Made by a program: the position numbers and the translations under genes. Of a stretch of 64,000 bases of DNA, positions 1 to 64,000 are shown piece after piece. The stretch is from Rubripirellula amarantea (GTDB lineage Bacteria > Planctomycetota > Planctomycetia > Pirellulales > Pirellulaceae). Position 1 is the first letter of the stretch. Every line of letters begins with the position of its first letter. The notes below the pieces were generated by a model. That model saw only the letters and a list, made by a program, of their open reading frames with translations, was not told the origin of the DNA and searched no databases. The DNA is taken from assembly GCF_007859865.1 (NCBI RefSeq), contig NZ_SJPI01000003.1, positions 372,001 through 436,000 on the forward strand, read 5' to 3'.

Positions 1-261
1 GGCGAAATCAACGGCGGTCACATCGAACCCCGCTTCCGCCAATGCGATTACCTCGTGCCCACGACCACAACCTGGAACGAGGATCTTGCACGGCCGCAAT
101 TCGCCTGCCTTCAACCACTGCGACAACATAGGGTTAGGCCCGCCACGATCCCAACCGGTTTTCCCCAGCTCGTATCTCTCTTGCCATCCTTTGCTCGACA
201 GGTTGGCGGATCGGGCAACGCCGAGGTTCGTTGCGGGAAAATTGTCGGAATGCTCATTCAT
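1..261 (-). CDS. TPMT-family SAM-dependent methyltransferase (N-terminal part)
   Basis: The gene runs off the left edge; only the first 87 residues are visible. The N-terminus carries W-Q-E-R-Y-x4-T-G-W-D-R-G near residue 26, followed by I-L-V-P-G-C-G-R-G-H-E-V and then V-T-A-V-D-F. This order matches the thiopurine S-methyltransferase-like family, in which P-G-C-G-x-G is the SAM-binding motif I. The ATG at 261 lies only 5 bp beyond the stop of the DsrE-like gene, so the two are probably co-transcribed as the tail of the sulfur module. Related enzymes methylate thiols, selenium or tellurium compounds; a thiol or sulfide substrate would fit the context but is inference. Confidence 0.8.
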   Translation of the reverse strand, partial: MNEHSDNFPATNLGVARSANLSSKGWQERYELGKTGWDRGGPNPMLSQWLKAGELRPCKILVPGCGRGHEVIALAEAGFDVTAVDFA

Positions 262-266
262 GGTTT

Positions 267-1433
267 TCAGTTCCCGAGTGGCACATAGGCGTAACCGTCC
301 GCTTGCAGATTCGCCACGGTGGTGATGGCAGAGACGGAAGTTTCAACAAATACGGCTACCTCACTGGGCTTGGCTCCTTTCGAAATCAAAGACTGCCCGC
401 ACACGTAGAGCTCAACGCCACACTCATGAAGACGTCGAAGCAAGTCTAGATTTGGATTGCCAACGGTCGAGAACTTCTTGGCATAGGCGTCCGGATTGAG
501 GACCGCAAGAGTTGCGTCACCGTGAAAAATAACCGCGATTTGAACGTCGGCCGGTTCAGCTCCAGCGCCGCCGTAGATATTGACGTACTTGGCAACCTTT
601 TCGATTCCCTCATTGAGACCCGTGGCTTCACCACCTCTCGTTAGATCAACAAGGATCTTTGTCCCCGATCGCGGTTGTTGGACTGCATTTGATAGTTGAA
701 CAACATCGCCGTGACCGACGATCTTTGGTCGCGATACCACAGCCACCGCCGATTCCTCTTTGTCGGGAACGGCGTGATTTTTCATTGCCTCGTCGAAACC
801 ATGCTCGACAAATCCACTAACCGTTTTAGCGTGTGCTTGGATCAATTTCACCACGTACGCGTCCTCTGAAGTCTCGGTGACGCGGACACCATTGGTTGTG
901 TCTTCATGAACAATTTCAATTTTATCGGTATGCTTAAAAATTTCGGCGAACAAAGGATCCCGCATGCGAATCGGGTTAGAGTTACTAATCCGATACGCCA
1001 TCCACTCGACATGCTCCCTGATCTTGTCGGCTACCTCGGGAGAATCAGACTCTGTTAACGTCTCAACGCCGTTAGGCAATTCCTTTACCGAGCGTCTAAT
1101 CTTGTCATGATTTGAAAGTAAGAACTGGAACACTTCGTGATCGGCACCGTGACGATCATCGTGACCATGCGTTGCAGCACCTTGCTGCTGCTGCCCAAAC
1201 GCTCGACCAAGACCTCGACCAAAGCCGCGTCCAAAACCACGCCCGGCACCGGGACCGCGACGAACGCCCAATCCACTTCCCCGGCCTTCCATAGCCCCTT
1301 CGTCACCTGTTTGGTCCTGAACCGATTGGTCCTGAACCGATTGGTCTTGCGCGAACACCGTCGCAACGTCAACAACGCCAATGAACGAGATAGCAATGAA
1401 CGAGAGAGCAACGAACGCAATAACACGGACCAT
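267..1433 (-). CDS. Secreted DsrE-like protein with an N-terminal Gly/Arg-rich linker
   Basis: The 388-residue product has three parts. First comes a signal peptide (about residues 1-28) followed by three D-Q-S-V-Q-type repeats and a Gly/Arg/Gln-rich linker to about residue 90. A conserved helical domain follows (about 95-230), with H-D-x2-H near its start, R-D-P-L-F-A-E-I-F and L-I-Q-A-H-A. The C-terminal domain (about 255-388) is DsrE/DsrF-like, with V-I-F-H-G-D and the cysteine-bearing G-V-E-L-Y-V-C-G-Q-S. DsrE-fold proteins handle sulfur as persulfides on such a cysteine, so a periplasmic sulfur carrier is likely. It sits downstream of the sulfide-oxidation genes on the same strand, 126 bp after the bacterioferritin-like gene. 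The substrate is unknown. Confidence 0.8.
   Translation of the reverse strand: MVRVIAFVALSFIAISFIGVVDVATVFAQDQSVQDQSVQDQTGDEGAMEGRGSGLGVRRGPGAGRGFGRGFGRGLGRAFGQQQQGAATHGHDDRHGADHEVFQFLLSNHDKIRRSVKELPNGVETLTESDSPEVADKIREHVEWMAYRISNSNPIRMRDPLFAEIFKHTDKIEIVHEDTTNGVRVTETSEDAYVVKLIQAHAKTVSGFVEHGFDEAMKNHAVPDKEESAVAVVSRPKIVGHGDVVQLSNAVQQPRSGTKILVDLTRGGEATGLNEGIEKVAKYVNIYGGAGAEPADVQIAVIFHGDATLAVLNPDAYAKKFSTVGNPNLDLLRRLHECGVELYVCGQSLISKGAKPSEVAVFVETSVSAITTVANLQADGYAYVPLGN
1311..1350. repeat. 15-bp tandem repeat inside the DsrE-like gene
   Basis: The unit TTGGTCCTGAACCGA occurs at 1311-1325 and 1326-1340, followed by a partial third copy. On the coding (minus) strand it encodes the repeated D-Q-S-V-Q motif just after the signal peptide. 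The repeat is in frame, so copy-number change would only lengthen or shorten the linker. Confidence 0.9.
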
Positions 1434-1559
1434 GAAATGACTCTGTAGTAACGATAGCAGGATGAACGTGACGTGACTTCAACGGACTCGATGGACGCGC
1501 AAACCTCAACACCAGATCATAGAGATCACCGGGCCAAACTTCCGCAATGCGATACCGTC

Positions 1560-2039
1560 TTAGGCTTCGGAATCAGGCGACATGTGTTTCGCGATGTAGG
1601 CGGGTTCGCCCATTCGTTCCAGCAGATCAAGCTGCAACTCTAACCAACTTGCATGTCCTTCTTCATCGACTGCAATGCGTTCGAAGAGCTGACGCGTACC
1701 GATGTCCCGGTCTTCGCTCGCTTGAATCGAGGCTGTTGTGTAGAACTCGATTGCTTCCTTCTCGTCGGCAAGGTCGGTTTCGAACATCTCCTTCAATGAT
1801 GTAGCTCGAACGGGCGTCTTTTCGAGCGTCAACTTCGGATCCCCCTTCAAGAACAAGATTCGGACCAAGTACTCTTCGGAATGTCCAAGTTCCTCTTGCA
1901 GTTCTTCCCGCATCTTGGATGCCAATAGTCCCATGCCCCAATCGTCCAATACACACGCATGCAACTGATACTGGTGCATGGCGGTAAGCTCCATCGACAA
2001 TGCACGTTGAAGATTTTCGATTGTCTGCGTCTTAGTCAT
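1560..2039 (-). CDS. Bacterioferritin-like diiron protein
   Basis: This 159-residue four-helix ferritin-like protein has the full length of bacterioferritin. The expected ferroxidase ligands are visible: E17, E50, H53, E93, E126 and H129. At the position of the haem-ligating methionine of classical Bfr (E-M-x-H) the sequence reads E-L-G-H, so residue 51 is leucine and haem binding by that route is doubtful. AGAGGA lies about 7 bp upstream of the ATG and supports the start. The gene is separated by 66 bp from the di-heme peroxidase gene and may belong to the same transcript. Its likely role is iron storage or peroxide detoxification. Confidence 0.85.
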   Translation of the reverse strand: MTKTQTIENLQRALSMELTAMHQYQLHACVLDDWGMGLLASKMREELQEELGHSEEYLVRILFLKGDPKLTLEKTPVRATSLKEMFETDLADEKEAIEFYTTASIQASEDRDIGTRQLFERIAVDEEGHASWLELQLDLLERMGEPAYIAKHMSPDSEA

Positions 2040-2105
2040 GTTTGGTCCTCTGGTTTTCAGTGAATAGAAAGTGAATATCTTTGTTTTTGCTTCGTTTCGT
2101 CTAGT

Positions 2106-3173
2106 TTAGGATTGATCGTTGATAGCGGAACCGACCTTCGCCTGAATGACCGACTCTCCTGATCGTGATGGCAGGCGAGGGAAGGTCATTTCCGGGAACT
2201 CGCCTTCAAGCGCTGACATGAACGAGGTCAAGTCGTCGGCTTCGCGATCGGTCAATTCTACATCTAACTGAGTAGATGCCATTAACCGACACGTTTCCGC
2301 CAACGAACTTACTCGACCATTGTGAAGATAAGGTGCTGTCAACGTAACGTTCCGCAGGGTAGGCGTCTTGAAAAGATGATCATCGGTATTATCACCGGTC
2401 GCCTGTGATCGTCCTAGGTCCGTTGCCAAGTCATACGCTTGAACGAACGGTGAAGTGTCGAACCTCGGAAACTCAACAAACTCCGCATCACTTCCTATAT
2501 CCCACCCGTTGAGCGCTGGTCCGGAATGACATTCGGTGCAACCGATTGATTCGAATAGTTCCATGCCGCGTATCTGCGTTTCACTCATTGCATGCTCGTC
2601 ACCGTCAAGATATCTGTCCAATGCACTGTTAGGTGTGATGAGTGTCCGTTCAAAAGCCGCGATTGCTTCCACGGCGTTTTCGATAGTGACCGCATCATCG
2701 TTCTTAAACGCAATTTGAAAGTCGTTGGTATAGCCCGCGATGTCTTTGATTCGGCTGATCACTTGGTCATGCCCCAACATGCCCATTTCGACGTCGGCCA
2801 CCATCGGCCCCTTGGCCTGTTCTTCAAGCGTTACCGCACGCCCGTCCCAAAACTGAGACGCCTGGAACACTGCATTCCAAACCGTCGGAGCGTTTCGAGG
2901 ACCCGTGAGGCCATTGACACCCATCGATGTCGCTCGGCCATCGTCGCCACCTTCCATTAAGTTGTGGCAACTATTGCAAGAAACCGTTCCGGTGGCTGAT
3001 AACCGAGGATCAAAATAGAGTTTCTTCCCCAGCTCGATCTTCTCTGGTGTGTCGCTTTGCTTTAGGGCAGCTTTTGGCAGCGCAACCAAATTCTGAGCAC
3101 CGACCTGACCGATCCCAACCAGCATCGCTGCAAAGGTAAACAGCCGTGTAATCATATTCGTTCTAGCAATCAT
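2106..3173 (-). CDS. Di-heme cytochrome c peroxidase / MauG-family protein
   Basis: This is a periplasmic protein of 355 residues from the ATG at 3173, which gives a clean signal peptide ending at G-A-Q. A GTG at 3245 would add 24 residues ahead of that signal and overlap the SQR gene, so it is less likely. There are two CxxCH haem sites: C-N-S-C-H at about residues 66-70, followed by P-R-N-A-P-T-V-W-N, and C-T-E-C-H at about 212-216. The order and spacing are those of bacterial cytochrome c peroxidase/MauG proteins. The family reduces H2O2 or carries out long-range oxidations. Placement directly after SQR suggests a link between sulfide oxidation and peroxide or electron handling; this is inference. 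Confidence 0.85.
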   Translation of the reverse strand: MIARTNMITRLFTFAAMLVGIGQVGAQNLVALPKAALKQSDTPEKIELGKKLYFDPRLSATGTVSCNSCHNLMEGGDDGRATSMGVNGLTGPRNAPTVWNAVFQASQFWDGRAVTLEEQAKGPMVADVEMGMLGHDQVISRIKDIAGYTNDFQIAFKNDDAVTIENAVEAIAAFERTLITPNSALDRYLDGDEHAMSETQIRGMELFESIGCTECHSGPALNGWDIGSDAEFVEFPRFDTSPFVQAYDLATDLGRSQATGDNTDDHLFKTPTLRNVTLTAPYLHNGRVSSLAETCRLMASTQLDVELTDREADDLTSFMSALEGEFPEMTFPRLPSRSGESVIQAKVGSAINDQS

Positions 3174-3237
3174 CGTGGTAACGTACGTGTTTGAGCGGAA
3201 GATCCGCTGCGGGGAAGGTCTTGTTAAAACAGAAAAC

Positions 3238-4422
3238 TCAAGCACGACCGCGAAGCATGCCGTGCCAATAAAGCGCGGGCAGTCCGAACTTTTTCAACAT
3301 GAGCATGCTGAACCGCTCCTTGGCTTGATCAAAAGGAAACGTTTCAGCGGGCTGACCGCTGTAATCAAATTCCGCCAAAACTAAACTGTCGTAGCCAGTT
3401 ACGACGGGACACGATGTGTAGCCGTCGTAACGAGCCGATAGCGGTTCTTGTTTCATCAATGACCGAAGATTGCTAACCAAGACTGGGGCTTGCTTTCGAA
3501 TTGCCGCACCGGTTTTCGATGTCGGCAAACTTGACGCATCACCGATACCAAACACGTTGGCGAACCGAGTGTGTTGAAGCGTGTATTTATCGACATCGAC
3601 CCAGCCGTCCTCGCTCGCCAACTCACTGCTTGACACGAAGTCAGGCGCGCTCATGGGCGGGGTAACGTGAATCATGTCGTATCGGATGACGATCTCTTCA
3701 TCGGTGTCCATATGCCGATAGATCGCTTCTCTGGATGCCGACCGGATCTCAACTAAGTTATGGCGAAAACGAGGTTCAACGCCTTTCCGCTGCGCCACTT
3801 TTTCGAGGATCTCGCGATAGCGATCGACCGCAAACAGACGTGGCCCGGCTAATGTAAAAATAACATCGATGTCATTGCGAACCCCGTGACGACGAAAATA
3901 GTCCTCGGCAAGGTAGCAAATCTTCTGCGGTGCTCCGCCGCATTTCACCGCGCCGGCTGGCTGAGTGAACAACGCGACACCTTGTTTCAGATTGCGAATG
4001 AACTTCCACGTGCTGGCGACCGTGTCGATCGAGTAGTTGCTGCACACACCGTCCTTCCCGACGGCATCCTTCAACCCTTTGACTTGTCCCCAGTTGACCT
4101 GAATACCAGGAGCGACAACGAGGTAATCATAGGTGATTGTGGCGCCGCCTCGCGTCACAACTGTGTTTTCGTTTGGCGCAAAGGAAGTCACATGATCCTT
4201 CACCCAATCCACGCCATAGGGGATCAAGTCAATTTCATTCCGCCCGGATTCCTCAGGCTTGAACATTCCCCCGCCAACCAAGGTCCAAAGCGGTTGATAG
4301 TAGTGCTTCTCGGACGGTTCGATGATTGCAATACCCAATGACGGATCTGCGTTGCGCAATCGAGCCGCGACGGTGATGCCCGCTGTTCCCCCTCCGACAA
4401 TAACAATTTGATAGTGGCTCAT
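3238..4422 (-). CDS. sqr: Type II sulfide:quinone oxidoreductase-like flavoprotein
   Basis: This is a two-dinucleotide-fold FAD protein of 394 residues: G-G-G-T-A-G at the N-terminus, V-V-A-P-G near residue 104, and a C-terminal FAD contact G-I-G-D-A at about 292-296. Cysteines C161 (in K-C-G-G-A-P-Q-K) and C338 (in S-C-P-V-V-T-G-Y) match the redox cysteine pair of the mitochondrial-type (type II) SQR family, and C127 is a third candidate. Such enzymes oxidise sulfide to a persulfide and pass electrons to quinone. The start overlaps the stop of the DUF1641 gene by 4 bp (ATGA), so translation is probably coupled. The neighbouring persulfide dioxygenase and rhodanese genes provide the next steps. 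Confidence 0.9.
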   Translation of the reverse strand: MSHYQIVIVGGGTAGITVAARLRNADPSLGIAIIEPSEKHYYQPLWTLVGGGMFKPEESGRNEIDLIPYGVDWVKDHVTSFAPNENTVVTRGGATITYDYLVVAPGIQVNWGQVKGLKDAVGKDGVCSNYSIDTVASTWKFIRNLKQGVALFTQPAGAVKCGGAPQKICYLAEDYFRRHGVRNDIDVIFTLAGPRLFAVDRYREILEKVAQRKGVEPRFRHNLVEIRSASREAIYRHMDTDEEIVIRYDMIHVTPPMSAPDFVSSSELASEDGWVDVDKYTLQHTRFANVFGIGDASSLPTSKTGAAIRKQAPVLVSNLRSLMKQEPLSARYDGYTSCPVVTGYDSLVLAEFDYSGQPAETFPFDQAKERFSMLMLKKFGLPALYWHGMLRGRA

Positions 4423-5186
4423 ATGACGCTACCTTTCTCTGATGACACGGTTGACGAAATTTGGCTGGCATCAGGATTTTTCTCGAGCACACCGCCAAAA
4501 CACTTTGCGAACTGCAAGCCGAATGAAAGAGCGCGCTGGGTGTTGGGATCGCGGATCGCACCGATCAGTCCAAGCAACCCAACCCGCTTGGGTACTGGAT
4601 GCTCGCAAGTTCCTTGATGGCAACTTGAAAGAGCCGACCCAGCCATCCCAACCGTCGCCACCGAGTTCTCGCTCATCACATCGGATTTCAGCAGAAACCC
4701 AATCCGATCAAGTTCCTCTTTGCGAATCTGTCCGCCCAAGTACAAAGCAGCGTGGAGCCCTTGTCGAAGACTCTGTTCGAAGTCGATGCCATCGGTTTTG
4801 ACCTGGGCCGCCCATTCATCAAACACATCGACTGCGATCGCGATAAGGTTTGGAAGCTCATCGAGCAGCTCACTTCCTTCTTCTAGTTTTGGAAGTCGAG
4901 AAACAAGACGCTCCATTGCACGCATGTTGCTGGGCTCACTGATCTGCACAAGCAATTTTGCAAATCGAGTTGCCCGTTCTTCGATATCAATGCCATCTTG
5001 CGAGGCTCTACGAGCGACGGCGTCAAATACATCGACAGCAATCGCCAGCAAGTTGGGTAACTCACCAGCAACATTCAAGATTTGATTGAGCTTTTCGGCT
5101 TGGTCAAGTAAGCGGTGAAGGACGTCGACCGTATTGGGATCGTTCAATCGGTCCTCAAGCGTTGGCCTTTGAATGGCGGTATCCAT
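4419..5186 (-). CDS. DUF1641-domain protein
   Basis: The 255-residue mainly helical protein contains a duplicated segment: E-L-P-N-L-L-A-I-A-V-D-V-F-D near residue 42 and E-L-P-N-L-I-A-I-A-V-D-V-F-D near 109. This duplication fits the DUF1641 family. There is no signal peptide or clear membrane span. Cysteines lie in the C-terminal third (S-S-C-H-Q-G-T-C). DUF1641 proteins are often encoded beside flavoprotein oxidoreductases. Here the gene overlaps the SQR gene by 4 bp, so a partner or adaptor of SQR is plausible. The biochemical function is not known. Confidence 0.8.
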   Translation of the reverse strand: MDTAIQRPTLEDRLNDPNTVDVLHRLLDQAEKLNQILNVAGELPNLLAIAVDVFDAVARRASQDGIDIEERATRFAKLLVQISEPSNMRAMERLVSRLPKLEEGSELLDELPNLIAIAVDVFDEWAAQVKTDGIDFEQSLRQGLHAALYLGGQIRKEELDRIGFLLKSDVMSENSVATVGMAGSALSSCHQGTCEHPVPKRVGLLGLIGAIRDPNTQRALSFGLQFAKCFGGVLEKNPDASQISSTVSSEKGSVI

Positions 5187-5234
5187 GAATGCACTTTGTT
5201 TGCACGAGGGAGGTGAAGGGAAGGGCGATGAAGT

Positions 5235-6659
5235 TCAACTGCTCATCGCTGGTTGCGACTTAACGCTCGGCAGTCCTTCTTGTTTCCAAGCTAAATAGCC
5301 GCCCGTTAGATTGACCACGTTCTTGAATCCTGCAGCCTGCAAGACACTGGCGGCGATCGCCGATCGAGCACCACTTCGACAATGAACGACCCACTTTTCG
5401 TCGCGAGCCCTGTTGTCGAGGCAACTAGGCAGGCGTCCGAGGAAACAGTGCTCTGCTTGTTCGATGTGACCTTCTTTCCATTCTTCGTCAGACCGAACAT
5501 CGAGCAGCTTCACTTCACCAGATTCAATGCTGTTGGACAAATCAACCGGCGTCCCAGTTGCGTAAACTTCTGTCGCCAAGTTGTGAGAACGCACTTCACT
5601 GCTAACAAAACCACCAGCGATATTTTCCACGCCGATCTTATGCAACACCCGTGCTGCCTCTTCCAATTGACCTGGCTCGCAGATCAAGTAGGTCGGACGA
5701 TCGTAATCAACTAACCACCCCGCCCATGTGGCCAACATTGGCAATGGAATATTGATCGTGCCGGGCACATGTCCCTTGGCATATTCTGGCGACGGCGTCA
5801 GGTCTACTACCGTCCCCGATTGAATTGCGTCGTCGATGTCTACTATGTCTAGCATCGAATGATGATGTTCCGAACCCAGAATGCGTGGCCCCTCTTTGTT
5901 CACTCGCTTCATCACCGCGAAGTAACGAGGAGCTTCCGGTTGATCGGCCAAGATGTATCTAACAAACGCGTCTTCGTCGGCGAACTGAAGCGCCGGATTG
6001 AATCGTTTCTCGTAGCCCACCGTCGAAGATGGAATGGCCCCCAGACCTTTTCCGCATGCACTTCCGGCTCCATGAGCAGGCCAGACTTGCAAGTAATCAG
6101 GCAAGGACTTGAATCGCTCGGCGGACTTGAACAAATCTCGAGCACCTGGTTCGGCTGTACCCACTAGACCTGCCGCCTCTTCCAGCAAGTCGGGGCGACC
6201 AATGGATCCAACGAAAACGAAGTCTCCGGTAAAGATCCCCATCGGCTTATTCGCTCCGCCACCTTCGTCCGTCAACATGAACGAGATACTCTCGGGAGTA
6301 TGGCCCGGTGTATGCAGAACATCGAAACGGATGTTTCCAACCATAAAGTGGTCGCCATCATGCACGGGCTGACTGTCATAGCCATCTAGGTACAAATACT
6401 TCCATTCCGCCGGTCCTTCATCCGACACATACAACTTGGCGTTCACGCGATCAGCCAGTTCGCGAGCCCCAGAAACGTAGTCGGCATGGATATGAGTTTC
6501 GGCGACAGCAGTGATCGTCACTCCCTCTTTCTCCGCCATCTCGATGTACTGTTCAATATCGCGACCTGGATCGACGATGACTGCTTCTTTAGCACGTTGA
6601 CATCCCACCATGTAGGAAGCGTGAGCGAGCTTTTCGTCGTAGAAATATTTAAGCAACAT
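5235..6659 (-). CDS. Persulfide dioxygenase-like MBL protein with two rhodanese domains
   Basis: The protein has 474 residues. The metallo-beta-lactamase fold (about 1-250) has H56-x-H58-x-D60, H120 in G-H-T-P-E, D146 in F-T-G-D and H196. H56, H120 and D146 are the mono-iron ligands expected of ETHE1-type persulfide dioxygenases. Residue 61 is Tyr where many family members have His, as seen in rhodanese-fused relatives. Two rhodanese domains follow (about 275-345 and 380-465); the second has the typical loop H-C427-R-S-G-A-R-S, the first a less typical C327-E-P-G. The protein would oxidise persulfide sulfur produced by SQR to sulfite and move sulfane sulfur in the cytoplasm. The sulfite can then be exported by the neighbouring TauE protein. 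Confidence 0.9.
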   Translation of the reverse strand: MLLKYFYDEKLAHASYMVGCQRAKEAVIVDPGRDIEQYIEMAEKEGVTITAVAETHIHADYVSGARELADRVNAKLYVSDEGPAEWKYLYLDGYDSQPVHDGDHFMVGNIRFDVLHTPGHTPESISFMLTDEGGGANKPMGIFTGDFVFVGSIGRPDLLEEAAGLVGTAEPGARDLFKSAERFKSLPDYLQVWPAHGAGSACGKGLGAIPSSTVGYEKRFNPALQFADEDAFVRYILADQPEAPRYFAVMKRVNKEGPRILGSEHHHSMLDIVDIDDAIQSGTVVDLTPSPEYAKGHVPGTINIPLPMLATWAGWLVDYDRPTYLICEPGQLEEAARVLHKIGVENIAGGFVSSEVRSHNLATEVYATGTPVDLSNSIESGEVKLLDVRSDEEWKEGHIEQAEHCFLGRLPSCLDNRARDEKWVVHCRSGARSAIAASVLQAAGFKNVVNLTGGYLAWKQEGLPSVKSQPAMSS

Positions 6660-6693
6660 GGATCTATTCTCCTGTGTTTAGGTATGTGTTTGA

Positions 6694-7518
6694 CTACACG
6701 ACCACTGATTTGGAAATGACAAAGACGGCGACCAACACGACCGCGATCGAGAATATTTTTTGAAGAGTGGGTCCCTTCAGGCGTTTGGCGACGAGGCCGC
6801 CCAACCACATGCCAGCGAAACCCCCGACCAGAAATAGAAGCGTTGTTGTCCATGACAGGTCATTGCCGTTAGCGAAGTGCGATGCCACACCGCTAATGCT
6901 GACGAGAACGATCACGAACAATGAAGTTCCAACCGCTTGATGAATCGCCATCCCGCTGAAAATCACGAGCGCTGGAACAATGACAAATCCGCCTCCCACA
7001 CCGAACATTCCTGACAACACACCGGTCATCAGCCCTACGATGACAAGCAACCTCGCGCACTTAGAGGTCAACCGAAGCTTCCCATCGGCGTCGCGTTGAC
7101 AGGCGCTGCGATCCGGCCCAGGCTCGCTTTCGGTATTGCAAACTCCACTTGCCATTACCGGATTGCAAGCCTTGGCCCACATTCGCTGGGCAACCACTAA
7201 CATCAACATCGCGAACATCACCAACAACACCTTCTCCGGCACCAACGTCGACATGTAGGAACCAATCGGAGCACCCAACATTCCGGCGACTGCGAACAAA
7301 AGTCCGGTTCGCAACTCAACATCGCCACGCATCATTCTTGGCACTGCACCAAACAGCGCCGTACCGCCCACTGACGCTAGTGAAATGCCAACCGCCTCGC
7401 GAGGTGCAATTGCCAATCCGTAGACGAGCAGTGGGACCGCGAAGACGCCACCGCCGCCACCGGTTAGTCCCAGTGCAAACCCAACGATGCTGCCGAAGAA
7501 GATGGCTAGGCCGAACAT
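6694..7518 (-). CDS. TauE/SafE-family sulfite exporter
   Basis: This 274-residue polytopic membrane protein has Gly-rich hydrophobic helices. The family hallmark G-L-T-G-G-G-G-G (residues 18-25) and its counterpart G-M-F-G-V-G-G-G-F in the second half reflect the internal duplication of TauE/SafE proteins. A cysteine-containing hydrophilic loop (about 115-145) separates the halves. The family exports sulfite, sulfoacetate or other sulfur anions. The start lies 13 bp inside the upstream rhodanese gene, so the genes are coupled. Export of the sulfite made by the adjacent persulfide dioxygenase is the natural role. Confidence 0.88.
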   Translation of the reverse strand: MFGLAIFFGSIVGFALGLTGGGGGVFAVPLLVYGLAIAPREAVGISLASVGGTALFGAVPRMMRGDVELRTGLLFAVAGMLGAPIGSYMSTLVPEKVLLVMFAMLMLVVAQRMWAKACNPVMASGVCNTESEPGPDRSACQRDADGKLRLTSKCARLLVIVGLMTGVLSGMFGVGGGFVIVPALVIFSGMAIHQAVGTSLFVIVLVSISGVASHFANGNDLSWTTTLLFLVGGFAGMWLGGLVAKRLKGPTLQKIFSIAVVLVAVFVISKSVVV

Positions 7519-8060
7519 GAGCCTTCACAGCCTCCATCCCCACATTGATTCCAAGGCATCTTGGCAATCGCTGAAGCCATCGGACATAGGCCCGTCGCTC
7601 CCGCCACCATCAATCCAGCACCAACAAACGCTGAAAGACCGATGAAGTACGGATGAACGAAGTAGCCCAGCGCCGCGCCCACGAAGGTTAAGAAGCCCGC
7701 ACAAAGCTGAACTTGTTGCATCAATGGCAACGACTTCTTACCTCGAACCACGGGCAGTCCGGCCTTGTCCCAAGCAACTGTCCCACCTTCGACGTTGACA
7801 ACATTGTCAAAGCCAGCATCAACAAATTTTTTGCAGGCTTGTGCAGAACGGTTACCGCTCCGGCAGATCACATACAGAGGCTCGTGAGCCGTTCCGTTGC
7901 GAGCCTGCATCACGCTCGCCGGATCAAGAGAATCCAATGGAACGCTGCGAGCACACTGTGCGTGGACGTCGCGATACTCCGATGGCATCCGAACGTCGAT
8001 CACATCGATCGCCTCGTGCTGCTGCTTTTCGGCCAACTGCTTTACTGTCACTGTTTTCAT
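7506..8060 (-). CDS. Rhodanese-DUF2892 membrane sulfurtransferase (YgaP-like)
   Basis: The 184-residue protein has an N-terminal rhodanese domain (about 1-107) with active-site loop I-C66-R-S-G-N-R-S, followed by a DUF2892 hairpin of two membrane helices (about 117-160). The tail is Cys-rich (C-G-D-G-G-C-E-G-S-C). This is the architecture of E. coli YgaP, a membrane-bound thiosulfate sulfurtransferase. It is the first gene of the sulfur operon: GAAAGGAAAG lies just upstream of the ATG, and an ArsR-type inverted repeat lies about 50 bp further upstream. The Cys-rich tail could bind metal or hold persulfides; that is inference. Confidence 0.9.
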   Translation of the reverse strand: MKTVTVKQLAEKQQHEAIDVIDVRMPSEYRDVHAQCARSVPLDSLDPASVMQARNGTAHEPLYVICRSGNRSAQACKKFVDAGFDNVVNVEGGTVAWDKAGLPVVRGKKSLPLMQQVQLCAGFLTFVGAALGYFVHPYFIGLSAFVGAGLMVAGATGLCPMASAIAKMPWNQCGDGGCEGSCSA

Positions 8061-8102
8061 CGATCTTTCCTTTCAACTAGTGCGAATGCACAAAAACCCG
8101 AA

Positions 8103-8130
8103 ACCTCGCCATATCGCCATTCGGCGATAT
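8103..8130 (-). promoter_or_regulatory. Probable ArsR operator of the sulfur operon
   Basis: The inverted repeat ATATCGCC-ATTC-GGCGATAT spans 8111-8130, 50-70 bp upstream of the rhodanese-DUF2892 start. An extra ACCTCGCC half-site abuts it at 8103-8110. Its outer arms match those of the repeat inside the arsR promoter (8550-8569). A weak -35-like TTGTAA lies at 8135-8140 on the minus strand; no good -10 is seen. The 5' untranslated leader also contains a small GTGC-GAAT-GCAC palindrome at 8080-8091. Confidence 0.7.
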
Positions 8131-8138
8131 GTTATTAC

Positions 8139-8170
8139 AAAAAAAAGGGCGACTCATTCGAGTCACTCCC
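8139..8170 (-). terminator. Rho-independent terminator after arsR
   Basis: On the minus strand the stem GACTC-GAAT-GAGTC (8164-8151), extended by GGG/CCC after mismatches, is followed by eight T residues (8146-8139). It lies 17 bp past the arsR stop codon and immediately before the operator of the downstream sulfur operon. It should separate the two transcription units. Confidence 0.8.
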
Positions 8171-8186
8171 CTCACTCCGACTCCCT

Positions 8187-8522
8187 TCACTCTGACTCGC
8201 TGGGCAGGAACCGACCTTCAATGCACGCCATCAATTTTTTTAGGTGAGGTTCTGCAATCTGGTAATACACATTTCGCCCCTCACGCTCACTAGTCAGGAA
8301 ACCACAACGCTGGAGCAAGCGAAGATGGTCTGATCCAACATTGTCCTGGATGCCACAATCGGCCGCCAATTCGCCCACGGTGTACCGCCCATGCAACAAC
8401 ATCTGCACGATCCGCAATCGGACGGGATGAGCCAAGGTTTTCAAGCATTCGGCTGCTTGAGAAAAATCCTGGACCGTGCCCCGCGGTTTCGCAGCTTTGG
8501 TTTTGATTTGTTTCGTTGACAT
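8187..8522 (-). CDS. ArsR/SmtB-family transcriptional repressor
   Basis: This is a winged-helix repressor of 111 residues from the ATG at 8522. It shows L-A-H-P-V-R-L-R-I (helix 2), V-G-E-L-A-A-D-C-G-I (helix 3), the recognition helix N-V-G-S-D-H-L-R-L-L and the wing E-G-R-N-V-Y-Y. An ATG at 8546 would add eight residues, but it lies directly behind a -10 box and so before the predicted transcript start. GGAGGAG sits 8 bp upstream of 8522, which decides the start. Cysteines 26, 56, 73 and 100 are candidate thiol sensors; the ELCVCD arsenic site is absent. Position and shared operators suggest a BigR/SqrR-like sulfide-responsive role, although the cysteine pattern is not that of BigR. Confidence 0.88.
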   Translation of the reverse strand: MSTKQIKTKAAKPRGTVQDFSQAAECLKTLAHPVRLRIVQMLLHGRYTVGELAADCGIQDNVGSDHLRLLQRCGFLTSEREGRNVYYQIAEPHLKKLMACIEGRFLPSESE

Positions 8523-8546
8523 ATTAGGTGCTCCTCCGACACTCAT

Positions 8547-8574
8547 GTTATATCGCCATATGGCGAGGTGTCAA
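8547..8574 (-). promoter_or_regulatory. arsR promoter with embedded operator
   Basis: On the minus strand a perfect -35 TTGACA (8574-8569) is followed by a 16-bp spacer and the -10 TATAAC (8552-8547). The spacer is almost wholly occupied by the repeat ATATCGCC-ATAT-GGCGAGGT (8550-8569). A repressor bound here would block RNA polymerase, so autorepression is expected. Transcription should begin near 8540, inside the apparent extension of the reading frame. Confidence 0.8.
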
Positions 8575-8646
8575 TGAATATTACTCACCTCATTCCCACA
8601 AAAAGCTCGAATTTCCAGGTTCTCTGAAATCCCCTAGACACCGACG

Positions 8647-8718
8647 CTGCCCATGCCTTCGAAACCGACCATGCCATCAGACCCGACCATGCCATCATGT
8701 ATGACCATGTCATCGGGC
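8647..8718. repeat. Four degenerate 18-bp tandem repeats
   Basis: Four consecutive 18-bp units run through this stretch. The two central ones (8665-8682 and 8683-8700) share CCGACCATGCCATC; the outer two are more diverged. The array lies between the stop of the large CxxCH protein gene (8785) and the arsR promoter. No gene is supported here. Confidence 0.75.
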
Positions 8719-8784
8719 GTGCCCCAGATGCCAGATCATTGTCGAGCAAAAGGCGGGTTCACAAGCCAACCCTCGTCCACAGCG

Positions 8785-11700
8785 TTATTCTGCCGTGACC
8801 GCCATCACCACGGGTGCGATCACGTCAGACCCACTGGCGAATTCCAGCTTGGTTATCAATTCCGCCCGTTGTGGATGGATTGCGAGATAGCGGATTTGCC
8901 GGCCGTTTAGGTCGAACGCGAACTGCGAACCGGGAACATCAACGCGCCGGATGTAGTCCGCGAACTCTTTGCCGTTGATCAAATCGTGATCTTCGGTGAC
9001 ACCATCGGCATAGTGCAATCGAACAGTCATCGCGACCGCACCCTTGGCTCCGTAGGGGAAGGCCCAACCGCCTACTCCGCCAAGCATATGAATTGCTTTG
9101 GCCGAGCTATTGAAGGGAACGGAGACGGACTTCGGCATCCCTCGGCTTATTTCCCCGTTTGGACTGTGCAATACAATCGCGTTGGGGACGCTACCATCGC
9201 GAGGATCAGTCAACTGAAACGGCACCCCGGCAAATGTCTTGGGTGACCAGTCCGAGAAAATCAACCGTTCAGCCGAATTGTTTTTGTCGACAAACAGGCT
9301 GCGGTCACTCGGTAGGGTCACGCCTTTGCTCAAATCTACGGGAACAAACTTTCCTCTTTGCACAAGAAACTCCAGCAAATTGGTAAGTTCATCGGGGGTC
9401 ATCGACTTCTCGAATCCTTCGGGCATGATGGAATTCGTCGACATCCGAAACACATCGATGTCGTCGCGCAAGACACTAATCTTTTTGCCTTCGGTATCGA
9501 AAAGCTCAATTGACGTCTTCGATTCCGATGCCAACATGCCGTTGATGACGACACCGTCTAACGTCAGGACGCTGTACGCTCGAAAGTTTCCCTCTACGTT
9601 TCGATTGGGATCGAGAATATGCGTCAATAGTTCTTCTTTGGGATGAACTGACATCCCGGTTAGGTCTGGCCCCACGGTCGCACCTTCGCCGGAGTGCATG
9701 TGGCACTTCGCGCAATGCGTGGTGAATGCAAACTTGCCTTGGGTAGCACTGCCTTTGATGCTCGTCACGTACGACAAATCTTCTAGTACCTTCTTGCGAT
9801 CGGCGCTCGGCAGGGAACCACCTTGCTTGAGAACCTGCTTCGCAAGATCGCTTATCTCTTCATTGGAATGCGACGCAAGAGTCTGCTGCTGGTCAAGAGC
9901 AAGGTCATTGAGACTTGCTTGACCGGCTTGGATCCCACGTAACAAAGCAAGCGTCGATTGCGGACGCTTGAGCAGTTGAACGATCGCTACCTTTTTCACG
10001 CTGGGCGTCATTCCGTCGAATCGCTCAACCACTTCTTCACCAACTGTGTCGGACCGACTGCGGCCGATCGCTTCGATCAAACCGGTCGCTACATCCGGCG
10101 GTAGCCGCGGATTGACCTCGTCGAGCAACGCAACGACGATTCCGTCATCGTTGGGCATAAAGTCAACAAGCTCTTGAGCTGAATTGATCCGGGCTTGTTC
10201 TGATGCCGTATCATCGCGGACTTCCCCAAGCATTGAATCAGCGATTTGTTGGCCATACTTCGAGAACCGCTCGCTTCCCCAGCTCGTCGCCAGCTTGACG
10301 ATCATGCCCCTGGTTCCTGATGGCACCCGCGGCAGGACGTTTTCTAATTGGATCTCAACTTCAGGGTCCAAATTCACTAGCTTCGATTCGGCGCCCGCGT
10401 CAAATCCTGTAGAGAATCCCTGCACGACTGCGTCAAGCAATTGCGGATCGGCCTCGGAAGCGTTGGCCAGCACTATGGCTGCGTCAATCACGTCTCTTCC
10501 TCGCGCGTAGTGATTAGCAGCTCGTTCGACAATCTCAATCGCACGAGGTGTAGGGTTCTTTAAACTCGCAATCACTTTCAACACATGCTCGCTGTTGCGA
10601 GCTGCGGCACTGGTGGCAGAATCCGGGATCCAACGGTCCATCATCGAGCCAGGATCGCTAAGCACATCAAGCACAATTTTGGCTCCGACCTCGCTAGCTG
10701 GCATATCCGCAATCGCCAACACCGCCGCCAATCGAACTTGGGCGTTTGAGTCCCATTGCAGATTCGCAGCATCGATTGCTTTCGCGGAACCTTCGATGGG
10801 AGGCAAGACTTGTAACGCGTTTCGACGCACGCCCGCCGAGGGGTGTTTTAGTGCACTAAAGACAACGTCGTTGACCTCGTCATGCGAGCCGTCGAGTAAT
10901 CCCAAACCATGCATCGTCCACAGCGCATGAATCGCTGCCACATTCAATCCGATTTCGTCTACCGTTGGGGATTGGATCAACGAGCACAAGGCATCAGAGA
11001 CATCCGGTTTGCCTCGTTCGACAAGTAAGCGTTGAGCGTGCTTGCGAACCAACATGGTCGGATTGGCGAGGGCCCCGACCAGTTGATCAGCCGATGCCTG
11101 GGACAAGTCGGGCAATGGTTTGCGTTCGGATCCATCGGCGACCAGACGGTAAATCCGACCGTGCTTTTTGTCTCTCAGCTCAGTCTCGTACGCCGCTCCC
11201 TTACCCGTCTTAAATCCTTTCGGCGTTGGATTGTGCTGGACGATGTAGTTGTACCAATCAATGACCCAAACCTGTCCGTCGGGCCCAACTTCTGCCATGA
11301 TCGGTGCAGTCCATTCGTCATCGCTGGCGAACAAGTTGAACGAGTTTGTTGAACTGAAATCACTGCCGTTGGATTCAAGCACAAACGAGCCTACCAGGTG
11401 GCCAGTGGGACCGCATACAAACGCCACGCGGTTCCAGTACTGTTGCGGGTATTCGCGTGCGGTGTACAACGCATGACCTGCGGCTGCGGTGTAGCCACCG
11501 TGATGATCGACTTGTCGGACTCGGTCGGTGATGGGATGAAAATCGTTGGTGTCTGCAATTGACGAAAGAGTAAGGGACGACGCCCAGCCGCGAACCTGTT
11601 CGTAGTAGCGGTTGGCAATGGGCATGTAGATGCTGGGGTTACCGTTGGCAGTTGATCCAAAGATGATCCCCTCTTCGCTAATACCGAGCCCCCAAGTGTT

Positions 11701-13224
11701 ATTATTCGTCGATCGGATGAACTCGACCTCGCTGCCATCGGGCCGCATTCGAAAGAATCCCATGCGGAAACTCTGCTGTTCTTTTCCATTGGCGACGGGT
11801 TTGGAATTGTTGTAGCCCTGCATCGCCCAAATCCAGTTATCGAGCCCATACTGAAAATTGCTGACGCCTCCGTGAGTGTCACCGAGCTGCCAGTTCGTTA
11901 TCAAGACTCTACGCTCATCCGCCTGATCGTCGCCGTCGGTATCCTTCAAGTACAACGTTTCCGTTGCATTCTGGACGATCACGCCGCCGCGTGAAAAAGC
12001 GATACTGGTGGGTATGCTGAGTTCTTCTGCGAAAACGGTAAACTTGTCAGCTTTCCCGTCGCCATCGGTATCTTCACAGATTCGAATCCGATCACGAGCG
12101 GTTTCACGCGGTTGCAGTTCGTTCGGGTAGTCGACAGTTTCAGCAACCCATAATCGTCCTCGTTCATCCCAGGCCATGCAGATTGGTTTGCCGCCTAAGT
12201 CGGGCTCCGAAGCGAAAAGTTCAACATGTAAACCTTGAGGAACGACGATGTGTTTAAGCGACTCCGCCGGTTCGACTGGCTTTTGCATCGTACTTAACGG
12301 TTCACCCTGCACGCCCCAATCCTTTGACGGTGTATAGTTTGGAATCTGGTTGCCCACCTCAACGTATTCGAACGGCTTTAAGTCTTTAGGCATCGCAGTC
12401 GTCTCGGGTACCGAGAACGGCCGATCGGCAAGGTAGTTCCCCGCAACCCGTGGATCACCGCCTGCGGCCCATCGAATGCCTCGCTCAACCAAATTTTGAA
12501 AACCAGGATTAGTCCAAGTCCGCGCGTCATGGCCCCACGCGGTGTAGAACACTCGCCCCGTTCCCTGATGACGTATCCAAGTCCATGGCTCGCGTCCTTC
12601 GGCGTCAACGCGGTATTCAAGAACCGTTCGATCCTTTTCGTTGTGAAGGTGATGGACGTAGGTTTCATCCCAACTCTTGAATCCTCCAAAACCGGACATC
12701 AATTCATGTCCTGAGTTTGCATCTTCGGCACGAAAGACACCTGTGCCATGCCGTTGAAATTGAGCACCCATGAGTGCAACTAGCTCAGGTTGATTGCGAA
12801 AGCAAAACGTAGCACAGTGCAAGGGTACAAACCCGCCGCCCTGATCAACGTACGCGAGCAAGTCATCCGCGCCCGCTTGATCAATCTCATCGATATTGGC
12901 GTAAAGCACGAACACGTCATACTGCTTCAATTTTTCTAAATTGACGTCCTCGACCTCGTCGGTGTACGTCATCTCAACGCCACGAGATCGAAGGATCGGC
13001 TGCAGTTCTTGAAATCGAGCTTTCGGTAGATGCGCTCCATCATCGCCCAAGAATAGAACACGAACGTCCTCGCACTGGCCATTGCATGGAAGACAGGCCA
13101 CCACGATGCAGGCTGCTATGGCAGACAGAACAAGCGGCAATCCCAATGGCCACCGCACTTTAAGAGGGTGGGGCAGGGCACGCGAAACAGCAACGGGTAA
13201 CGTCATTCTTCGTTCACTCGTCAT
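8785..13224 (-). CDS. PVC-type ThuA / membrane-bound dehydrogenase / CxxCH protein
   Basis: This 1479-residue exported protein has an N-terminal hydrophobic segment (about 28-47) that serves as signal or anchor. The ThuA-like domain (about 53-270) begins V-R-V-L-F-L-G-D-D-G. A PVC-type beta-propeller dehydrogenase domain (about 320-690) has W-D-E-R-G-R-L-W-V-A-E-T-V-D-Y-P-N and several D-T-D-G-D loops. A HEAT-like helical region (about 700-1110) follows, then a c-type cytochrome with C-A-K-C-H (about 1160) and distal residues in V-G-P-D-L-T-G-M. The C-terminal domain is beta-rich and NPCBM-like. Such proteins are abundant in Planctomycetes and are thought to oxidise sugars or sugar derivatives in the periplasm. 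The gene lies downstream of a Gfo/Idh/MocA gene and a XylR-type regulator, which supports carbohydrate catabolism. Confidence 0.88.
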   Translation of the reverse strand: MTSERRMTLPVAVSRALPHPLKVRWPLGLPLVLSAIAACIVVACLPCNGQCEDVRVLFLGDDGAHLPKARFQELQPILRSRGVEMTYTDEVEDVNLEKLKQYDVFVLYANIDEIDQAGADDLLAYVDQGGGFVPLHCATFCFRNQPELVALMGAQFQRHGTGVFRAEDANSGHELMSGFGGFKSWDETYVHHLHNEKDRTVLEYRVDAEGREPWTWIRHQGTGRVFYTAWGHDARTWTNPGFQNLVERGIRWAAGGDPRVAGNYLADRPFSVPETTAMPKDLKPFEYVEVGNQIPNYTPSKDWGVQGEPLSTMQKPVEPAESLKHIVVPQGLHVELFASEPDLGGKPICMAWDERGRLWVAETVDYPNELQPRETARDRIRICEDTDGDGKADKFTVFAEELSIPTSIAFSRGGVIVQNATETLYLKDTDGDDQADERRVLITNWQLGDTHGGVSNFQYGLDNWIWAMQGYNNSKPVANGKEQQSFRMGFFRMRPDGSEVEFIRSTNNNTWGLGISEEGIIFGSTANGNPSIYMPIANRYYEQVRGWASSLTLSSIADTNDFHPITDRVRQVDHHGGYTAAAGHALYTAREYPQQYWNRVAFVCGPTGHLVGSFVLESNGSDFSSTNSFNLFASDDEWTAPIMAEVGPDGQVWVIDWYNYIVQHNPTPKGFKTGKGAAYETELRDKKHGRIYRLVADGSERKPLPDLSQASADQLVGALANPTMLVRKHAQRLLVERGKPDVSDALCSLIQSPTVDEIGLNVAAIHALWTMHGLGLLDGSHDEVNDVVFSALKHPSAGVRRNALQVLPPIEGSAKAIDAANLQWDSNAQVRLAAVLAIADMPASEVGAKIVLDVLSDPGSMMDRWIPDSATSAAARNSEHVLKVIASLKNPTPRAIEIVERAANHYARGRDVIDAAIVLANASEADPQLLDAVVQGFSTGFDAGAESKLVNLDPEVEIQLENVLPRVPSGTRGMIVKLATSWGSERFSKYGQQIADSMLGEVRDDTASEQARINSAQELVDFMPNDDGIVVALLDEVNPRLPPDVATGLIEAIGRSRSDTVGEEVVERFDGMTPSVKKVAIVQLLKRPQSTLALLRGIQAGQASLNDLALDQQQTLASHSNEEISDLAKQVLKQGGSLPSADRKKVLEDLSYVTSIKGSATQGKFAFTTHCAKCHMHSGEGATVGPDLTGMSVHPKEELLTHILDPNRNVEGNFRAYSVLTLDGVVINGMLASESKTSIELFDTEGKKISVLRDDIDVFRMSTNSIMPEGFEKSMTPDELTNLLEFLVQRGKFVPVDLSKGVTLPSDRSLFVDKNNSAERLIFSDWSPKTFAGVPFQLTDPRDGSVPNAIVLHSPNGEISRGMPKSVSVPFNSSAKAIHMLGGVGGWAFPYGAKGAVAMTVRLHYADGVTEDHDLINGKEFADYIRRVDVPGSQFAFDLNGRQIRYLAIHPQRAELITKLEFASGSDVIAPVVMAVTAE

Positions 13225-13318
13225 AGAGAATTAGAAAGATAATGGGGGCGCTAGGCTGTCGTCACTTTTTGAACGGACGGACGAACAGCTCAGTCCATAG
13301 AAACGCGATGCGTTAGTT

Positions 13319-14455
13319 CTAGACCGCTGGTTGGTTCTTCAACGTGAACTCGGGCAGACGAACGACCTGACCGCCATTCATTGCGGATTCGTGAGCGCAG
13401 ATTCCGACGCACGTCCAGTTTGCGGAAGTCACCGCATCAGGCCGAGGTGCCCGATCATCAATCACTGCACGAACAAATTCATTCACCAAATGAGGATGTG
13501 ATCCGCCATGGCCGCCGCCCTGCACGAACGAGAGGTGCTCAGAATCGTGAATTTCTTGTGCCTGGGTGAAGCGTCGAATCGGCTCTGGCAATAGATGCGC
13601 AAAGTCCGGGACTTCAATTGGTTGAGCAATCTCAGGCTCAGGCTTCTTTGCCGTGTGCAATACGTGAGGTTGATTTTCGATTAGCGTCCATTCAAAACTC
13701 TTCTTGGTTCCATAGACATCAAAACTCTCGCGGTACTGTCGCGCAACGTCGTAAAGCGTTCGCCATATATGCGCTGTCAGGTCTGAATCTTGAAGCTTGA
13801 TATGACAGGTTTCGACCGCGAATTTGCATCCTGACTTTTTCGCGATGTCGTCGCGGACTGTCCCCGAACCGAAACAACTGACGTACTCGGCAAGCCCGTC
13901 TACTAATCCAAGACAAGGACTGACGACGTGAGTGGCGTAGTGCATCGGCACCATCTTTTCCCAGTAATCCGGCCATCCGTCCATGTCTTGCGGATGCGAA
14001 GCAGCCAAGTGCTGGATTTTCCCCAACTCGCCACGTTCGTACATATCTTTGATGAACAGGAATTCGCGGCTGTACACAACCGTTTCTGCCATCATGTACC
14101 TCAGCCCCGTCTCTTCCACCTTTTCCACGATCTGACGACATTCATCAATCGTTGTCGCCATGGGAACCGTGCACATCACGTGCTTGCCAGCGTCCAAGGC
14201 GCGAAGCGACATCCATGCGTGATCGCCGATGGGACTGTTAATGTGAACAGCATCCACGCTCGGATCAGCAAGCAACGCGTCAAAGTCTGTGTAACGTCCC
14301 GCCACGTCGAACTGATCCGCCGTCTTGTTCATTTCAACTTCGTTACGACGACAAACGGCGACCACTTCGGCGTCGGGGTGAGCAAGATAAATTGGAATGA
14401 ACTCGGATCCAAACCCTAGTCCCACCATTGCCATTCTAACTTTTTGTTCGTTCAT
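13319..14455 (-). CDS. Gfo/Idh/MocA-family oxidoreductase
   Basis: The 378-residue protein has an N-terminal Rossmann fold (V-G-L-G-F-G-S-E-F), the family's E-V-V-A-V-C-R-R, and G-K-H-V-M-C-T-V-P-M, where the usual E-K-P loop is replaced by T-V-P. The C-terminal substrate domain contains a G-G-G-H-G-G-S-H-P-H stretch. The ATG at 14455 is preferred to a GTG two codons upstream. NAD(P)-dependent oxidation or reduction of a sugar or inositol derivative is typical of the family. A 94-bp gap separates it from the large dehydrogenase gene on the same strand, and it is divergent from the XylR-type regulator. Loss of the EKP lysine is worth noting: in family members with this motif the lysine contributes to catalysis. 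Confidence 0.87.
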   Translation of the reverse strand: MNEQKVRMAMVGLGFGSEFIPIYLAHPDAEVVAVCRRNEVEMNKTADQFDVAGRYTDFDALLADPSVDAVHINSPIGDHAWMSLRALDAGKHVMCTVPMATTIDECRQIVEKVEETGLRYMMAETVVYSREFLFIKDMYERGELGKIQHLAASHPQDMDGWPDYWEKMVPMHYATHVVSPCLGLVDGLAEYVSCFGSGTVRDDIAKKSGCKFAVETCHIKLQDSDLTAHIWRTLYDVARQYRESFDVYGTKKSFEWTLIENQPHVLHTAKKPEPEIAQPIEVPDFAHLLPEPIRRFTQAQEIHDSEHLSFVQGGGHGGSHPHLVNEFVRAVIDDRAPRPDAVTSANWTCVGICAHESAMNGGQVVRLPEFTLKNQPAV

Positions 14456-14530
14456 ACCCACAGAGTCTCACTCGAGAGAAGATTCGCAAGTTGATTACCC
14501 GATCGCATCCAACACAAGCGATGCGTCATT

Positions 14531-14616
14531 CGAGTATTAGCGTGTTGTTATGCGAGTATAGAACTACCGACGTTCGAGAAAATGTGAAAACGCGCATGAC
14601 ATGTGTGAAATTTCAC
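14531..14616. promoter_or_regulatory. Direct repeats in the divergent regulator/oxidoreductase promoter region
   Basis: CGAGTAT occurs at 14531-14537 and 14553-14559, 22 bp apart. GTGAAA occurs at 14584-14589 and 14605-14610, 21 bp apart; the second copy belongs to the palindrome GTGAAATTTCAC (14605-14616). Spacing of about two helical turns is what AraC-type regulators use for paired half-sites. The sites lie between divergent genes, one of which encodes an AraC/XylR-type regulator. Binding is inferred, not shown. Confidence 0.5.
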
Positions 14617-14653
14617 CATTGAAAGTGGCGGCTTTCAGGTAGACTCGCAAATC

Positions 14654-15841
14654 ATGACGAAACAGAAAACAGTTGGGCTGCTGATCGAGACATCCAATGC
14701 GTACGCGCGGGGTTTGTTGAGCGGTATCGCCTCGTACATTCACGAACATGACTTGTGGTCCATTTACTTGATTGAACAGGAACGCGGCGCTGCTCCACCA
14801 TCCTGGCTTAAGGACTGGGATGGTGACGGTCTGATTGCACGCATCGAAAACGACGCGATTGCCAACGTGATCAAACAACTGAAGATGCCCATCGTAGACG
14901 TCAGTGCGGCACGCAAGATGCCTAAGGTTCCCTGGGTCGAGACCAACGACACCGCCATTGCCCAATTAGCGTTCGAACACTTTCGCGAGCGAGGTTTCGA
15001 ACACTTTGCGTATTGCGGCGAGTCGGATTTCCAGTGGTCCATGCAACGGCAACTCGCGTTCGAACAGTTGGTCACCGAGGCTGGTTTCACCTGCAGCTTA
15101 TTTACCGCGAATACCCGACCAACGCGAATGCTTTCACTCAAACGGGAGCGCTTGAGAATGGCCAAGTGGCTCCTTTCGCTGCCACGACCGACCGGAATCT
15201 TGGCTTGCTATGACATCAAGGCTCAACAGGTTCTTGATGTCTGTCGTGAGTACGAGATTAAAGTCCCTATGGAGATCGCATTGCTTGGTGTCGACAACGA
15301 CGAACTCCTATGCGACTTGTGCACGCCACCTCTTTCAAGCGTTGCTCCGGCGGCTCACCAAACTGGTCGCGAGGCAGCAGCGATGCTGGATGTATTGATG
15401 AAAGGAGGCGTCGTCAAACCTCTTTCCAAATTGCTTGAACCACTCGGAGTCGTTACTCGACAATCGACCGATGTATTGGCCATCGAGGATCCTGAGATCG
15501 CGAGCGCGGTTCGCTACATTCGAGACCATTGCTGCGAAGGAATCAACGTGAACGATGTGTTAAAAACGATTCCGCTTTCGCGTCGAGTGTTCGAGAATCG
15601 TTTTCTGGCGATCGTTGGCCGTACGCCTCACCAAGAAATCATACGGCGGCGCATCGAGCGAGTTCGTCGATTGTTAGTCGAAACCAACCTGCCACTCTCC
15701 CAGATCGCTGATCGTTGTGGATTCATGAACCACGAATACATGAGCGTTGCCTTCCGACGAGCCATGGACATTCCGCCGGCAACTTACCGCCGCAACATCC
15801 GCAAACACTACACAAATTCACCGTCCGCAGAATCGCCATAA
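14654..15841 (+). CDS. XylR-type AraC-family transcriptional regulator
   Basis: This 395-residue regulator has an N-terminal LacI-like periplasmic-binding-protein fold (about 5-275) that starts T-V-G-L-L-I-E-T-S-N-A-Y-A-R-G-L-L, and a C-terminal AraC DNA-binding domain (about 285-390) with L-S-R-R-V-F-E-N-R-F and the second helix-turn-helix I-A-D-R-C-G-F-M-N. This is the domain order of E. coli XylR and of the many planctomycete paralogues next to carbohydrate genes. It probably senses a sugar and controls the divergent oxidoreductase and perhaps the large dehydrogenase. The ligand cannot be read from the sequence. Confidence 0.92.
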   Translation: MTKQKTVGLLIETSNAYARGLLSGIASYIHEHDLWSIYLIEQERGAAPPSWLKDWDGDGLIARIENDAIANVIKQLKMPIVDVSAARKMPKVPWVETNDTAIAQLAFEHFRERGFEHFAYCGESDFQWSMQRQLAFEQLVTEAGFTCSLFTANTRPTRMLSLKRERLRMAKWLLSLPRPTGILACYDIKAQQVLDVCREYEIKVPMEIALLGVDNDELLCDLCTPPLSSVAPAAHQTGREAAAMLDVLMKGGVVKPLSKLLEPLGVVTRQSTDVLAIEDPEIASAVRYIRDHCCEGINVNDVLKTIPLSRRVFENRFLAIVGRTPHQEIIRRRIERVRRLLVETNLPLSQIADRCGFMNHEYMSVAFRRAMDIPPATYRRNIRKHYTNSPSAESP

Positions 15842-15898
15842 TTCACTTTGCGAATGAGACGCAACCTTGATTGTGTTTCCATTCGCGATCATGTTGAA

Positions 15899-15925
15899 AT
15901 CTGATCTTAGATGTCAAAATCAGAT
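15899..15925. other. Hairpin between convergent regulator and copA genes
   Basis: ATCTGAT (15899-15905) and ATCAGAT (15919-15925) are inverted copies separated by 13 bp. The pair lies between the stop of the XylR-type gene (15841) and the stop of the convergent copA gene (15998). It lacks a T tract, so use as a terminator is uncertain. Confidence 0.4.
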
Positions 15926-15997
15926 CGAACATGAGCATGGGTGCCGCTGACCTAGCCTTCAATGCTTGATCTAGGTATTGCTACGCTTGCGCAGGTA

Positions 15998-18445
15998 TTA
16001 AGACAACGTTGCTGACCGCAGTCGAAGTGCGTTGCCAATCACCGACACGCTGCTGAAGCTCATCGCTGCGGCGGCAATCATCGGACTTAGCAGCACCCCG
16101 AAGAACGGGTATAGCAAGCCGGCCGCGATGGGAATTCCAAGAGCATTGTAGAAGAATGCGAAGAACAGATTCTGACGAATATTGCTCATCGTCTTGCGAC
16201 TCAAATTGCCCGCCGCGGCGACACCGCGAAGGTCGCCGCCGACCAACGTTACACCAGCCGATTCGATTGCCACGCCCGTGCCGGTGCCCATTGCGATTCC
16301 CACGTTCGCCTCGGCTAACGCGGGCGCATCGTTGATGCCATCGCCACACATCGCAACGATTTTCCCTTCGTTTTTAAGCTTGCGAACGAAATCGTGCTTG
16401 TCCGCAGGCGAGACGCCCGCATGAAATTCGTCGATACCCAACTCAGTTGCGACCGCTCGCGCCGTGGGTTCCGCATCACCGGTTAGCATGACAACCTTCA
16501 AACCTAATTCGTGCAGTGTCCTCAATGCCGCAGGCGTACTCTCCTTAATCGGATCGGTAATGGCAAGAACGGCAGCAAGTTGGCTATCAATCGCTACAAA
16601 AACAACCGTCGCTCCTTGCTCCTGATGGGACTGGGACGTCGATCGGCCAGCATCAACACCTGCAACGCCGTGTTCGGACAATAGCGCAGCATTGCCAATC
16701 AACACGTCATGGTCGCCCACGCGAGCACGCACACCGCCCCCTGTGATACTGTTGAAGTCTTCCGCATCAGTTCGATCCCAATCGTTCGCGTCTGCTCGAC
16801 GCACAACGGCGTGTGCTAAGGGGTGCTCACTTTGCGATTCCACCGAAGCAGCGATCGACATCACCTCGCTTTCACTCCAGTCACCAAACGTTTCAATCGC
16901 AGTGACTTCAGGCCGCCCCTGTGTCAACGTTCCTGTCTTATCAACTACGACAGTATCGACTTTTTCCATCACTTCTAAAACTTCCGCGTTCTTAATCAAC
17001 ACGCCTTCCTTTGCACCACGACCAACACCGACCATTACCGACATCGGAGTTGCCAACCCCAGGGCACAAGGACAGGCGATGATCAAGACGGCAACTGCTG
17101 CGACAAACGCGTGAGCTAAGCGGGGATCCGGCCCCCAAACGGCCCAGCCCACGAAGGCAAGAATCGAACAAACGATCACCGTCGGTACAAAGTACTGCGC
17201 CACAACATCGACGAGTTTTTGAATGGGAGCTCGGCTTCGTTGCGCGTCCGCAACCATTTGCACAATGCGACTGAGAACAGTATCGCCGCCTACTCCAACC
17301 GCCACCATTACCAACGCACCCGTTTGGTTAAGAGTGCCGCCGGTAACCTGATCGCCTTCCACCTTTTGAACCGCGAGGGGTTCACCTGTTAGCATCGATT
17401 CATCGACGCTACTCGAACCGCTAACGACGCGTCCGTCCACAGGAACCTTTTCACCAGGACGCACTCGCAAACGATCGCCCTTCTGAATCTCATCAAGCTT
17501 CACTTCTTCGTCGCCATCGTCGCCAACTCGTGTGGCCGTCTGAGGTGCAAGTTGCATTAACTCGCGAATTGCTCCGCCCGTCTGCTGACGCGCTCGCAAT
17601 TCCAATACCTGCCCCAGCAATACTAAAGTGATAATCACGGCAGCGGCTTCAAAGTACAACGGAGGAACGCCGTTTTCATAGAAGGCAGCGGGAATCATCT
17701 CAGGTAGCAAGACAACCACCAAACTAAACAAGTACGCTGCCAATGACCCTACCGCGATCAGCGAGAACATATTCAAGTTCAAGCTGCGGAATGACTTTGC
17801 GCCGCGAACTAACAGAGGCCAACCGCACCAAAAGACGACTGGGGTCGCCAGGGCAAACTGCAACCATCCCAACGCAGTTGGGGTGATCCAGTCGGTGACT
17901 TGCATCCCAATCATCGGCCCCATCGCGATCACCAAAAGGGGAATCGACAATGCAGCCCCGATCCAGAAACGTCGTTTCATGTCCGAGTATTGTTCGTCAT
18001 CCTCGGGACCGGACATGTCAACCAATTTGGGCTCCAAATCCATTCCGCAAATCGGACAATCACCCGGCCCCACTTGCTCAATTTCGGGGTGCATCGGACA
18101 GGTGTAGATTGCGTCTGGGTCTGAGGGCGGGTCGCTCGACGTGGGCATTGTCCGACCACCGCAACAGGAAGCCGGCGACGACGTTCCATCGACGTCGGAT
18201 ATCGAATCTTCACCACAGCAAGAAGACTTGCTCGCCGATTCTTTCTGAGCCCGCTTAGCCAGAACTCCAGCGGGATCCTTCTTGAACTTGTCTAGACACC
18301 CATCGCTACAAAACACGTAGCGCACACCTTCAAAATCCACCGAACGAGGACTATCGGCCCGCACCTTCATCCCGCACACCGGATCAATTTTCGTCTCAGC
18401 GTCGGCAATGGGTAGTGAGTTCATGCGTCTTTCGGCGTGGTCCAT
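15998..18445 (-). CDS. copA: Copper-translocating P1B-type ATPase with YHS domain
   Basis: The 815-residue heavy-metal ATPase starts with a YHS domain (D-P-V-C-G-M, residues 21-26; C-S-D-G-C near 46) in place of a ferredoxin-like HMA domain. Two Cys-Cys patches (S-S-C-C-G-E and A-S-C-C-G-G) follow, then a heavy-metal-binding segment Y-T-C-P-M-H-P-E ... [10 protein letters not shown] (about 113-140). The catalytic body has the transmembrane metal site C-P-C (about 458-460), the phosphorylation motif D-K-T-G-T (about 500), S-E-H-P-L-A (the HP motif), and G-D-G-I-N-D-A-P. These features indicate Cu(I) export. The gene is alone, convergent with the XylR-type gene, with no copper regulator next to it. 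Confidence 0.93.
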
Positions 18446-19011
18446 CGTTTCTCCAAGCTGTCAACAAGTTATTCCCAGGATACACTCCTTTTCGCATGCA
18501 ACTCACATTCCGAAATAACAGCGATTCTTCCCCAATTCGGTTTCGCTCCAACAACCGACGAAACAAACCATCAGCGGACGCGCAATCGTCCCTGTGAATG
18601 TCGGTGGACTCAGCGATGGTGCATTCTTTGACCCACACGCTATCTGACATTCACAAGGCCTATGCTGCAAACCATTGCATCACGGCCATTATTTTCTTGC
18701 CGTTGTAACGTTATACCAGTTCAATCGTGACAAGCCCGACTTTGATCGAGATGCTTGGTTGGTGATGACTGCACAAGGTCAAGATTGCGTGATCCACGGT
18801 CGAGACGATGCTGCGTCTATCCCACCAAGCATTGCGACGTTTAGTTGAATCGCAGACCAAGATTATCAAGGTCATAATGCGTATCGCAAATTTGGCTCTG
18901 CAAGCGTCGTGGATGTAGGATTACTCAAAATCTTCTGTACAACTCATTTCATTGCGCAGGCTTCATTGCGCTCGATCAAAACCGACACTATTTTTGGACA
19001 AGTTGAACAGC
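18446..19011. other. Intergenic region upstream of copA and mscL
   Basis: This 566-bp gap holds the divergent upstream regions of copA (minus) and mscL (plus). A 66-codon open frame without a usable start lies at 18648-18845 on the plus strand; it matches nothing I recognise. No operator, terminator or RNA gene is evident. Confidence 0.5.
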
Positions 19012-19542
19012 ATGAGCATTATTGACGACTTCAAGAAATTCGCACTTCGCGGCAACATGGTCGACTTGGCAATTGGCTTCACGGTGGGTAGTGCATTCAC
19101 GACCGTCGTCAAGTCGCTTGTGAACGATGTCATCATGCCACCAATTGGCATGGTCACGGGCAACGCAGACTTTAGCGATTTGTTCTGGGTCATCCAGATG
19201 CCTGACGGTGTAGAAAGACCCAGCGGAGGCTTTCAAACGTTGCAGGCGGCGCAAGACGCGGGGGCGGTAACGTTGAACTACGGTCAGTTTTTCAACAACT
19301 GTTTGGCACTGCTAATCGTCGCCATGGCGATGTTCGCAATCATCCGGTTGGTCAACCGCTTGGACGACCAACTGGACGAAGCTTTCGGCGACAAACCGCC
19401 CGCCAGTGAACCGACGGAAAAGAAATGTGATTTTTGCCGCACGACGATTGCCTACCGAGCGTCCCGATGCCCCAATTGCACATCGGAGCTAGAGGTGCCG
19501 GCGACCGTCATTTCAGACGACAGCATTGCCGGCCAACGGTAG
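19012..19542 (+). CDS. mscL: Large-conductance mechanosensitive channel MscL with zinc-ribbon tail
   Basis: This 176-residue protein starts [15 protein letters not shown], the classic MscL amphipathic N-helix. The first transmembrane helix follows ([13 protein letters not shown]), then the loop and the second helix (about residues 95-115). The start at 19012 is set by this motif; a TTG 60 bp upstream only adds unrelated residues. The C-terminus carries C-D-F-C and C-P-N-C spaced 11 residues apart, a likely zinc ribbon in place of the simple cytoplasmic helical bundle. MscL releases solutes under hypo-osmotic shock, consistent with a marine or osmotically variable habitat. It is monocistronic as far as can be seen. 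Confidence 0.95.
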
Positions 19543-19752
19543 TCGAATGAGGTGGCAACATCGCGTACCGCAGTTTCGCGAAGACTCCGTTTCATCTGAG
19601 ATCCGTGAACACAACGTTCGCTGGTTCGCAAGTTCGTTCTCGCTTTAATCCAGCAAAAACAGTCCGTGTTTTGCGATCTAAACACAGAACGCTGTAAGCA
19701 CCTTAACCTTTTGCTCGACGAACGATCAAAACGAGGGCTGTTACAATTGAGC

Positions 19753-20952
19753 ATGATCTTATCCAAACCGCTCATCGAAATCGGAATCATTGTTGCCGGT
19801 TTGCTAGATGAAATCGACGAACAAGCAACCAGTCTCGCGGTGAAGAGTACTTTAAGCTTTCTTCAGGATCACTTTCCGGACTTCGAATTTGATCTCTTTA
19901 TTGTCCGACGCCCAGAATTGGTTGACGCGAAGGTGGTACAGCCGAGCGTCCTTTTGCAGCGAGCCGTTGAGGAACGCGATTTCCGGCATTGGGACTATTC
20001 GTTCGTGCTAACCGACGCTGACCTCGACCGCTATTATTCGGCTCATTGTTTTGCGGCATTAAGCCGACCGCTTGATGCCGCCGTGCTGTCTTTCTCGTTA
20101 ATTGATCCCGTTGCGGTGGGAGAAACGGCAGACGCGACGTCGCGAGTTCAACGAGTGGCCCATAGGCTCAGCCGTTTGATGCTTCACTCGCTCTCGCATT
20201 TGTCTGGACTTGGCGTTAGCGACGATCCAACAAACTTAATGTCGCGTCCTGCTGATGCCAAAGGTCTCGACGCAATGGAATCGCTTACCGAAGTCCAGAT
20301 ACTACAGCAACAACTTTCATTCATCGAAGTCGCGGACCAAAGACTCGAAGAATCCAGCGGACACCGGCTTAGCAAAACAGCCTTTGCGCTACGTGCCGCG
20401 TGGATCAATCATCGAGAAATCTTTGAAGCGATTGTTGCGGCACGACCTTGGCAGTTTCCTCGCCGATTGAGTGGCTTAACACTAGCGTCAGTATCGACAG
20501 TAGCCGTGTTGCTAATGACCGCTGAAGCATGGGATTTGGCGTTATCGGAAAGCTGGACTTGTCTTGCCCTGCTTTCCGTCACGGCTTGGTTGCTGACGAC
20601 CGGATACGTCATCGTTCGCCAACAATTGTTAGTTCGGCATGGCAATCGAACCACCGAGCAATCGGTTGTCACCGCAGCATCGGCGATCGGGATTGTCGTT
20701 GTGGGAATGCTCGTCACATGGACGTGCCTGTGCTTGATCGGGATAACGGTCAGCGGCTCATTGTTCGGGGCCAACTTAATCGTTTCGTGGGCGGCATCGT
20801 CAGACCTGTCGCCGCAGGACGTAGGTGTGTTGCTAAAGATTAAGATGAGTTTATTTATCGCTTCTATTGGATTGCTCATAGGTGCACTCGGGGCCAGCTT
20901 CGAGTCCCAACACTACTTTCGCCATGTGATCTTTGTGGACGAAGAAGTCTGA
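19753..20952 (+). CDS. Membrane protein with degenerate metzincin-like motif
   Basis: From the ATG at 19753 the product is 399 residues. The N-terminal half is soluble and contains H145-S-L-S-H149-L-S-G152-L-G followed by a methionine at 163. This resembles the H-E-x-x-H-x-x-G-x-x-H...M signature of archaemetzincins, but Glu is replaced by Ser and the third His by another residue. The C-terminal half has about four hydrophobic helices (about 240-390). I infer a former or pseudo-protease domain anchored in the membrane; catalytic activity is unlikely. I do not recognise a named family for the whole protein. It follows mscL with a 210-bp gap. Confidence 0.65.
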   Translation: MILSKPLIEIGIIVAGLLDEIDEQATSLAVKSTLSFLQDHFPDFEFDLFIVRRPELVDAKVVQPSVLLQRAVEERDFRHWDYSFVLTDADLDRYYSAHCFAALSRPLDAAVLSFSLIDPVAVGETADATSRVQRVAHRLSRLMLHSLSHLSGLGVSDDPTNLMSRPADAKGLDAMESLTEVQILQQQLSFIEVADQRLEESSGHRLSKTAFALRAAWINHREIFEAIVAARPWQFPRRLSGLTLASVSTVAVLLMTAEAWDLALSESWTCLALLSVTAWLLTTGYVIVRQQLLVRHGNRTTEQSVVTAASAIGIVVVGMLVTWTCLCLIGITVSGSLFGANLIVSWAASSDLSPQDVGVLLKIKMSLFIASIGLLIGALGASFESQHYFRHVIFVDEEV

Positions 20953-21268
20953 CGATGTTCTTATTTTCACCCGATCACCGACCCGACATTGCTACGCAAC
21001 TGCGATGTATGCGTCACGCTGATCGCCCGTCGGTGTAAAACTACTGACCCAACCGAGCTTAGTCGTTGCTTGGGACGGCAGGAGTGGTTACGGGGCGCTG
21101 CAGCAGTTGAACTAGGTAGCAGGATCAAGTTTCGATAGTAAATCTACGATTCTGGTCGCAACGTTGGTGATGGCATTGGGTGCACCAAACGTTTGCTTGA
21201 GATTGTTCGCTCCTGAACACGCAACGAACTTGTACAATAAGGGGAACACAAGTTAGAGGAGATATATC
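20953..21268. other. Intergenic region before the Tat-exported protein gene
   Basis: No gene is visible in these 316 bp. A -10-like TACAAT lies at 21233-21238 without a convincing -35. AGAGGAG ends 7 bp before the ATG at 21269 and is a clear ribosome-binding site. Confidence 0.5.
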
Positions 21269-22804
21269 ATGGGTCACCATAAGAATACTCAACCGCGACG
21301 GACCTTCTTTAGGACCGCAGGCGCGACGGCAATCACGTTGTCATTGAGTGAGTTTCGATTCCTCGCACACCTGCCTACCGTGTCGGCTGCAGAAACGCAG
21401 TTGCCGCCCGATGCGGTTCAATTCACTCCGGACATCGAGCCGTTGGTCCGATTGTTAGAAGAGACGCCGCGAGAAAAGGTCATTAGGACTTTCGCGGATA
21501 AGATTCGATCGGGCACGAGCTACCGCGAAGTATTGGCAGCTTTGTTATTGGCGGGCGTACGAAATGTTGAGCCCCGTCCGAGCGTTGGATTCAAGTTCCA
21601 CGCAGTATTAGTAGTGAATTCCGCGCATCTGGCCAGCTTGGCAGCACCGGACAACGATCGTTGGTTGCCAATATTTTGGGCGCTGGATTACTTCAAGTCA
21701 TCCCAGGAACGAGACACACGCGAAAACGATTGGACAATGTCCGCTGTGGACGAATCCCGATTGCCACCGTCCCACCTCGCTCAAAAAGCTTTTCGTCGAG
21801 CGATGGACGCGTGGGACGTCGAAGCGGCCGATGCGGCAGTTGTTGCGATGTGTCGTTCCTCGAGCACCGGTGAAGTCTTTGATGCGCTGGCACATTATGG
21901 GTGTCGCGATTATCGAAGCATCGGGCATAAAGCTATTTACGTGGCAAATTCGTATCGAACGCTTCAGTGCATTGGTTGGCGCTATGCCGAACCGGTGTTG
22001 CGTTCGCTGACATATGCGTTACTCAACCATACTGGCGAACCGAATCCGTCTGAAAGCGACCTTGCCCCCGACAAGGCTTGGCGAGTGACGCAAGAGAATC
22101 TCGGCCTGCTCGACAGCAGTTGGGAACATGGCAACGTCGATCCCGAGGCAACGCTTTCGCTACTCGACACGTTGCGAACGGCTACGCCCAGCGAAGCGGT
22201 CGAGGCTACTGCGACTTTGCTTCGCCAAGGGATTGCCCCTCAATCGGTCAGTGATGCGTTGTTTTTATCTAGCGGTGAAATGCTTGGTCAGCAACCTGGC
22301 ATTGTGTCCCTTCATTCGGCAACGACCACCAACGCATTGCAATACGCCTACCGAACCGCCTATCAGGACCGAACACGTCTTGAGGTGCTTTTGCAAAACG
22401 CTGCCTTCATTCCCCATTTTCGTGAGTCGATGAAAGCAAGAGGAGCGGTTTCAACCGAGCCCATTACGATTACTTCAGTGTCAGATTCCCACGATGGCGT
22501 TTCTAGCGTCGAAGAGATATTTAAGTCCGTATCGAACAATCGAAAACAGGCGTCCAAGCAAATTCAAGAATCCCTGGACGCTGGCAGTCAACCGGAATCG
22601 ATCATGGACGCTGCTCGCCGCTTAGTGTTTCTGAAAGGCAATGACTCGCATGATTATAAATTTAGCTCGGCTGCGTTAGAGGACTTTTATGCCGTCTCGC
22701 CTCAATTCCGAAACGCCTACCTCGCACGTGCTGCGTATTTGCTGCCCGGTAGCGAAGATCGCGACAATGGACTGCTAGATCAAGTGCGAGAAGCACTTGG
22801 TTAA
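21269..22804 (+). CDS. Tat-exported protein of unknown function
   Basis: The 511-residue protein begins with a twin-arginine signal, P-R-R-T-F-F-R followed by a hydrophobic stretch and cleavage near residue 42. The mature part is mainly helical, with no cofactor motif that I can name. It contains conserved-looking segments such as R-E-V-L-A-A-L-L-L-A-G-V-R, F-H-A-V-L-V-V-N-S and Y-G-C-R-D-Y-R. Tat export usually means folding or cofactor loading in the cytoplasm. A strong AGAGGAG site supports the start. Function unknown; no neighbour offers a clear hint. Confidence 0.75.
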   Translation: MGHHKNTQPRRTFFRTAGATAITLSLSEFRFLAHLPTVSAAETQLPPDAVQFTPDIEPLVRLLEETPREKVIRTFADKIRSGTSYREVLAALLLAGVRNVEPRPSVGFKFHAVLVVNSAHLASLAAPDNDRWLPIFWALDYFKSSQERDTRENDWTMSAVDESRLPPSHLAQKAFRRAMDAWDVEAADAAVVAMCRSSSTGEVFDALAHYGCRDYRSIGHKAIYVANSYRTLQCIGWRYAEPVLRSLTYALLNHTGEPNPSESDLAPDKAWRVTQENLGLLDSSWEHGNVDPEATLSLLDTLRTATPSEAVEATATLLRQGIAPQSVSDALFLSSGEMLGQQPGIVSLHSATTTNALQYAYRTAYQDRTRLEVLLQNAAFIPHFRESMKARGAVSTEPITITSVSDSHDGVSSVEEIFKSVSNNRKQASKQIQESLDAGSQPESIMDAARRLVFLKGNDSHDYKFSSAALEDFYAVSPQFRNAYLARAAYLLPGSEDRDNGLLDQVREALG

Positions 22805-22890
22805 GGACAGATAGCCGAGTAGATGGTGCGCCGTCGACAAAAGGTAGAAGCGTACGCACTCATCATTTTAAATCTTTAAGCGTGCGGTTG

Positions 22891-24069
22891 CTAGAACTGA
22901 CCGAGGCTTTCTCGCAATTGCTCGTTGTCCGTAGCTTCGCTCGCGGCTCTCATGTTTGCCTGCAACTTCAAGAGTGCCATCCGCGTTTGCAAGACCAAAT
23001 TGTCGCGGTTAGTCAAATCTTGCCAGACCGATTGATTGGCGTCCAAATGGAATTGAACCCAGCGTGAGTCCTGAACGTGCTTAGATCGTTCCGACGTGTA
23101 TTGATCAAGATTATTGCGACTTCGGATGTTGCGATCTCGCGTCGTGTTTGTTCGGTTGCCACTTTGCTCTCGGTTCATCGCTGCGATCATCTCATCCTCG
23201 CCGTCGACCGTCGGATCTGGGTTATTTCGATCGATGTCGTCATCTCGGTCATCGGCGTTCGCAGTTTCCGAGTCAATGGATGGCTCAGTTTGCCCATTGC
23301 CGATGCCGTAGTCTAAATCCGATTCATAATCATCGGCGTCATAGATGGAGCCATTGGAGTATGCCATGGTCGCCGACTGAGTTTGGGCTTCTCGTTCAGT
23401 GATGCGCCCCACTGCTCCCCGTCCCATACCACGACGCCCAGCGGCCGCGGCAATCGCCTTTTCAACACCGTCTTCAATCGCGTCCGCACGATTTCGAGAT
23501 TCAGCGTCTGTCTCGTCAACAAAGTCGTCGACTCGATAGTTGTCCAAATCCATCTCCGTACGTCGTCGAGTCCGCTCATCGTCAATTCCAGGGTGGTCGG
23601 TATCGGCTGGCGTTTCAGTGTCAAAGCGCTTGATCCTTGAATCGAGGGTCGCCGCGTCACGTGAACTGCCCGCGCGATTAAGACTGGTGTCAGCGTTCGC
23701 CTGACGTGAAGGTTTAGCTGAGATTCGATTATTTGATCCAGGTGCTGCCTCTGAACGCTCACCGTTCAGATTGGATGACCGATTGATTTGTTTCCAGCCA
23801 AACGCTTCCATTGCGTCGACGATCTTTGCCGACCGCCGAGAGAGCTCCTCGTATTGAGCGGACTGTTGCGGCGACTCAGATTCTCTTGCGGCTCGATTAG
23901 CCAATTTCCGAGTCAAGCTAGCGTCACTCCATATCACGCCAGCTAATGCCCAATCACTAATCTGCGAGGCAGGCTCCTTCGGAATTGAGCCATCAGGCTC
24001 TTCTGCTATTGCAGGTAAAATTGCCAGAGCGGCGAACAGGACGGCATAGAGCGGAGTTGACATTTTCAT
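22891..24069 (-). CDS. Secreted Asp/Arg-rich hypothetical protein
   Basis: From the ATG at 24069 the product is 392 residues: a signal peptide (A-I-L-P-A-I-A-E-E), a short helical region (about 30-80), and then a long low-complexity region rich in Asp, Arg, Asn, Ser and Glu, ending in a helical C-terminus. An upstream in-frame ATG at 24114 would only add residues before the signal. No domain is recognised. Composition suggests an intrinsically disordered periplasmic or cell-surface protein. It is convergent with the Tat-protein gene, 86 bp away. Confidence 0.65.
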   Translation of the reverse strand: MKMSTPLYAVLFAALAILPAIAEEPDGSIPKEPASQISDWALAGVIWSDASLTRKLANRAARESESPQQSAQYEELSRRSAKIVDAMEAFGWKQINRSSNLNGERSEAAPGSNNRISAKPSRQANADTSLNRAGSSRDAATLDSRIKRFDTETPADTDHPGIDDERTRRRTEMDLDNYRVDDFVDETDAESRNRADAIEDGVEKAIAAAAGRRGMGRGAVGRITEREAQTQSATMAYSNGSIYDADDYESDLDYGIGNGQTEPSIDSETANADDRDDDIDRNNPDPTVDGEDEMIAAMNREQSGNRTNTTRDRNIRSRNNLDQYTSERSKHVQDSRWVQFHLDANQSVWQDLTNRDNLVLQTRMALLKLQANMRAASEATDNEQLRESLGQF

Positions 24070-24211
24070 AGGACTAGGTTGGCTTAAGCGGAACAAAGTT
24101 TGATAGTTCAGCATGTTGCAAACCGAGTGCCGCCGAAAACATCATCGCAAGATTGTCTATCGAGGACGCTGGTCAAGAACGTTGAAAACCCACTTGACTA
24201 GTTCAAGCTAC

Positions 24212-24706
24212 TCATGCGGATGGCTGAAATCGTTCGAGTGCCTTGGGACCGCAAGTCTTTAAGATCTGCTCTCCCTCGGACAGATCGACGTCCGATCCAG
24301 TCAGCAAAATCAAACGTGAACCACTGCGGACGCGATGTTCAAATTGTTCACCGACGTCACTACGAACGCCCCAACTTTCAATCGCTGCGAGAACACTCCC
24401 ACCCGCCGCACCCGCGGCCATGCCAATCAACGGGCCGGCTACTAGCAACGGCCCCATCATCGTGGCGGTGCCCAACATCGCGCCAACGGTTCCTCCGGCA
24501 AGCGTTGCCGCCCCGGTCGTTTTCCCAGTTGGCGGCGACGCCGATTTTGGATCCTTTGAATCACCGATCGCGGAATCGGAAAGCTCGTCCGCATTGGTGA
24601 CAATAGAGATGTCGTCCTTCGTAAATTTCGATTTCTCAAGTGCTTCCAAAGCCGTATGAAATGAGGTGGTGTCAGAAAATTCAGCGATGAGGCATTCTTG
24701 GGACAT
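24212..24706 (-). CDS. YflT-like general stress protein with glycine zipper
   Basis: The 164-residue protein has an N-terminal segment resembling the heat-induced stress YflT-like domain (F-H-T-A-L-E-A-L-E-K-S-K-F-T-K-D-D-I-S-I). A Gly/Ala-rich hydrophobic region (about 68-108) with repeated G-x3-G spacing follows, then a C-terminal ferredoxin-like half. Such proteins are usually induced by general stress. Membrane association through the glycine zipper is plausible. It lies 103 bp downstream of the CAP-domain gene on the same strand. Confidence 0.65.
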   Translation of the reverse strand: MSQECLIAEFSDTTSFHTALEALEKSKFTKDDISIVTNADELSDSAIGDSKDPKSASPPTGKTTGAATLAGGTVGAMLGTATMMGPLLVAGPLIGMAAGAAGGSVLAAIESWGVRSDVGEQFEHRVRSGSRLILLTGSDVDLSEGEQILKTCGPKALERFQPSA

Positions 24707-24809
24707 CTGGATATTCCTAATTGAGAAGTGAAGAGTGAAGTCAGTGCCACGGGGACCACAATTGCCGACATCAGCGGACGTGATCTAAAGACAAACGAGT
24801 ACGCCGTAC

Positions 24810-25571
24810 TTATTCGGTTTTCGAAAAACCCTCGTCGGATATTGTCATCTTTAAGTCTGAAGCAACACGTTGAACATGATCGCTTCCTTGAAGTGAAACC
24901 TCGGTGGGAAAGCATCGGGTAATCTTCAACACCGTTCGTGGCGGAAGCTCTAACGTGTCTTTTTGGTCGTTTGCATTTAAGACAAGTGTCTTGGGATCTT
25001 CGGATTCGTTCGTTAGTTCCAATTGATACGCTGCCGATCTGGGCCGTCCAAACAGCTGGACACCGTAGTAAGTCACTCCATCGTCCGTTGCCACGCCCAC
25101 ACCGGTTTCAGTTACATAATCGGCGAGTATGTTCTTGCGATGCGGCGGCGAGTCGATCCATCCGTCAACGAAGAATGCGATGAGCTTTTCGGAAGTGGGT
25201 TCGTTCGTATTTTTACGGAATGCAATGTTCTCGCGAACGACGCAATAGTCGTATCCCGCGGCCTTGGCTCGTTTCGCTGGCGTCGACCCGTCGGCCTCGT
25301 GCCCGTATTTGCCGGTCCGCGCCATGAACTCCGCGAACTGTTTGGCTGCCGTTTTCAAATGGGTATCGACTTGAACTTTGTCCAAGTCCTTCGATTGTCG
25401 GTACTCGTTTGTTCGAGAAACGATTGCGTCTTCAATAGCGGCGATCGAATCCGCTGATTTAGAAAGGTCTGCGGCGTACGAAGTCGCAATCGCTAAGTGC
25501 CCAACCACGACACAGGCAGTCAAAGCGAACGGTGACACAAATTTCAGAAAGTCAAACACGCCAAATTTCAT
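24810..25571 (-). CDS. Secreted CAP-domain (SCP/PR1) protein
   Basis: The 253-residue product has a signal peptide (about 1-32) and then a CAP domain (about 45-195): N-E-Y-R-Q-S-K at the start, Y-G-H-E, Y-D-Y-C-V-V-R-E-N-I-A-F and H-R-K-N-I-L. The His and Glu residues of the CAP cavity (H in G-H-E, E in R-E-N, H in P-H-R) are present. A beta-rich C-terminal domain of about 60 residues follows. An in-frame start at 25604 would place 11 hydrophilic residues ahead of the signal. Bacterial CAP proteins are extracellular, and their substrates are mostly unknown. Confidence 0.82.
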   Translation of the reverse strand: MKFGVFDFLKFVSPFALTACVVVGHLAIATSYAADLSKSADSIAAIEDAIVSRTNEYRQSKDLDKVQVDTHLKTAAKQFAEFMARTGKYGHEADGSTPAKRAKAAGYDYCVVRENIAFRKNTNEPTSEKLIAFFVDGWIDSPPHRKNILADYVTETGVGVATDDGVTYYGVQLFGRPRSAAYQLELTNESEDPKTLVLNANDQKDTLELPPRTVLKITRCFPTEVSLQGSDHVQRVASDLKMTISDEGFSKTE

Positions 25572-26134
25572 ATTTCCAGAATCCTTGCGTCCAAAGAGCT
25601 CCACAAACCTTGCACGTCACACCACAGTTGTTGATGTTGAATAGCACAAGATCTGACAAATCATGCGATCGCGTTTTATTGTTTTGATCGTCAATTGACG
25701 GACCGCTTTTCTTAACAGGGATGGCTACCAACCACGGTCGTTGTTCGTACTGATTCACTGTGCGGATGATGGTAAGAATCAAACGATTACAGCATCTCGG
25801 CCACTACAGCATCTCGGCCACAGCCTTAAGGCTCACCTAACGAGGTAAGCAAACCTTGTACCGTAGCAGTGACTTGGTAATTCTGAAGCTTCACCGCTAC
25901 CGGGTTTCGAGATTGCTCGCTCGGCGATGTCCACAGATAGGCATTGAACAAAAAGCGTTCAGCGATGAACGGTTCGGAACCAATGCCATCTCTAGGCGAG
26001 TTGTTTTGAAACGCGTGACCTTGCGACGATATCGCGCTACTCGTTCCGTAGACTCTGTGAAAGGTATAGCTACAAACCCCATTTTGCAGCAAACGAGACG
26101 AACCAAGCTGCTAATCAGATAGGATCGCAAATTC
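25572..26134. other. Intergenic region with a 17-bp tandem duplication
   Basis: This gap of about 560 bp between the CAP-domain and DUF2945 genes holds no supported gene; short frames on both strands have no recognisable motif. Its only clear structure is the exact tandem duplication at 25788-25821. Confidence 0.5.
25788..25821. repeat. Exact 17-bp tandem duplication
   Basis: TACAGCATCTCGGCCAC occurs twice in immediate succession (25788-25804 and 25805-25821) with no mismatch. Confidence 0.95.
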
Positions 26135-26353
26135 TCACGAGTCCTTTTCGAGCTCACTTTCTAGCTTCAAGACATTGTTGCCGTCATCGACCTGCACATA
26201 GTAGGCGGGGTTTTCATTCGAACCTTCCCGACTCACTTCTGACCCATCAATTTTTCGCGTCACTTTCTTTTCAAATGATGACTGCACTTTCCCGTGACCA
26301 TAGCCGTCTCCCCATTTCCACTTCACGCTCGTCCCTTCGCTGTACTTCGCCAT
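26135..26353 (-). CDS. DUF2945 (HVA1 TUDOR-like) small protein
   Basis: The 72-residue protein from the ATG at 26353 reads G-T-S-V-K-W-K-W-G-D-G-Y-G-H-G-K-V near the start and N-P-A-Y-Y-V-Q-V-D-D-G-N-N-V-L-K in the second half. This is the DUF2945, or hypervirulence-associated TUDOR, pattern. An SH3/Tudor-like barrel is expected. The biochemical role in bacteria is unknown. It stands alone between two non-coding stretches. Confidence 0.85.
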   Translation of the reverse strand: MAKYSEGTSVKWKWGDGYGHGKVQSSFEKKVTRKIDGSEVSREGSNENPAYYVQVDDGNNVLKLESELEKDS

Positions 26354-26769
26354 CACTCATCTCTGGTTAAATAGTTGGGTAACTGTTGAACGTGGTAGTC
26401 CAATGTCTACGACCACCAAACTGTATCTTCGGATCGCAGATATCATCGTCTACGGAACCAAGACTTCCTGTAAGCGTTGTGTTTCTACTAACAACGCGAG
26501 GTCAGCTGGCGAAGTAGCATCTTCCATGCCGAAAAGCCGTGACCGGATGCATGACACGAATACCTGCCGATTGGGATAACTGGACGCACCCATCGTTTCA
26601 GTGCGACCGGCTAGTTCTTTCATCGTCGCCGTACAAAGGTCATGCAAAAAAGCGGCGTGCGGCAGGGCTGTTGATAGCTCGAGTTCTAGAACGCCCAAAC
26701 CGTAATCCCAAGTTACATTTTCGAAGCAACTGACATCTAACCGCGTTTTGGTCGGGATTCTGGGAGCCC
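26354..26769. other. Intergenic region between DUF2945 and tRNA-Leu
   Basis: I see no supported gene in these 416 bp. A minus-strand frame at 26450-26698 uses a TTG start and has no recognisable motif. Confidence 0.45.
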
Positions 26770-26805
26770 AAAAAGAAAGGGCTCAACGTTAGACACGCTG
26801 AACCC
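26770..26805 (-). terminator. Terminator downstream of tRNA-Leu
   Basis: On the minus strand a 9-bp stem, GGGTTCAGC pairing with GTTGAGCCC (two G-U pairs), closes a 9-base loop and is followed by TTTCTTTTT. It starts 15 bp past the tRNA 3' end, as expected for a rho-independent terminator. Confidence 0.85.
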
Positions 26806-26819
26806 TTGTGAAAGACGAG

Positions 26820-26903
26820 TGCGGATGAGAGGACTTGAACCTCCACGACCTTGCGGCCACTAGAACCTGAATCTAGCGCGTCTGCCAATTCCGCCACATC
26901 CGC
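26820..26903 (-). tRNA. tRNA-Leu (anticodon CAG)
   Basis: The 84-nt gene reads GCGGATGTGGCGGAATTGGC at its 5' end. It has the Leu-type D arm, the anticodon arm CTAGA-TTCAGGT-TCTAG with anticodon CAG, a long variable arm, and the T arm GAGGTTCAAGTCCTC. The acceptor stem GCGGATG pairs with CATCCGC, followed by discriminator A. The CCA end is not encoded. Confidence 0.96.
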
Positions 26904-27230
26904 TGATGTTTGACCTTTTCGAGCCGGCAAGAAGCCTATTCGTTTGGTCAGGCAATCTGAAAAGAATTACGATGCCAGAGCATGCTCGCGGAAACGAAGC
27001 TTGCTAAAAATGGCAGCATGCTCGCTGGAGACAACGACTGTGGACCGCTTTATCCCTTCTCGTTAAGTGCGGTAAAATATCTCGTTGTGTGAGTCTTGGC
27101 AAGCCACAATGGGCCCCGGTTCTTGAGACGAACCGCCGAATCGATCAGACTGGGGGTTCAGCGGTCATGCGTGGCGAAGGGTCTAGCTAGATTTCCATCA
27201 TGACGATCGCCAACATGAAAGCGACTTTCG
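26904..27230. other. Intergenic region upstream of tRNA-Leu and the MBL gene
   Basis: This 327-bp gap contains the divergent upstream regions of tRNA-Leu and the MBL-fold gene. No gene or clear regulatory motif is visible. Confidence 0.45.
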
Positions 27231-27983
27231 ATGCAAATCCACTGCCTGGGCACGGTGGGCTATCACCCCAATGATACCCGACACACGTCGTGCTACTTCC
27301 TTCCTAAATCGGGTATCTTGCTCGATGGCGGCAGCGGGATGTTTCGATTGAGAAAGCATATCGAAACGGAATCGCTGGACATATTACTCAGCCACGCGCA
27401 TCTCGATCACATCTTAGGGCTAACGTTCCTGCTTGATGTCTTGCACGAAAGCTCTGTGAAGAAAATTCGCATTTGGGGTGAGGCGACGAAGCTGCAAGCA
27501 GTCCAAGACCATCTGTTTCATCCGCTGATTTTTCCAATGCCGCTGGAATGTGAATGGAACCCCATCGACGACTTAGAGTCATTCACGATCAACGACGCTG
27601 AAATTACATTCCGGCATCAAGAGCACCCAGGCGGCTCGATAGCGTATCGGATTGATTGGCAATCACCAAGAAAGCGATTGGTCTACGCTACTGATACAAC
27701 CGGCGACTTGTCAGATGAACATGCCCACTGGAGCCAAGATGCCGATCTACTGATGCACGAATGCTATTTTCGTGACGAGGCATCGCATTGGGCACTGAGG
27801 ACCGGACACTGCTGGACGAGCCGGGTAGCGCAGGTCGCAGCCAAATCAAAACCGAAGCAATTGCTGCTTACCCATATCAACCCAATCGAAACCCGCGACG
27901 ACCCCATCGACATTGCATCGATTCGCCGCCAGATCGAGTGCAAGGCGATTTTGGCCGAAGACGAAATGCTAGTTGAGTTCTAG
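27231..27983 (+). CDS. MBL-fold metallo-hydrolase
   Basis: The 250-residue protein has the metallo-beta-lactamase signature S-H-A-H-L-D-H (H-x-H-x-D-H) near residue 55, preceded by I-L-L-D-G-G-S-G. Later metal ligands lie in H-Q-E-H-P-G-G, Y-A-T-D-T-T-G-D, M-H-E-C-Y-F and a final L-T-H-I. The layout is closest to the RNase Z/phosphodiesterase-like branch. The second-domain exosite of true RNase Z is not obvious, so the substrate is open. The gene is monocistronic and convergent with hemY. Confidence 0.85.
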   Translation: MQIHCLGTVGYHPNDTRHTSCYFLPKSGILLDGGSGMFRLRKHIETESLDILLSHAHLDHILGLTFLLDVLHESSVKKIRIWGEATKLQAVQDHLFHPLIFPMPLECEWNPIDDLESFTINDAEITFRHQEHPGGSIAYRIDWQSPRKRLVYATDTTGDLSDEHAHWSQDADLLMHECYFRDEASHWALRTGHCWTSRVAQVAAKSKPKQLLLTHINPIETRDDPIDIASIRRQIECKAILAEDEMLVEF

Positions 27984-28055
27984 CTTCTAAACCGATGGTG
28001 GCTTTGCACTAAACGATTCGCCTTTGCGTTTCACTCCTATCATTGGCCGCCCACC

Positions 28056-28091
28056 GAACTAGACCAGTTCGCCGAACAAGACCAGTTCACC
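28056..28091. repeat. Two 18-bp tandem repeats between convergent genes
   Basis: GAACTAGACCAGTTCGCC (28056-28073) and GAACAAGACCAGTTCACC (28074-28091) differ at two positions. The first copy contains the inverted pair GAACT/AGTTC and could form a small hairpin. The array sits between the stops of the MBL gene and hemY. Confidence 0.85.
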
Positions 28092-28114
28092 GCTAGGGAA
28101 GAGTTGCCGTGACA

Positions 28115-29698
28115 CTAGGCCTGAGTCGGTGAGACCTTATTGGAGCGTTGTTGCAAACTTTCGAGCACGGATGAGGCAACAACTTCAGCTTGGCGAATCA
28201 CCGGAGCAATACCGACTCCATCGAGTGAGTTGCTAGTCAAATCTAAGCTCGGTAATTCGTCCAATGCCTTGCGTACTTTCTTAACTAATCGATGATGACC
28301 GACGTGGTATTGTGGCATGGCGTCATTCCAGCGGACAACCTTGGCGAACACCGGGTCACCCGAAAGGCCGATGATCTCGCTAAGTTCTTCCCGAACAAGC
28401 TCGATGATTGCCTGGTCATCTAAGTCAAGTAAGTCGGACTGCATCGCACCACCCACGAAAACACGAACGAGCACATGATCATCGGGCGCCCGCCCTGCGA
28501 ATTTGTGACTCGCAAACGAACCGGCCAAAATGCGTCGTCCTTCCGAAAGCGGAACAACGAAGCCAAACGTTTCGATGTCTTTCGCGATATCGGCTCGGCG
28601 GACTCCCATGACCACGATCGCGGTCGACGCAGACGGGATTTGTCCCAAGGTATTGGCAATCAGATTCGCGGGCGTTGACGAAGATTGATTCGACACCGTG
28701 CGCAACAATCTCTTCGCCGCTTTAGGTGGCAAAGCGATAACGGCGTGGTCGAAAGTTTCTTGGGTGCCACTATCAAACCCCAGCAAGACTTGGTTGCCAG
28801 ATCTATTCGATCCAGGAACAAGATCTAGCGACCGGACTGGTGAATTGACTTTGATTGAGTCGGTAGGGAGTGCTGACACAAGCGACCGAACCAACTCGAT
28901 CATGCCACCTTCGAAGGCTCGAAAACGTCCATATCTCGCTCCCGTGCTGTTTCGCTCTTCGGAATCTTCCCCACGTTTGCGTTTAACATGTGTTGCCTTG
29001 GCAAGTGAACCATGTTCGCGTTCCATCGCGTATATCGGTCCCATCGTCGATCGCATGCTCAATTGATTCACGTCAGCCGTGTAGATGCCTGCGGACAACG
29101 GCGCCACGATTCGATCGAGGACCTCGCGTCCCATTCGTCGTTGCACAAAGGAGGCCACTGATTCGTCGAGGTTTTCGTCGGTGTCGCCGACTGGCTGAGA
29201 CGACGGGATGAACCTTTCCGCTAGCCAACGAAGCTTGCCCCGCCACGTCAGCAGATCGGTTGTCAGCATGGGCATCAATTTGGTTGCCCGCATCAAAACA
29301 AAACCGTCGGGGATAGGGATCAATTTGCCGTGTTGGCAGATACGAGCACCGCGACGAGTTGGCAAAGGCTCGATCAGTTGGTCTTCGACGCCGAGCTTGC
29401 GACACAAATCTAAGGCAGCAGCAGGCTGCGTCGCGAACATGTCCGCGCCATGATCGACAAGAAAACTGACGCTTCCGTCATCGCTTTGAATCCGTTCGGT
29501 ATGGATCACGCCCCCGACGCGATCGCTTGCTTCATAGACCGTGATCACTAGCGCAAGCGGCGACTCGTTTGATTGATTCGCCAAATGCAATTGCACCGCG
29601 GTAGCGAGTCCCGAAAGACCTCCCCCGATGATGGCGACACGGTACGGTTGGTTGATGGCCAAAGAAAACTTCGTTGTCGCGATGCGACTATCGTCCAC
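28115..29698 (-). CDS. hemY: Protoporphyrinogen oxidase (HemY type)
   Basis: The 527-residue flavoprotein has an N-terminal dinucleotide fold (V-A-I-I-G-G-G-L-S-G-L-A-T-A), E-A-S-D-R-V-G-G-V at the end of the second strand, D-H-G-A-D-M-F, a membrane-binding/substrate domain, and a C-terminal segment with S-L-D-G-V-G-I-A. It oxidises protoporphyrinogen IX to protoporphyrin IX with O2 in haem synthesis. It probably starts at a GTG that lies inside the last codons of the SHD1 gene (11-bp overlap), since no ATG precedes the FAD motif. The haem supply fits the many c-type cytochromes in the window. Confidence 0.92.
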   Translation of the reverse strand: MDDSRIATTKFSLAINQPYRVAIIGGGLSGLATAVQLHLANQSNESPLALVITVYEASDRVGGVIHTERIQSDDGSVSFLVDHGADMFATQPAAALDLCRKLGVEDQLIEPLPTRRGARICQHGKLIPIPDGFVLMRATKLMPMLTTDLLTWRGKLRWLAERFIPSSQPVGDTDENLDESVASFVQRRMGREVLDRIVAPLSAGIYTADVNQLSMRSTMGPIYAMEREHGSLAKATHVKRKRGEDSEERNSTGARYGRFRAFEGGMIELVRSLVSALPTDSIKVNSPVRSLDLVPGSNRSGNQVLLGFDSGTQETFDHAVIALPPKAAKRLLRTVSNQSSSTPANLIANTLGQIPSASTAIVVMGVRRADIAKDIETFGFVVPLSEGRRILAGSFASHKFAGRAPDDHVLVRVFVGGAMQSDLLDLDDQAIIELVREELSEIIGLSGDPVFAKVVRWNDAMPQYHVGHHRLVKKVRKALDELPSLDLTSNSLDGVGIAPVIRQAEVVASSVLESLQQRSNKVSPTQA

Positions 29699-31088
29699 TT
29701 TGAGCGGCTGCTGCCGCTTCGGCTGCTGCTGCGGCGGCGGCTTCTTGTTGAGCAGTATCGCCGTAACCGTTCATCCCTTCCGGTGGTCCACCGTAACCGC
29801 TCGGTGGACCGCCATAACCTTCCGGCGGTCCGCCGTAACCGCTTGGTGGTCCGCCATATCCGCTTGGCGGGCCACCATAGCCACTTGGCGGGCCGTAGGA
29901 TCCGTACCCGTTATTACCGCGACCGTTGGATGCGAAATCCTTACCAACCAAAGCAGCAAAGGTGGTCACTAGCAGGCTTACGGGCTGGATGATTGACTCC
30001 AATTCGGCGTGAAAATCGGTAGCATTCCTGGCGTTGGCCAATGATGCAAGCTGCGGAGCCAAGGGTGCAAGAACCGAGCTGTACTCGGTCAAAACAGTTC
30101 CGCTTTGAGCTTCGCTGTACTTCGTGGTCATCGCCTTAACATCCTCGGCCCAGGTCGCGGAAAGCGATTCGGGTACCCAATACCCTTCGACCTTCTTGAA
30201 GACATCGGCTGTATCACCCGCGTCCGAAGTGATCGTCACATTGGCAGTATCACCGGTGCTTGATTCCACGACGACGTTGCGCCCGGCGAACGTCGATTGC
30301 CCGCTCAATTGGTAAAGATACGGTGCAATCTTTGGATCCATTTTTCGAAGCCAATCACCAAACGGAACGGTGCGCAATTCCTGCAGGCTAACCGACGGAT
30401 CGCTCAGGACCGTTCGGGCAAGTCCGGCGAGTGTCATGATCGACCCCTCAAGGTTCTCAATCGTCGAAGGTTGCAGAGATTGGATACGTGGACTTGATAA
30501 CAACCACCGCTGTCGTGTTTCCATCACTTCGCCGGATTGTTGAAGCGTCGAGACTAAGGTTTCAAAGTTGGCCTGTTCACACTTAGACGCCACAAGTTTC
30601 ACCAAGCTATCGACATCATTGCGGTAACTAGGAGGAAGCGCATCATAGATTGCGACGAGATGTCCATCGGAGACGGCGTCGTCGACCTGCTGAAGAAACT
30701 TATCAACGGTCACATCTTTTTGGGGAGCTTGATAAGGCGGAGCCTCACTTGGAACAGGAAGCGGATTCGGTGCAGAGGCCGCAGCGGAAACGCGTTGCTG
30801 CCGTAGCTCGGAAGTCCGATCGCTCCGCCGCGACTGCAATTCTTTACTTAGCTGATTGGCTTGAATTCGACTTTCACTCCGCAGCGATGACATCTTTACC
30901 GAAACTCGTTTTCCATTGCTGAGCTTCAGTACGACCGTGTCACCCCATAAACCAAGCATTTCAGCTTCGATCGTTCTAGTTCCTCGCAAGTCCGTCCACG
31001 ATTCGGCGCACGCCGACGGGAACGGCAGCGCTAGAAAGCCACAAACCACCAGCAGCGGAATGAATACGAACGATTGGCGAATGGACAT
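29688..31088 (-). CDS. Secreted SHD1-domain protein with GYGGPP repeats
   Basis: From the ATG at 31088 the product is 466 residues. A signal peptide (cleavage near S-A-C-A-E) is followed by an SLA1-homology-1 (SHD1) domain (about 26-80): W-T-D-L-R-G-T-R-T-I-E-A-E, V-V-L-K-L-S-N-G-K, V-S-V. A helical region (about 120-390) with a domain near 260-310 resembling a lipoprotein-type fold comes next. The tail has tandem G-Y-G-G-P-P-S/E units and ends Ala-rich. SHD1 domains are unusually common in secreted planctomycete proteins and may bind partner proteins. The gene overlaps hemY by 11 bp. The function is unknown. Confidence 0.78.
   Translation of the reverse strand: MSIRQSFVFIPLLVVCGFLALPFPSACAESWTDLRGTRTIEAEMLGLWGDTVVLKLSNGKRVSVKMSSLRSESRIQANQLSKELQSRRSDRTSELRQQRVSAAASAPNPLPVPSEAPPYQAPQKDVTVDKFLQQVDDAVSDGHLVAIYDALPPSYRNDVDSLVKLVASKCEQANFETLVSTLQQSGEVMETRQRWLLSSPRIQSLQPSTIENLEGSIMTLAGLARTVLSDPSVSLQELRTVPFGDWLRKMDPKIAPYLYQLSGQSTFAGRNVVVESSTGDTANVTITSDAGDTADVFKKVEGYWVPESLSATWAEDVKAMTTKYSEAQSGTVLTEYSSVLAPLAPQLASLANARNATDFHAELESIIQPVSLLVTTFAALVGKDFASNGRGNNGYGSYGPPSGYGGPPSGYGGPPSGYGGPPEGYGGPPSGYGGPPEGMNGYGDTAQQEAAAAAAAEAAAAAQSGR
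29776..29890. repeat. In-frame GYGGPP(S/E) coding repeat
   Basis: About five imperfect 21-bp units encode G-Y-G-G-P-P-S/E near the C-terminus of the SHD1 protein. Length variation between strains would not disturb the frame. Confidence 0.85.
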
Positions 31089-31310
31089 GAGAGGTCTCAT
31101 GGATAAGGAACACAGCATAAAGGCAGGCGAAGAATGGCAATGTCAGCGAACAGCCATTCACAGATCGAAAAAACACTTTGAGGCATGGCACTGACGAGTG
31201 CTTCCCCGAAGAGGTGACCCCAAGGGCTAAACACACCACCATGCGCTGACCGTCATCCAGTATATTGAATCACTGTCGATTGTGGCCCCCCTATTTGTGA
31301 AGGAAAACAC

Positions 31311-32396
31311 TTGAGCGACCCATCGGATAAGCCCTCACTGTCGGCCATCGAACCAGCGGTGTCAAACAGCGGAAATGCACCTAACTCCAACGACCACGCA
31401 CTGGGATCGTTAACCGAGGGTGGTACAGGCGTGACTCTTTCATCCGCAGAGATCCGAACGCTCAAGGAAAAGTACTACAACGCGACCATCGTTGATCGTC
31501 GTGATATCCATGACGATTTGGCGGTGTTCCGTATTCGACCGGACCAGGGATTCGAACCCTTTGAAGCAGGACAGTACGTCGCGTTGGGACTTGGGAATTG
31601 GGAACGGCGTATCGCCAACTGCCAAGATGAACCGCTGCCCGAGAGCAAATGGAAGAAGCTGACCAGGCGAGCGTATTCGATTTCTTGCCCAATGGTAGAC
31701 GTCGATTCGGCGACGGACTCGACGGTTCAAGTCATGACGGTCAATTCGATTGACTACCTCGAATTTTACGTCGCTTTGGTTCGTCACGCGGGTGACCTGG
31801 ACCAGAAACCTCCTTCGTTAACACCTCGTTTATTTGGACTCCAATCCGGCGATCGCATTGAAATCGCCAAGAAAATCGTTGGCCACTACGTCGCACACGA
31901 TATTGGACCGGACGACACGGTGTTGATGGTCGGCACGGGTACTGGTGAAGCACCGCATAACGCGATGGCGGCTAGTTTGCTTTCCCAGGATCATCAAGGA
32001 CGGATCATCCACGTCACAAGCGTTCGGCAGCGCAAGGACTTAGCCTACCTAAGACAACACGAAACGCTGTCGAAACACTTCCCTCAGTACAGCTATTTTC
32101 CTCTGACGACACGAGATCCCGAGAACCTCAATACGTCGCATCCGAAATTCGTTGGCAAACAATACGTGCAGGAGTTGTTTCGCTCGGGAAGGTTAGCGGA
32201 ACTAGCGGGCGTGGATTTGAGCCCGAAGAATACTCACGTCTTTCTTTGCGGAAACCCCGCTATGATCGGCTACGCACCACCGGGCGCGCCGCCTCTCACG
32301 CAACCGGGGATGATTCAAGTCTTAATCGAAGCCGGGTTTACCGATGATCACAATCAGAGCGGTCCCGGTGTGATTCGTTTTGAGAAGTATTGGTAA
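31311..32396 (+). CDS. fpr: Ferredoxin--NADP(+) reductase
   Basis: The 361-residue protein has an FAD domain with R-R-A-Y-S-I-S (the R-x-Y-S motif) and an NADP domain with M-V-G-T-G-T-G-E-A-P, then H-V-F-L-C-G-N-P-A-M-I-G. The C-terminus reads V-I-R-F-E-K-Y-W, like bacterial Fpr. An N-terminal extension of about 60 residues, Ser/Asn/Pro-rich, precedes the core. It starts at TTG 31311, supported by AAGGA 6 bp upstream; no ATG is available before the core. It transfers electrons between NADPH and ferredoxin or flavodoxin. Divergent from the SHD1 gene. Confidence 0.9.
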   Translation: MSDPSDKPSLSAIEPAVSNSGNAPNSNDHALGSLTEGGTGVTLSSAEIRTLKEKYYNATIVDRRDIHDDLAVFRIRPDQGFEPFEAGQYVALGLGNWERRIANCQDEPLPESKWKKLTRRAYSISCPMVDVDSATDSTVQVMTVNSIDYLEFYVALVRHAGDLDQKPPSLTPRLFGLQSGDRIEIAKKIVGHYVAHDIGPDDTVLMVGTGTGEAPHNAMAASLLSQDHQGRIIHVTSVRQRKDLAYLRQHETLSKHFPQYSYFPLTTRDPENLNTSHPKFVGKQYVQELFRSGRLAELAGVDLSPKNTHVFLCGNPAMIGYAPPGAPPLTQPGMIQVLIEAGFTDDHNQSGPGVIRFEKYW

Positions 32397-32539
32397 ATCG
32401 TTCCAACAGTACTCCACGACACCGCATTGCATGTGTTAAAACGAGTATTCCCGTTGCGGGTTTCGCTCACCAACCACCAATCGCCCCAACCGATTGTTTT
32501 CTGGTTCTTCCACTCAACACTTAATAACAGTATTTCGAT

Positions 32540-33814
32540 ATGGACCTTTCTCGAACAATCGCGTTGATTCTAGGTGGAGGCCGGGGAACTCGCTTATTTC
32601 CGCTGACCAAAATCCGCGCTAAACCCGCCGTACCGCTGGCGGCCAAATATCGTTTGATTGATATCCCGATTAGTAACTGCATCAACAGCGGTTTGAATCG
32701 CGCGTATGTGTTGACCCAGTTTCTTTCCGAAAGCCTGCACCGTCACCTTCGCCAGACTTACACCTTCGACCACTTCAACGGTGGCTTCGTCGAATTGCTG
32801 GCAGCCCAGCAAACGGTCAACAAGGGGACCGACTGGTATCAAGGTACCGCCGACGCGGTACGCAAGAACTTGGTTCACTTGACCGAAGATTGGATCGAGC
32901 ATGTTTTGATTCTGTCGGGTGACCAGCTTTACCGAATGGACTTCCGCGACATGATGCGGACCCATATCGAGTCGGGTGCTGATGCAACGATCGCTGGGAT
33001 TCCAGTGTCGCGAGACGAGGCGTCTTCGCTGGGCATCATGCAAGTGGACAATGACGGTCGCGTGCGTGGCTTCGTCGAAAAGCCTCAAACCGACGAAGAA
33101 CTTGCTACCGTTCAAATGGACCCTGCTTGGATCGATGCCAGAGGCATCCCGAGTCACGGACGCGACTGCCTAGCAAGCATGGGACTCTACATCTTCAACA
33201 AAGACGTGATGGTCGACTTGCTGCGAAACGATTCGCACAGTGATTTTGGAAAAGAGGTTTTTCCCGAGGCGATCAAGTCTCACAAGGTGAACGTGCACCT
33301 GTTTGACGGGTACTGGGAAGACATCGGTACTATTCGAGCATTCTATGAAGCCAACCTATCGTTGGCCGGCAAGAACCCTCCCTTTGACATTCGTAATGCT
33401 GATGCGCCGATCTATTCAAGACCTCGCTTCTTGCCGCCAACGATCATGGGCAATGCGTCCATCGAAGGCAGCTTGATCGCGGACGGATGTTTGATTGGCG
33501 AGAACGTCAAAATCAAGAATAGCGTCTTAGGATTACGAACCGTGGTGGGCGACAACGTCACCATCGAAGATAGCGTCGTGATGGGAGCGGACTACATCGA
33601 ATCCGAATCTCGCGGCCCCATCCCCATCGGCATCGGAGCGGGCTCGACCATCATCGGCACAATCTTGGATAAGAATTGCCGCATTGGTGAAAACGTCAGC
33701 ATTACCAACCAGCAAAAGGTTGACCATCAAGGCGAAGACGACGACTTGCAAGTGCGAGACGGAATCCCGATCGTGATCAAGAACGGAATCATTCCGAGCG
33801 GATACACGATGTAG
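32540..33814 (+). CDS. glgC: Glucose-1-phosphate adenylyltransferase
   Basis: The 424-residue enzyme opens with [12 protein letters not shown] and K-P-A-V-P-L-A, the nucleotidyl-transferase motifs. [16 protein letters not shown] and L-S-G-D-Q-L-Y follow, then a left-handed beta-helix C-terminal domain (about 300-420). It makes ADP-glucose, the precursor of glycogen, and is normally controlled by metabolites. It follows fpr by 143 bp on the same strand; no other glycogen gene is visible. Confidence 0.95.
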
Positions 33815-33875
33815 TTGTTGTCACAGCAACATAGACGCCGTCGCAGCCGCCATTGAACAACGTGGTGCTGCGACG
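33814..33875. other. Two hairpins after glgC
   Basis: A compact stem GTTGTTG-TCA-CAGCAAC begins at the last base of the glgC stop codon (33814-33830). A second, perfect 9-bp stem CGTCGCAGC/GCTGCGACG spans 33839-33875 with a 19-base loop. Neither is followed by a T tract. They lie between convergent genes and may act as a transcription barrier or mRNA-end structure. Confidence 0.5.
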
Positions 33876-33942
33876 AAAATGTGTGCGACTTACAGATGTT
33901 GCCAGCGACCAGCCTTGCTCGCTACCAATTCAGCGGTGCGGT

Positions 33943-36900
33943 TTATCGGCCGAACAACTTCTCTAGGCCTTTGCCAAGTTGTTTCTCTAAGTAGTTCTCG
34001 GTGGTTTCTTGAAGCTTTTTCGCTCCCAGGTCACCGACAACTTTGGCGATGCTTGACGAATCGAGCGTCGGCCGACTGACCGTGCCCGCGATGGGCAGCG
34101 TGATCGTTTGGCCGGCTAGCCCCTTCAAGCTGCTGCCCAACCATCGCTCGTCAAGCGGAACCATGGCCTGCATTTCCAACCGACCGTCATTGATGCGTAC
34201 GCGACCGCTGGTGACAACTTGAGCACGATCGACGTCGAAGAAGAGTCGATCATGAGTCACGACGCCACCATCAAGAGAGAAATTCACCGTTTGCGGCGGC
34301 ATTGAAATCAGCGTCGAGTTCTGGTTTTGCGTTTTCATGCTTCCGCCAAACGCAGATGCAATCGAAGCGAGTTGATTGAGGCCACCGAGCAACTGTTGGG
34401 CTAGCGGCCCCGCATTCATATCGACCGTTCCCACGCCCATGCGACCAATCACTCGGCTACTGGCAACATCGTCAAAGTTAATCGTGGCCTCGTCAACTTC
34501 TGCCGATATCGTTCCCTTGATACTTGCGGTTTGTGCGGCAAGCGGAGCGAGATATTTCAGCCACCGGTCGGTCATCTCGGGTGTCAACTCAATCGAGTCA
34601 GCGATCACGCCAGGATCCAATCTCATCCACATCGAATCGCCGGCATAGTTCACTGTGCCTGATGCGCGGACATAACCTTTGCCGACAGGAATATTGGTCG
34701 GCGTGATCGAGACCTCTGTTTCGTTGACTCGCACCGGTACTCTGGCTTGCCCAAACCGGACACCGGCGACCTCGCCCATTTCCCAGCCCAACTCGGTTTG
34801 AACGTCGAATACGAAAGAGCCATCGGCGTTTTGCTTCGCGCCAAGTGACATGGTGGTTTCATGGATGCCTTCGGCCAAAATTTCGATCCCTGCCAATGTG
34901 CTCAGGCGGGCCGCCACATCGTCGACCTTCATTCGCACGGGACCGTCGAGCTTGACGTTGTCCAATTTGTCCGTCCACAATCCATCCCCCGTCAAGGTTG
35001 TCGCAAACCAATCCGTTGCAAGCTTTGTTGGTGACGAAACAACTTGGCCAGCGTTTATGTTTACTTTGGTGACACCCGATAATTGCACATTGGGTTCTTC
35101 CCAAAGCAAGGTCATCGCACTGCGTCCACTTGATGCATTCGCCGTGATGTCTTGCTGGCTCACCGAGCAAAGTTTCGCATTGGTTTGATGATCAAACACA
35201 AACCAATCCTGATCTCGTGACACTTTCAACTCGCCCTCGCATTCACCGCGAACGACATAACGAGTGGACGATGCAGTGGCATTGGAACGTTCGGGTTGAT
35301 ACCCCACCGGAACCGCCCGAGTAGCGGTTTTCCGCTGCGATGCGGCTGCGTACTTTTGGTCTACGCTTCCTTGCAATCGTTCCAGCATGGCACGCCAGTG
35401 AATTTCTAGATCGCAAGTGTCGCCTTGCATGTCGCCACGAATGGCGGCGGATACCGCATCGCCGGAAACGACAACTCGCTCGGCGTGAAAGTCGCCCGAC
35501 GGTAGCTGTAGGTCACCAGCAAAGGTGGCCGTCACCGACGGCTGCGAATAGATGCGATCGCTGTATCCGATGCTCGCTTGATCAAGTTTTAGTTCCGCCA
35601 ACGTTAGCCGTGACACCGATGAAGCGACCATTGCGTGCGCCACCACGTCAAACTTCCCACTGACATCGTGAACCTCCGCTGGCATCCAAGGCAACAACAA
35701 CGCTTGCAGCGAAGCGAGTTGACCAAGGCCGCTAAGAGTGACGGGTATAGGGTTTTCAAGGCTTGGCTGGTCAACAGGGTTTTCCAATTCAGCAAGCAAC
35801 GTCAAATCTCGACTGACCAACGCGACCTTCGCTTGGGAAAGTTGTTGCAGCGATTGACCGCCCCAGGTTCCCACAGCTTCCACTTCACACTGGAAGGCAT
35901 CTTGTTGAATCTGTTGCCCGCTGGGCAATGTAACCACCAAATCCTTCGCGCCACCGTCACCCACCAATCGCCAAACGTTATTTGCCGCGGCGTTCCATCG
36001 GATGTTTCCGCTTGCGACACCTGCAATCGATGCATCGGACATATCAATGATCGGACGAAGCATGGCGACCAGACGACCGAAGTCAATTTCTACGTCGGCG
36101 GCACCGGACTGCAAGTCACCCTGGCCGATAGCTTTTCCAAATCCACTTTTCCATTCAAACTTATCAGCTCGGACCAAACCGTTGCGGCTTGCCACAGTTG
36201 CGATGAGTTCAATGGATTCGACCTTCACGGCATTGCCGCGTGATCGGGCTTCGATGTCACTACTGCTGATTACGAATTCGCTTAACCTTGCATCGCCTGC
36301 TTGTTGGGGAGGAAACGATTCCACTCGTCCCATCGCCTTCCCTCGCACTAGCTGAGCATCGGTACGAATGGGCAGAATGCCAGGTAGTGATTCTTGCAGC
36401 TTGGGCAGATCGACCTCTGCCGTGGCAATCCCATCGATTCCTTCGAGCCACCGAAGCGGATTGTCGGAAGTGCCGACCCAGGAAAAATCTCGCGAGAACA
36501 CGCCGTTGACCGTTGCGCTGGCGAAGTCGGTCGAGGCATTAAGTCGTCTGCCGATAACCTGGTGTGGCAATACGATCATCTCGCCATCAATCATCGCCAA
36601 CGAGTTTCGCCACAACAACACAGGCTGCCCCGTGCTCGGATCGATATTGAGCGCCGACAGATTGCGAAGATTTAGATTTTCCACGGACGCCTCGATCGCG
36701 TCATTGGCGCCACTGGCCAAAACGATCTCGCCCGTGGCATCGCCATTGAAGATCTCAGGTGCCGCTTGCATCGATTCCGAAAAACGACGCCGAACAACCG
36801 AGACCACCGATAACGGCAGAGACTCGGACTTCAGGCTGATCCGCCAAGCGTTGGCTGGCGCGATCGTCTCGGCGGTCGAACTTTGCTGCAGTTCGATCTT

Positions 36901-37569
36901 GCCCTGTAACGACCCCGTACCGCCTCTGGGTTCGGTCAACACGCCTGAGAATGAAGCTAGGGTTTGAGCCCCGTTCAGTTCAATCTCAGCGTTTGATTGG
37001 GAGATAGTCCACGATGCATTGGATACCACATCGGTGACTTTGGCGGTAATGTCGAGGAGTTTGATATGCCCACTGGCAACTGAAGGTTCGCTCGAGTCAC
37101 TGGCGAACGCGTCGAGTATTTCCGCGAGGTCATCTTCGAGCGAACAACTGTCGTTGGCGACGCCGCACAACAGGTTCACGTCGCGAAGAGTGACCTGGCC
37201 AAACGACTCACTCCCTCGAATCAAGTCCATCAGCGTCATGTCGACGTCGATGCGATCGACTTTAAGTTCGGTAGATCCCGATTTGCCTCGTACGTTGAGC
37301 CCTGTGACACGAATCGGGGTAACCCAACCAATCCGCAGATCGTCAACTTGGGATTCTAACCCGTACTTCGCCATTTGGCTGGTCACCAACGATCGACCAA
37401 TCGAAGAATGGCTTACCAGACTAGGTCCGGCGAGCACAAAGAGGGCAACGGCACCGAGTGCAATGAGCGTGTAGAAGCCGCGCCGGCGAGCACGCCCAGT
37501 TCGCCGTTTTTGGGTATGGTATTTCTGAGAGCGATCAGCGTGTTCGAGAAGATATTCGTCAGTGGTCAC
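33943..37569 (-). CDS. AsmA-like large membrane-anchored protein
   Basis: The 1208-residue protein has a basic N-terminus (K-R-R-T-G-R-A-R-R-R), one transmembrane helix (about 32-52) and a long beta-rich periplasmic body built of repeated strands. An early segment, R-I-G-W-V-T-P-I-R-V-T-G-L-N-V, and late segments such as V-G-T-V-D-M-N-A-G-P-L-A-Q-Q-L and I-T-L-P-I-A-G-T-V-S-R-P are typical of AsmA/TamB-like proteins that bridge membranes and move lipids. The start is GTG with AAGGA 8 bp upstream. It is convergent with glgC. AsmA-like function is inferred from architecture; the exact subfamily is unclear. Confidence 0.7.
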   Translation of the reverse strand: MTTDEYLLEHADRSQKYHTQKRRTGRARRRGFYTLIALGAVALFVLAGPSLVSHSSIGRSLVTSQMAKYGLESQVDDLRIGWVTPIRVTGLNVRGKSGSTELKVDRIDVDMTLMDLIRGSESFGQVTLRDVNLLCGVANDSCSLEDDLAEILDAFASDSSEPSVASGHIKLLDITAKVTDVVSNASWTISQSNAEIELNGAQTLASFSGVLTEPRGGTGSLQGKIELQQSSTAETIAPANAWRISLKSESLPLSVVSVVRRRFSESMQAAPEIFNGDATGEIVLASGANDAIEASVENLNLRNLSALNIDPSTGQPVLLWRNSLAMIDGEMIVLPHQVIGRRLNASTDFASATVNGVFSRDFSWVGTSDNPLRWLEGIDGIATAEVDLPKLQESLPGILPIRTDAQLVRGKAMGRVESFPPQQAGDARLSEFVISSSDIEARSRGNAVKVESIELIATVASRNGLVRADKFEWKSGFGKAIGQGDLQSGAADVEIDFGRLVAMLRPIIDMSDASIAGVASGNIRWNAAANNVWRLVGDGGAKDLVVTLPSGQQIQQDAFQCEVEAVGTWGGQSLQQLSQAKVALVSRDLTLLAELENPVDQPSLENPIPVTLSGLGQLASLQALLLPWMPAEVHDVSGKFDVVAHAMVASSVSRLTLAELKLDQASIGYSDRIYSQPSVTATFAGDLQLPSGDFHAERVVVSGDAVSAAIRGDMQGDTCDLEIHWRAMLERLQGSVDQKYAAASQRKTATRAVPVGYQPERSNATASSTRYVVRGECEGELKVSRDQDWFVFDHQTNAKLCSVSQQDITANASSGRSAMTLLWEEPNVQLSGVTKVNINAGQVVSSPTKLATDWFATTLTGDGLWTDKLDNVKLDGPVRMKVDDVAARLSTLAGIEILAEGIHETTMSLGAKQNADGSFVFDVQTELGWEMGEVAGVRFGQARVPVRVNETEVSITPTNIPVGKGYVRASGTVNYAGDSMWMRLDPGVIADSIELTPEMTDRWLKYLAPLAAQTASIKGTISAEVDEATINFDDVASSRVIGRMGVGTVDMNAGPLAQQLLGGLNQLASIASAFGGSMKTQNQNSTLISMPPQTVNFSLDGGVVTHDRLFFDVDRAQVVTSGRVRINDGRLEMQAMVPLDERWLGSSLKGLAGQTITLPIAGTVSRPTLDSSSIAKVVGDLGAKKLQETTENYLEKQLGKGLEKLFGR

Positions 37570-38102
37570 AAATCCATCCTTGTTGCGACAATAAACACGA
37601 ACCCCAAGGTTGATAGGGCCGTTGCTGATTGCGGCGGAGTAGCCAGCTTTGGGAGTCTACTGATAAATCTGTCGCTAGCCCAAGATGAATTCGTGCGTGC
37701 GGTGCCTGTTCAGCCGGCGCGAGGTGCGTCACCTCACTGACGCGACGGGACGATGAAGGCCACCAAATTCCGGCATTTTGGTCTTTGGCACGAGAGTCGC
37801 TTTTTGTCAGGATACGCCCGAGCAGGTCGACTTTGCTTCACGCAAACGACGCAGATTGCTCTGGTTGTTGCACTTTGCAACACCTACAACCTGGATGAAC
37901 GGATCTTTCTAACGCCGCCGACGAAACGGCAAGGTTGGAAATGCCGGTTTTTCCATGGCGAAAGTGGTAGCTCGAGAATAGACTCGAACTACTTTTCACC
38001 ATCCAATTCGGACCCCAATTGCGACTGTGGCGGCTTTTCGAAGCCAAGCCTGTTCCAGTGGCTCAACGATTACGACGCAACGATTACGCGGAGATTTTTC
38101 CT
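37570..38102. other. Intergenic region between AsmA-like and VWA genes
   Basis: This is the 533-bp divergent upstream region of two large genes. A GAGGTG-CGT-CACCTC palindrome lies at about 37722-37736. A plus-strand frame from 37753 overlaps the start of the VWA gene in another frame and shows no motif. No gene is supported. Confidence 0.5.
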
Positions 38103-41100
38103 ATGGGATTGCGACACGTCGCACGAACCTTCTCAAACTGGGCCTGCTGCGCCTCAGTTGTTTTGGTCTCAATGATCACCCCTGCTCTGGCCGACCAGGG
38201 TGCCAATGTACGCATTGCCACCTACGAAGCCGAGTCTTCGCAGGATCGGCCGGGCGAGCGTTTCTTCGCGGCGTCGATTCAGCCGTCTGCGGCTGACGAG
38301 CTGATGGCGGCGGTAAGCGATGCCCCGGCGGACGTGGTGATCGTTGTCGATACGTCGGCAAGCCAGTCCGGCGCCTATCGCACAGACACCCAACGTGCTT
38401 TGCGAACCGCTTTGAGCAAGTTTGGAAAGGATGTCAAAGTTCGCGTCTATGCCGCCGATGTTCGCGCCGTCGACCTCAGCGGAGAGTTCACCGCTGCCAA
38501 CGACACGGACGAAGCATTCCGAAAATTTGCTCGCCGTTTGCCGTTAGGCAACACGAACATGATCCAAGTGATCGACACTGTTCGCGGTGCACTTGTGGCT
38601 CAACCTCAATCGCACACTCGTTCAGTGATCTACATCGGCGATGGCCAGTCGATTGAAGCAGTCGGCAATGAGATTCGTTTTGGAGCGTTGGTGAAAGCGT
38701 TGCGAGCCGATCGAATTAGCGTCCACAGCATCGCGATCGGTCCCACCACCAATATTGAACTGATGGCGATTCTCGCTAACCAGACCGGTGGCACCATCGG
38801 AGTCGCGACTAGCGAAGAAGCAACTGGCGTGGCAGCGATGGCTAGCCAAGTTGCCAAGTCTGCAACCATGTCACCCATCTGGTTGACCGAAACAACCTTG
38901 TTGCCCGGAATGAAAATGGTTCAGGAGAACCAGCTTCCACCGTTGCGACTCGACCGAGACTCAATCTTTGTCGGTCAAGTCGACAATCAAGTTGCCCAGG
39001 GCCTCGACGACAACGCGACGATCACTCTTGTCGGCGAAACCTCTACATCGACGGTACGAATCACAGCCAACGCATCGCTGGAAGAAAGCCATCCTGACTT
39101 TGCATTCCTGGTCGGTTTGGTTTCTCAAGCCGAAGCGAACTCAGGCTTGATGTTGCCATCGGCAAACTCGGGGTTGCTGCGAGAAACGGCTCGCATGATG
39201 GCCGCCCGCGCTGAAGAGTTGGTCAAAGCAGGCCAGATGGCACTGAAGCAAGGAAATAAACGAGGCGCCAAAGCGATCGCCGAAATGGCATTGCAAGCCG
39301 ACCCCACCAGCCCCCAGGCCCAAATTCTTGAAGATGCATCGGCCAAGCGATTGGTGATGCAAAACGATGACGAATTTGACGGCATCTTCGATGATGGCGG
39401 CGGTGCTGCGGATCCTGTGTTCGGCGGTGACGCCGGCTTCGATGATCCAATGGATCTAGACGAAGCTGCACCTCCAGTCGAGGCGGCTCCCTTAGAAGGA
39501 ACCATTGAACGCAACCCCGTCTTCCCAGCAGAACCTGCTCCGATGGCCGCGCCGCCTGCAGCGGCTCCCCAAGCGTTCAACAATTTTGCTCCTGCGGTCA
39601 GCGATGACGATCTGGTGGAAGAAGCCGGCGACTTGCTTGACCGTGTTCGTGGTGAGCGCACCGCAGCCGAAGGTCGTCTTCGAGCAGAAGTTCGAGCTTC
39701 GATTCGCGCGGCCGAGAGAGCCATGCGTGAAGATCCGACGGGTGTCGCAGGTTCGCTTAAGAGCTTGCTAGCCAACGTGGAAACGGCTCCCGATATCGAC
39801 CCTCAACTGCGTCAAGAGCTTGCCTCGACCGTTCGCTCGGCCATTCAAACCGCGAGCCGACGCGAGGCGGAATACAGCGAGCGACTTCGCAACCTTGAAC
39901 AGGTTGCTCAAGGTGCAAACGCATCGGCTCGATTGCTAGAAGAAACATTCCGTCGTGAAGCGACGCTAAAGACATTGTCACAACAATTGAACGCCCTGGT
40001 GGACGAGGAACGCTACGAAGAAGCGGACGCTGAAGTTGCTCTTCCGTTTGCGGAACTCGCCGGAGTCACGATCACCAACGATTCCGTTGAAGGCCGGCAC
40101 TTCGACTACACGCCTTTGGCTCTGCAAACCTACGCTCGTGACCGTCGTTACCTGCGAATTCGCGAACGAAACTTTGTCGATGTATTCTCAAACGTGTTGA
40201 AGGCGTTCATCCCGTTTGTTGATGAACCACCAGTCATGTTCCCGGAAGCGGAAGTTTGGAAGCGGATGAGCCGTCGCCGATTGGAACGATATGGTTCGAT
40301 CGAACTGATTGGTGACAGCGGTGCCGAGAAGCGAATCGCAGCCGCATTGAACGAAGAGACAACGCAAAACTTCGTTGAGCTGCCCCTTTCAGATGCGATT
40401 CAAGCTCTGAGTGAGACTCATGGTATTCCTATCGTGATCGACAACCGAGCTCTTGATGACATTGGAATCACGGCGGAAGACACGGTGACATTGTCACTCT
40501 CAAACGTTTCGCTTCGATCGTTCCTACGTTTGTTGCTGCGTGACCTTGAATTGACCTACATGATCAAAGATGAAGTCATGCAAGTCACCACCCAAGAACA
40601 AGCTGAAGCTGATCCCGTCCAAAAGGTTTATCCAGTCGGTGACCTCGTTGTTCCTATCGTCCAACTCGGCGGTGGCATGGGCGGCGGTGGCGGCGGCATG
40701 GGTGGCGGTATGGGCGGTGGCATGGGCGGCGGTGGCGGCGGCATGGGCGGCGGCATGGGAGGCGGCGGCATGGGCGGCGGCGGAGGTGGCGGCATGTTTG
40801 CTGTCCCTGATGATGCAACCATTGCCGACAAGAAGACTTCCGAGCCAGCTTCGAAGGAAGCAGCCCCAGAAGCAAAGAAATTCACCAAGGCTGCCGTCAA
40901 CGTCAAACCGATCCTGATCGAGCCTTCGGAAGGTCAGACCGTGGACGATGCTTGGGATGCCTTCTTTGCCGAGAACGAAATTGAAACGGCGGAACAATTG
41001 ACGGTTCTTGATGCTCGTATTCGATCGACAGTTCGTGTGTGGTCAGCCCGAGCCGAGAAGGCTCAAGCGGCGGGCGACCTCGACCAAGCCGTCGAGAACT

Positions 41101-42377
41101 TCAAGAAATCTAACGACGCCATTTCGGCGGCGATGCGAGCCGGTCACGTTCAGCCTTGGATGTACCAAGCACTCGCAATCACGCTGAAAGCGATTGGTGC
41201 CCCTACCGAAGAAGTCGAACGCGCTTTGCTTTCGGCAATCGACTTCGCCGAGACACCGGAAGACGTTTTGCATGTCGCAGCACGTTTGGAAGACATTGGA
41301 TCCTACGAGGCGGCACTGAATCTTTGCCGAACAGTTGCTCAAATGGAACCTTATCGTCGCGAGCCTTATGTGATGGGACTTCGCTTGGCGCAAGAAATTG
41401 ACCAACCCGAAGGACTCATGTGGGCGTGCGAAGGCATTCTTTCACAAGCGTGGACCGACAACTTTTCGTCGGTCGTCGAAGAGGCTCGCTTAGTTGCACG
41501 AGCGGTCTATGCTGAACTCGTCGAAGAGGGCAAGACAGAACAAGCTAATGCCTTCAACGAGTCGCTTAAACTCGCAGCGTCGCACGACGTCATCGTGCGA
41601 GTCTCATGGACAGGTGACGCTGACATCGACGTCGCAGTGGAAGAACCTTCCGGGACTGTGTGTTCGCTCGAAAACAGCACATCTGCCGGCGGTGGAACCT
41701 TGCTTGGCGATGCTTACCCCGGTAGCACCAACGATAAAGACGGAACCGTTTCGGAAACCTATCTTTGCCCTCAAGGATTCAGTGGTCAGTACCGATTGCT
41801 AGTACGCCGAGTTTGGGGCAACGTGACGACGGGTCGCGTGAACGTCGAAGTACTGACCGATGTCGGACGTCCGAGCCAAAAGTTTGTCAGCAGAGAATTG
41901 CCACTGACGGAAAAAGATGCTTTGGTCATCTTTGAGGTCAAAGACGGCAAGCGAAAAGACGAGATCGGCAACGCTCAACTTGCACACCTGCAAAACGCTC
42001 AGCGAGAGATGCGTCATCAAGTGTTGGCGCAATTCGGCGATCCCGTCGATAACGAACAAGTGTTGCGTGATCTATACGCTGATGTTCAACGTCTAACCGG
42101 CGGAACAGCTGGCGTTGTTGACCCACGACTTGACCCTCGCTTCCGACGTGGTGCGGTTGGTTTCCGACCCGAAATCACTTCGCTTCCCGAAGGTGCAGGA
42201 CTTTCTGGACTGGCCATCATTTCAGCGGATCGTCGGTACGTCCGAATCTCGCCTGTGCCGTTCTTCTCGCAGGTCGGTGACGTGACCACGTTCAACTTTG
42301 TCACTGGTGATGAAGGAACGGGAACCGGCGGCGGTGGTGGTGGCGGATTTGGTGGTGCTGGTGTAGGTGGAAACTAG
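38103..42377 (+). CDS. Secreted von Willebrand factor A / STN-like multidomain protein
   Basis: From the ATG at 38103 the product is 1424 residues. A signal peptide (about 1-31) precedes a VWA domain (about 75-250) with an intact metal site start D83-T-S-A-S. A helical TPR-like region follows (about 340-420), then an Asp/Pro/Ala-rich linker and a coiled-coil-like segment (about 500-650). An STN-like module (about 755-840; L-P-L-S-D-A-I-Q-A-L-S-E-T) recalls secretin/TonB N-terminal domains. After it come a Gly/Met-rich stretch (about 855-900), another TPR-like region (about 950-1150), a DUF2135-like beta domain (W-T-G-D-A-D-I-D-V-A-V) and a Gly-rich tail. The start at 38103 gives the only clean signal peptide. 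It may be an envelope scaffold; no enzyme site is seen. Confidence 0.75.
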   Translation: MGLRHVARTFSNWACCASVVLVSMITPALADQGANVRIATYEAESSQDRPGERFFAASIQPSAADELMAAVSDAPADVVIVVDTSASQSGAYRTDTQRALRTALSKFGKDVKVRVYAADVRAVDLSGEFTAANDTDEAFRKFARRLPLGNTNMIQVIDTVRGALVAQPQSHTRSVIYIGDGQSIEAVGNEIRFGALVKALRADRISVHSIAIGPTTNIELMAILANQTGGTIGVATSEEATGVAAMASQVAKSATMSPIWLTETTLLPGMKMVQENQLPPLRLDRDSIFVGQVDNQVAQGLDDNATITLVGETSTSTVRITANASLEESHPDFAFLVGLVSQAEANSGLMLPSANSGLLRETARMMAARAEELVKAGQMALKQGNKRGAKAIAEMALQADPTSPQAQILEDASAKRLVMQNDDEFDGIFDDGGGAADPVFGGDAGFDDPMDLDEAAPPVEAAPLEGTIERNPVFPAEPAPMAAPPAAAPQAFNNFAPAVSDDDLVEEAGDLLDRVRGERTAAEGRLRAEVRASIRAAERAMREDPTGVAGSLKSLLANVETAPDIDPQLRQELASTVRSAIQTASRREAEYSERLRNLEQVAQGANASARLLEETFRREATLKTLSQQLNALVDEERYEEADAEVALPFAELAGVTITNDSVEGRHFDYTPLALQTYARDRRYLRIRERNFVDVFSNVLKAFIPFVDEPPVMFPEAEVWKRMSRRRLERYGSIELIGDSGAEKRIAAALNEETTQNFVELPLSDAIQALSETHGIPIVIDNRALDDIGITAEDTVTLSLSNVSLRSFLRLLLRDLELTYMIKDEVMQVTTQEQAEADPVQKVYPVGDLVVPIVQLGGGMGGGGGGMGGGMGGGMGGGGGGMGGGMGGGGMGGGGGGGMFAVPDDATIADKKTSEPASKEAAPEAKKFTKAAVNVKPILIEPSEGQTVDDAWDAFFAENEIETAEQLTVLDARIRSTVRVWSARAEKAQAAGDLDQAVENFKKSNDAISAAMRAGHVQPWMYQALAITLKAIGAPTEEVERALLSAIDFAETPEDVLHVAARLEDIGSYEAALNLCRTVAQMEPYRREPYVMGLRLAQEIDQPEGLMWACEGILSQAWTDNFSSVVEEARLVARAVYAELVEEGKTEQANAFNESLKLAASHDVIVRVSWTGDADIDVAVEEPSGTVCSLENSTSAGGGTLLGDAYPGSTNDKDGTVSETYLCPQGFSGQYRLLVRRVWGNVTTGRVNVEVLTDVGRPSQKFVSRELPLTEKDALVIFEVKDGKRKDEIGNAQLAHLQNAQREMRHQVLAQFGDPVDNEQVLRDLYADVQRLTGGTAGVVDPRLDPRFRRGAVGFRPEITSLPEGAGLSGLAIISADRRYVRISPVPFFSQVGDVTTFNFVTGDEGTGTGGGGGGGFGGAGVGGN
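40669..40797. repeat. Gly-Met-Gly coding repeat
   Basis: About 125 bp of GGC/GGT-rich sequence with interspersed ATG encode G-G-G-M-G-G-G repeats in the VWA protein. The opposite strand gives a Pro- or Ala/His-rich frame that is only a shadow. Confidence 0.9.
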
Positions 42378-42697
42378 CCGGACTTACACGCATTCGATAC
42401 GAAACCGCCATGGCTAGCCTATGGCGGTGGACGGTTCGAAGTCGGCATGTCGGAACCCTTTTGGATTCCCAAGTCCCACGGTGCAGGTGCCTCACGCGCC
42501 TGGACGCTCTTAATTTAAATATCGAATGGCAGAGTCTTCAAAGAGGACTCTGCTATCGTTGTAATATCACTTGGCGCGGCGAATCCAGGTCGTCAATGGT
42601 CTGCCAGTTGCCTTCGCGTAGCGGATGATCTTTTCGGTTAGGATAGAGGTCCCGCCCGGGCACTCTTGTTCCCGCCTTAAACCTCCGATCAAACGTT
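42378..42697. other. Intergenic region with two perfect hairpins
   Basis: ACCGCCAT/ATGGCGGT (42404-42428, 9-base loop) lies 27 bp past the VWA stop, and GCAGAGTC/GACTCTGC (42529-42553, 9-base loop) further on. Both stems are perfect over 8 bp and neither is followed by a strong T run. They probably include the end of the VWA transcript. No gene is seen in these 320 bp. Confidence 0.6.
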
Positions 42698-45600
42698 ATG
42701 AAATTGCATACAGGAACGCACTGGTTCGCTGTCGGCCTGAGCACGCTTTTCGTTCTCGCTTCACAACTGCAAAGCCAACTATCTGCCGAAGACGCTGCAC
42801 CGCCAACGAGTGCTCATAGCGGCGACGGCGAGATGTTAAGACTTCCTAAGACGGTGACCTTCAACGAGCACATCCGGCCGATCATGTCCGGAACCTGCTT
42901 CGCGTGCCATGGTCCCGACGAAGAGTCCAATGAAAGTGGGCTGCGACTCGACAGCTTCGAATTAGCAACCGAAGAATCGATCGTTCCGGGCGATGCTAAG
43001 TCATCGTTGGTCTACCAGCGACTGGAGAGTTCTGACTCACCCATGCCACCGGTTGAATTCCGCCACCAACTATCGAATTATGAAAAGGCACTGTTCGCAA
43101 AATGGATCGACGACGGAGCGAAGTACGAAGAGCATTGGTCGCTAACGCCGTTGGATCGACCTGCCTTTCCATCGTCCGGGCTGAAGACTTCTTCAGAACA
43201 AACCAACCCGATTGACCACTTCATCATCGCGAAATGTACCGAAGCGGGATTGTCGCTATCCGATACCGCGGACAAAGCGACACTGCTTCGTCGGCTGAGC
43301 CTCGATTTGATTGGCTTGCCGCCTACGTTGGAAGAGCTTGAAGACTTTTTGCTCGATGAATCAGACGAGGCGTATGAACGACAGGTTGACCGCCTTCTTG
43401 CTTCGCCGCACTACGGCGAGCGAATGGCAGCACCTTGGTTGGACATCGTTCGTTTCTCTGACACGGTCGGCTACCACGGCGACCAGAACGCTCGGATCTT
43501 TCCGTACCGCGATTATGTCATTGACTCGCTCAATGAAAACAAACCCTTCGATCAATTCACGCTTGAACAGTTGGCAGGCGACCTGCTGGACAATCCTACT
43601 GAGTCGCAATTGGTGGCCACTGGCCTGATTCGTCTCAACATGGTCACTCGTGAGGGGGGCGCACAACCGGGCGAGTATCTCGCTAAGTACAAAGCTGACC
43701 GCGTACGAATGCTAGGCACCGCTTGGCTGGGATCCACCACCGGTTGTTGCGAATGTCACAACCACAAGTTTGATCCGTTCAGCATCAAGGATTTCTATTC
43801 ACTCGGAGCCTTCTTTGACGACGTGCAGCAATGGGGCGTCTACTCGGAATACGAATACACACCGAACAAAGACCTTCGAGGTTTCTCAAACGACTATCCG
43901 TTCCCACCAGAAATTCGTATTCGATCGAAGTCGCTCGATCCAGAGATCGCGCTGCTTGAGCGTGAAGCCGATTCAGCGATCTCTCGAACGATCGTTCCAT
44001 CAACTTCTTTTGACGAAACCATCAAGCCATGGGCATTGGATCTCGCAGATTACCTTGCCCAGTACCCAACCGGATGGATGCCGGTTACGCCGAGTTCGAT
44101 CGATGTTCAACACGATACGAACGTGCACACGACCGACTCGGCCGTCACCGTTAGCGTGGACCCGAAGAAGACGGATGTCATAACGTGGCGATACAAAGCT
44201 AGTGAGCCGATATCGATTCGCGCTATTGAGCTCAAAGTCCTTCCCGATGAAATCAATGGCATGCACGTCGGCAGGGCGAACGAAGGTCGCTTTTCCGTTC
44301 AAGTTTCGGCCGGACTTCGTTCATCCACCAGCGAGGACGAAACTCCGATCGCAATCGCGTTTGCTCAAGCAGACCGCCAAAACCCAAGCCAGTATGTCAG
44401 TGGGGAACCTCCACTATTCTTGGAAGATGTTTGGCGATCAGGACCAGCGAGATGGCAGTTGCCCGCCGACGAAACAAAGCTTCCTCATACGGCGGTTTAC
44501 CACTTGGACCAATTGGTATCCCTGAAGCCGGGCGATGAACTCCTGCTGCGATTGGCATCCGATGACATTGGAAAGTTTGAAGTCTCGTTTTCTCCGCTGA
44601 CACGATACGTCGCCGGACAACCATGCGTCACCGATACCTTGTCAAAGGCACTACGCCAATTGCAAAGCGATGCGACGATCCACGCTAGTGGGCGAGACGC
44701 AATCATCGGTGCGTACTATCGGCAATCAACCGCTACTAACAAGCAAGATTCCCGAGTGCTTGCCATCCGTGACCAAATACTCAAGTGCCGTAGCGGCTTG
44801 GCATGCTCACTCGTCTCGCAACCGGTCGAACCAGCGAAAATCCCTGTTGCCCGAGTTCTGCCGCGTGGCAACTGGCAAGATGAGACGGGGGAAATCGTAA
44901 CACCAGCGTTTCCAGAATTCATGGTCGCGGGAACGCGATTCGAGAAAGAACCTGGACGACGTTTAACGCGAAAAGATCTTGCTCAATGGTTGACGTCAGA
45001 CGAAAACCCTTTGGTGGCACGTCACTACGTGAATCGCACGTGGGAGCACTTCTTTGGTGTTGGACTATCAGCAAAGCTTGACGATCTGGGCAACCAAGGC
45101 GAATGGCCCAGCCATCCCCAGTTGCTTGACTGGCTAGCGACAGAGTTTCGCGAATCGTGGGACATGAAACACATCGCTCGCCTGATCGTCACCAGTGATA
45201 CGTATCGGCAAGTCGCGGCCAAGCCTACCAATTCAGACAGCCCCAACCTTGCCATGATTGATCCGCACAACCGGCTGCTGTCTCAGCAATCAGCGCGGCG
45301 GTTGGAAGCGGAAATCGTTCGTGATAACGCTTTGTCGATCTCAGGACTATTGAATCGAGAGTTCGTGGGTGGACGCAGCGTGATGCCCTATCAGCCCGAG
45401 GGCTATTACGGAAACCTTCAATTTCCTAACCGAGAATATGAGCCTGATGAGACGTTTCGTCGTTATCGACGTGGTGTTTACATGCATTGGCAGCGAACGT
45501 TTTTGCATCCAATGCTGGTCAACTTTGATGCGCCTTCGCGGGACGAATGCGTCGCTGATCGCATCGAATCCAATAGCCCTCAACAGGCTTTGACGTTGCT

Positions 45601-45928
45601 GAATGATCCTACATTCGTCGAAGCATCGCGTGCATTTGCCGATCGCCTGATTCGGGAAATCTCCAACGGTGATATCGACGCTCAAACGCAACGAGCATTC
45701 CAAATCGCACTTTCGCGGTTGGCAACCGACGAGGAATTGCAGGGGTTGCGGCAATTGTATTCGACGCAGTTGAAGCACTTCACGGAATCCCCCGATGACG
45801 CAAAGCAATACCTTAGCGTCGGCGTCTATCAATCTAACGTCGGCAACGTCGACCAAGCTCATCACGCCGCACTATCACAAGTTTGCCGCGTGATCCTAAA
45901 CCTACACGAAACGATCACTCGATTCTGA
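42698..45928 (+). CDS. PSCyt1/DUF1549/DUF1553 planctomycete cytochrome protein
   Basis: The 1076-residue exported protein has a signal peptide (about 1-29) and a PSCyt1 domain with haem motif C67-F-A-C-H followed by G-P-D-E-E-S. DUF1549 (PSCyt2) follows (about 170-370; A-P-W-L-D-I-V-R-F-S-D-T), then a carbohydrate-binding-like beta insert (about 440-640). DUF1553 (PSD1; about 750-1030) has R-H-Y-V-N-R-T-W-E-H-F-F-G-V-G. This domain order is nearly restricted to Planctomycetes and relatives. It is usually paired with a DUF1501 gene, as here (71 bp downstream). The pair is thought to act on complex polysaccharides, but the reaction is unproven. Confidence 0.93.
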   Translation: MKLHTGTHWFAVGLSTLFVLASQLQSQLSAEDAAPPTSAHSGDGEMLRLPKTVTFNEHIRPIMSGTCFACHGPDEESNESGLRLDSFELATEESIVPGDAKSSLVYQRLESSDSPMPPVEFRHQLSNYEKALFAKWIDDGAKYEEHWSLTPLDRPAFPSSGLKTSSEQTNPIDHFIIAKCTEAGLSLSDTADKATLLRRLSLDLIGLPPTLEELEDFLLDESDEAYERQVDRLLASPHYGERMAAPWLDIVRFSDTVGYHGDQNARIFPYRDYVIDSLNENKPFDQFTLEQLAGDLLDNPTESQLVATGLIRLNMVTREGGAQPGEYLAKYKADRVRMLGTAWLGSTTGCCECHNHKFDPFSIKDFYSLGAFFDDVQQWGVYSEYEYTPNKDLRGFSNDYPFPPEIRIRSKSLDPEIALLEREADSAISRTIVPSTSFDETIKPWALDLADYLAQYPTGWMPVTPSSIDVQHDTNVHTTDSAVTVSVDPKKTDVITWRYKASEPISIRAIELKVLPDEINGMHVGRANEGRFSVQVSAGLRSSTSEDETPIAIAFAQADRQNPSQYVSGEPPLFLEDVWRSGPARWQLPADETKLPHTAVYHLDQLVSLKPGDELLLRLASDDIGKFEVSFSPLTRYVAGQPCVTDTLSKALRQLQSDATIHASGRDAIIGAYYRQSTATNKQDSRVLAIRDQILKCRSGLACSLVSQPVEPAKIPVARVLPRGNWQDETGEIVTPAFPEFMVAGTRFEKEPGRRLTRKDLAQWLTSDENPLVARHYVNRTWEHFFGVGLSAKLDDLGNQGEWPSHPQLLDWLATEFRESWDMKHIARLIVTSDTYRQVAAKPTNSDSPNLAMIDPHNRLLSQQSARRLEAEIVRDNALSISGLLNREFVGGRSVMPYQPEGYYGNLQFPNREYEPDETFRRYRRGVYMHWQRTFLHPMLVNFDAPSRDECVADRIESNSPQQALTLLNDPTFVEASRAFADRLIREISNGDIDAQTQRAFQIALSRLATDEELQGLRQLYSTQLKHFTESPDDAKQYLSVGVYQSNVGNVDQAHHAALSQVCRVILNLHETITRF

Positions 45929-45999
45929 CCGGCTCCACACTTCTGATCAGACAAGCGTTCTCTTTCGAGTGACAGTCCTTTCGCTAGACCGACAACATT

Positions 46000-47445
46000 A
46001 TGAATCCCCAATCTCAAACGAACCTACAACGTCAACGCCTTGACTGGTCACGTCGAACGTTCCTATCAAATTCGTTCGCAGGAATCGGATCGTTCGCGCT
46101 GGCGTCCATGATGACCAACCAATCGGCAACCGCGCGCGAGGCCTCGCATCCGTGGCCCGCGTTGCAAGGACTTCCTCACTTCGCACCGAAGGCAAAACGC
46201 GTGGTTCACCTTTGCATGGCGGGTGGACCTTCGCATGTGGAATCCTTTGACCCCAAGCCTGAACTTGATCGCATCGATGGTCAAGCATTCCCCAGTTCGT
46301 TCACCGATGGCCAGCAACTTGCTCAGTTGCAGAACGCTGCGCTAAAGGCACGTAAATCATTCGTCAAGTTTAAGAAGTGGGGACAATCAGGAACCGAAGT
46401 CTCGGAGCTGTTCCCCGAAATCGGAGCGATTGCTGACGAGATCGCAGTCATTCGCAGCATGACCACCGAGCAGATCAACCATGACACCGCCCACGCGTTC
46501 ATGAACACCGGCTCGATTATCAAGGGTCGGCCGTCGATGGGTTCGTGGGTCCTGTACGGTCTCGGGGCCGAGACTGAAAATCTACCTGGGTACGTGGTCA
46601 TGACGTCCCAGGGTCCCGGAGCCCAACCTGTTTCCGCTCGGCAATGGTCAGCCGGATCTTTACCCAGCAAGTTTCAAGGGGTGGCGTTCCAAAGCAAAGG
46701 AAAGCCAGTTCACTACATCGGCAACCCAGACGGGGTGTGCCAATCGACCCAAAGACAAGTGGTCGACGAAATTCAACGACTCAACGGTTTACTCGAATCT
46801 CGATATGGTGATGGCGAAATCGCGACTCGCATTTCACAGTACGAGATGGCGTTTCAGATGCAGTCGGCCGTTCCAGACCTTGCTGACATGTCCAACGAAA
46901 CGCAAGAAACGCTTGATATGTACGGTGTCAAACGGCCCGGTGACGGGTCCTATGCATCGAATTGTTTGCTGGCTCGTCGGTTGTTGCAACGCGGCGTTCG
47001 CTTCGTCCAACTTTATCATCGCGGTTGGGATCATCACAGCGATTTGGAACGGAACTTCACGATCGCAGCAGGTGATTGTGATCGGCCGAGCGCAGCGCTT
47101 GTGAAAGACCTTAAGCGATTAGGACTCTTGGACGACACGCTCGTGATCTGGGGAGGCGAATTCGGGAGAACTCCGATGGCGCAGGGCAGCGGACGCGATC
47201 ACCACATCAACGCATTCAGCCTTTGGATGGCCGGCGGCGGCGTGAAGCCTGGGATTGTCTACGGCTCCACAGACGAATTGGGATACAACAGCGTCGAAAA
47301 CATTGTCAGCGTGCATGACTTGCACGCGACGATGCTGCACCTGTTCGGAATCAATCACAATCAGTTTACCGAGCAATTTCAAGGACTTGATGTAAAGCTC
47401 ACCGGAGTCGAACCTGCTCGAGTGGTTCACGACATCATCAGCTAG
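46000..47445 (+). CDS. DUF1501 protein with Tat signal
   Basis: The 481-residue protein has a twin-arginine signal, S-R-R-T-F-L, near residue 17. The body has the alkaline-phosphatase/sulfatase-like pattern of DUF1501: H-L-C-M-A-G-G-P-S-H-V-E-S-F-D near 70, I-N-H-D-T-A-H-A-F-M-N-T-G, V-I-W-G-G-E-F-G-R-T-P and G-R-D-H-H. These Asp/His groups would bind metal. It is the standard partner of the PSCyt1/DUF1553 protein upstream, with which it is probably co-transcribed. Predicted periplasmic hydrolase; the substrate is unknown. Confidence 0.93.
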   Translation: MNPQSQTNLQRQRLDWSRRTFLSNSFAGIGSFALASMMTNQSATAREASHPWPALQGLPHFAPKAKRVVHLCMAGGPSHVESFDPKPELDRIDGQAFPSSFTDGQQLAQLQNAALKARKSFVKFKKWGQSGTEVSELFPEIGAIADEIAVIRSMTTEQINHDTAHAFMNTGSIIKGRPSMGSWVLYGLGAETENLPGYVVMTSQGPGAQPVSARQWSAGSLPSKFQGVAFQSKGKPVHYIGNPDGVCQSTQRQVVDEIQRLNGLLESRYGDGEIATRISQYEMAFQMQSAVPDLADMSNETQETLDMYGVKRPGDGSYASNCLLARRLLQRGVRFVQLYHRGWDHHSDLERNFTIAAGDCDRPSAALVKDLKRLGLLDDTLVIWGGEFGRTPMAQGSGRDHHINAFSLWMAGGGVKPGIVYGSTDELGYNSVENIVSVHDLHATMLHLFGINHNQFTEQFQGLDVKLTGVEPARVVHDIIS

Positions 47446-47482
47446 TTCTCGCCTGGTTCTCAGCTAGTTCTCAGCTAGTTCT
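47439..47482. repeat. 11-bp tandem repeat straddling a stop codon
   Basis: Four 11-bp units follow one another; three are exact CAGCTAGTTCT (47439, 47461, 47472), and the second unit (47450-47460) differs at three positions. The first unit contains the TAG stop of the DUF1501 gene. Confidence 0.9.
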
Positions 47483-47839
47483 TGCTCTCGATCTAGGTGA
47501 CCGCGAAGGCAGTGTGAATCGCAAAGCTTGCTATGGGCCAGCGACAAGCATCCGCCAATCCATGGCACACGGCGGCGCAACTGCAAACTGCACGGCAACT
47601 GCAAACTGCGCGGCAACTGCAAACTGTGCGTTGACCGCACACACGGCATAGCAGGTGCACACACTGGAGCCACTGAGATTCGCATAGCGAGAATGCAACG
47701 GTGCGGCGAATGCATGATGCGACGTGATGTTTCAATATGTATCAGACCTGGACCAAACATTGCACCTGAGTATGATGTCGGCGGGGCGAACGTCATAACT
47801 CTTCTTTTCCGCTTCCACTAGGTGACACCACATCCCCCC
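47446..47839. other. Intergenic region with two tandem-repeat arrays
   Basis: The gap of about 390 bp between the DUF1501 and AP2-domain genes contains the end of the 11-bp array and the 18-bp array at 47577-47630. No gene is supported; frames through the arrays give only repetitive Leu/Gln/Arg or Cys-rich peptides. Confidence 0.55.
47577..47630. repeat. Three 18-bp tandem repeats
   Basis: The unit GCAACTGCAAACTGCRCG occurs three times (47577-47594, 47595-47612, 47613-47630), with one or two differences between copies. Confidence 0.92.
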
Positions 47840-48277
47840 ATGAATGCTAATCGAAACATCATTCGGCTCGACCGAGAAACAGCAAGCGGTGGATTCTTAG
47901 TTCGAATCACTCGCAAAGGTAAGCTCACTTCTCAATACTTTCGCGACGAAGACTACGGCGGTAAACGCAAAGCGCTCGCCGCCGCTAAAGAGTACCGTGA
48001 CAAAATCGAAGCAACCAAGAAGGGATACTCGACCAAAGAACTCGCTAAACGAGCTCGCGCGAACAATACGTCGGGCATCACCGGCGTTCGATTGGTGACG
48101 GAAGTTGATCCGCGTTGGCCATCGGAACCCGAGTACAAGTACTGGGTCGCCCAATGGAGTCCCAGCAAGGGCGTGCGAAAAACAAAACGCTTCTCGGTCG
48201 ATAAATACGGTGACAAGGAAGCCTATCGGTTGGCGGTAAAGGCCCGCAATCGAGGCGTCGCCAACATGGATTCCTAG
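47840..48277 (+). CDS. Small AP2-domain protein
   Basis: The 145-residue protein from the ATG at 47840 has a Lys/Arg-rich N-terminal half that starts with a beta-type segment (G-G-F-L-V-R-I-T-R-K-G-K, Y-F-R-D). The C-terminal half (about 76-140) has the AP2/ERF pattern: N-N-T-S-G-I-T-G-V-R, Y-W-V-A-Q-W-S, T-K-R-F-S-V and E-A-Y-R-L-A-V-K-A-R. The N-terminal half may be a second, diverged AP2 repeat. In bacteria such domains usually sit in HNH homing endonucleases or integrases; here neither is present. DNA binding is likely; the role is unknown. Confidence 0.75.
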   Translation: MNANRNIIRLDRETASGGFLVRITRKGKLTSQYFRDEDYGGKRKALAAAKEYRDKIEATKKGYSTKELAKRARANNTSGITGVRLVTEVDPRWPSEPEYKYWVAQWSPSKGVRKTKRFSVDKYGDKEAYRLAVKARNRGVANMDS

Positions 48278-48305
48278 GAATCCTGATGACCTTGGGTGCT
48301 TTCGT

Positions 48306-48932
48306 CTACTTGCGTCGGCTCAAGTAGTCCTGCCAGATCATTCGCGTGGCGACGCTGCGATAGGGTCGCCACGATTCGGCACGATCAAGAATGGCCTGTC
48401 GATCAGCATAGGCTACGGCGTCAATCGTCTTGATACCGTTAACCAGTGCTAAGTCGCCAATTGGAAACACGTCGGGCCTGAGCAAGCCCATGATCAAGAA
48501 AACATCGGCGGTCCAATCGCCCATGCCAAGCCGCGACGTAATCTGCTGTCGCACGGCTTCGTCGCTGAGGTGACGAAGCCGCCCAATTTGAAATCGTCTT
48601 TCGGCAACGTCTTCGGCGAGCGATAGCGAGTAGCGAGCCTTTTGACGACTGAAGCCAATACCGCGCAGACCTGCGTCGCCAACTTCAATGATGGCCTGGG
48701 GCGTGACATTGTCATTGCAGGCCGTACAAAACTTATCGAACGTACTTTTGGCTGATGCCAAAGAAACCTGCTGTTCTAAGATAATCCGTACAAACGTGGA
48801 CAAGGTGGCGGGACGCTTCCACAACGGCGGCGGTCCGTGTTGGCGAAGGACCTTCGCCAAATTGGGATCACGGCGAGCCAGTGTTTTGGCTGCGGAAGCT
48901 ACCGCCTGTTTGTCGAGCGTTTCGATGCTCAC
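48306..48932 (-). CDS. AlkA-like DNA-3-methyladenine glycosylase (HhH-GPD)
   Basis: The 208-residue protein has the helix-hairpin-helix-GPD core: I-I-L-E-Q-Q-V-S-L-A-S-A, the hairpin G-I-G-F-S-R-Q-K-A, L-G-M-G-D-W-T-A-D-V, and the catalytic aspartate in P-I-G-D-L-A-L. It lacks the N-terminal domain of E. coli AlkA, as many short bacterial forms do. It excises alkylated purines in base-excision repair. The start overlaps the pepF stop by 4 bp (ATGA), so the pair is translationally coupled. Confidence 0.88.
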   Translation of the reverse strand: MSIETLDKQAVASAAKTLARRDPNLAKVLRQHGPPPLWKRPATLSTFVRIILEQQVSLASAKSTFDKFCTACNDNVTPQAIIEVGDAGLRGIGFSRQKARYSLSLAEDVAERRFQIGRLRHLSDEAVRQQITSRLGMGDWTADVFLIMGLLRPDVFPIGDLALVNGIKTIDAVAYADRQAILDRAESWRPYRSVATRMIWQDYLSRRK

Positions 48933-50734
48933 AACAACGAATCAAGCTCTTGCGTTAACGTTGCGAACCTTTTCAATGTGGTAGCGACCGGCTCCGGCTT
49001 CGTCATGTCGACACCAGCATCACGAAGCAAGTCGAGCGGATCCTTGCTGCAACCGCCTTTCAAGAACGACAAGTAGTCCGCTAACTCGCTGGGTCCCCCT
49101 TCAAGAACACGCCGTGAAAGCGCGACCGCGGCACTCAGGCCGGTTGCATACTTGTAAACGTAGAAGGCTCGATAGAAATGCGGAATTCGGAAGCACTCGA
49201 GTTCCAATTCCTTGTCAATCACAAAATCGGGACCAAAGTAAGCTTCGAGCAGTTCGCGATAGGCCGCTTTGAAAGAATCGACGGTAAGCGGTTCGCCGGC
49301 TTCCGCCATCTCGTGAGTCTTCTTTTCAAACTCGGCAAACATCGTTTGGCGAACAACCGTAGCTCGAATGCTGTCGAGTTCGTTGTTAATCAAATAGGCG
49401 CGTTCTTTATCGTCAGCCGCGTTCTTAACGAGGTATTCGGTCAGCAATTGCTCATTGAAGGTACTGGCAACTTCGGCGACAAAGATCGTGTAGTTGTAGT
49501 ACTGGAACGGCTGGTGATTAGAGGAATACCAACTGTGCATCGAGTGACCGGCTTCGTGCGTCAGCGTGAAAACATCGTTGAGCACTTCCGGTTTGTAGTT
49601 CATCAGGATGTAAGGGTCGGCAGCGTACGATCCACAACTGAAAGCTCCGCTTTGTTTCCCACGGTTGGGATACCTATCTGCCCAACGACCCCGCAGCCCC
49701 GTTTCGAGCGTTGCCAAATACTCGTCACCTAAAGGTTGCAGAGATTCAAGCACCACATCAACAGCTTGATCCCACGAGTGATGCTTTTCGATGTCCGAAA
49801 GAATCGGAACATACGTGTCATAGTGATGAATGTCCTTCAACCCCATTTTGCGGCGCCGAACATCGAGATAGTGATGAACGCTTGGCAGTGATTCACGTAC
49901 TGCGGAAATCAAATTGTCGTAAACGGCGACCGGGACGTTATCGGGGAACAGCGACGCCTCAAGAGAACTCGTGTAGTTACGAGCTTTCGCGTAGTAGACG
50001 TCTCGCTGAACACTTCCGCACAGCGTGGCGGCAAACGTGTTCTCATGAGCGGCAAAGGCTTGGTAATACTGGTGAAAGGCACCTCGACGAACTTTTCGGT
50101 CAGGACTAATCAGCAACTGTCCGAACGTGGCATGCGAAAGTTCCAATTTGCGGTCTTTATGGTCAGTGATTTCACCGAACTTTAAGTCCGCATCATTGAG
50201 TTGACGAAACGCATTGCCAGCCGCCGCCGCCATTTCACCTTGCATGGCGAGCAGTCGCTCTTCGTTGTCGGTAAGCGTGTGCGGTCGATAGCGAACGAGC
50301 CGTTCGAGTTGCAATTGATAAGGTTCGACAGCAGGATCGCTGATCAATTCATCCATTTTGGCCTGATCGATCGCCAGCAACTCTGGACGCATGTACGAAG
50401 CCGCCTGCCCCGCTCTAACGGCCAAGTTCTGATAGCGTGACTTCATTCCCTGGTAGTGACTATCACCTTGATCTTCGGTGGTCTTCAAGAACGCATAAGT
50501 CCCGAGCTTCTCGGCAACCTTATCAAAGTCGTTGTCAAAGTTCAGAGCTTTCGCAAGCGTCGCCGCAGATTCGCCAAGCTTGCCGCGAAACGTCTCGAAC
50601 GTCGGGATCAGCGAGTCGAGTCTCTTAAAGTCTTGCTCCCATGCTTGGTCATCGGCATACAGGCTTGAAAGGTCCCAGCAGTCCGCGGGACTGACTTCTT
50701 TTCGACTTGGAAGGGTAGCGGTCGCGGTGCTCAT
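48929..50734 (-). CDS. pepF: Oligoendopeptidase F
   Basis: From the ATG at 50734 the product is 601 residues, the usual PepF size; earlier in-frame codons add an unrelated 24-residue tail. The M3 zinc-peptidase site H-E-A-G-H-S-M-H lies near residue 392, followed by the third ligand Glu in F-V-A-E-V-A-S-T-F-N-E. It degrades short cytoplasmic peptides. The downstream glycosylase gene overlaps it. Confidence 0.93.
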   Translation of the reverse strand: MSTATATLPSRKEVSPADCWDLSSLYADDQAWEQDFKRLDSLIPTFETFRGKLGESAATLAKALNFDNDFDKVAEKLGTYAFLKTTEDQGDSHYQGMKSRYQNLAVRAGQAASYMRPELLAIDQAKMDELISDPAVEPYQLQLERLVRYRPHTLTDNEERLLAMQGEMAAAAGNAFRQLNDADLKFGEITDHKDRKLELSHATFGQLLISPDRKVRRGAFHQYYQAFAAHENTFAATLCGSVQRDVYYAKARNYTSSLEASLFPDNVPVAVYDNLISAVRESLPSVHHYLDVRRRKMGLKDIHHYDTYVPILSDIEKHHSWDQAVDVVLESLQPLGDEYLATLETGLRGRWADRYPNRGKQSGAFSCGSYAADPYILMNYKPEVLNDVFTLTHEAGHSMHSWYSSNHQPFQYYNYTIFVAEVASTFNEQLLTEYLVKNAADDKERAYLINNELDSIRATVVRQTMFAEFEKKTHEMAEAGEPLTVDSFKAAYRELLEAYFGPDFVIDKELELECFRIPHFYRAFYVYKYATGLSAAVALSRRVLEGGPSELADYLSFLKGGCSKDPLDLLRDAGVDMTKPEPVATTLKRFATLTQELDSLL

Positions 50735-50910
50735 ACGAAATCCATCGTCCGTGGTAGAGAAAATTTGTGAAGACGGCGTGCTGCGCCGTGTCGGATGCGG
50801 TAGCAACAGTGTAGCGATGCCGTCATCGGCAACGAAGGGTGCCGGAAGAATACGAAAACGACCGAAGACGAAAACGGCCGAATAGACGCCGTCATAAGAA
50901 TGATCAGTGT

Positions 50911-52173
50911 TTACTCGCCACGAGGTGACCAGGTCGCCGCCGCGGTTCGTTCACGCAAATCGAGTTTTGCGTCACATCGCATTTCATCCTGATCACTTCG
51001 CAACCGGACATGCACGATGATTTTGTCGGATTGCGGTAGCTTGCCAGTCCAGCTTAGCGGGATTTCCAATCCGACCGTCGAATCCTCGGCTATCATCGCA
51101 GCGACTTGCTGGGGCGTAAAATCCCAGCGGCCAAGGCGAGCTTCACTTGAATCTCGTGTGGGGTCTAGCACGACAACACTTAGGTTGGCTTCAATGTCAA
51201 ATTGAGACAAGTCAACATTTCGGCCTAACCGATCAAGGGCCGCCACAACAATGGTCGCGCCATCGAGCATGGTACCATCGCGATGGCCCACTGAAAGTGA
51301 AGGGTGGATTCGCAACCGATCTGGGACACCCGTAGGATTAGTTACTCCGGTCGGAAGCAAAATTCGGCCAGGCGGATCTTCAAGTTCGCCGCTCGGTGGC
51401 GGTGGTGTGACTTCCCCAGGAATGATTGGATCGACTTTCAAGTCCTTTTCGCCAGGAGGCATCGGTCCGCCAGGTGCAGGCTGCAACGGGGGCGGAGTGA
51501 AAGGCTCGTTCTTAGGCGTTTGGCCTGATGGAACCGCAGGCTTGGGATCGGCAAGCTTTGTCGATGGCGGAGTGAAGGCATCGTCCTTGAAGTCCGAATC
51601 GGTAGGATCGACGGTAGGATCGATCAGGGGCTTGCGTCTTGGTGGCGGTAACGTTTCGAAACTATCTTCGTCTTCGCCTTCATTCGACTCTGCACCGTTA
51701 TCACCCGCGTTTGGATCAAAGGGTTCACCCATGTCGAAATTGGGAATATCAAGTTCACCGCTGGGCTCTGAATCTTCAAAACCATGATCAAGGGTTGGCT
51801 CACTTGATGCTCCCATGGGCTCATCAGTGAGTGGTTCGTTGGCATGCAAGTCAGGAACAGGAACCGGAACTCCGGCTTCAATCGGAAGTGGCTTGGTATC
51901 GAGTAAGCGATTCGATGTTGGTGGATGCTGGTGTCGCGGCTTTAGCCCCACGTCGCTTGGCGTTGGAATCCGAGTGGCTTCCGCATGCTGCTCATAGCGT
52001 TGCAGCTTATCTTGCAGTTTTCGGTTTTGAAAATCGGCGTCGTAGAGCTGGTCTTCCAGCACGCGAATTTCGCTAGCCATGCGTTGCTGGTAAAGATCGC
52101 TGTGTGCCCGATTGCTGCAGCCAATCGGCGCGCAAAGGGAAGCAGTCGCGAACATCCAAGAGATGATCAACAT
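50911..52173 (-). CDS. Putative proline-rich lipoprotein with coiled coil
   Basis: From the ATG at 52173 the product is 420 residues. A short hydrophobic signal ends at Cys19 in A-P-I-G-C-S-N, a possible but non-canonical lipobox. A coiled coil follows (about 30-60; R-V-L-E-D-Q-L-Y-D-A-D-F-Q-N-R-K-L). The long middle (about 65-290) is rich in Pro, Asp, Glu and Gly. A beta-rich C-terminal domain (about 295-415) has R-L-R-I-H-P-S-L-S and L-S-V-V-V-L-D-P. An upstream in-frame GTG at 52443 would give 90 residues with no signal. Envelope attachment is inferred; no family is recognised. Confidence 0.65.
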   Translation of the reverse strand: MLIISWMFATASLCAPIGCSNRAHSDLYQQRMASEIRVLEDQLYDADFQNRKLQDKLQRYEQHAEATRIPTPSDVGLKPRHQHPPTSNRLLDTKPLPIEAGVPVPVPDLHANEPLTDEPMGASSEPTLDHGFEDSEPSGELDIPNFDMGEPFDPNAGDNGAESNEGEDEDSFETLPPPRRKPLIDPTVDPTDSDFKDDAFTPPSTKLADPKPAVPSGQTPKNEPFTPPPLQPAPGGPMPPGEKDLKVDPIIPGEVTPPPPSGELEDPPGRILLPTGVTNPTGVPDRLRIHPSLSVGHRDGTMLDGATIVVAALDRLGRNVDLSQFDIEANLSVVVLDPTRDSSEARLGRWDFTPQQVAAMIAEDSTVGLEIPLSWTGKLPQSDKIIVHVRLRSDQDEMRCDAKLDLRERTAAATWSPRGE

Positions 52174-52506
52174 GGCGTTGTTTATGCGTTGGGAGGGACA
52201 GCCCAGTTTCACGACGTGAGACGACCGATGCGAAAGGGATGGAAAGGCACAATATCGGGGAATGACATCGTGCCAACCTTTGGTACTGGTCCGTGAAACA
52301 CCGCCATACGTCATTTCGATGCGATCATTCGGCACGAACCCGATAAGCTCGATTAGCATGCCAGCTAGAATCCCGTCAACGCTGAAACGCATTAAACGCC
52401 GATTCGCGAGGGTCTCAACGTCACGCGAAGGCCGCAAAAACACAACGCTTTTTGGCGAAATCGTGTCAATTCACGGCACCTGGACATGGCTAAGTGGGCG
52501 AGGCGG

Positions 52507-53661
52507 TCAACCCAATAATTCGCGAGCAACCGCGTCGGCAAAAAGAATGCCTTCATCGGTAAGCTTCAAGTGCGAGTTGGCAATCGTTGCCCAACCGGAC
52601 TCTTCAATGCGCTGAAATTCTTCCTTGCACAACGTGTGCAGGTCGACTCCGCAGCTCTGTGAAACTTCGTCGATATCGATGCCGTCAATCATGCGAGCAC
52701 CGAACGCCAAACGTTCGCGGGCATATTGGGTCGGTGAAAGTTCATCAACCTCAGCAACAACAGTATGATCGGCTTCCATTTTCTTCAGGTACGTTGTCGT
52801 GCTGCGATGATTGACCTCGCGGCGACCTCCGACAAAACGAGCGGCACCGGGCCCCGCAGCAAACCAACCACGTCCATCCCAGTAGGCCATGTTGTGGCGG
52901 CATCGAGAGCCAACGCGAGCGAAGCTGGAAATTTCGTAGTGAGCCAGTCCCGCGCCGGCCGTCATTTGACGCGAGAGCTGATACATTTCGATTTCAAGAT
53001 CCTCTTTGTGCGAATGCAGTTGGCCGGCTTCACGCCGTTTCCAAAACGAGGTGCCTTTCTCGAACGTTAACGCATACGTTGAAAGATGTTCGATCGGCAA
53101 CTCGAGTGCCGTCTCTAAGTCGTCCTGCCACACCTCAAGCGTTTCCTCGGGCGCGGCAAAGATAAGGTCCAAGGATACATTCTTGATTCGGCTAGCCACC
53201 ATTTTGATTGCCTCGGTAGCCGACACACCGCTGTGCCCGCGTTCCAAGACCGCCAACTTGTCTGCATTGAAGGACTGTACTCCCAGACTCATTCGGTTAA
53301 CGCCATGCCGAACAAGCACGTCTAGTTTGTTGGCGTCGATGTCTTCTGGATTCGCCTCCACAGACCATTCAATCTTTTCAGACAGTTCAAATCGCTCTGC
53401 TAACAAACCTAAGAAGCGGTCTAACTCAGGTGCATCCAAGTGCGTCGGCGTTCCGCCACCGATGAACAAAGTATCGATTTGAGGGCGATTTAGCAGGCTT
53501 AGTTCACGATCGATCGCCGCGATGAACCTTGCGATAAGATCGTCACGACCGGCCACGACACTGAAATTGCAGTATCCACAACGATGCCGACAAAAGGGCA
53601 CATGAATGTAGGCTGATCGAGGAACAGGCCAGCCGCCGGGAGGTTCCTGATCGTTCGTCAT
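52507..53661 (-). CDS. hemW: HemW-like radical SAM protein
   Basis: The 384-residue protein has Y-I-H-V-P-F-C-R-H-R-C-G-Y-C near residue 18, where the three Cys of CxxxCxxC bind the 4Fe-4S cluster. F-I-G-G-G-T-P-T, Y-A-L-T-F-E-K-G-T and a HemN C-terminal domain follow. The extra N-terminal cysteines of oxygen-independent coproporphyrinogen oxidase (HemN) are missing, so HemW, a haem-binding chaperone-like relative, is the better call. The ATG shares one base with the stop of the MBL gene (TGATG), which fixes the start. Confidence 0.88.
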   Translation of the reverse strand: MTNDQEPPGGWPVPRSAYIHVPFCRHRCGYCNFSVVAGRDDLIARFIAAIDRELSLLNRPQIDTLFIGGGTPTHLDAPELDRFLGLLAERFELSEKIEWSVEANPEDIDANKLDVLVRHGVNRMSLGVQSFNADKLAVLERGHSGVSATEAIKMVASRIKNVSLDLIFAAPEETLEVWQDDLETALELPIEHLSTYALTFEKGTSFWKRREAGQLHSHKEDLEIEMYQLSRQMTAGAGLAHYEISSFARVGSRCRHNMAYWDGRGWFAAGPGAARFVGGRREVNHRSTTTYLKKMEADHTVVAEVDELSPTQYARERLAFGARMIDGIDIDEVSQSCGVDLHTLCKEEFQRIEESGWATIANSHLKLTDEGILFADAVARELLG

Positions 53662-54500
53662 CAAACCCACAATTTCAATTTACCGCCCAGTTGGTCAGGT
53701 AAGCCTTTGTTGACGAACCGTTTGACCTGAGCATCATTGTATCGGGTGCTCAAATGAGCGGCGATCACGAGTTCGTTCTCGAACCGATCGGCTCGTTTGC
53801 GAAAGTCATCGATGTGCGTGTGACCGTGCTTGTGGATTTTGTCGGTTCGATGTTCGGGTGCCACGAAGGTCATTTCGCTAATCAGGATCTTTGACTCAAA
53901 GAACACGGGATTCTGGTCGAGGCCTTTCGGGTTCGTGTCCCCGGTGTAAGCAACAACAGGAATCTGAGTTTCTTCGGTAACTTCGGTGCCTGAAAGTTTC
54001 AAATCACGAATCTCACTGCCCTGCAGTCCTTGGAACTCGGGCTTGAGCTTATGTCGACGCTGATGGATGACGAATCCAAGCGAATCGATCGTGTGAACGG
54101 TCGGCAACGCCGTCACGACATATTCGCGACTGAGGTCGTGCTTATCGCCCGGCATCAAACCCACCAATTCACAAGGCATCGCGCCTCGATCGAGCTTGCG
54201 AAACATTTGCAGCATGTCCCAGGCTGTATCGACCGCAGAGTCAGGCAGATAAATCACCGGTGGATCCATCTTCATCATACGTCGACGAGAAACGTACGCC
54301 GGCAGCGCGGCAATGTGATCGAGGTGCGAGTGACTGATGAACATCGTCGAGGTGCCCATAAAGTCCCAAGGCTGAACCCCGCAATCAAACAGAACCTTTA
54401 GTTCGTTGATACGCCAACAGGTTTGCACCGCGGCGCGCGAGTATCCCTCGATGGTCAAGCCATCATGGGCGTGTTTCAACAGGGGAACGTTCTCAACCAT
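53661..54500 (-). CDS. Ribonuclease Z-like MBL-fold protein
   Basis: The 279-residue protein has the metal-binding S-H-S-H-L-D-H-I near residue 54, F-D-C-G-V before it, later Y-T-G-D-T-N and a terminal A-A-H-L-S-T-R-Y. It matches the RNase Z branch of the MBL superfamily in length and motif order. tRNA 3'-end processing is possible, since the tRNA in this window lacks an encoded CCA. The gene ends in TGATG with hemW, so translation is coupled. Confidence 0.8.
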   Translation of the reverse strand: MVENVPLLKHAHDGLTIEGYSRAAVQTCWRINELKVLFDCGVQPWDFMGTSTMFISHSHLDHIAALPAYVSRRRMMKMDPPVIYLPDSAVDTAWDMLQMFRKLDRGAMPCELVGLMPGDKHDLSREYVVTALPTVHTIDSLGFVIHQRRHKLKPEFQGLQGSEIRDLKLSGTEVTEETQIPVVAYTGDTNPKGLDQNPVFFESKILISEMTFVAPEHRTDKIHKHGHTHIDDFRKRADRFENELVIAAHLSTRYNDAQVKRFVNKGLPDQLGGKLKLWV

Positions 54501-54625
54501 GAATATCAGAAGCGAGTGTTGGAGAATCGCATTCGGCGATCGTCTGCGATTGAATCACGATTCATCACAGGTACGACGACTGCGTCACTTAAAATCGGCG
54601 TCACTTAAGCGCAGAGGGACGAATC

Positions 54626-55429
54626 TTAGCGTGGAGTTCCCGGCATGTTGACCGCCTTGAACTCTTCCGCACCGTAATTGTCCACTTCGTTGACATCCAG
54701 CGACTCGCTGTAGTTCGCCGTCCTGACGACATAAATATCGCCGCCGTCGCCCTCTTCGACCGCTGCACCATGGTGACGAGTCAATTCCAACGTGGCCAAG
54801 AACCATCCAATCACAGCGGATTTATGGATACCACCTTCCACCAAATCGAAGAGCGGAAGCCGATCGTGTTGACGAAGCCGGTCATGGATTCGCTGCATGT
54901 AGATATGAATCGGCGTATCGTCATAAATCACTTCGGTCTGCGGTGGACCACCTGACTCAAGCATGATGCGACCGAACGCACTGACCAAATCCCAGATTTC
55001 GAGATCCACGATCGGCTGATCACCCGGGTCCACTCGTCGCGAAGGCAAGTCATCGCTCATCCGCTCGTAACGAGATTGCCAACGGGTGCCCATTTCGTCC
55101 AGGATAGCCGCTGCGTCTCGAATTTCCTTGTACTCCAACAATCGCTCCACAAGTTCGGACTGCGGATCCTCGATCGTTTCTTCGTCCGTCTCTTCTTCGA
55201 TTTTTGGCAAGACCGCTTGGCTCTTGATCTCAACCAATGTGCTCGCCAAGTCGATGAAGTCGCCCACCTCACCCAGATCCATTTCCTGCAGGAGCTCGAT
55301 GTAACCGAGATACTGGTCCACAATCTTCGAAAGCGACATTTCCGTCAGATTGACCTCGTGTCGGCGGACGAGGTAAAGCAGCAGGTCCAGGGGGCCTCGG
55401 TAGGCTGGTAGCTCGATGCGAAAGGACAT
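54626..55429 (-). CDS. scpA: Segregation and condensation protein A
   Basis: The 267-residue kleisin starts with F-R-I-E-L-P-A-Y-R-G-P-L-D-L-L-L-Y-L-V (the ScpA N-terminus), followed by I-V-D-Q-Y-L and S-T-L-V-E-I-K-S-Q. The acidic middle is followed by a C-terminal winged-helix region (V-I-G-W-F-L-A-T-L-E-L). It joins SMC and ScpB in the condensin complex. The C-terminal 40 residues form an extra tail. It is divergent from ilvN. Confidence 0.92.
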   Translation of the reverse strand: MSFRIELPAYRGPLDLLLYLVRRHEVNLTEMSLSKIVDQYLGYIELLQEMDLGEVGDFIDLASTLVEIKSQAVLPKIEEETDEETIEDPQSELVERLLEYKEIRDAAAILDEMGTRWQSRYERMSDDLPSRRVDPGDQPIVDLEIWDLVSAFGRIMLESGGPPQTEVIYDDTPIHIYMQRIHDRLRQHDRLPLFDLVEGGIHKSAVIGWFLATLELTRHHGAAVEEGDGGDIYVVRTANYSESLDVNEVDNYGAEEFKAVNMPGTPR

Positions 55430-55752
55430 GCGGGGGAGCTTTTAGGACGAAAGTGAAAGGGAAATGGAAGTCGCGGGAGCGGGGCAGGGCACCTAAGTGG
55501 TCAATTTTGCCCAGAATGCTGTAACCGTTCGTCAAACCCGATTGAAAGTGGTTGATTCTGGCGGTGCCGCAAATCGCAGCCCTTGTTGGATATACGGGCC
55601 AAAATTATGATGCTCGGCTGTGGCGGTTAAACCAACCCCAATTCCGCGTGTCGAGGCCGAAAAGCTGGCCCGCACGCATCCCCCCGCGATCTCTAGTATA
55701 CGACTCGTGGGCACCGTTTCTCGAATCTACCGAAATCTGTTCGGCACTTCCG
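55430..55752. other. Divergent upstream region of scpA and ilvN
   Basis: The 323-bp gap carries the promoters of both genes, but I see no convincing -10/-35 pair, leader peptide or attenuator. An in-frame open stretch upstream of ilvN begins at 55552 but does not resemble the enzyme. Confidence 0.45.
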
Positions 55753-56298
55753 ATGTCCAATCCCAACCAGCGACACGTTATTTCTGCACTGGTGCAGAAC
55801 GTGCCCGGCGTGCTTGCCCATATCTCGGGCATGCTCGCTTCTCGCGGTTTCAATATCGACTCATTAGCAGTCGGTGAAACCGAAAACCCTCATTTGTCGC
55901 GGATGACGTTCGTCGTCGTCGGCGATGACCGCGTCTTGGAACAAGTCGGCAAGCAGCTCGAAAAGATCGTCACCGTCGTCAAGGTTCTTGACGTCAGCAG
56001 CCGGGATTACGTTGAGCGTGATTTACTTTTGATGAAAGTCAAAGCGCCTGCGGGCAATGCTCGCAGCGAAGTGCGTGAACTGGTTGATATCTTCCGCGGT
56101 CGTATCGTCGACGTGGGACCGGACGAAATCATGGTCGAAATTAGCGGCCGCGAAAACAAGGTCCAAGCTTTCATCGAACGTATGCGACCCTACGGCATTA
56201 GCGAATTGGTCCGTACTGGTCGCATTGCCATGGTCCGTAGCGCATCGAGCGAACTAACGCGTGCCTCGGATAACGCGGCGTCGCGAGCTGCTTCCTAA
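55753..56298 (+). CDS. ilvN: Acetolactate synthase small (regulatory) subunit
   Basis: From the ATG at 55753 the product is 181 residues, within the 160-180 range of the family. The ACT domain (about 5-80) starts H-V-I-S-A-L-V-Q-N-V-P-G-V-L-A-H-I-S-G-M, the valine-binding region. The conserved C-terminal half has R-D-L-L-L-M-K-V and V-E-I-S-G. It makes the catalytic subunit sensitive to valine. The catalytic subunit is not in the window. ilvC follows 141 bp downstream. Confidence 0.93.
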   Translation: MSNPNQRHVISALVQNVPGVLAHISGMLASRGFNIDSLAVGETENPHLSRMTFVVVGDDRVLEQVGKQLEKIVTVVKVLDVSSRDYVERDLLLMKVKAPAGNARSEVRELVDIFRGRIVDVGPDEIMVEISGRENKVQAFIERMRPYGISELVRTGRIAMVRSASSELTRASDNAASRAAS

Positions 56299-56439
56299 AG
56301 TCGACATCGACATCCACGTCTTGCTTGATCGCAGACGTTGGTGTGCATCGTTGACGATACCACTCATTGAATCAGGTGCGTCGAAACACGCACCGGAAAA
56401 CCATCCCCTTCCCAATACCGAACACCATTTATTAAAGCC

Positions 56440-57444
56440 ATGGCTGCAACGATTTACTACGAAAACGACGCTGACCTTTCTCACCTCAAAGGCAAGACGA
56501 TCGCCATCTTGGGTTACGGATCCCAAGGACACGCTCAAGCTCAAAACCTTCGCGACAGCGGCTGCAACGTCGTCATCGGACAACGCGAGGGCTCGCCCAA
56601 CTACGACTTGGCTGTCTCACACGGCTTCAAGCCTATGTCGATCGCCGAAGCAACCAAGGCGGCGGACATCGTCAACGTTTTGCTTCCCGATGAAGTCCAA
56701 GGTGACATCTACGCGAACGAAATCCGAGACAACATGAAGCCTGGCGATGTGCTCATGTGCTCGCACGGTTTCAACATTCACTTCGGCCAAATTGTCCCCA
56801 CCAAGGGCATCGACACACTGTTGATCGCTCCCAAAGGCCCCGGCCACTTGGTCCGTAGCGAGTACGAAAAGGGTGGTGGAGTTCCTTGCTTGATCGCTTT
56901 GGGCGACGACGCATCGGAAAGCACCAAGCAAATTGGCTTGGCATACGCTAAAGGCATCGGCGGTACTCGTGGTGGTGTGATCGAAACCTCGTTCGCCGAA
57001 GAAACCGAAACGGACCTGTTCGGCGAGCAAGTCGTTCTTTGCGGCGGCATGAGCGAGTTAGTTAAGGCTGGTTTCGAAACGCTTGTTGAAGCGGGCTACC
57101 AACCTGAAATGGCTTACTTCGAGTGCATGCACGAGCTGAAGCTGATCGTCGACCTGCTTTACCAAGGCGGTTTGAGCTACATGCGTTACAGCATCTCAAA
57201 CACTGCCGAGTACGGCGATTACGTTAGCGGACCTCGAATCATCACGGCTGAAACTAAAGCCGAGATGAAGAAGATCCTTACCGAAATCCAAACTGGCGAA
57301 TTTGCTCGCAAGTGGATTTCCGAAAACCGCGCCGGAGCGCCATTCTTCAAGACCACTCGTCGTCGCGAACGACTTCACGGTGTTGAGCAAGTTGGTCTTG
57401 GTCTGCGTCGCATGATGACCTGGATCGAAGAAAAGGAAGTTTGA
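56440..57444 (+). CDS. ilvC: Ketol-acid reductoisomerase (NADP(+))
   Basis: The 334-residue class I enzyme has the Rossmann motif [24 protein letters not shown], and [10 protein letters not shown]. The C-terminal knotted domain has the Mg ligands in [10 protein letters not shown]. It converts acetolactate to dihydroxyisovalerate. It clusters with ilvN upstream and a DUF4254 gene 4 bp downstream. Confidence 0.97.
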
Positions 57445-57448
57445 TCTT

Positions 57449-58066
57449 ATGAGTGCTTCTCAAGCGTTTCCGTCGGTTACGCAACTTACAAAATTGCAAA
57501 TCGATGCTGTCGAACGATGGCACCGAGAACCGATCGACAATCCTTTTTCGGGATCGGAAACGAGCATTGAAGCACTCGTATGCCAGCAACACGAGTTCAA
57601 CTATCGGTTGTGGCATGAAGAAGATACCGCTCGCAGTCCGTCCGCAACGGACCAAGAGATCGCTCAAGTCAAACGGGCTATTGATAAACTCAATCAAGCC
57701 CGTAATGACATGATCGAAAAGGTGGATGACGCGATCACCGCGATGATCGCGTCGGCAGGTGTGGATGCGAAAGATGCGCCGATCAATACCGAAACCTCAG
57801 GTTCGGCAATCGATCGTTTGTCGATCATGGCGTTACGCTTATATCACTACCGCGAACAGGCGGATCGTGAAGGCATTGATGCAGAACAGCGTCAAAAGGT
57901 GCTTGACCGAATTGCATTGTGTGAACAACAGCACGCGGATCTATCAAAGTCGTTGCAGCAACAACTTGACGATATCTTCGCTGGTCGCCGCCAGCATCGG
58001 ACCTATCGACAGATGAAGATGTACAACGATCCATCACTCAATCCGGCAATCTACGGTAGCAAGTAA
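57449..58066 (+). CDS. DUF4254-domain protein
   Basis: The 205-residue, wholly helical protein has L-Q-I-D-A-V-E-R-W-H, L-V-C-Q-Q-H-E-F-N-Y-R-L-W-H-E-E-D and I-D-K-L-N-Q-A-R-N-D, the DUF4254 pattern. It has no signal peptide or membrane span. It starts 4 bp after the ilvC stop, which implies co-transcription, but no link to branched-chain amino acid synthesis is known to me. The function is unknown. Confidence 0.82.
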   Translation: MSASQAFPSVTQLTKLQIDAVERWHREPIDNPFSGSETSIEALVCQQHEFNYRLWHEEDTARSPSATDQEIAQVKRAIDKLNQARNDMIEKVDDAITAMIASAGVDAKDAPINTETSGSAIDRLSIMALRLYHYREQADREGIDAEQRQKVLDRIALCEQQHADLSKSLQQQLDDIFAGRRQHRTYRQMKMYNDPSLNPAIYGSK

Positions 58067-58175
58067 CGGCAGCTCTCGAATCCCGGGCAACTGCGAACTA
58101 TCACTTCACGTAGCACAACGTCATCGAACCAGCGGTGTACAATCGAGAACTCTGCACTAGTTCTCGAGGTACACC

Positions 58176-58898
58176 ATGCTCCGACGCGTCAGTTTCTCCG
58201 TTGCCATACTCGCAGTTTGCTTAGCCGCACCAAGCTACGCTGACGAGCCCAACCCTCGCGGCGCACTCGTTAACGGCGATGGCCCCGGTTGGGTCATGCT
58301 TGATGGTGACGACTTTGTCCGCGTCAATGGCGATGACAAAACGCTCGTTTGGAACGGGTCATTGGCGATTGGCAGCGGAAAGCCCATCGGAGTGACGCGT
58401 TCGGTAAAGCAGTACAAGAATTTTGAACTGCTGATCGAGTGGCAACACAAAGAGTTCGCGGGTAACTCAGGCGTTTTCGTTTGGGTTCCTGAGTCTGCGC
58501 TGAACCAACTGCCACCCGACGAACTGCCCAACGCTGGTATTGAAATCCAGATGCTCGACCATGGCTATAAAGCCAAGTATTTAAGGGACGGCGGTAAGCC
58601 GCCTCTTTTCTTTTCCACCAACGGCGACGTGTTTGCGGTTGGCGAATCGACGATGACACCGTTTGAGCCACTTTCGCCCAATGGATCCCGCAGCTTTCCT
58701 AGTGAAGACCGAAGCAAAGGATTCGGAAGCTGGAACCACTACTACGTTCGCGCCATCAATGGTGAAGTGCGGTTGTGGGTTAACGGAGCGGAAGTATCAG
58801 GTGGTCGGGACTGCAACCCTAGCGAAGGCTACCTTTGCTTGGAAAGTGAAGGTGCGCCCATTCTGTTTCGCAATATACGAATTCGAGAGTTGCCGTAA
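58176..58898 (+). CDS. Secreted DUF1080 (3-keto-disaccharide hydrolase-like) protein
   Basis: The 240-residue protein has a signal peptide (cleavage near S-Y-A-D-E) and one DUF1080 jelly-roll domain: G-W-V-M-L-D-G-D-D-F, F-E-L-L-I-E-W-Q-H, G-N-S-G-V-F-V-W and a C-terminal I-L-F-R-N-I-R-I-R-E-L. The family includes enzymes acting on 3-keto-glycosides and many planctomycete secreted proteins. Glycan degradation is likely. Confidence 0.88.
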   Translation: MLRRVSFSVAILAVCLAAPSYADEPNPRGALVNGDGPGWVMLDGDDFVRVNGDDKTLVWNGSLAIGSGKPIGVTRSVKQYKNFELLIEWQHKEFAGNSGVFVWVPESALNQLPPDELPNAGIEIQMLDHGYKAKYLRDGGKPPLFFSTNGDVFAVGESTMTPFEPLSPNGSRSFPSEDRSKGFGSWNHYYVRAINGEVRLWVNGAEVSGGRDCNPSEGYLCLESEGAPILFRNIRIRELP

Positions 58899-58903
58899 TC
58901 AGC

Positions 58904-61027
58904 ATGAACGGCACGAACAAAATTGCGAGCAACGGAAAGCGTATCGTTTTTTTGGTCGCTGCAATCCTCGTAGTTGGGATCACGATTCCGCTGATTGTTC
59001 GCGCTCCGGCGGTCAACCTAGCTGAAGGATTTTTTTTCGCTGTCCACCACGACCCTGATTTTGTTGTGATGTGCAACTCGATCGAATCACGGCCAGGTGT
59101 TACCGAGGCGTTAGTGATCGACCTCGAACGAGAAATTGCGACTCGTCCTATCGTGACGCAACACTTTCGCGCTCTGCATAGTGTCAACGAAAACGGATCT
59201 CTCAATTGCGTCGAGTTCCCTTCAAAATCGCGCAATGATCTTGAAGAAAATAACGCAAGGTGGTTGCTTATTGATCCGATATCGGGGGCGACGATTGATT
59301 CTCGCAACATGCGCCTTCCTTCGTCGGGCTTGCTCAACAGTTGCGGATCGTTGGTAGTGTATCGTGAAAACGGAAAGGTACATTTGGCTGATTTGAATTC
59401 GCCGACATCAGTCGTTGTCGATGAACAACTAATGATGCCTTCTGACCAAGTAAGCTGGATACCAGGGACGCACAATGTTCACACTATCCGTTGGCTCCCT
59501 TCTTCGAATAAGGACACCGCTTCGCTAGGTGTATCTGAACATCGATTGTTCGCGATAAGAGACATGAAATCGCCGGAACTGATTGCCAGTTGGCGGTCGG
59601 CCCCCATTGCGGAACCAAACTTCGGAGCACCGACCTCTGAAATCGCATACGTGAACTCAGCGATGGATAAGGTTGAAATTCGCTCGGGAATGACCGGCGA
59701 AGTAGTGCAAGAGTATCCCATTCCCAGCACGATCGACTTCGCCAGCTTTACCACTCCCGCGTTGCAACAAGGTTTGCTGTACACGGCCAGCGACTCTATC
59801 CTCCGTTCAAACATCTTCGATTACCGAAGCCAGGTGTGGCTACCAACCGATATAACTAAACTGCAGTTAGGAGATTGGCTGCCTTCAGCGAATCTTCGTT
59901 TCTGGCAGAGCAACGATGAAGCGCAGCGGAAGTATGTGTACGAAGGAGCGAGCGAAGAACCTCGCTGTTCGTTCGTTGCATCCGGGCGTCATGATTGGAC
60001 GGGACTTTTTATTGACGCTGACCACGTCGCCGTATCGACTCGCTGCTTCGGTGGCTCGTTAGAAGTCTTTGATTCGCACACTGGTAAACGAGTAAAGACC
60101 TTCCGACCATTTCAGTGGGTCGCATGGTCTTTAATTGCTGTCTTAGTTGGCAGTACCTGGCTGGGTTGGGCGTGGTGCACCAGTCCAGTTTTCCAGACGA
60201 CGCCACCCGGATTGACCTCCCTTGTGATGTTAGGGACTCCTTTATTGCTGTTTGCAGCAAGAGCACTGATCGTGGGGGACACCAGTAACACGGGCCGGTT
60301 GCCATACGCGTACTCGCAAGGAATAGCGACAGCCATGATCTCGCTAAGTGCAGTCTGGTTCGCTTTCGGACGCTCGGCCTGGACTCGTCGAGTGGCTCCG
60401 TTGGGCGTGATTGTCACGGTTGCAATTGGATTGATCTCTGTTTGCTTTCGCAACCAACCTGCCACTGCGTGGCAAGCAATTGCCAGCGTTACCTTCCCGG
60501 TCATCACCGCCCTCGCTTGGCTATTGACGCTAAGACTGTTTGGTTTTCGCATTACCAGGCGAAATCCATGCGACCTATCTACCAAGGGCGAGATTTCGAC
60601 GCATCGCCGATGGCCCATTCGTGACTTGTTCCTGGTTACCGCAGTCGCATCAAGTCTCTTCGCGGTGATTCGGCCGATCTTATCCGATGCCGAAGAATTG
60701 ACTCGCATCGCTTATCTGATTTGGCCGGTCGCCTACGTCAATTTGACATTGGCTTTGACGCTATGGCTTACCCTTGGAAAGTCAAAACGACTGTTCCTGG
60801 CAGTACTCATGACCATTGCCGTTTTGGGCATCGGCTTGGCCGCCGAACCACTCGCCGCGTTTATCCGAGTTGGCTCGTGGGATCAATGGTTAAGATGGCC
60901 CACGGTATCACGTGTCGTTGCGACTTACGGTGTCGCTTTAGCAATCAGCCTGATTCCGTTTCGCCTGCATGGTTACGTTCTAGCTCGGCCATTAAGGCCG
61001 GAGATCGCCAAACCAGTTACCACTTAA
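58904..61027 (+). CDS. Large membrane protein with periplasmic beta domain
   Basis: The 707-residue protein has one N-terminal transmembrane helix (about 13-33) and a periplasmic region (about 35-400) of short repeated strands that looks propeller-like, with segments such as W-I-P-G-T-H-N-V and S-W-R-S. About nine further transmembrane helices fill about 405-700. No enzymatic motif is seen. It starts 5 bp after the DUF1080 stop and ends overlapping the 3' end of the kinase-tubulin gene by 11 bp. The function is unknown. Confidence 0.7.
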   Translation: MNGTNKIASNGKRIVFLVAAILVVGITIPLIVRAPAVNLAEGFFFAVHHDPDFVVMCNSIESRPGVTEALVIDLEREIATRPIVTQHFRALHSVNENGSLNCVEFPSKSRNDLEENNARWLLIDPISGATIDSRNMRLPSSGLLNSCGSLVVYRENGKVHLADLNSPTSVVVDEQLMMPSDQVSWIPGTHNVHTIRWLPSSNKDTASLGVSEHRLFAIRDMKSPELIASWRSAPIAEPNFGAPTSEIAYVNSAMDKVEIRSGMTGEVVQEYPIPSTIDFASFTTPALQQGLLYTASDSILRSNIFDYRSQVWLPTDITKLQLGDWLPSANLRFWQSNDEAQRKYVYEGASEEPRCSFVASGRHDWTGLFIDADHVAVSTRCFGGSLEVFDSHTGKRVKTFRPFQWVAWSLIAVLVGSTWLGWAWCTSPVFQTTPPGLTSLVMLGTPLLLFAARALIVGDTSNTGRLPYAYSQGIATAMISLSAVWFAFGRSAWTRRVAPLGVIVTVAIGLISVCFRNQPATAWQAIASVTFPVITALAWLLTLRLFGFRITRRNPCDLSTKGEISTHRRWPIRDLFLVTAVASSLFAVIRPILSDAEELTRIAYLIWPVAYVNLTLALTLWLTLGKSKRLFLAVLMTIAVLGIGLAAEPLAAFIRVGSWDQWLRWPTVSRVVATYGVALAISLIPFRLHGYVLARPLRPEIAKPVTT

Positions 61028-64000
61028 CGTCGGATCGACTGGCAAGCCTTTCGGTCACTTGCTCATTACCGCCGCCGAGCACGGTAAGCCGCGCGATGAT
61101 ACTTTTGAGCTCGATACCTTGAGCTTCGTGGATCAACTTGGCGTCGGAACCGGGAATTACCGCAACCGTAACCGCACCTTCGTAGATTGATCGCAGTTGT
61201 GGTTCTAGCTGTCCCCGTTCGACTTCGTTGCTGACAATTAGAATCAAACGTTGCTTGCCACCCAACGCGAGCAGACCGGGACGAACGAGTTCTACAGCCT
61301 CCTCAATCGAAACGGGTGTATCCGCAAGACGATCCCCCACATCGGGAAGGTATTGCGTGGCTTCGATGGATCGTCCTGTAGGTTCATTCCGTTGGATAAC
61401 GCAATGAGTTAGGTCAGGTTGCGAAACCGAACTGCCGATCGTACGATCCGCCCGAATGAAATGAGCTTCGCCGTGTTGTCGCACCAATGGGATGATGAGA
61501 TCAATGGCGGCGGGTGTAATTTCATCAATCAAGAACCGAGCATCCACATTCGCAGCATGGTCATTGAGTGGACGAACAAGCAAGTTATTGACAGTAGTAT
61601 CATGCAACTTCTTAAGAACTGCTGGATGCTGCTCTTGCATTTCGTCCGGCATTTCTTCCCACGGATTCTGGGCTGGCGCTTCGGATTTAGTTTCCATAAT
61701 CGCGATGGCTAAAATTGCACCGAACCGCTCAAGTCTCTCTTCAAGGTGCTTGATGCTTGCGTCGAGATGATGAAGCTGTTCTTTAGCGATGATGCACGAG
61801 GCAATGTCGACAAACCGCTGCTGAACTGCTTGCGGCCCTACTTCATCGATGGCGACTGAATGATCGTCCAACTGTGGGAACGCGAGGCACACTTCGTCCG
61901 TTAGCGTAGCCAGCTTCTCGCGAATCAAACGCATGGTTTCGATAGAAGTCGCCAAGTCGATACGACGATTCGAAAGCCCAACCGAAATTTCACGATACAA
62001 GCTATTGATCCATCCAGCACACAACCAGTCCATTTCGCCACGATGGGACGACAACTCTAGCCACCAAGCGATCGCCTTCCCATCACTTGGAAAGTCTTCG
62101 CCCGGATGTTCGTGCATGTATTGTCCCTTGACCTGCGCGAGATAGGTCGAGAAACGAACTTGTTTTTCGGCGAAGTGGTCGAGAATTTGTTTCTTCACTG
62201 AATCGCTGTACAACCCGATCCGTCGCATCAACCGGTGAACCGATTCGTTGGCGGACTTGGATGCTTGAGCGGGATTTCCAAGCCAAGAAATCATCAGATC
62301 TCGAACCAATGCGGGTCCAAGTAGTTTTTCTTCCAAACGGTGGCAATCGCCCAGTGGGATAACACCAACGCTTCGGAATGCTGCGGCATGAACCTCTTGC
62401 TTTTCTTCGCTACTTGATTTGCGTGCTTCGGCTAGCAATTCGCCACACCCGTTGGCATTGGCCCACAAGTATTCCGCGATTGTATCGGACGGGCGTACTC
62501 CGTAACGACTGTCCTGGGATCCAGCGATCAAATACACGTTTCGTAATGGAGTGCGTGCCGCCGGGACACTTGGCCAGCCGGCTCCCTCGTCACCGGGATA
62601 GCCATTGCCCGCTTGCAGGAAGTGACCGATCTCTTTGATCGCTGCCTGAGTGTCGTGTAGCGCAATCGGGTGATGAGGATCCACGCGAAGCGGCGCTGTT
62701 GCGAGCAACGAAAGAATCTTGGTATCGGCTAGTCCGGCTTGATCCAAAAAATGTCTTAGCAGGTGAGCCACATCGATGAACATGCCGCTCGCGGTACCAC
62801 CAGCGATCGACCCGACGATGTATACCAAAGGCATTCGACCTTCACTCGACTCGACCAACTGCTCAACTGACTTGGATAGTTTTTCTGCGACGACCGGCCC
62901 ATGATCGACAAGGGCCAAACGCCCAAGCGGCCGCATTCCCTCGGTCGAACCGCTGCGAGGCACGTTGTAGATCCAACGTCTTGAGATGGTTTTTAATCGG
63001 TCGGTTCCGCTATCTCGATACTCGTTGGCGCTTTTTAGCGGCGTGTAGATTAGATTGCATTTCGATACTCGTTCGGACACCTCCGCGAGTCTCATCGAAT
63101 GAATCGTCGCCATGTCCGTGTCGATGAGTGCACTGTGCAGCTCGATAGGGCTGACCGCCCGCAAGTCCGAGACGCGACGACGTAGTTCCCGCACGCACTC
63201 GGCACCCGTTCCGCCGATGGCGACGACGAGTACATTCTGCGTCACGTGCGACGACGAAGCTCCCGAATGAAGCCCGAGCTGCGGAAGGTCATCCACGGGA
63301 GCCTGAGCTGCGACTTCTAATGCGTTCTCGAGCGAGCTTTGTCCGCCGACGGATACTCGATTGACATTCCAGCCGTCTCGCAGCGCTTCCACGAATTCTC
63401 TGCAACTAGCAAACCGTCGGCTAGGATCTTTTTCCAAAGCGCGAGCTGCCACAACACGATCGGCCGGCGGCAGTGGTTCCAAGTTCGGCGCACTATGAAC
63501 GTGCTGAGTCGCCAATTGAGCAATCGTGCGTCCGCTAAAGGGACGTGTACCGGTCAGCAACTCCTGGTACATGACCGCTAATGAGTACTGGTCGCTATGC
63601 AGGCTGGGTTTCCCGTCGAAAACTTCTGGCGGGGCATAAATGGGAGTCAATCCACCGACGACGCTGCAATCTACGTCGCGAAGGTCTTTCAACAACCCGA
63701 AGTCGGCAACCTTCACATGCCCACCAATCATCAGCAGATTGCCAGGCTTTACGTCGAGGTGCTGAAGCTGATACGACTTGTGAAGGTAGTCAAGTGCATC
63801 GGCCGCGTCTTGCAGATGCGACAGTAGAGTCACGCGAGGAATACCGCACGAACCATTATCGCGATAGCTCTTGAATACGTCTTCAAGCGAACCGTCGGCG
63901 AGCTCGGTAACGATCACCAATTGCTGATCAACAATTTCAAATCGCTCGAGTGTCAACAAGAACGGGTGGCGAACGCCTTTGATTCGTTCGAGCGATCGCA
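61017..64000 (-). CDS. Ser/Thr protein kinase fused to a tubulin-like domain (5' end outside window)
   Basis: The frame is open through the right edge, so the N-lobe of the kinase is missing. The visible kinase part (about 195 residues) has H-L-D-V-K-P-G-N-L-L (the catalytic loop with Leu in place of Arg in HRD), V-A-D-F-G-L (DFG) and P-P-E-V-F. After a linker the tubulin-like domain begins V-L-V-V-A-I-G-G-T-G-A-E, with the nucleotide-binding loop G-S-I-A-G-G-T-A-S-G-M-F-I-D. About 750 residues of tubulin-like and helical sequence follow to the C-terminus. Tubulin-like proteins of this kind in bacteria have been proposed to remodel membranes. The kinase may control its polymerisation; that is inference. 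Confidence 0.85.
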   Translation of the reverse strand, partial: RSLERIKGVRHPFLLTLERFEIVDQQLVIVTELADGSLEDVFKSYRDNGSCGIPRVTLLSHLQDAADALDYLHKSYQLQHLDVKPGNLLMIGGHVKVADFGLLKDLRDVDCSVVGGLTPIYAPPEVFDGKPSLHSDQYSLAVMYQELLTGTRPFSGRTIAQLATQHVHSAPNLEPLPPADRVVAARALEKDPSRRFASCREFVEALRDGWNVNRVSVGGQSSLENALEVAAQAPVDDLPQLGLHSGASSSHVTQNVLVVAIGGTGAECVRELRRRVSDLRAVSPIELHSALIDTDMATIHSMRLAEVSERVSKCNLIYTPLKSANEYRDSGTDRLKTISRRWIYNVPRSGSTEGMRPLGRLALVDHGPVVAEKLSKSVEQLVESSEGRMPLVYIVGSIAGGTASGMFIDVAHLLRHFLDQAGLADTKILSLLATAPLRVDPHHPIALHDTQAAIKEIGHFLQAGNGYPGDEGAGWPSVPAARTPLRNVYLIAGSQDSRYGVRPSDTIAEYLWANANGCGELLAEARKSSSEEKQEVHAAAFRSVGVIPLGDCHRLEEKLLGPALVRDLMISWLGNPAQASKSANESVHRLMRRIGLYSDSVKKQILDHFAEKQVRFSTYLAQVKGQYMHEHPGEDFPSDGKAIAWWLELSSHRGEMDWLCAGWINSLYREISVGLSNRRIDLATSIETMRLIREKLATLTDEVCLAFPQLDDHSVAIDEVGPQAVQQRFVDIASCIIAKEQLHHLDASIKHLEERLERFGAILAIAIMETKSEAPAQNPWEEMPDEMQEQHPAVLKKLHDTTVNNLLVRPLNDHAANVDARFLIDEITPAAIDLIIPLVRQHGEAHFIRADRTIGSSVSQPDLTHCVIQRNEPTGRSIEATQYLPDVGDRLADTPVSIEEAVELVRPGLLALGGKQRLILIVSNEVERGQLEPQLRSIYEGAVTVAVIPGSDAKLIHEAQGIELKSIIARLTVLGGGNEQVTERLASRSDVKW

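Follow-up and report, generated by a model that had tools for sequence, protein, structure and literature searches.

A kinase-tubulin fusion of Rubripirellula amarantea and its AAA ATPase and FHA-EAL partners: candidate core of a planctomycete signalling cassette

Fusions between a protein kinase and a tubulin-like protein have been known since 2010, when four planctomycete FtsZl1 proteins with an additional N-terminal kinase were described (Makarova & Koonin 2010, PMC2875224); the species in the corresponding figure include Rhodopirellula baltica and Blastopirellula marina. According to the available text of that paper, this kinase branch of the FtsZl1/Tubulin_2 family has the same order as the protein studied here (N-terminal kinase, FtsZ-like domain, long helical region), but T6-H7 and a C-terminal FtsZ-type domain were not confidently identified, undetected divergence being one explanation offered for the missing half (PMC2875224). 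In its main text 'FHA' does not occur and 'AAA' occurs once in another context; a reviewer mentioned one case, in Pirellula staleyi, of a neighbouring c-di-GMP phosphodiesterase. The set of named relatives used here also contains Blastopirellula marina DSM 3645 (L144).

Later sources, as far as their accessible text goes, add some context. The fusion is also covered by PMC9871819, of the associated domains exclusive to cytoplasmic kinases the tubulin-like one is the most frequent (PMC11032199), and FtsZl1 is listed in Gemmata massiliana (PMC4672568); the part of PMC6952346 that was available holds nothing further on the fusion. In Firmicutes and Actinobacteria, GTPase-centred conflict systems include tubulin homologues as well (PMC7159879). 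The GAP1-N2 systems described there resemble our protein in that a coiled-coil or helical part is fused to the C-terminal side of their tubulin homologues, but their partners are GAP1 GTPases, vWA and FNIII proteins, none of which was recognised among the seven genes neighbouring our own locus. The fusion itself is therefore not new. What we did not find in print are its AAA and FHA-EAL partners, the apparently complete but interrupted tubulin fold and the conserved tail; supplements and subscription journals lay outside this search, in which no account of an AAA partner or an FHA-EAL link was found.

The gene, its neighbours and the kinase half

The gene lies on the minus strand at the end of the window (the whole stretch of 64,000 nucleotides analysed, C3:372001-436000 of the host genome G000). 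Its reading frame (61017-63998) is open past the window end, and the part inside the window (61017-64000) holds residues 76-1068 and the stop codon. Retrieval of the whole genome yielded the 5' end and the flanking genes: the full gene is G000:C3:433017-436223 and encodes 1068 residues when read from a TTG, although ATG codon 14, which aligns with the starts of several relatives, is the likelier start. The upstream neighbours, rightly placed outside the window by the sequence-only reading, are an AAA ATPase gene directly upstream on the same strand (C3:436248-437573) and, divergent from the latter, a gene for a protein with FHA and EAL domains (FHA-EAL; L002:11934-13055). On the other side a convergent gene (58904-61027) without Pfam match overlaps the end of the kinase-tubulin gene by 11 bases.

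From its letters the protein had been read as a non-RD Ser/Thr kinase joined to a tubulin-like domain, and this description holds. Pfam Pkinase matches at 5e-22 (79 bits, cut-off 31.7) and Tubulin_2 (PF13809) at 6.9e-20 (72 bits, cut-off 27); both scores are so far above the cut-offs that the assignment is not due to chance. The canonical Tubulin family PF00091 stays below its cut-off of 33 with 14.1 bits (E-value 0.058).

The kinase domain comprises residues 31-289 approximately; residues 76-289 are encoded in the window (63357-64000, minus strand, as are all features below) and the start of the N-lobe lies outside. The Hanks-type features (glycine loop, Lys, catalytic Asp and DFG) are present and the kinase residues look intact. 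The RD-type loop, a feature of a subclass, is absent: the catalytic loop LQHLDVKPGNL (residues 153-163; 63735-63767) has HLD in place of HRD. These three residues are identical in all 41 fusion proteins of the hand-picked loci described below, on which the count rests because the search pattern for the named set itself contained HLD. Including this one, 63 kinase matches at E 1e-10 occur in our genome; the other 62 divide into 48 with HRD, six with another form (one of them HLD) and eight that fall outside the loop pattern used. In the full-length model the kinase matches PknB (5u94) with a Z-score of 27.3 over 248 residues. Thus it shares the kinase fold, Lys, catalytic Asp and DFG with PknB-type Ser/Thr kinases, but differs from them in the HLD loop and the attached tubulin fold. 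A linker follows (residues 290-327; 63243-63356), with stretches of the model below a pLDDT of 50.

Conserved partners of the fusion

To describe the surroundings of the fusion we hand-picked 40 relatives spanning families and took 12-20 kb around each, giving 41 loci together with our own. With BLAST the AAA gene is found in 33 loci (one a fragment) and an FHA-EAL relative in 38. Clustering of the neighbours gives 32 and 36, respectively, and the next most frequent family reaches 13. Of the 80 named loci, 55 had 7 kb or more of upstream sequence available; of these 46 have the AAA gene, 48 have FHA-EAL and 41 have both; in five named loci (L074, L075, L076, L083 and L087) the AAA gene is present and FHA-EAL is not nearby.

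Co-occurrence was also counted over 296 genomes of the order. Matches at E 1e-30 are found in 166 of them, many of the weaker ones being ordinary kinases as judged by score and coordinates; a fusion-type kinase was taken as a match of E 1e-78 or better, the next best being 7e-48. It is present in 109 genomes and absent from 187; this count is based on the kinase match and includes one genome with the kinase alone (G123). The AAA orthologue is found in 105 genomes, together with the fusion-type kinase in 104, and 186 genomes have neither; its threshold (E 1e-190 or better) was set after the scores were seen and leaves a modest gap between the weakest match counted (2e-194) and the next (2e-187). 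Five genomes have the kinase and no AAA orthologue (G056, where it is a fragment, G060, G123, G139 and G250), against one of the 187 with the reverse (G004). FHA-EAL orthologues (E 1e-60) occur in 108 genomes, 103 of which have the fusion-type kinase, and 182 genomes lack both. Six have the kinase only (G136, G139, G188, G224, G239 and G250) and five of the 187 have FHA-EAL only (G051, G107, G111, G116 and G270), none of these with Tubulin_2. The Fisher values for these counts are descriptive, as the relatedness of the genomes is uncorrected, and the thresholds were chosen once the scores were known. The AAA gene is retained also where it is distant from the fusion (C154 against C14 in G003, C1 against C2 in G209).

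Within the FHA-EAL proteins the two halves are conserved to a different extent. Pfam recognises FHA in all 33 proteins and EAL in 31 of them. Six FHA residues (G, R, S, H, N, G), which we take to be phospho-binding, are identical in all 33, whereas the eight EAL positions that we take to be catalytic are intact in 19, including our own protein. The motifs DDFG, AEGxE and QG are kept in 48 of 65 named loci, and the remaining 17 include fragments. Twelve of the 14 proteins with a degenerate EAL come from loci that also hold neighbour family F3, in which three of the four proteins scanned are REC-GGDEF-CBS (the remaining one shows only CBS) and the GGDEF motif is intact in one of 14. Given the degenerate EAL in 14 of 33 proteins and the mostly degenerate GGDEF of F3, enzymatic turnover of c-di-GMP is not universal: judged by residue conservation, the constant component is the putative phosphothreonine reader, while the c-di-GMP domains nearby are probably not always catalytic. 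The two subclasses (intact EAL; degenerate EAL, mostly with F3) cluster on the kinase tree with four changes against a mean of 12.2 after shuffling, which does not imply single clades.

The AAA protein reaches no specific Pfam family cut-off, either for our own protein or among 27 members scanned, and against PDB the listed matches (60 of 209) lie around the Walker A region. For a paralogous AAA gene in our genome no kinase was recognised by eye among the six flanking frames.

Natural splits offer a further view on the partners. In G004 a kinase-less tubulin half of 839 residues, with the tail, adjoins the AAA gene and there is no FHA-EAL orthologue at E 1e-60. The reverse is seen in G123, which has a kinase-only frame of 378 residues and, at a different place in the genome, an FHA-EAL orthologue, and neither Tubulin_2 nor an AAA orthologue. 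These splits, one case each, suggest that AAA is tied to the tubulin half and the FHA reader to the kinase half, a pairing that agrees with the mechanism proposed below. In G250 the fusion kinase has HLN instead of HLD and the genome contains neither an AAA nor an FHA-EAL orthologue.

The tubulin half

Following the linker, the model consists of a tubulin-type GTPase domain (residues 328-623; 62355-63242) that is backed by the PF13809 match, a long helical region (residues 627-928; 61440-62345), a C-terminal alpha/beta domain (residues 973-1058; 61050-61307) and a short tail. The full-length AlphaFold2 model (48 alignment rows) has a mean pLDDT of 83.8 and a pTM of 0.59. Because kinases filled the fold search of this model, the tubulin part (residues 318-1068) was also predicted separately, with 89 rows, a pLDDT of 88.9 and a pTM of 0.81. 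The tubulin-like character assigned from the sequence is borne out by this model: the 50 Foldseek matches listed are FtsZ, CetZ, TubZ and tubulin-entry chains (best E-value 2.7e-5), and VIA-align gives a Z-score of 22.6 to CetZ (3zid_A) over 293 residues with an rmsd of 4.3. Among the 50 matches listed by VIA-align the alignments span the model from residue 10-12 to 729 or beyond. Since CetZ is aligned across its positions 1-340, its C-terminal half, which lies beyond the helices (model residues 310-611), must be included. From these alignment ranges the tubulin fold looks complete but interrupted by a helical insertion of about 300 residues, with the alpha/beta domain as the apparent second half. 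The model thus suggests both halves where one was reported before, and bears on the doubt of 2010 as to whether the polymer-forming C-terminal half of FtsZl1 is present or not (PMC2875224).

Despite the similarity in fold, identity to CetZ, FtsZ and tubulin in the structural alignments is about 9-15%. When the sequence profile of the tubulin part was compared with PDB chains, the listed matches (60 of 154) were all on the helical part and none on the GTPase part, so that the profile provides no link to FtsZ at the sequence level. In addition to the sub-cut-off PF00091 score, the helical insertion, the fused kinase and a relaxed T4 loop set the protein apart from CetZ, FtsZ and tubulin.

A first alternative to the signalling role proposed below is a cytoskeletal one, in which the tubulin part would form membrane filaments, regulated by the kinase, that remodel membranes or determine cell shape. 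Planctomycete membranes are elaborate, and a complete tubulin-like fold with a long helical insertion would fit such a role. The idea, also drawn by the sequence-only reading, is the old proposal for the FtsZl1 family, where, in the available text, the neighbours argued from were vWA, GTPase, OmpA and membrane proteins (PMC2875224). Pfam recognises none of the first three (GAP1-type GTPases included) among the seven genes neighbouring our own locus, to which this check applies, the neighbours of the relatives having been clustered and scanned in part. Instead, the recurrent neighbours carry FHA, EAL and AAA domains, and as such point to phospho-signalling and c-di-GMP. We therefore consider a cytoskeleton for shape or membranes a doubtful though serious alternative, and the inference of the earlier reading is weakened.

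A second alternative concerns the GTPase site. The glycine-rich motif GGTASG picked out from the letters lies at residues 475-480 (62784-62801), within the T4 loop AGGTASG (residues 474-480; 62784-62804), for which the form expected in the FtsZl1 family is GGGTG(S/T)G. The canonical form GGTG[ST]G is seen in just 32 of 89 relatives, variants including GGTASG, GGVGSG and GGTGSA, and such a relaxed loop may mean that the use of GTP is weak or lost in some of them. It might thus be argued, also in view of the low PF00091 score, that the tubulin half neither hydrolyses GTP nor polymerises, and serves as a nucleotide-sensing or purely structural platform on which kinases dimerise. Nonetheless, the first two glycines are present in all 89, T2 is DTD in 60 of them and DSD in a further 11, and the whole fold is apparently retained. 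Taken together, this makes an inactive platform rather unlikely.

The C-terminal tail (RLASRSDVKW, residues 1059-1068; 61020-61049; RLxTRxDVxW in relatives) is conserved as well. Over the 89 rows the mean share of the commonest residue is 0.46 in the GTPase part, 0.25 in the helices, 0.35 in the C-terminal domain and 0.67 in the last ten residues. The tail ranks 34th of 742 ten-residue windows. The 33 better ones all precede it, at model residues 93-126 (RRWIYNVPR, TEGMRPLGRLA) and 152-168 (T4 loop), so that the tail is the best-conserved stretch of the approximately 580 residues after the T4 region; that it would be the best-conserved stretch outside the kinase is ruled out by these same GTPase-part windows. 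The motif is found in 40 of the 41 hand-picked fusion proteins and 64 of 75 complete named relatives, and the pattern in 81 of 89 relatives, compared with 11 of 17,800 shuffled sequences. L173-L175, L181 and L183 also carry it, and six other Tubulin_2-related proteins, which have no kinase match, all lack it. The tail is reminiscent of the docking peptide at the C-terminus of FtsZ. As the fusion in G250 keeps it while that genome has no AAA orthologue, binding between tail and AAA is a guess.

Distribution and a possible mechanism

In a sample of the phylum PF13809 was found in 18 of 292 genomes, 15 of them above the cut-off. Nine loci were fetched from this sample. Three of these (L173-L175, another family of the class) have the complete cassette, and in L173 and L175 genes for a GGDEF protein (motif intact), FHA-EAL, AAA and the fusion follow each other on one strand. 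Five others (L172 and L176-L179, L176 being cut at the start) encode Tubulin_2 proteins whose match to the fusion profile is confined to the tubulin part, with no relative of AAA or FHA-EAL within the sequenced stretch examined. The ninth (L180), fetched for its PF13809 match, does not match the fusion profile. A search of genome contigs with the single protein as query gave no match.

Such a partner set, stable across distant families, is not what one would expect from a biological conflict system. A planctomycete analogue of the tubulin-bearing, GTPase-centred defence systems might be considered because GAP1-N2 systems have already been classified as such in the accessible part of PMC7159879, and because the kinase matches the defence models mad6 and PD-T4-6 and the AAA protein weakly matches bpMoxR (17 bits, cut-off 27) and the anti-phage IetA models. 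However, the mad6 and PD-T4-6 matches cover the generic kinase domain, leaving the weak ones to AAA as all that PADLOC and NCBIfam add, and no GAP1-type GTPase was recognised among our own seven neighbours, the genes to which the effector scan was applied. A role in defence is therefore very unlikely, and was rejected.

For the host, the argument from missing FtsZ holds in part. PF00091 has no match in our genome, with a search that is positive in 13 of 14 control genomes, and the one PF13809 match is the kinase-tubulin protein itself. Within the order PF00091 occurs in one of 296 genomes (a frame of 149 residues in a genome that is 87% complete) and in none of the 220 of good quality. This does not single out the fusion, as 187 of these FtsZ-poor genomes are without a fusion-type kinase. 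A division protein replacing FtsZ, however attractive for a tubulin-type fold in a genome without PF00091 match, is thus highly improbable and rejected by distribution: a fusion-type kinase in 109 genomes, against 295 without PF00091, cannot replace FtsZ in the order at large, and three congeners with a completeness of 93-99% give no match at E 1e-30.

The explanation that we favour, with a probability of about 50%, is that the fusion stands at the centre of a signalling cassette conserved in planctomycetes and linked to c-di-GMP. This cassette would consist of a scaffold in which a flexible linker connects a cytoplasmic Ser/Thr kinase with a tubulin fold that is complete but interrupted, an AAA ATPase (encoded directly upstream here), and FHA-EAL as a putative phosphothreonine reader with a c-di-GMP phosphodiesterase domain. 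In the proposed mechanism the tubulin part would bind GTP and self-assemble, by which kinase domains are brought together. The clustered kinases could then phosphorylate the assembly itself or partner proteins at threonines, and docking of FHA at these phosphothreonines would place or gate the EAL domain, leading to a change in c-di-GMP as the presumed cellular output. Finally, the AAA ATPase would dismantle the assembly, perhaps by gripping the C-terminal tail.

A more specific form of this idea is a kinase-bearing filament of the tubulin type that acts as a switchable platform for c-di-GMP: assembly with GTP would activate the kinase, FHA would recognise the phosphorylated filament and bring in the c-di-GMP enzyme, and a dedicated AAA would sever or unload the filament via the tail. 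We put this forward tentatively, as possible rather than probable. If true, such a filament platform would be a cytoskeletal signalling machine in bacteria without FtsZ, of which we found no description.

Although kinase-FtsZl1 proteins were already recorded in 2010, no surrounding system was described in the literature covered. With its near-constant partners the fusion becomes part of a defined and testable cassette, which, in bacteria that lack FtsZ, would connect a tubulin fold with both Ser/Thr phosphorylation and c-di-GMP.

Conserved segments and natural variants of the fusion

Within the tubulin part, ten-residue-window conservation is highest in the segments RRWIYNVPR and TEGMRPLGRLA (window 62895-62996, residues 410-443), which are positioned N-terminal to the T4 loop (AGGTASG) and score above it. 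The fusion of genome G250 (L181:8129-11482) carries an HLN kinase motif together with an altered glycine loop, making this kinase, as judged from its sequence, a candidate natural pseudokinase; orthologues of the AAA ATPase and the FHA-EAL protein are both absent from the same genome. A kinase-less tubulin half adjoins the AAA gene in genome G004 (L183:4646-8616), and a kinase-only relative of 378 aa is found in genome G123 (L182:8094-9230), where the FHA-EAL orthologue is present and a search of the genome revealed neither Tubulin_2 nor the AAA orthologue. In the kinase tree, the fusion kinase of locus L050 (genome G009) clusters with kinases from another family of the class (support 96/91), and this grouping suggests horizontal transfer.

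Canonical tubulins and AAA paralogues in the order

The sole match to canonical FtsZ/tubulin (PF00091) among the 296 genomes of the order is a 149-aa frame (G237:C15:6047-6367, locus L187), which may be contamination; the completeness of this genome is 87%. The AAA ATPase has a paralogue in the own genome (G000:C1:2486875-2488137; E 4e-169), and many genomes of the order, including ones without the fusion, show weaker matches of this kind.

Neighbouring genes at the own locus

Convergent to the fusion gene, and overlapping it by 11 bases, lies a 707-aa gene (window 58904-61027), for which Pfam and NCBIfam searches gave no match and BLAST found no relative in the 40 other loci. After the FHA-EAL gene, beyond the window, come a gene whose product matches TPR weakly and one for polysaccharide export (Poly_export/SLBB) (L002:13278-16069; Pfam). 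Neighbour clustering places the export family in 4 of the 41 loci. A link to c-di-GMP-controlled exopolysaccharide is possible.
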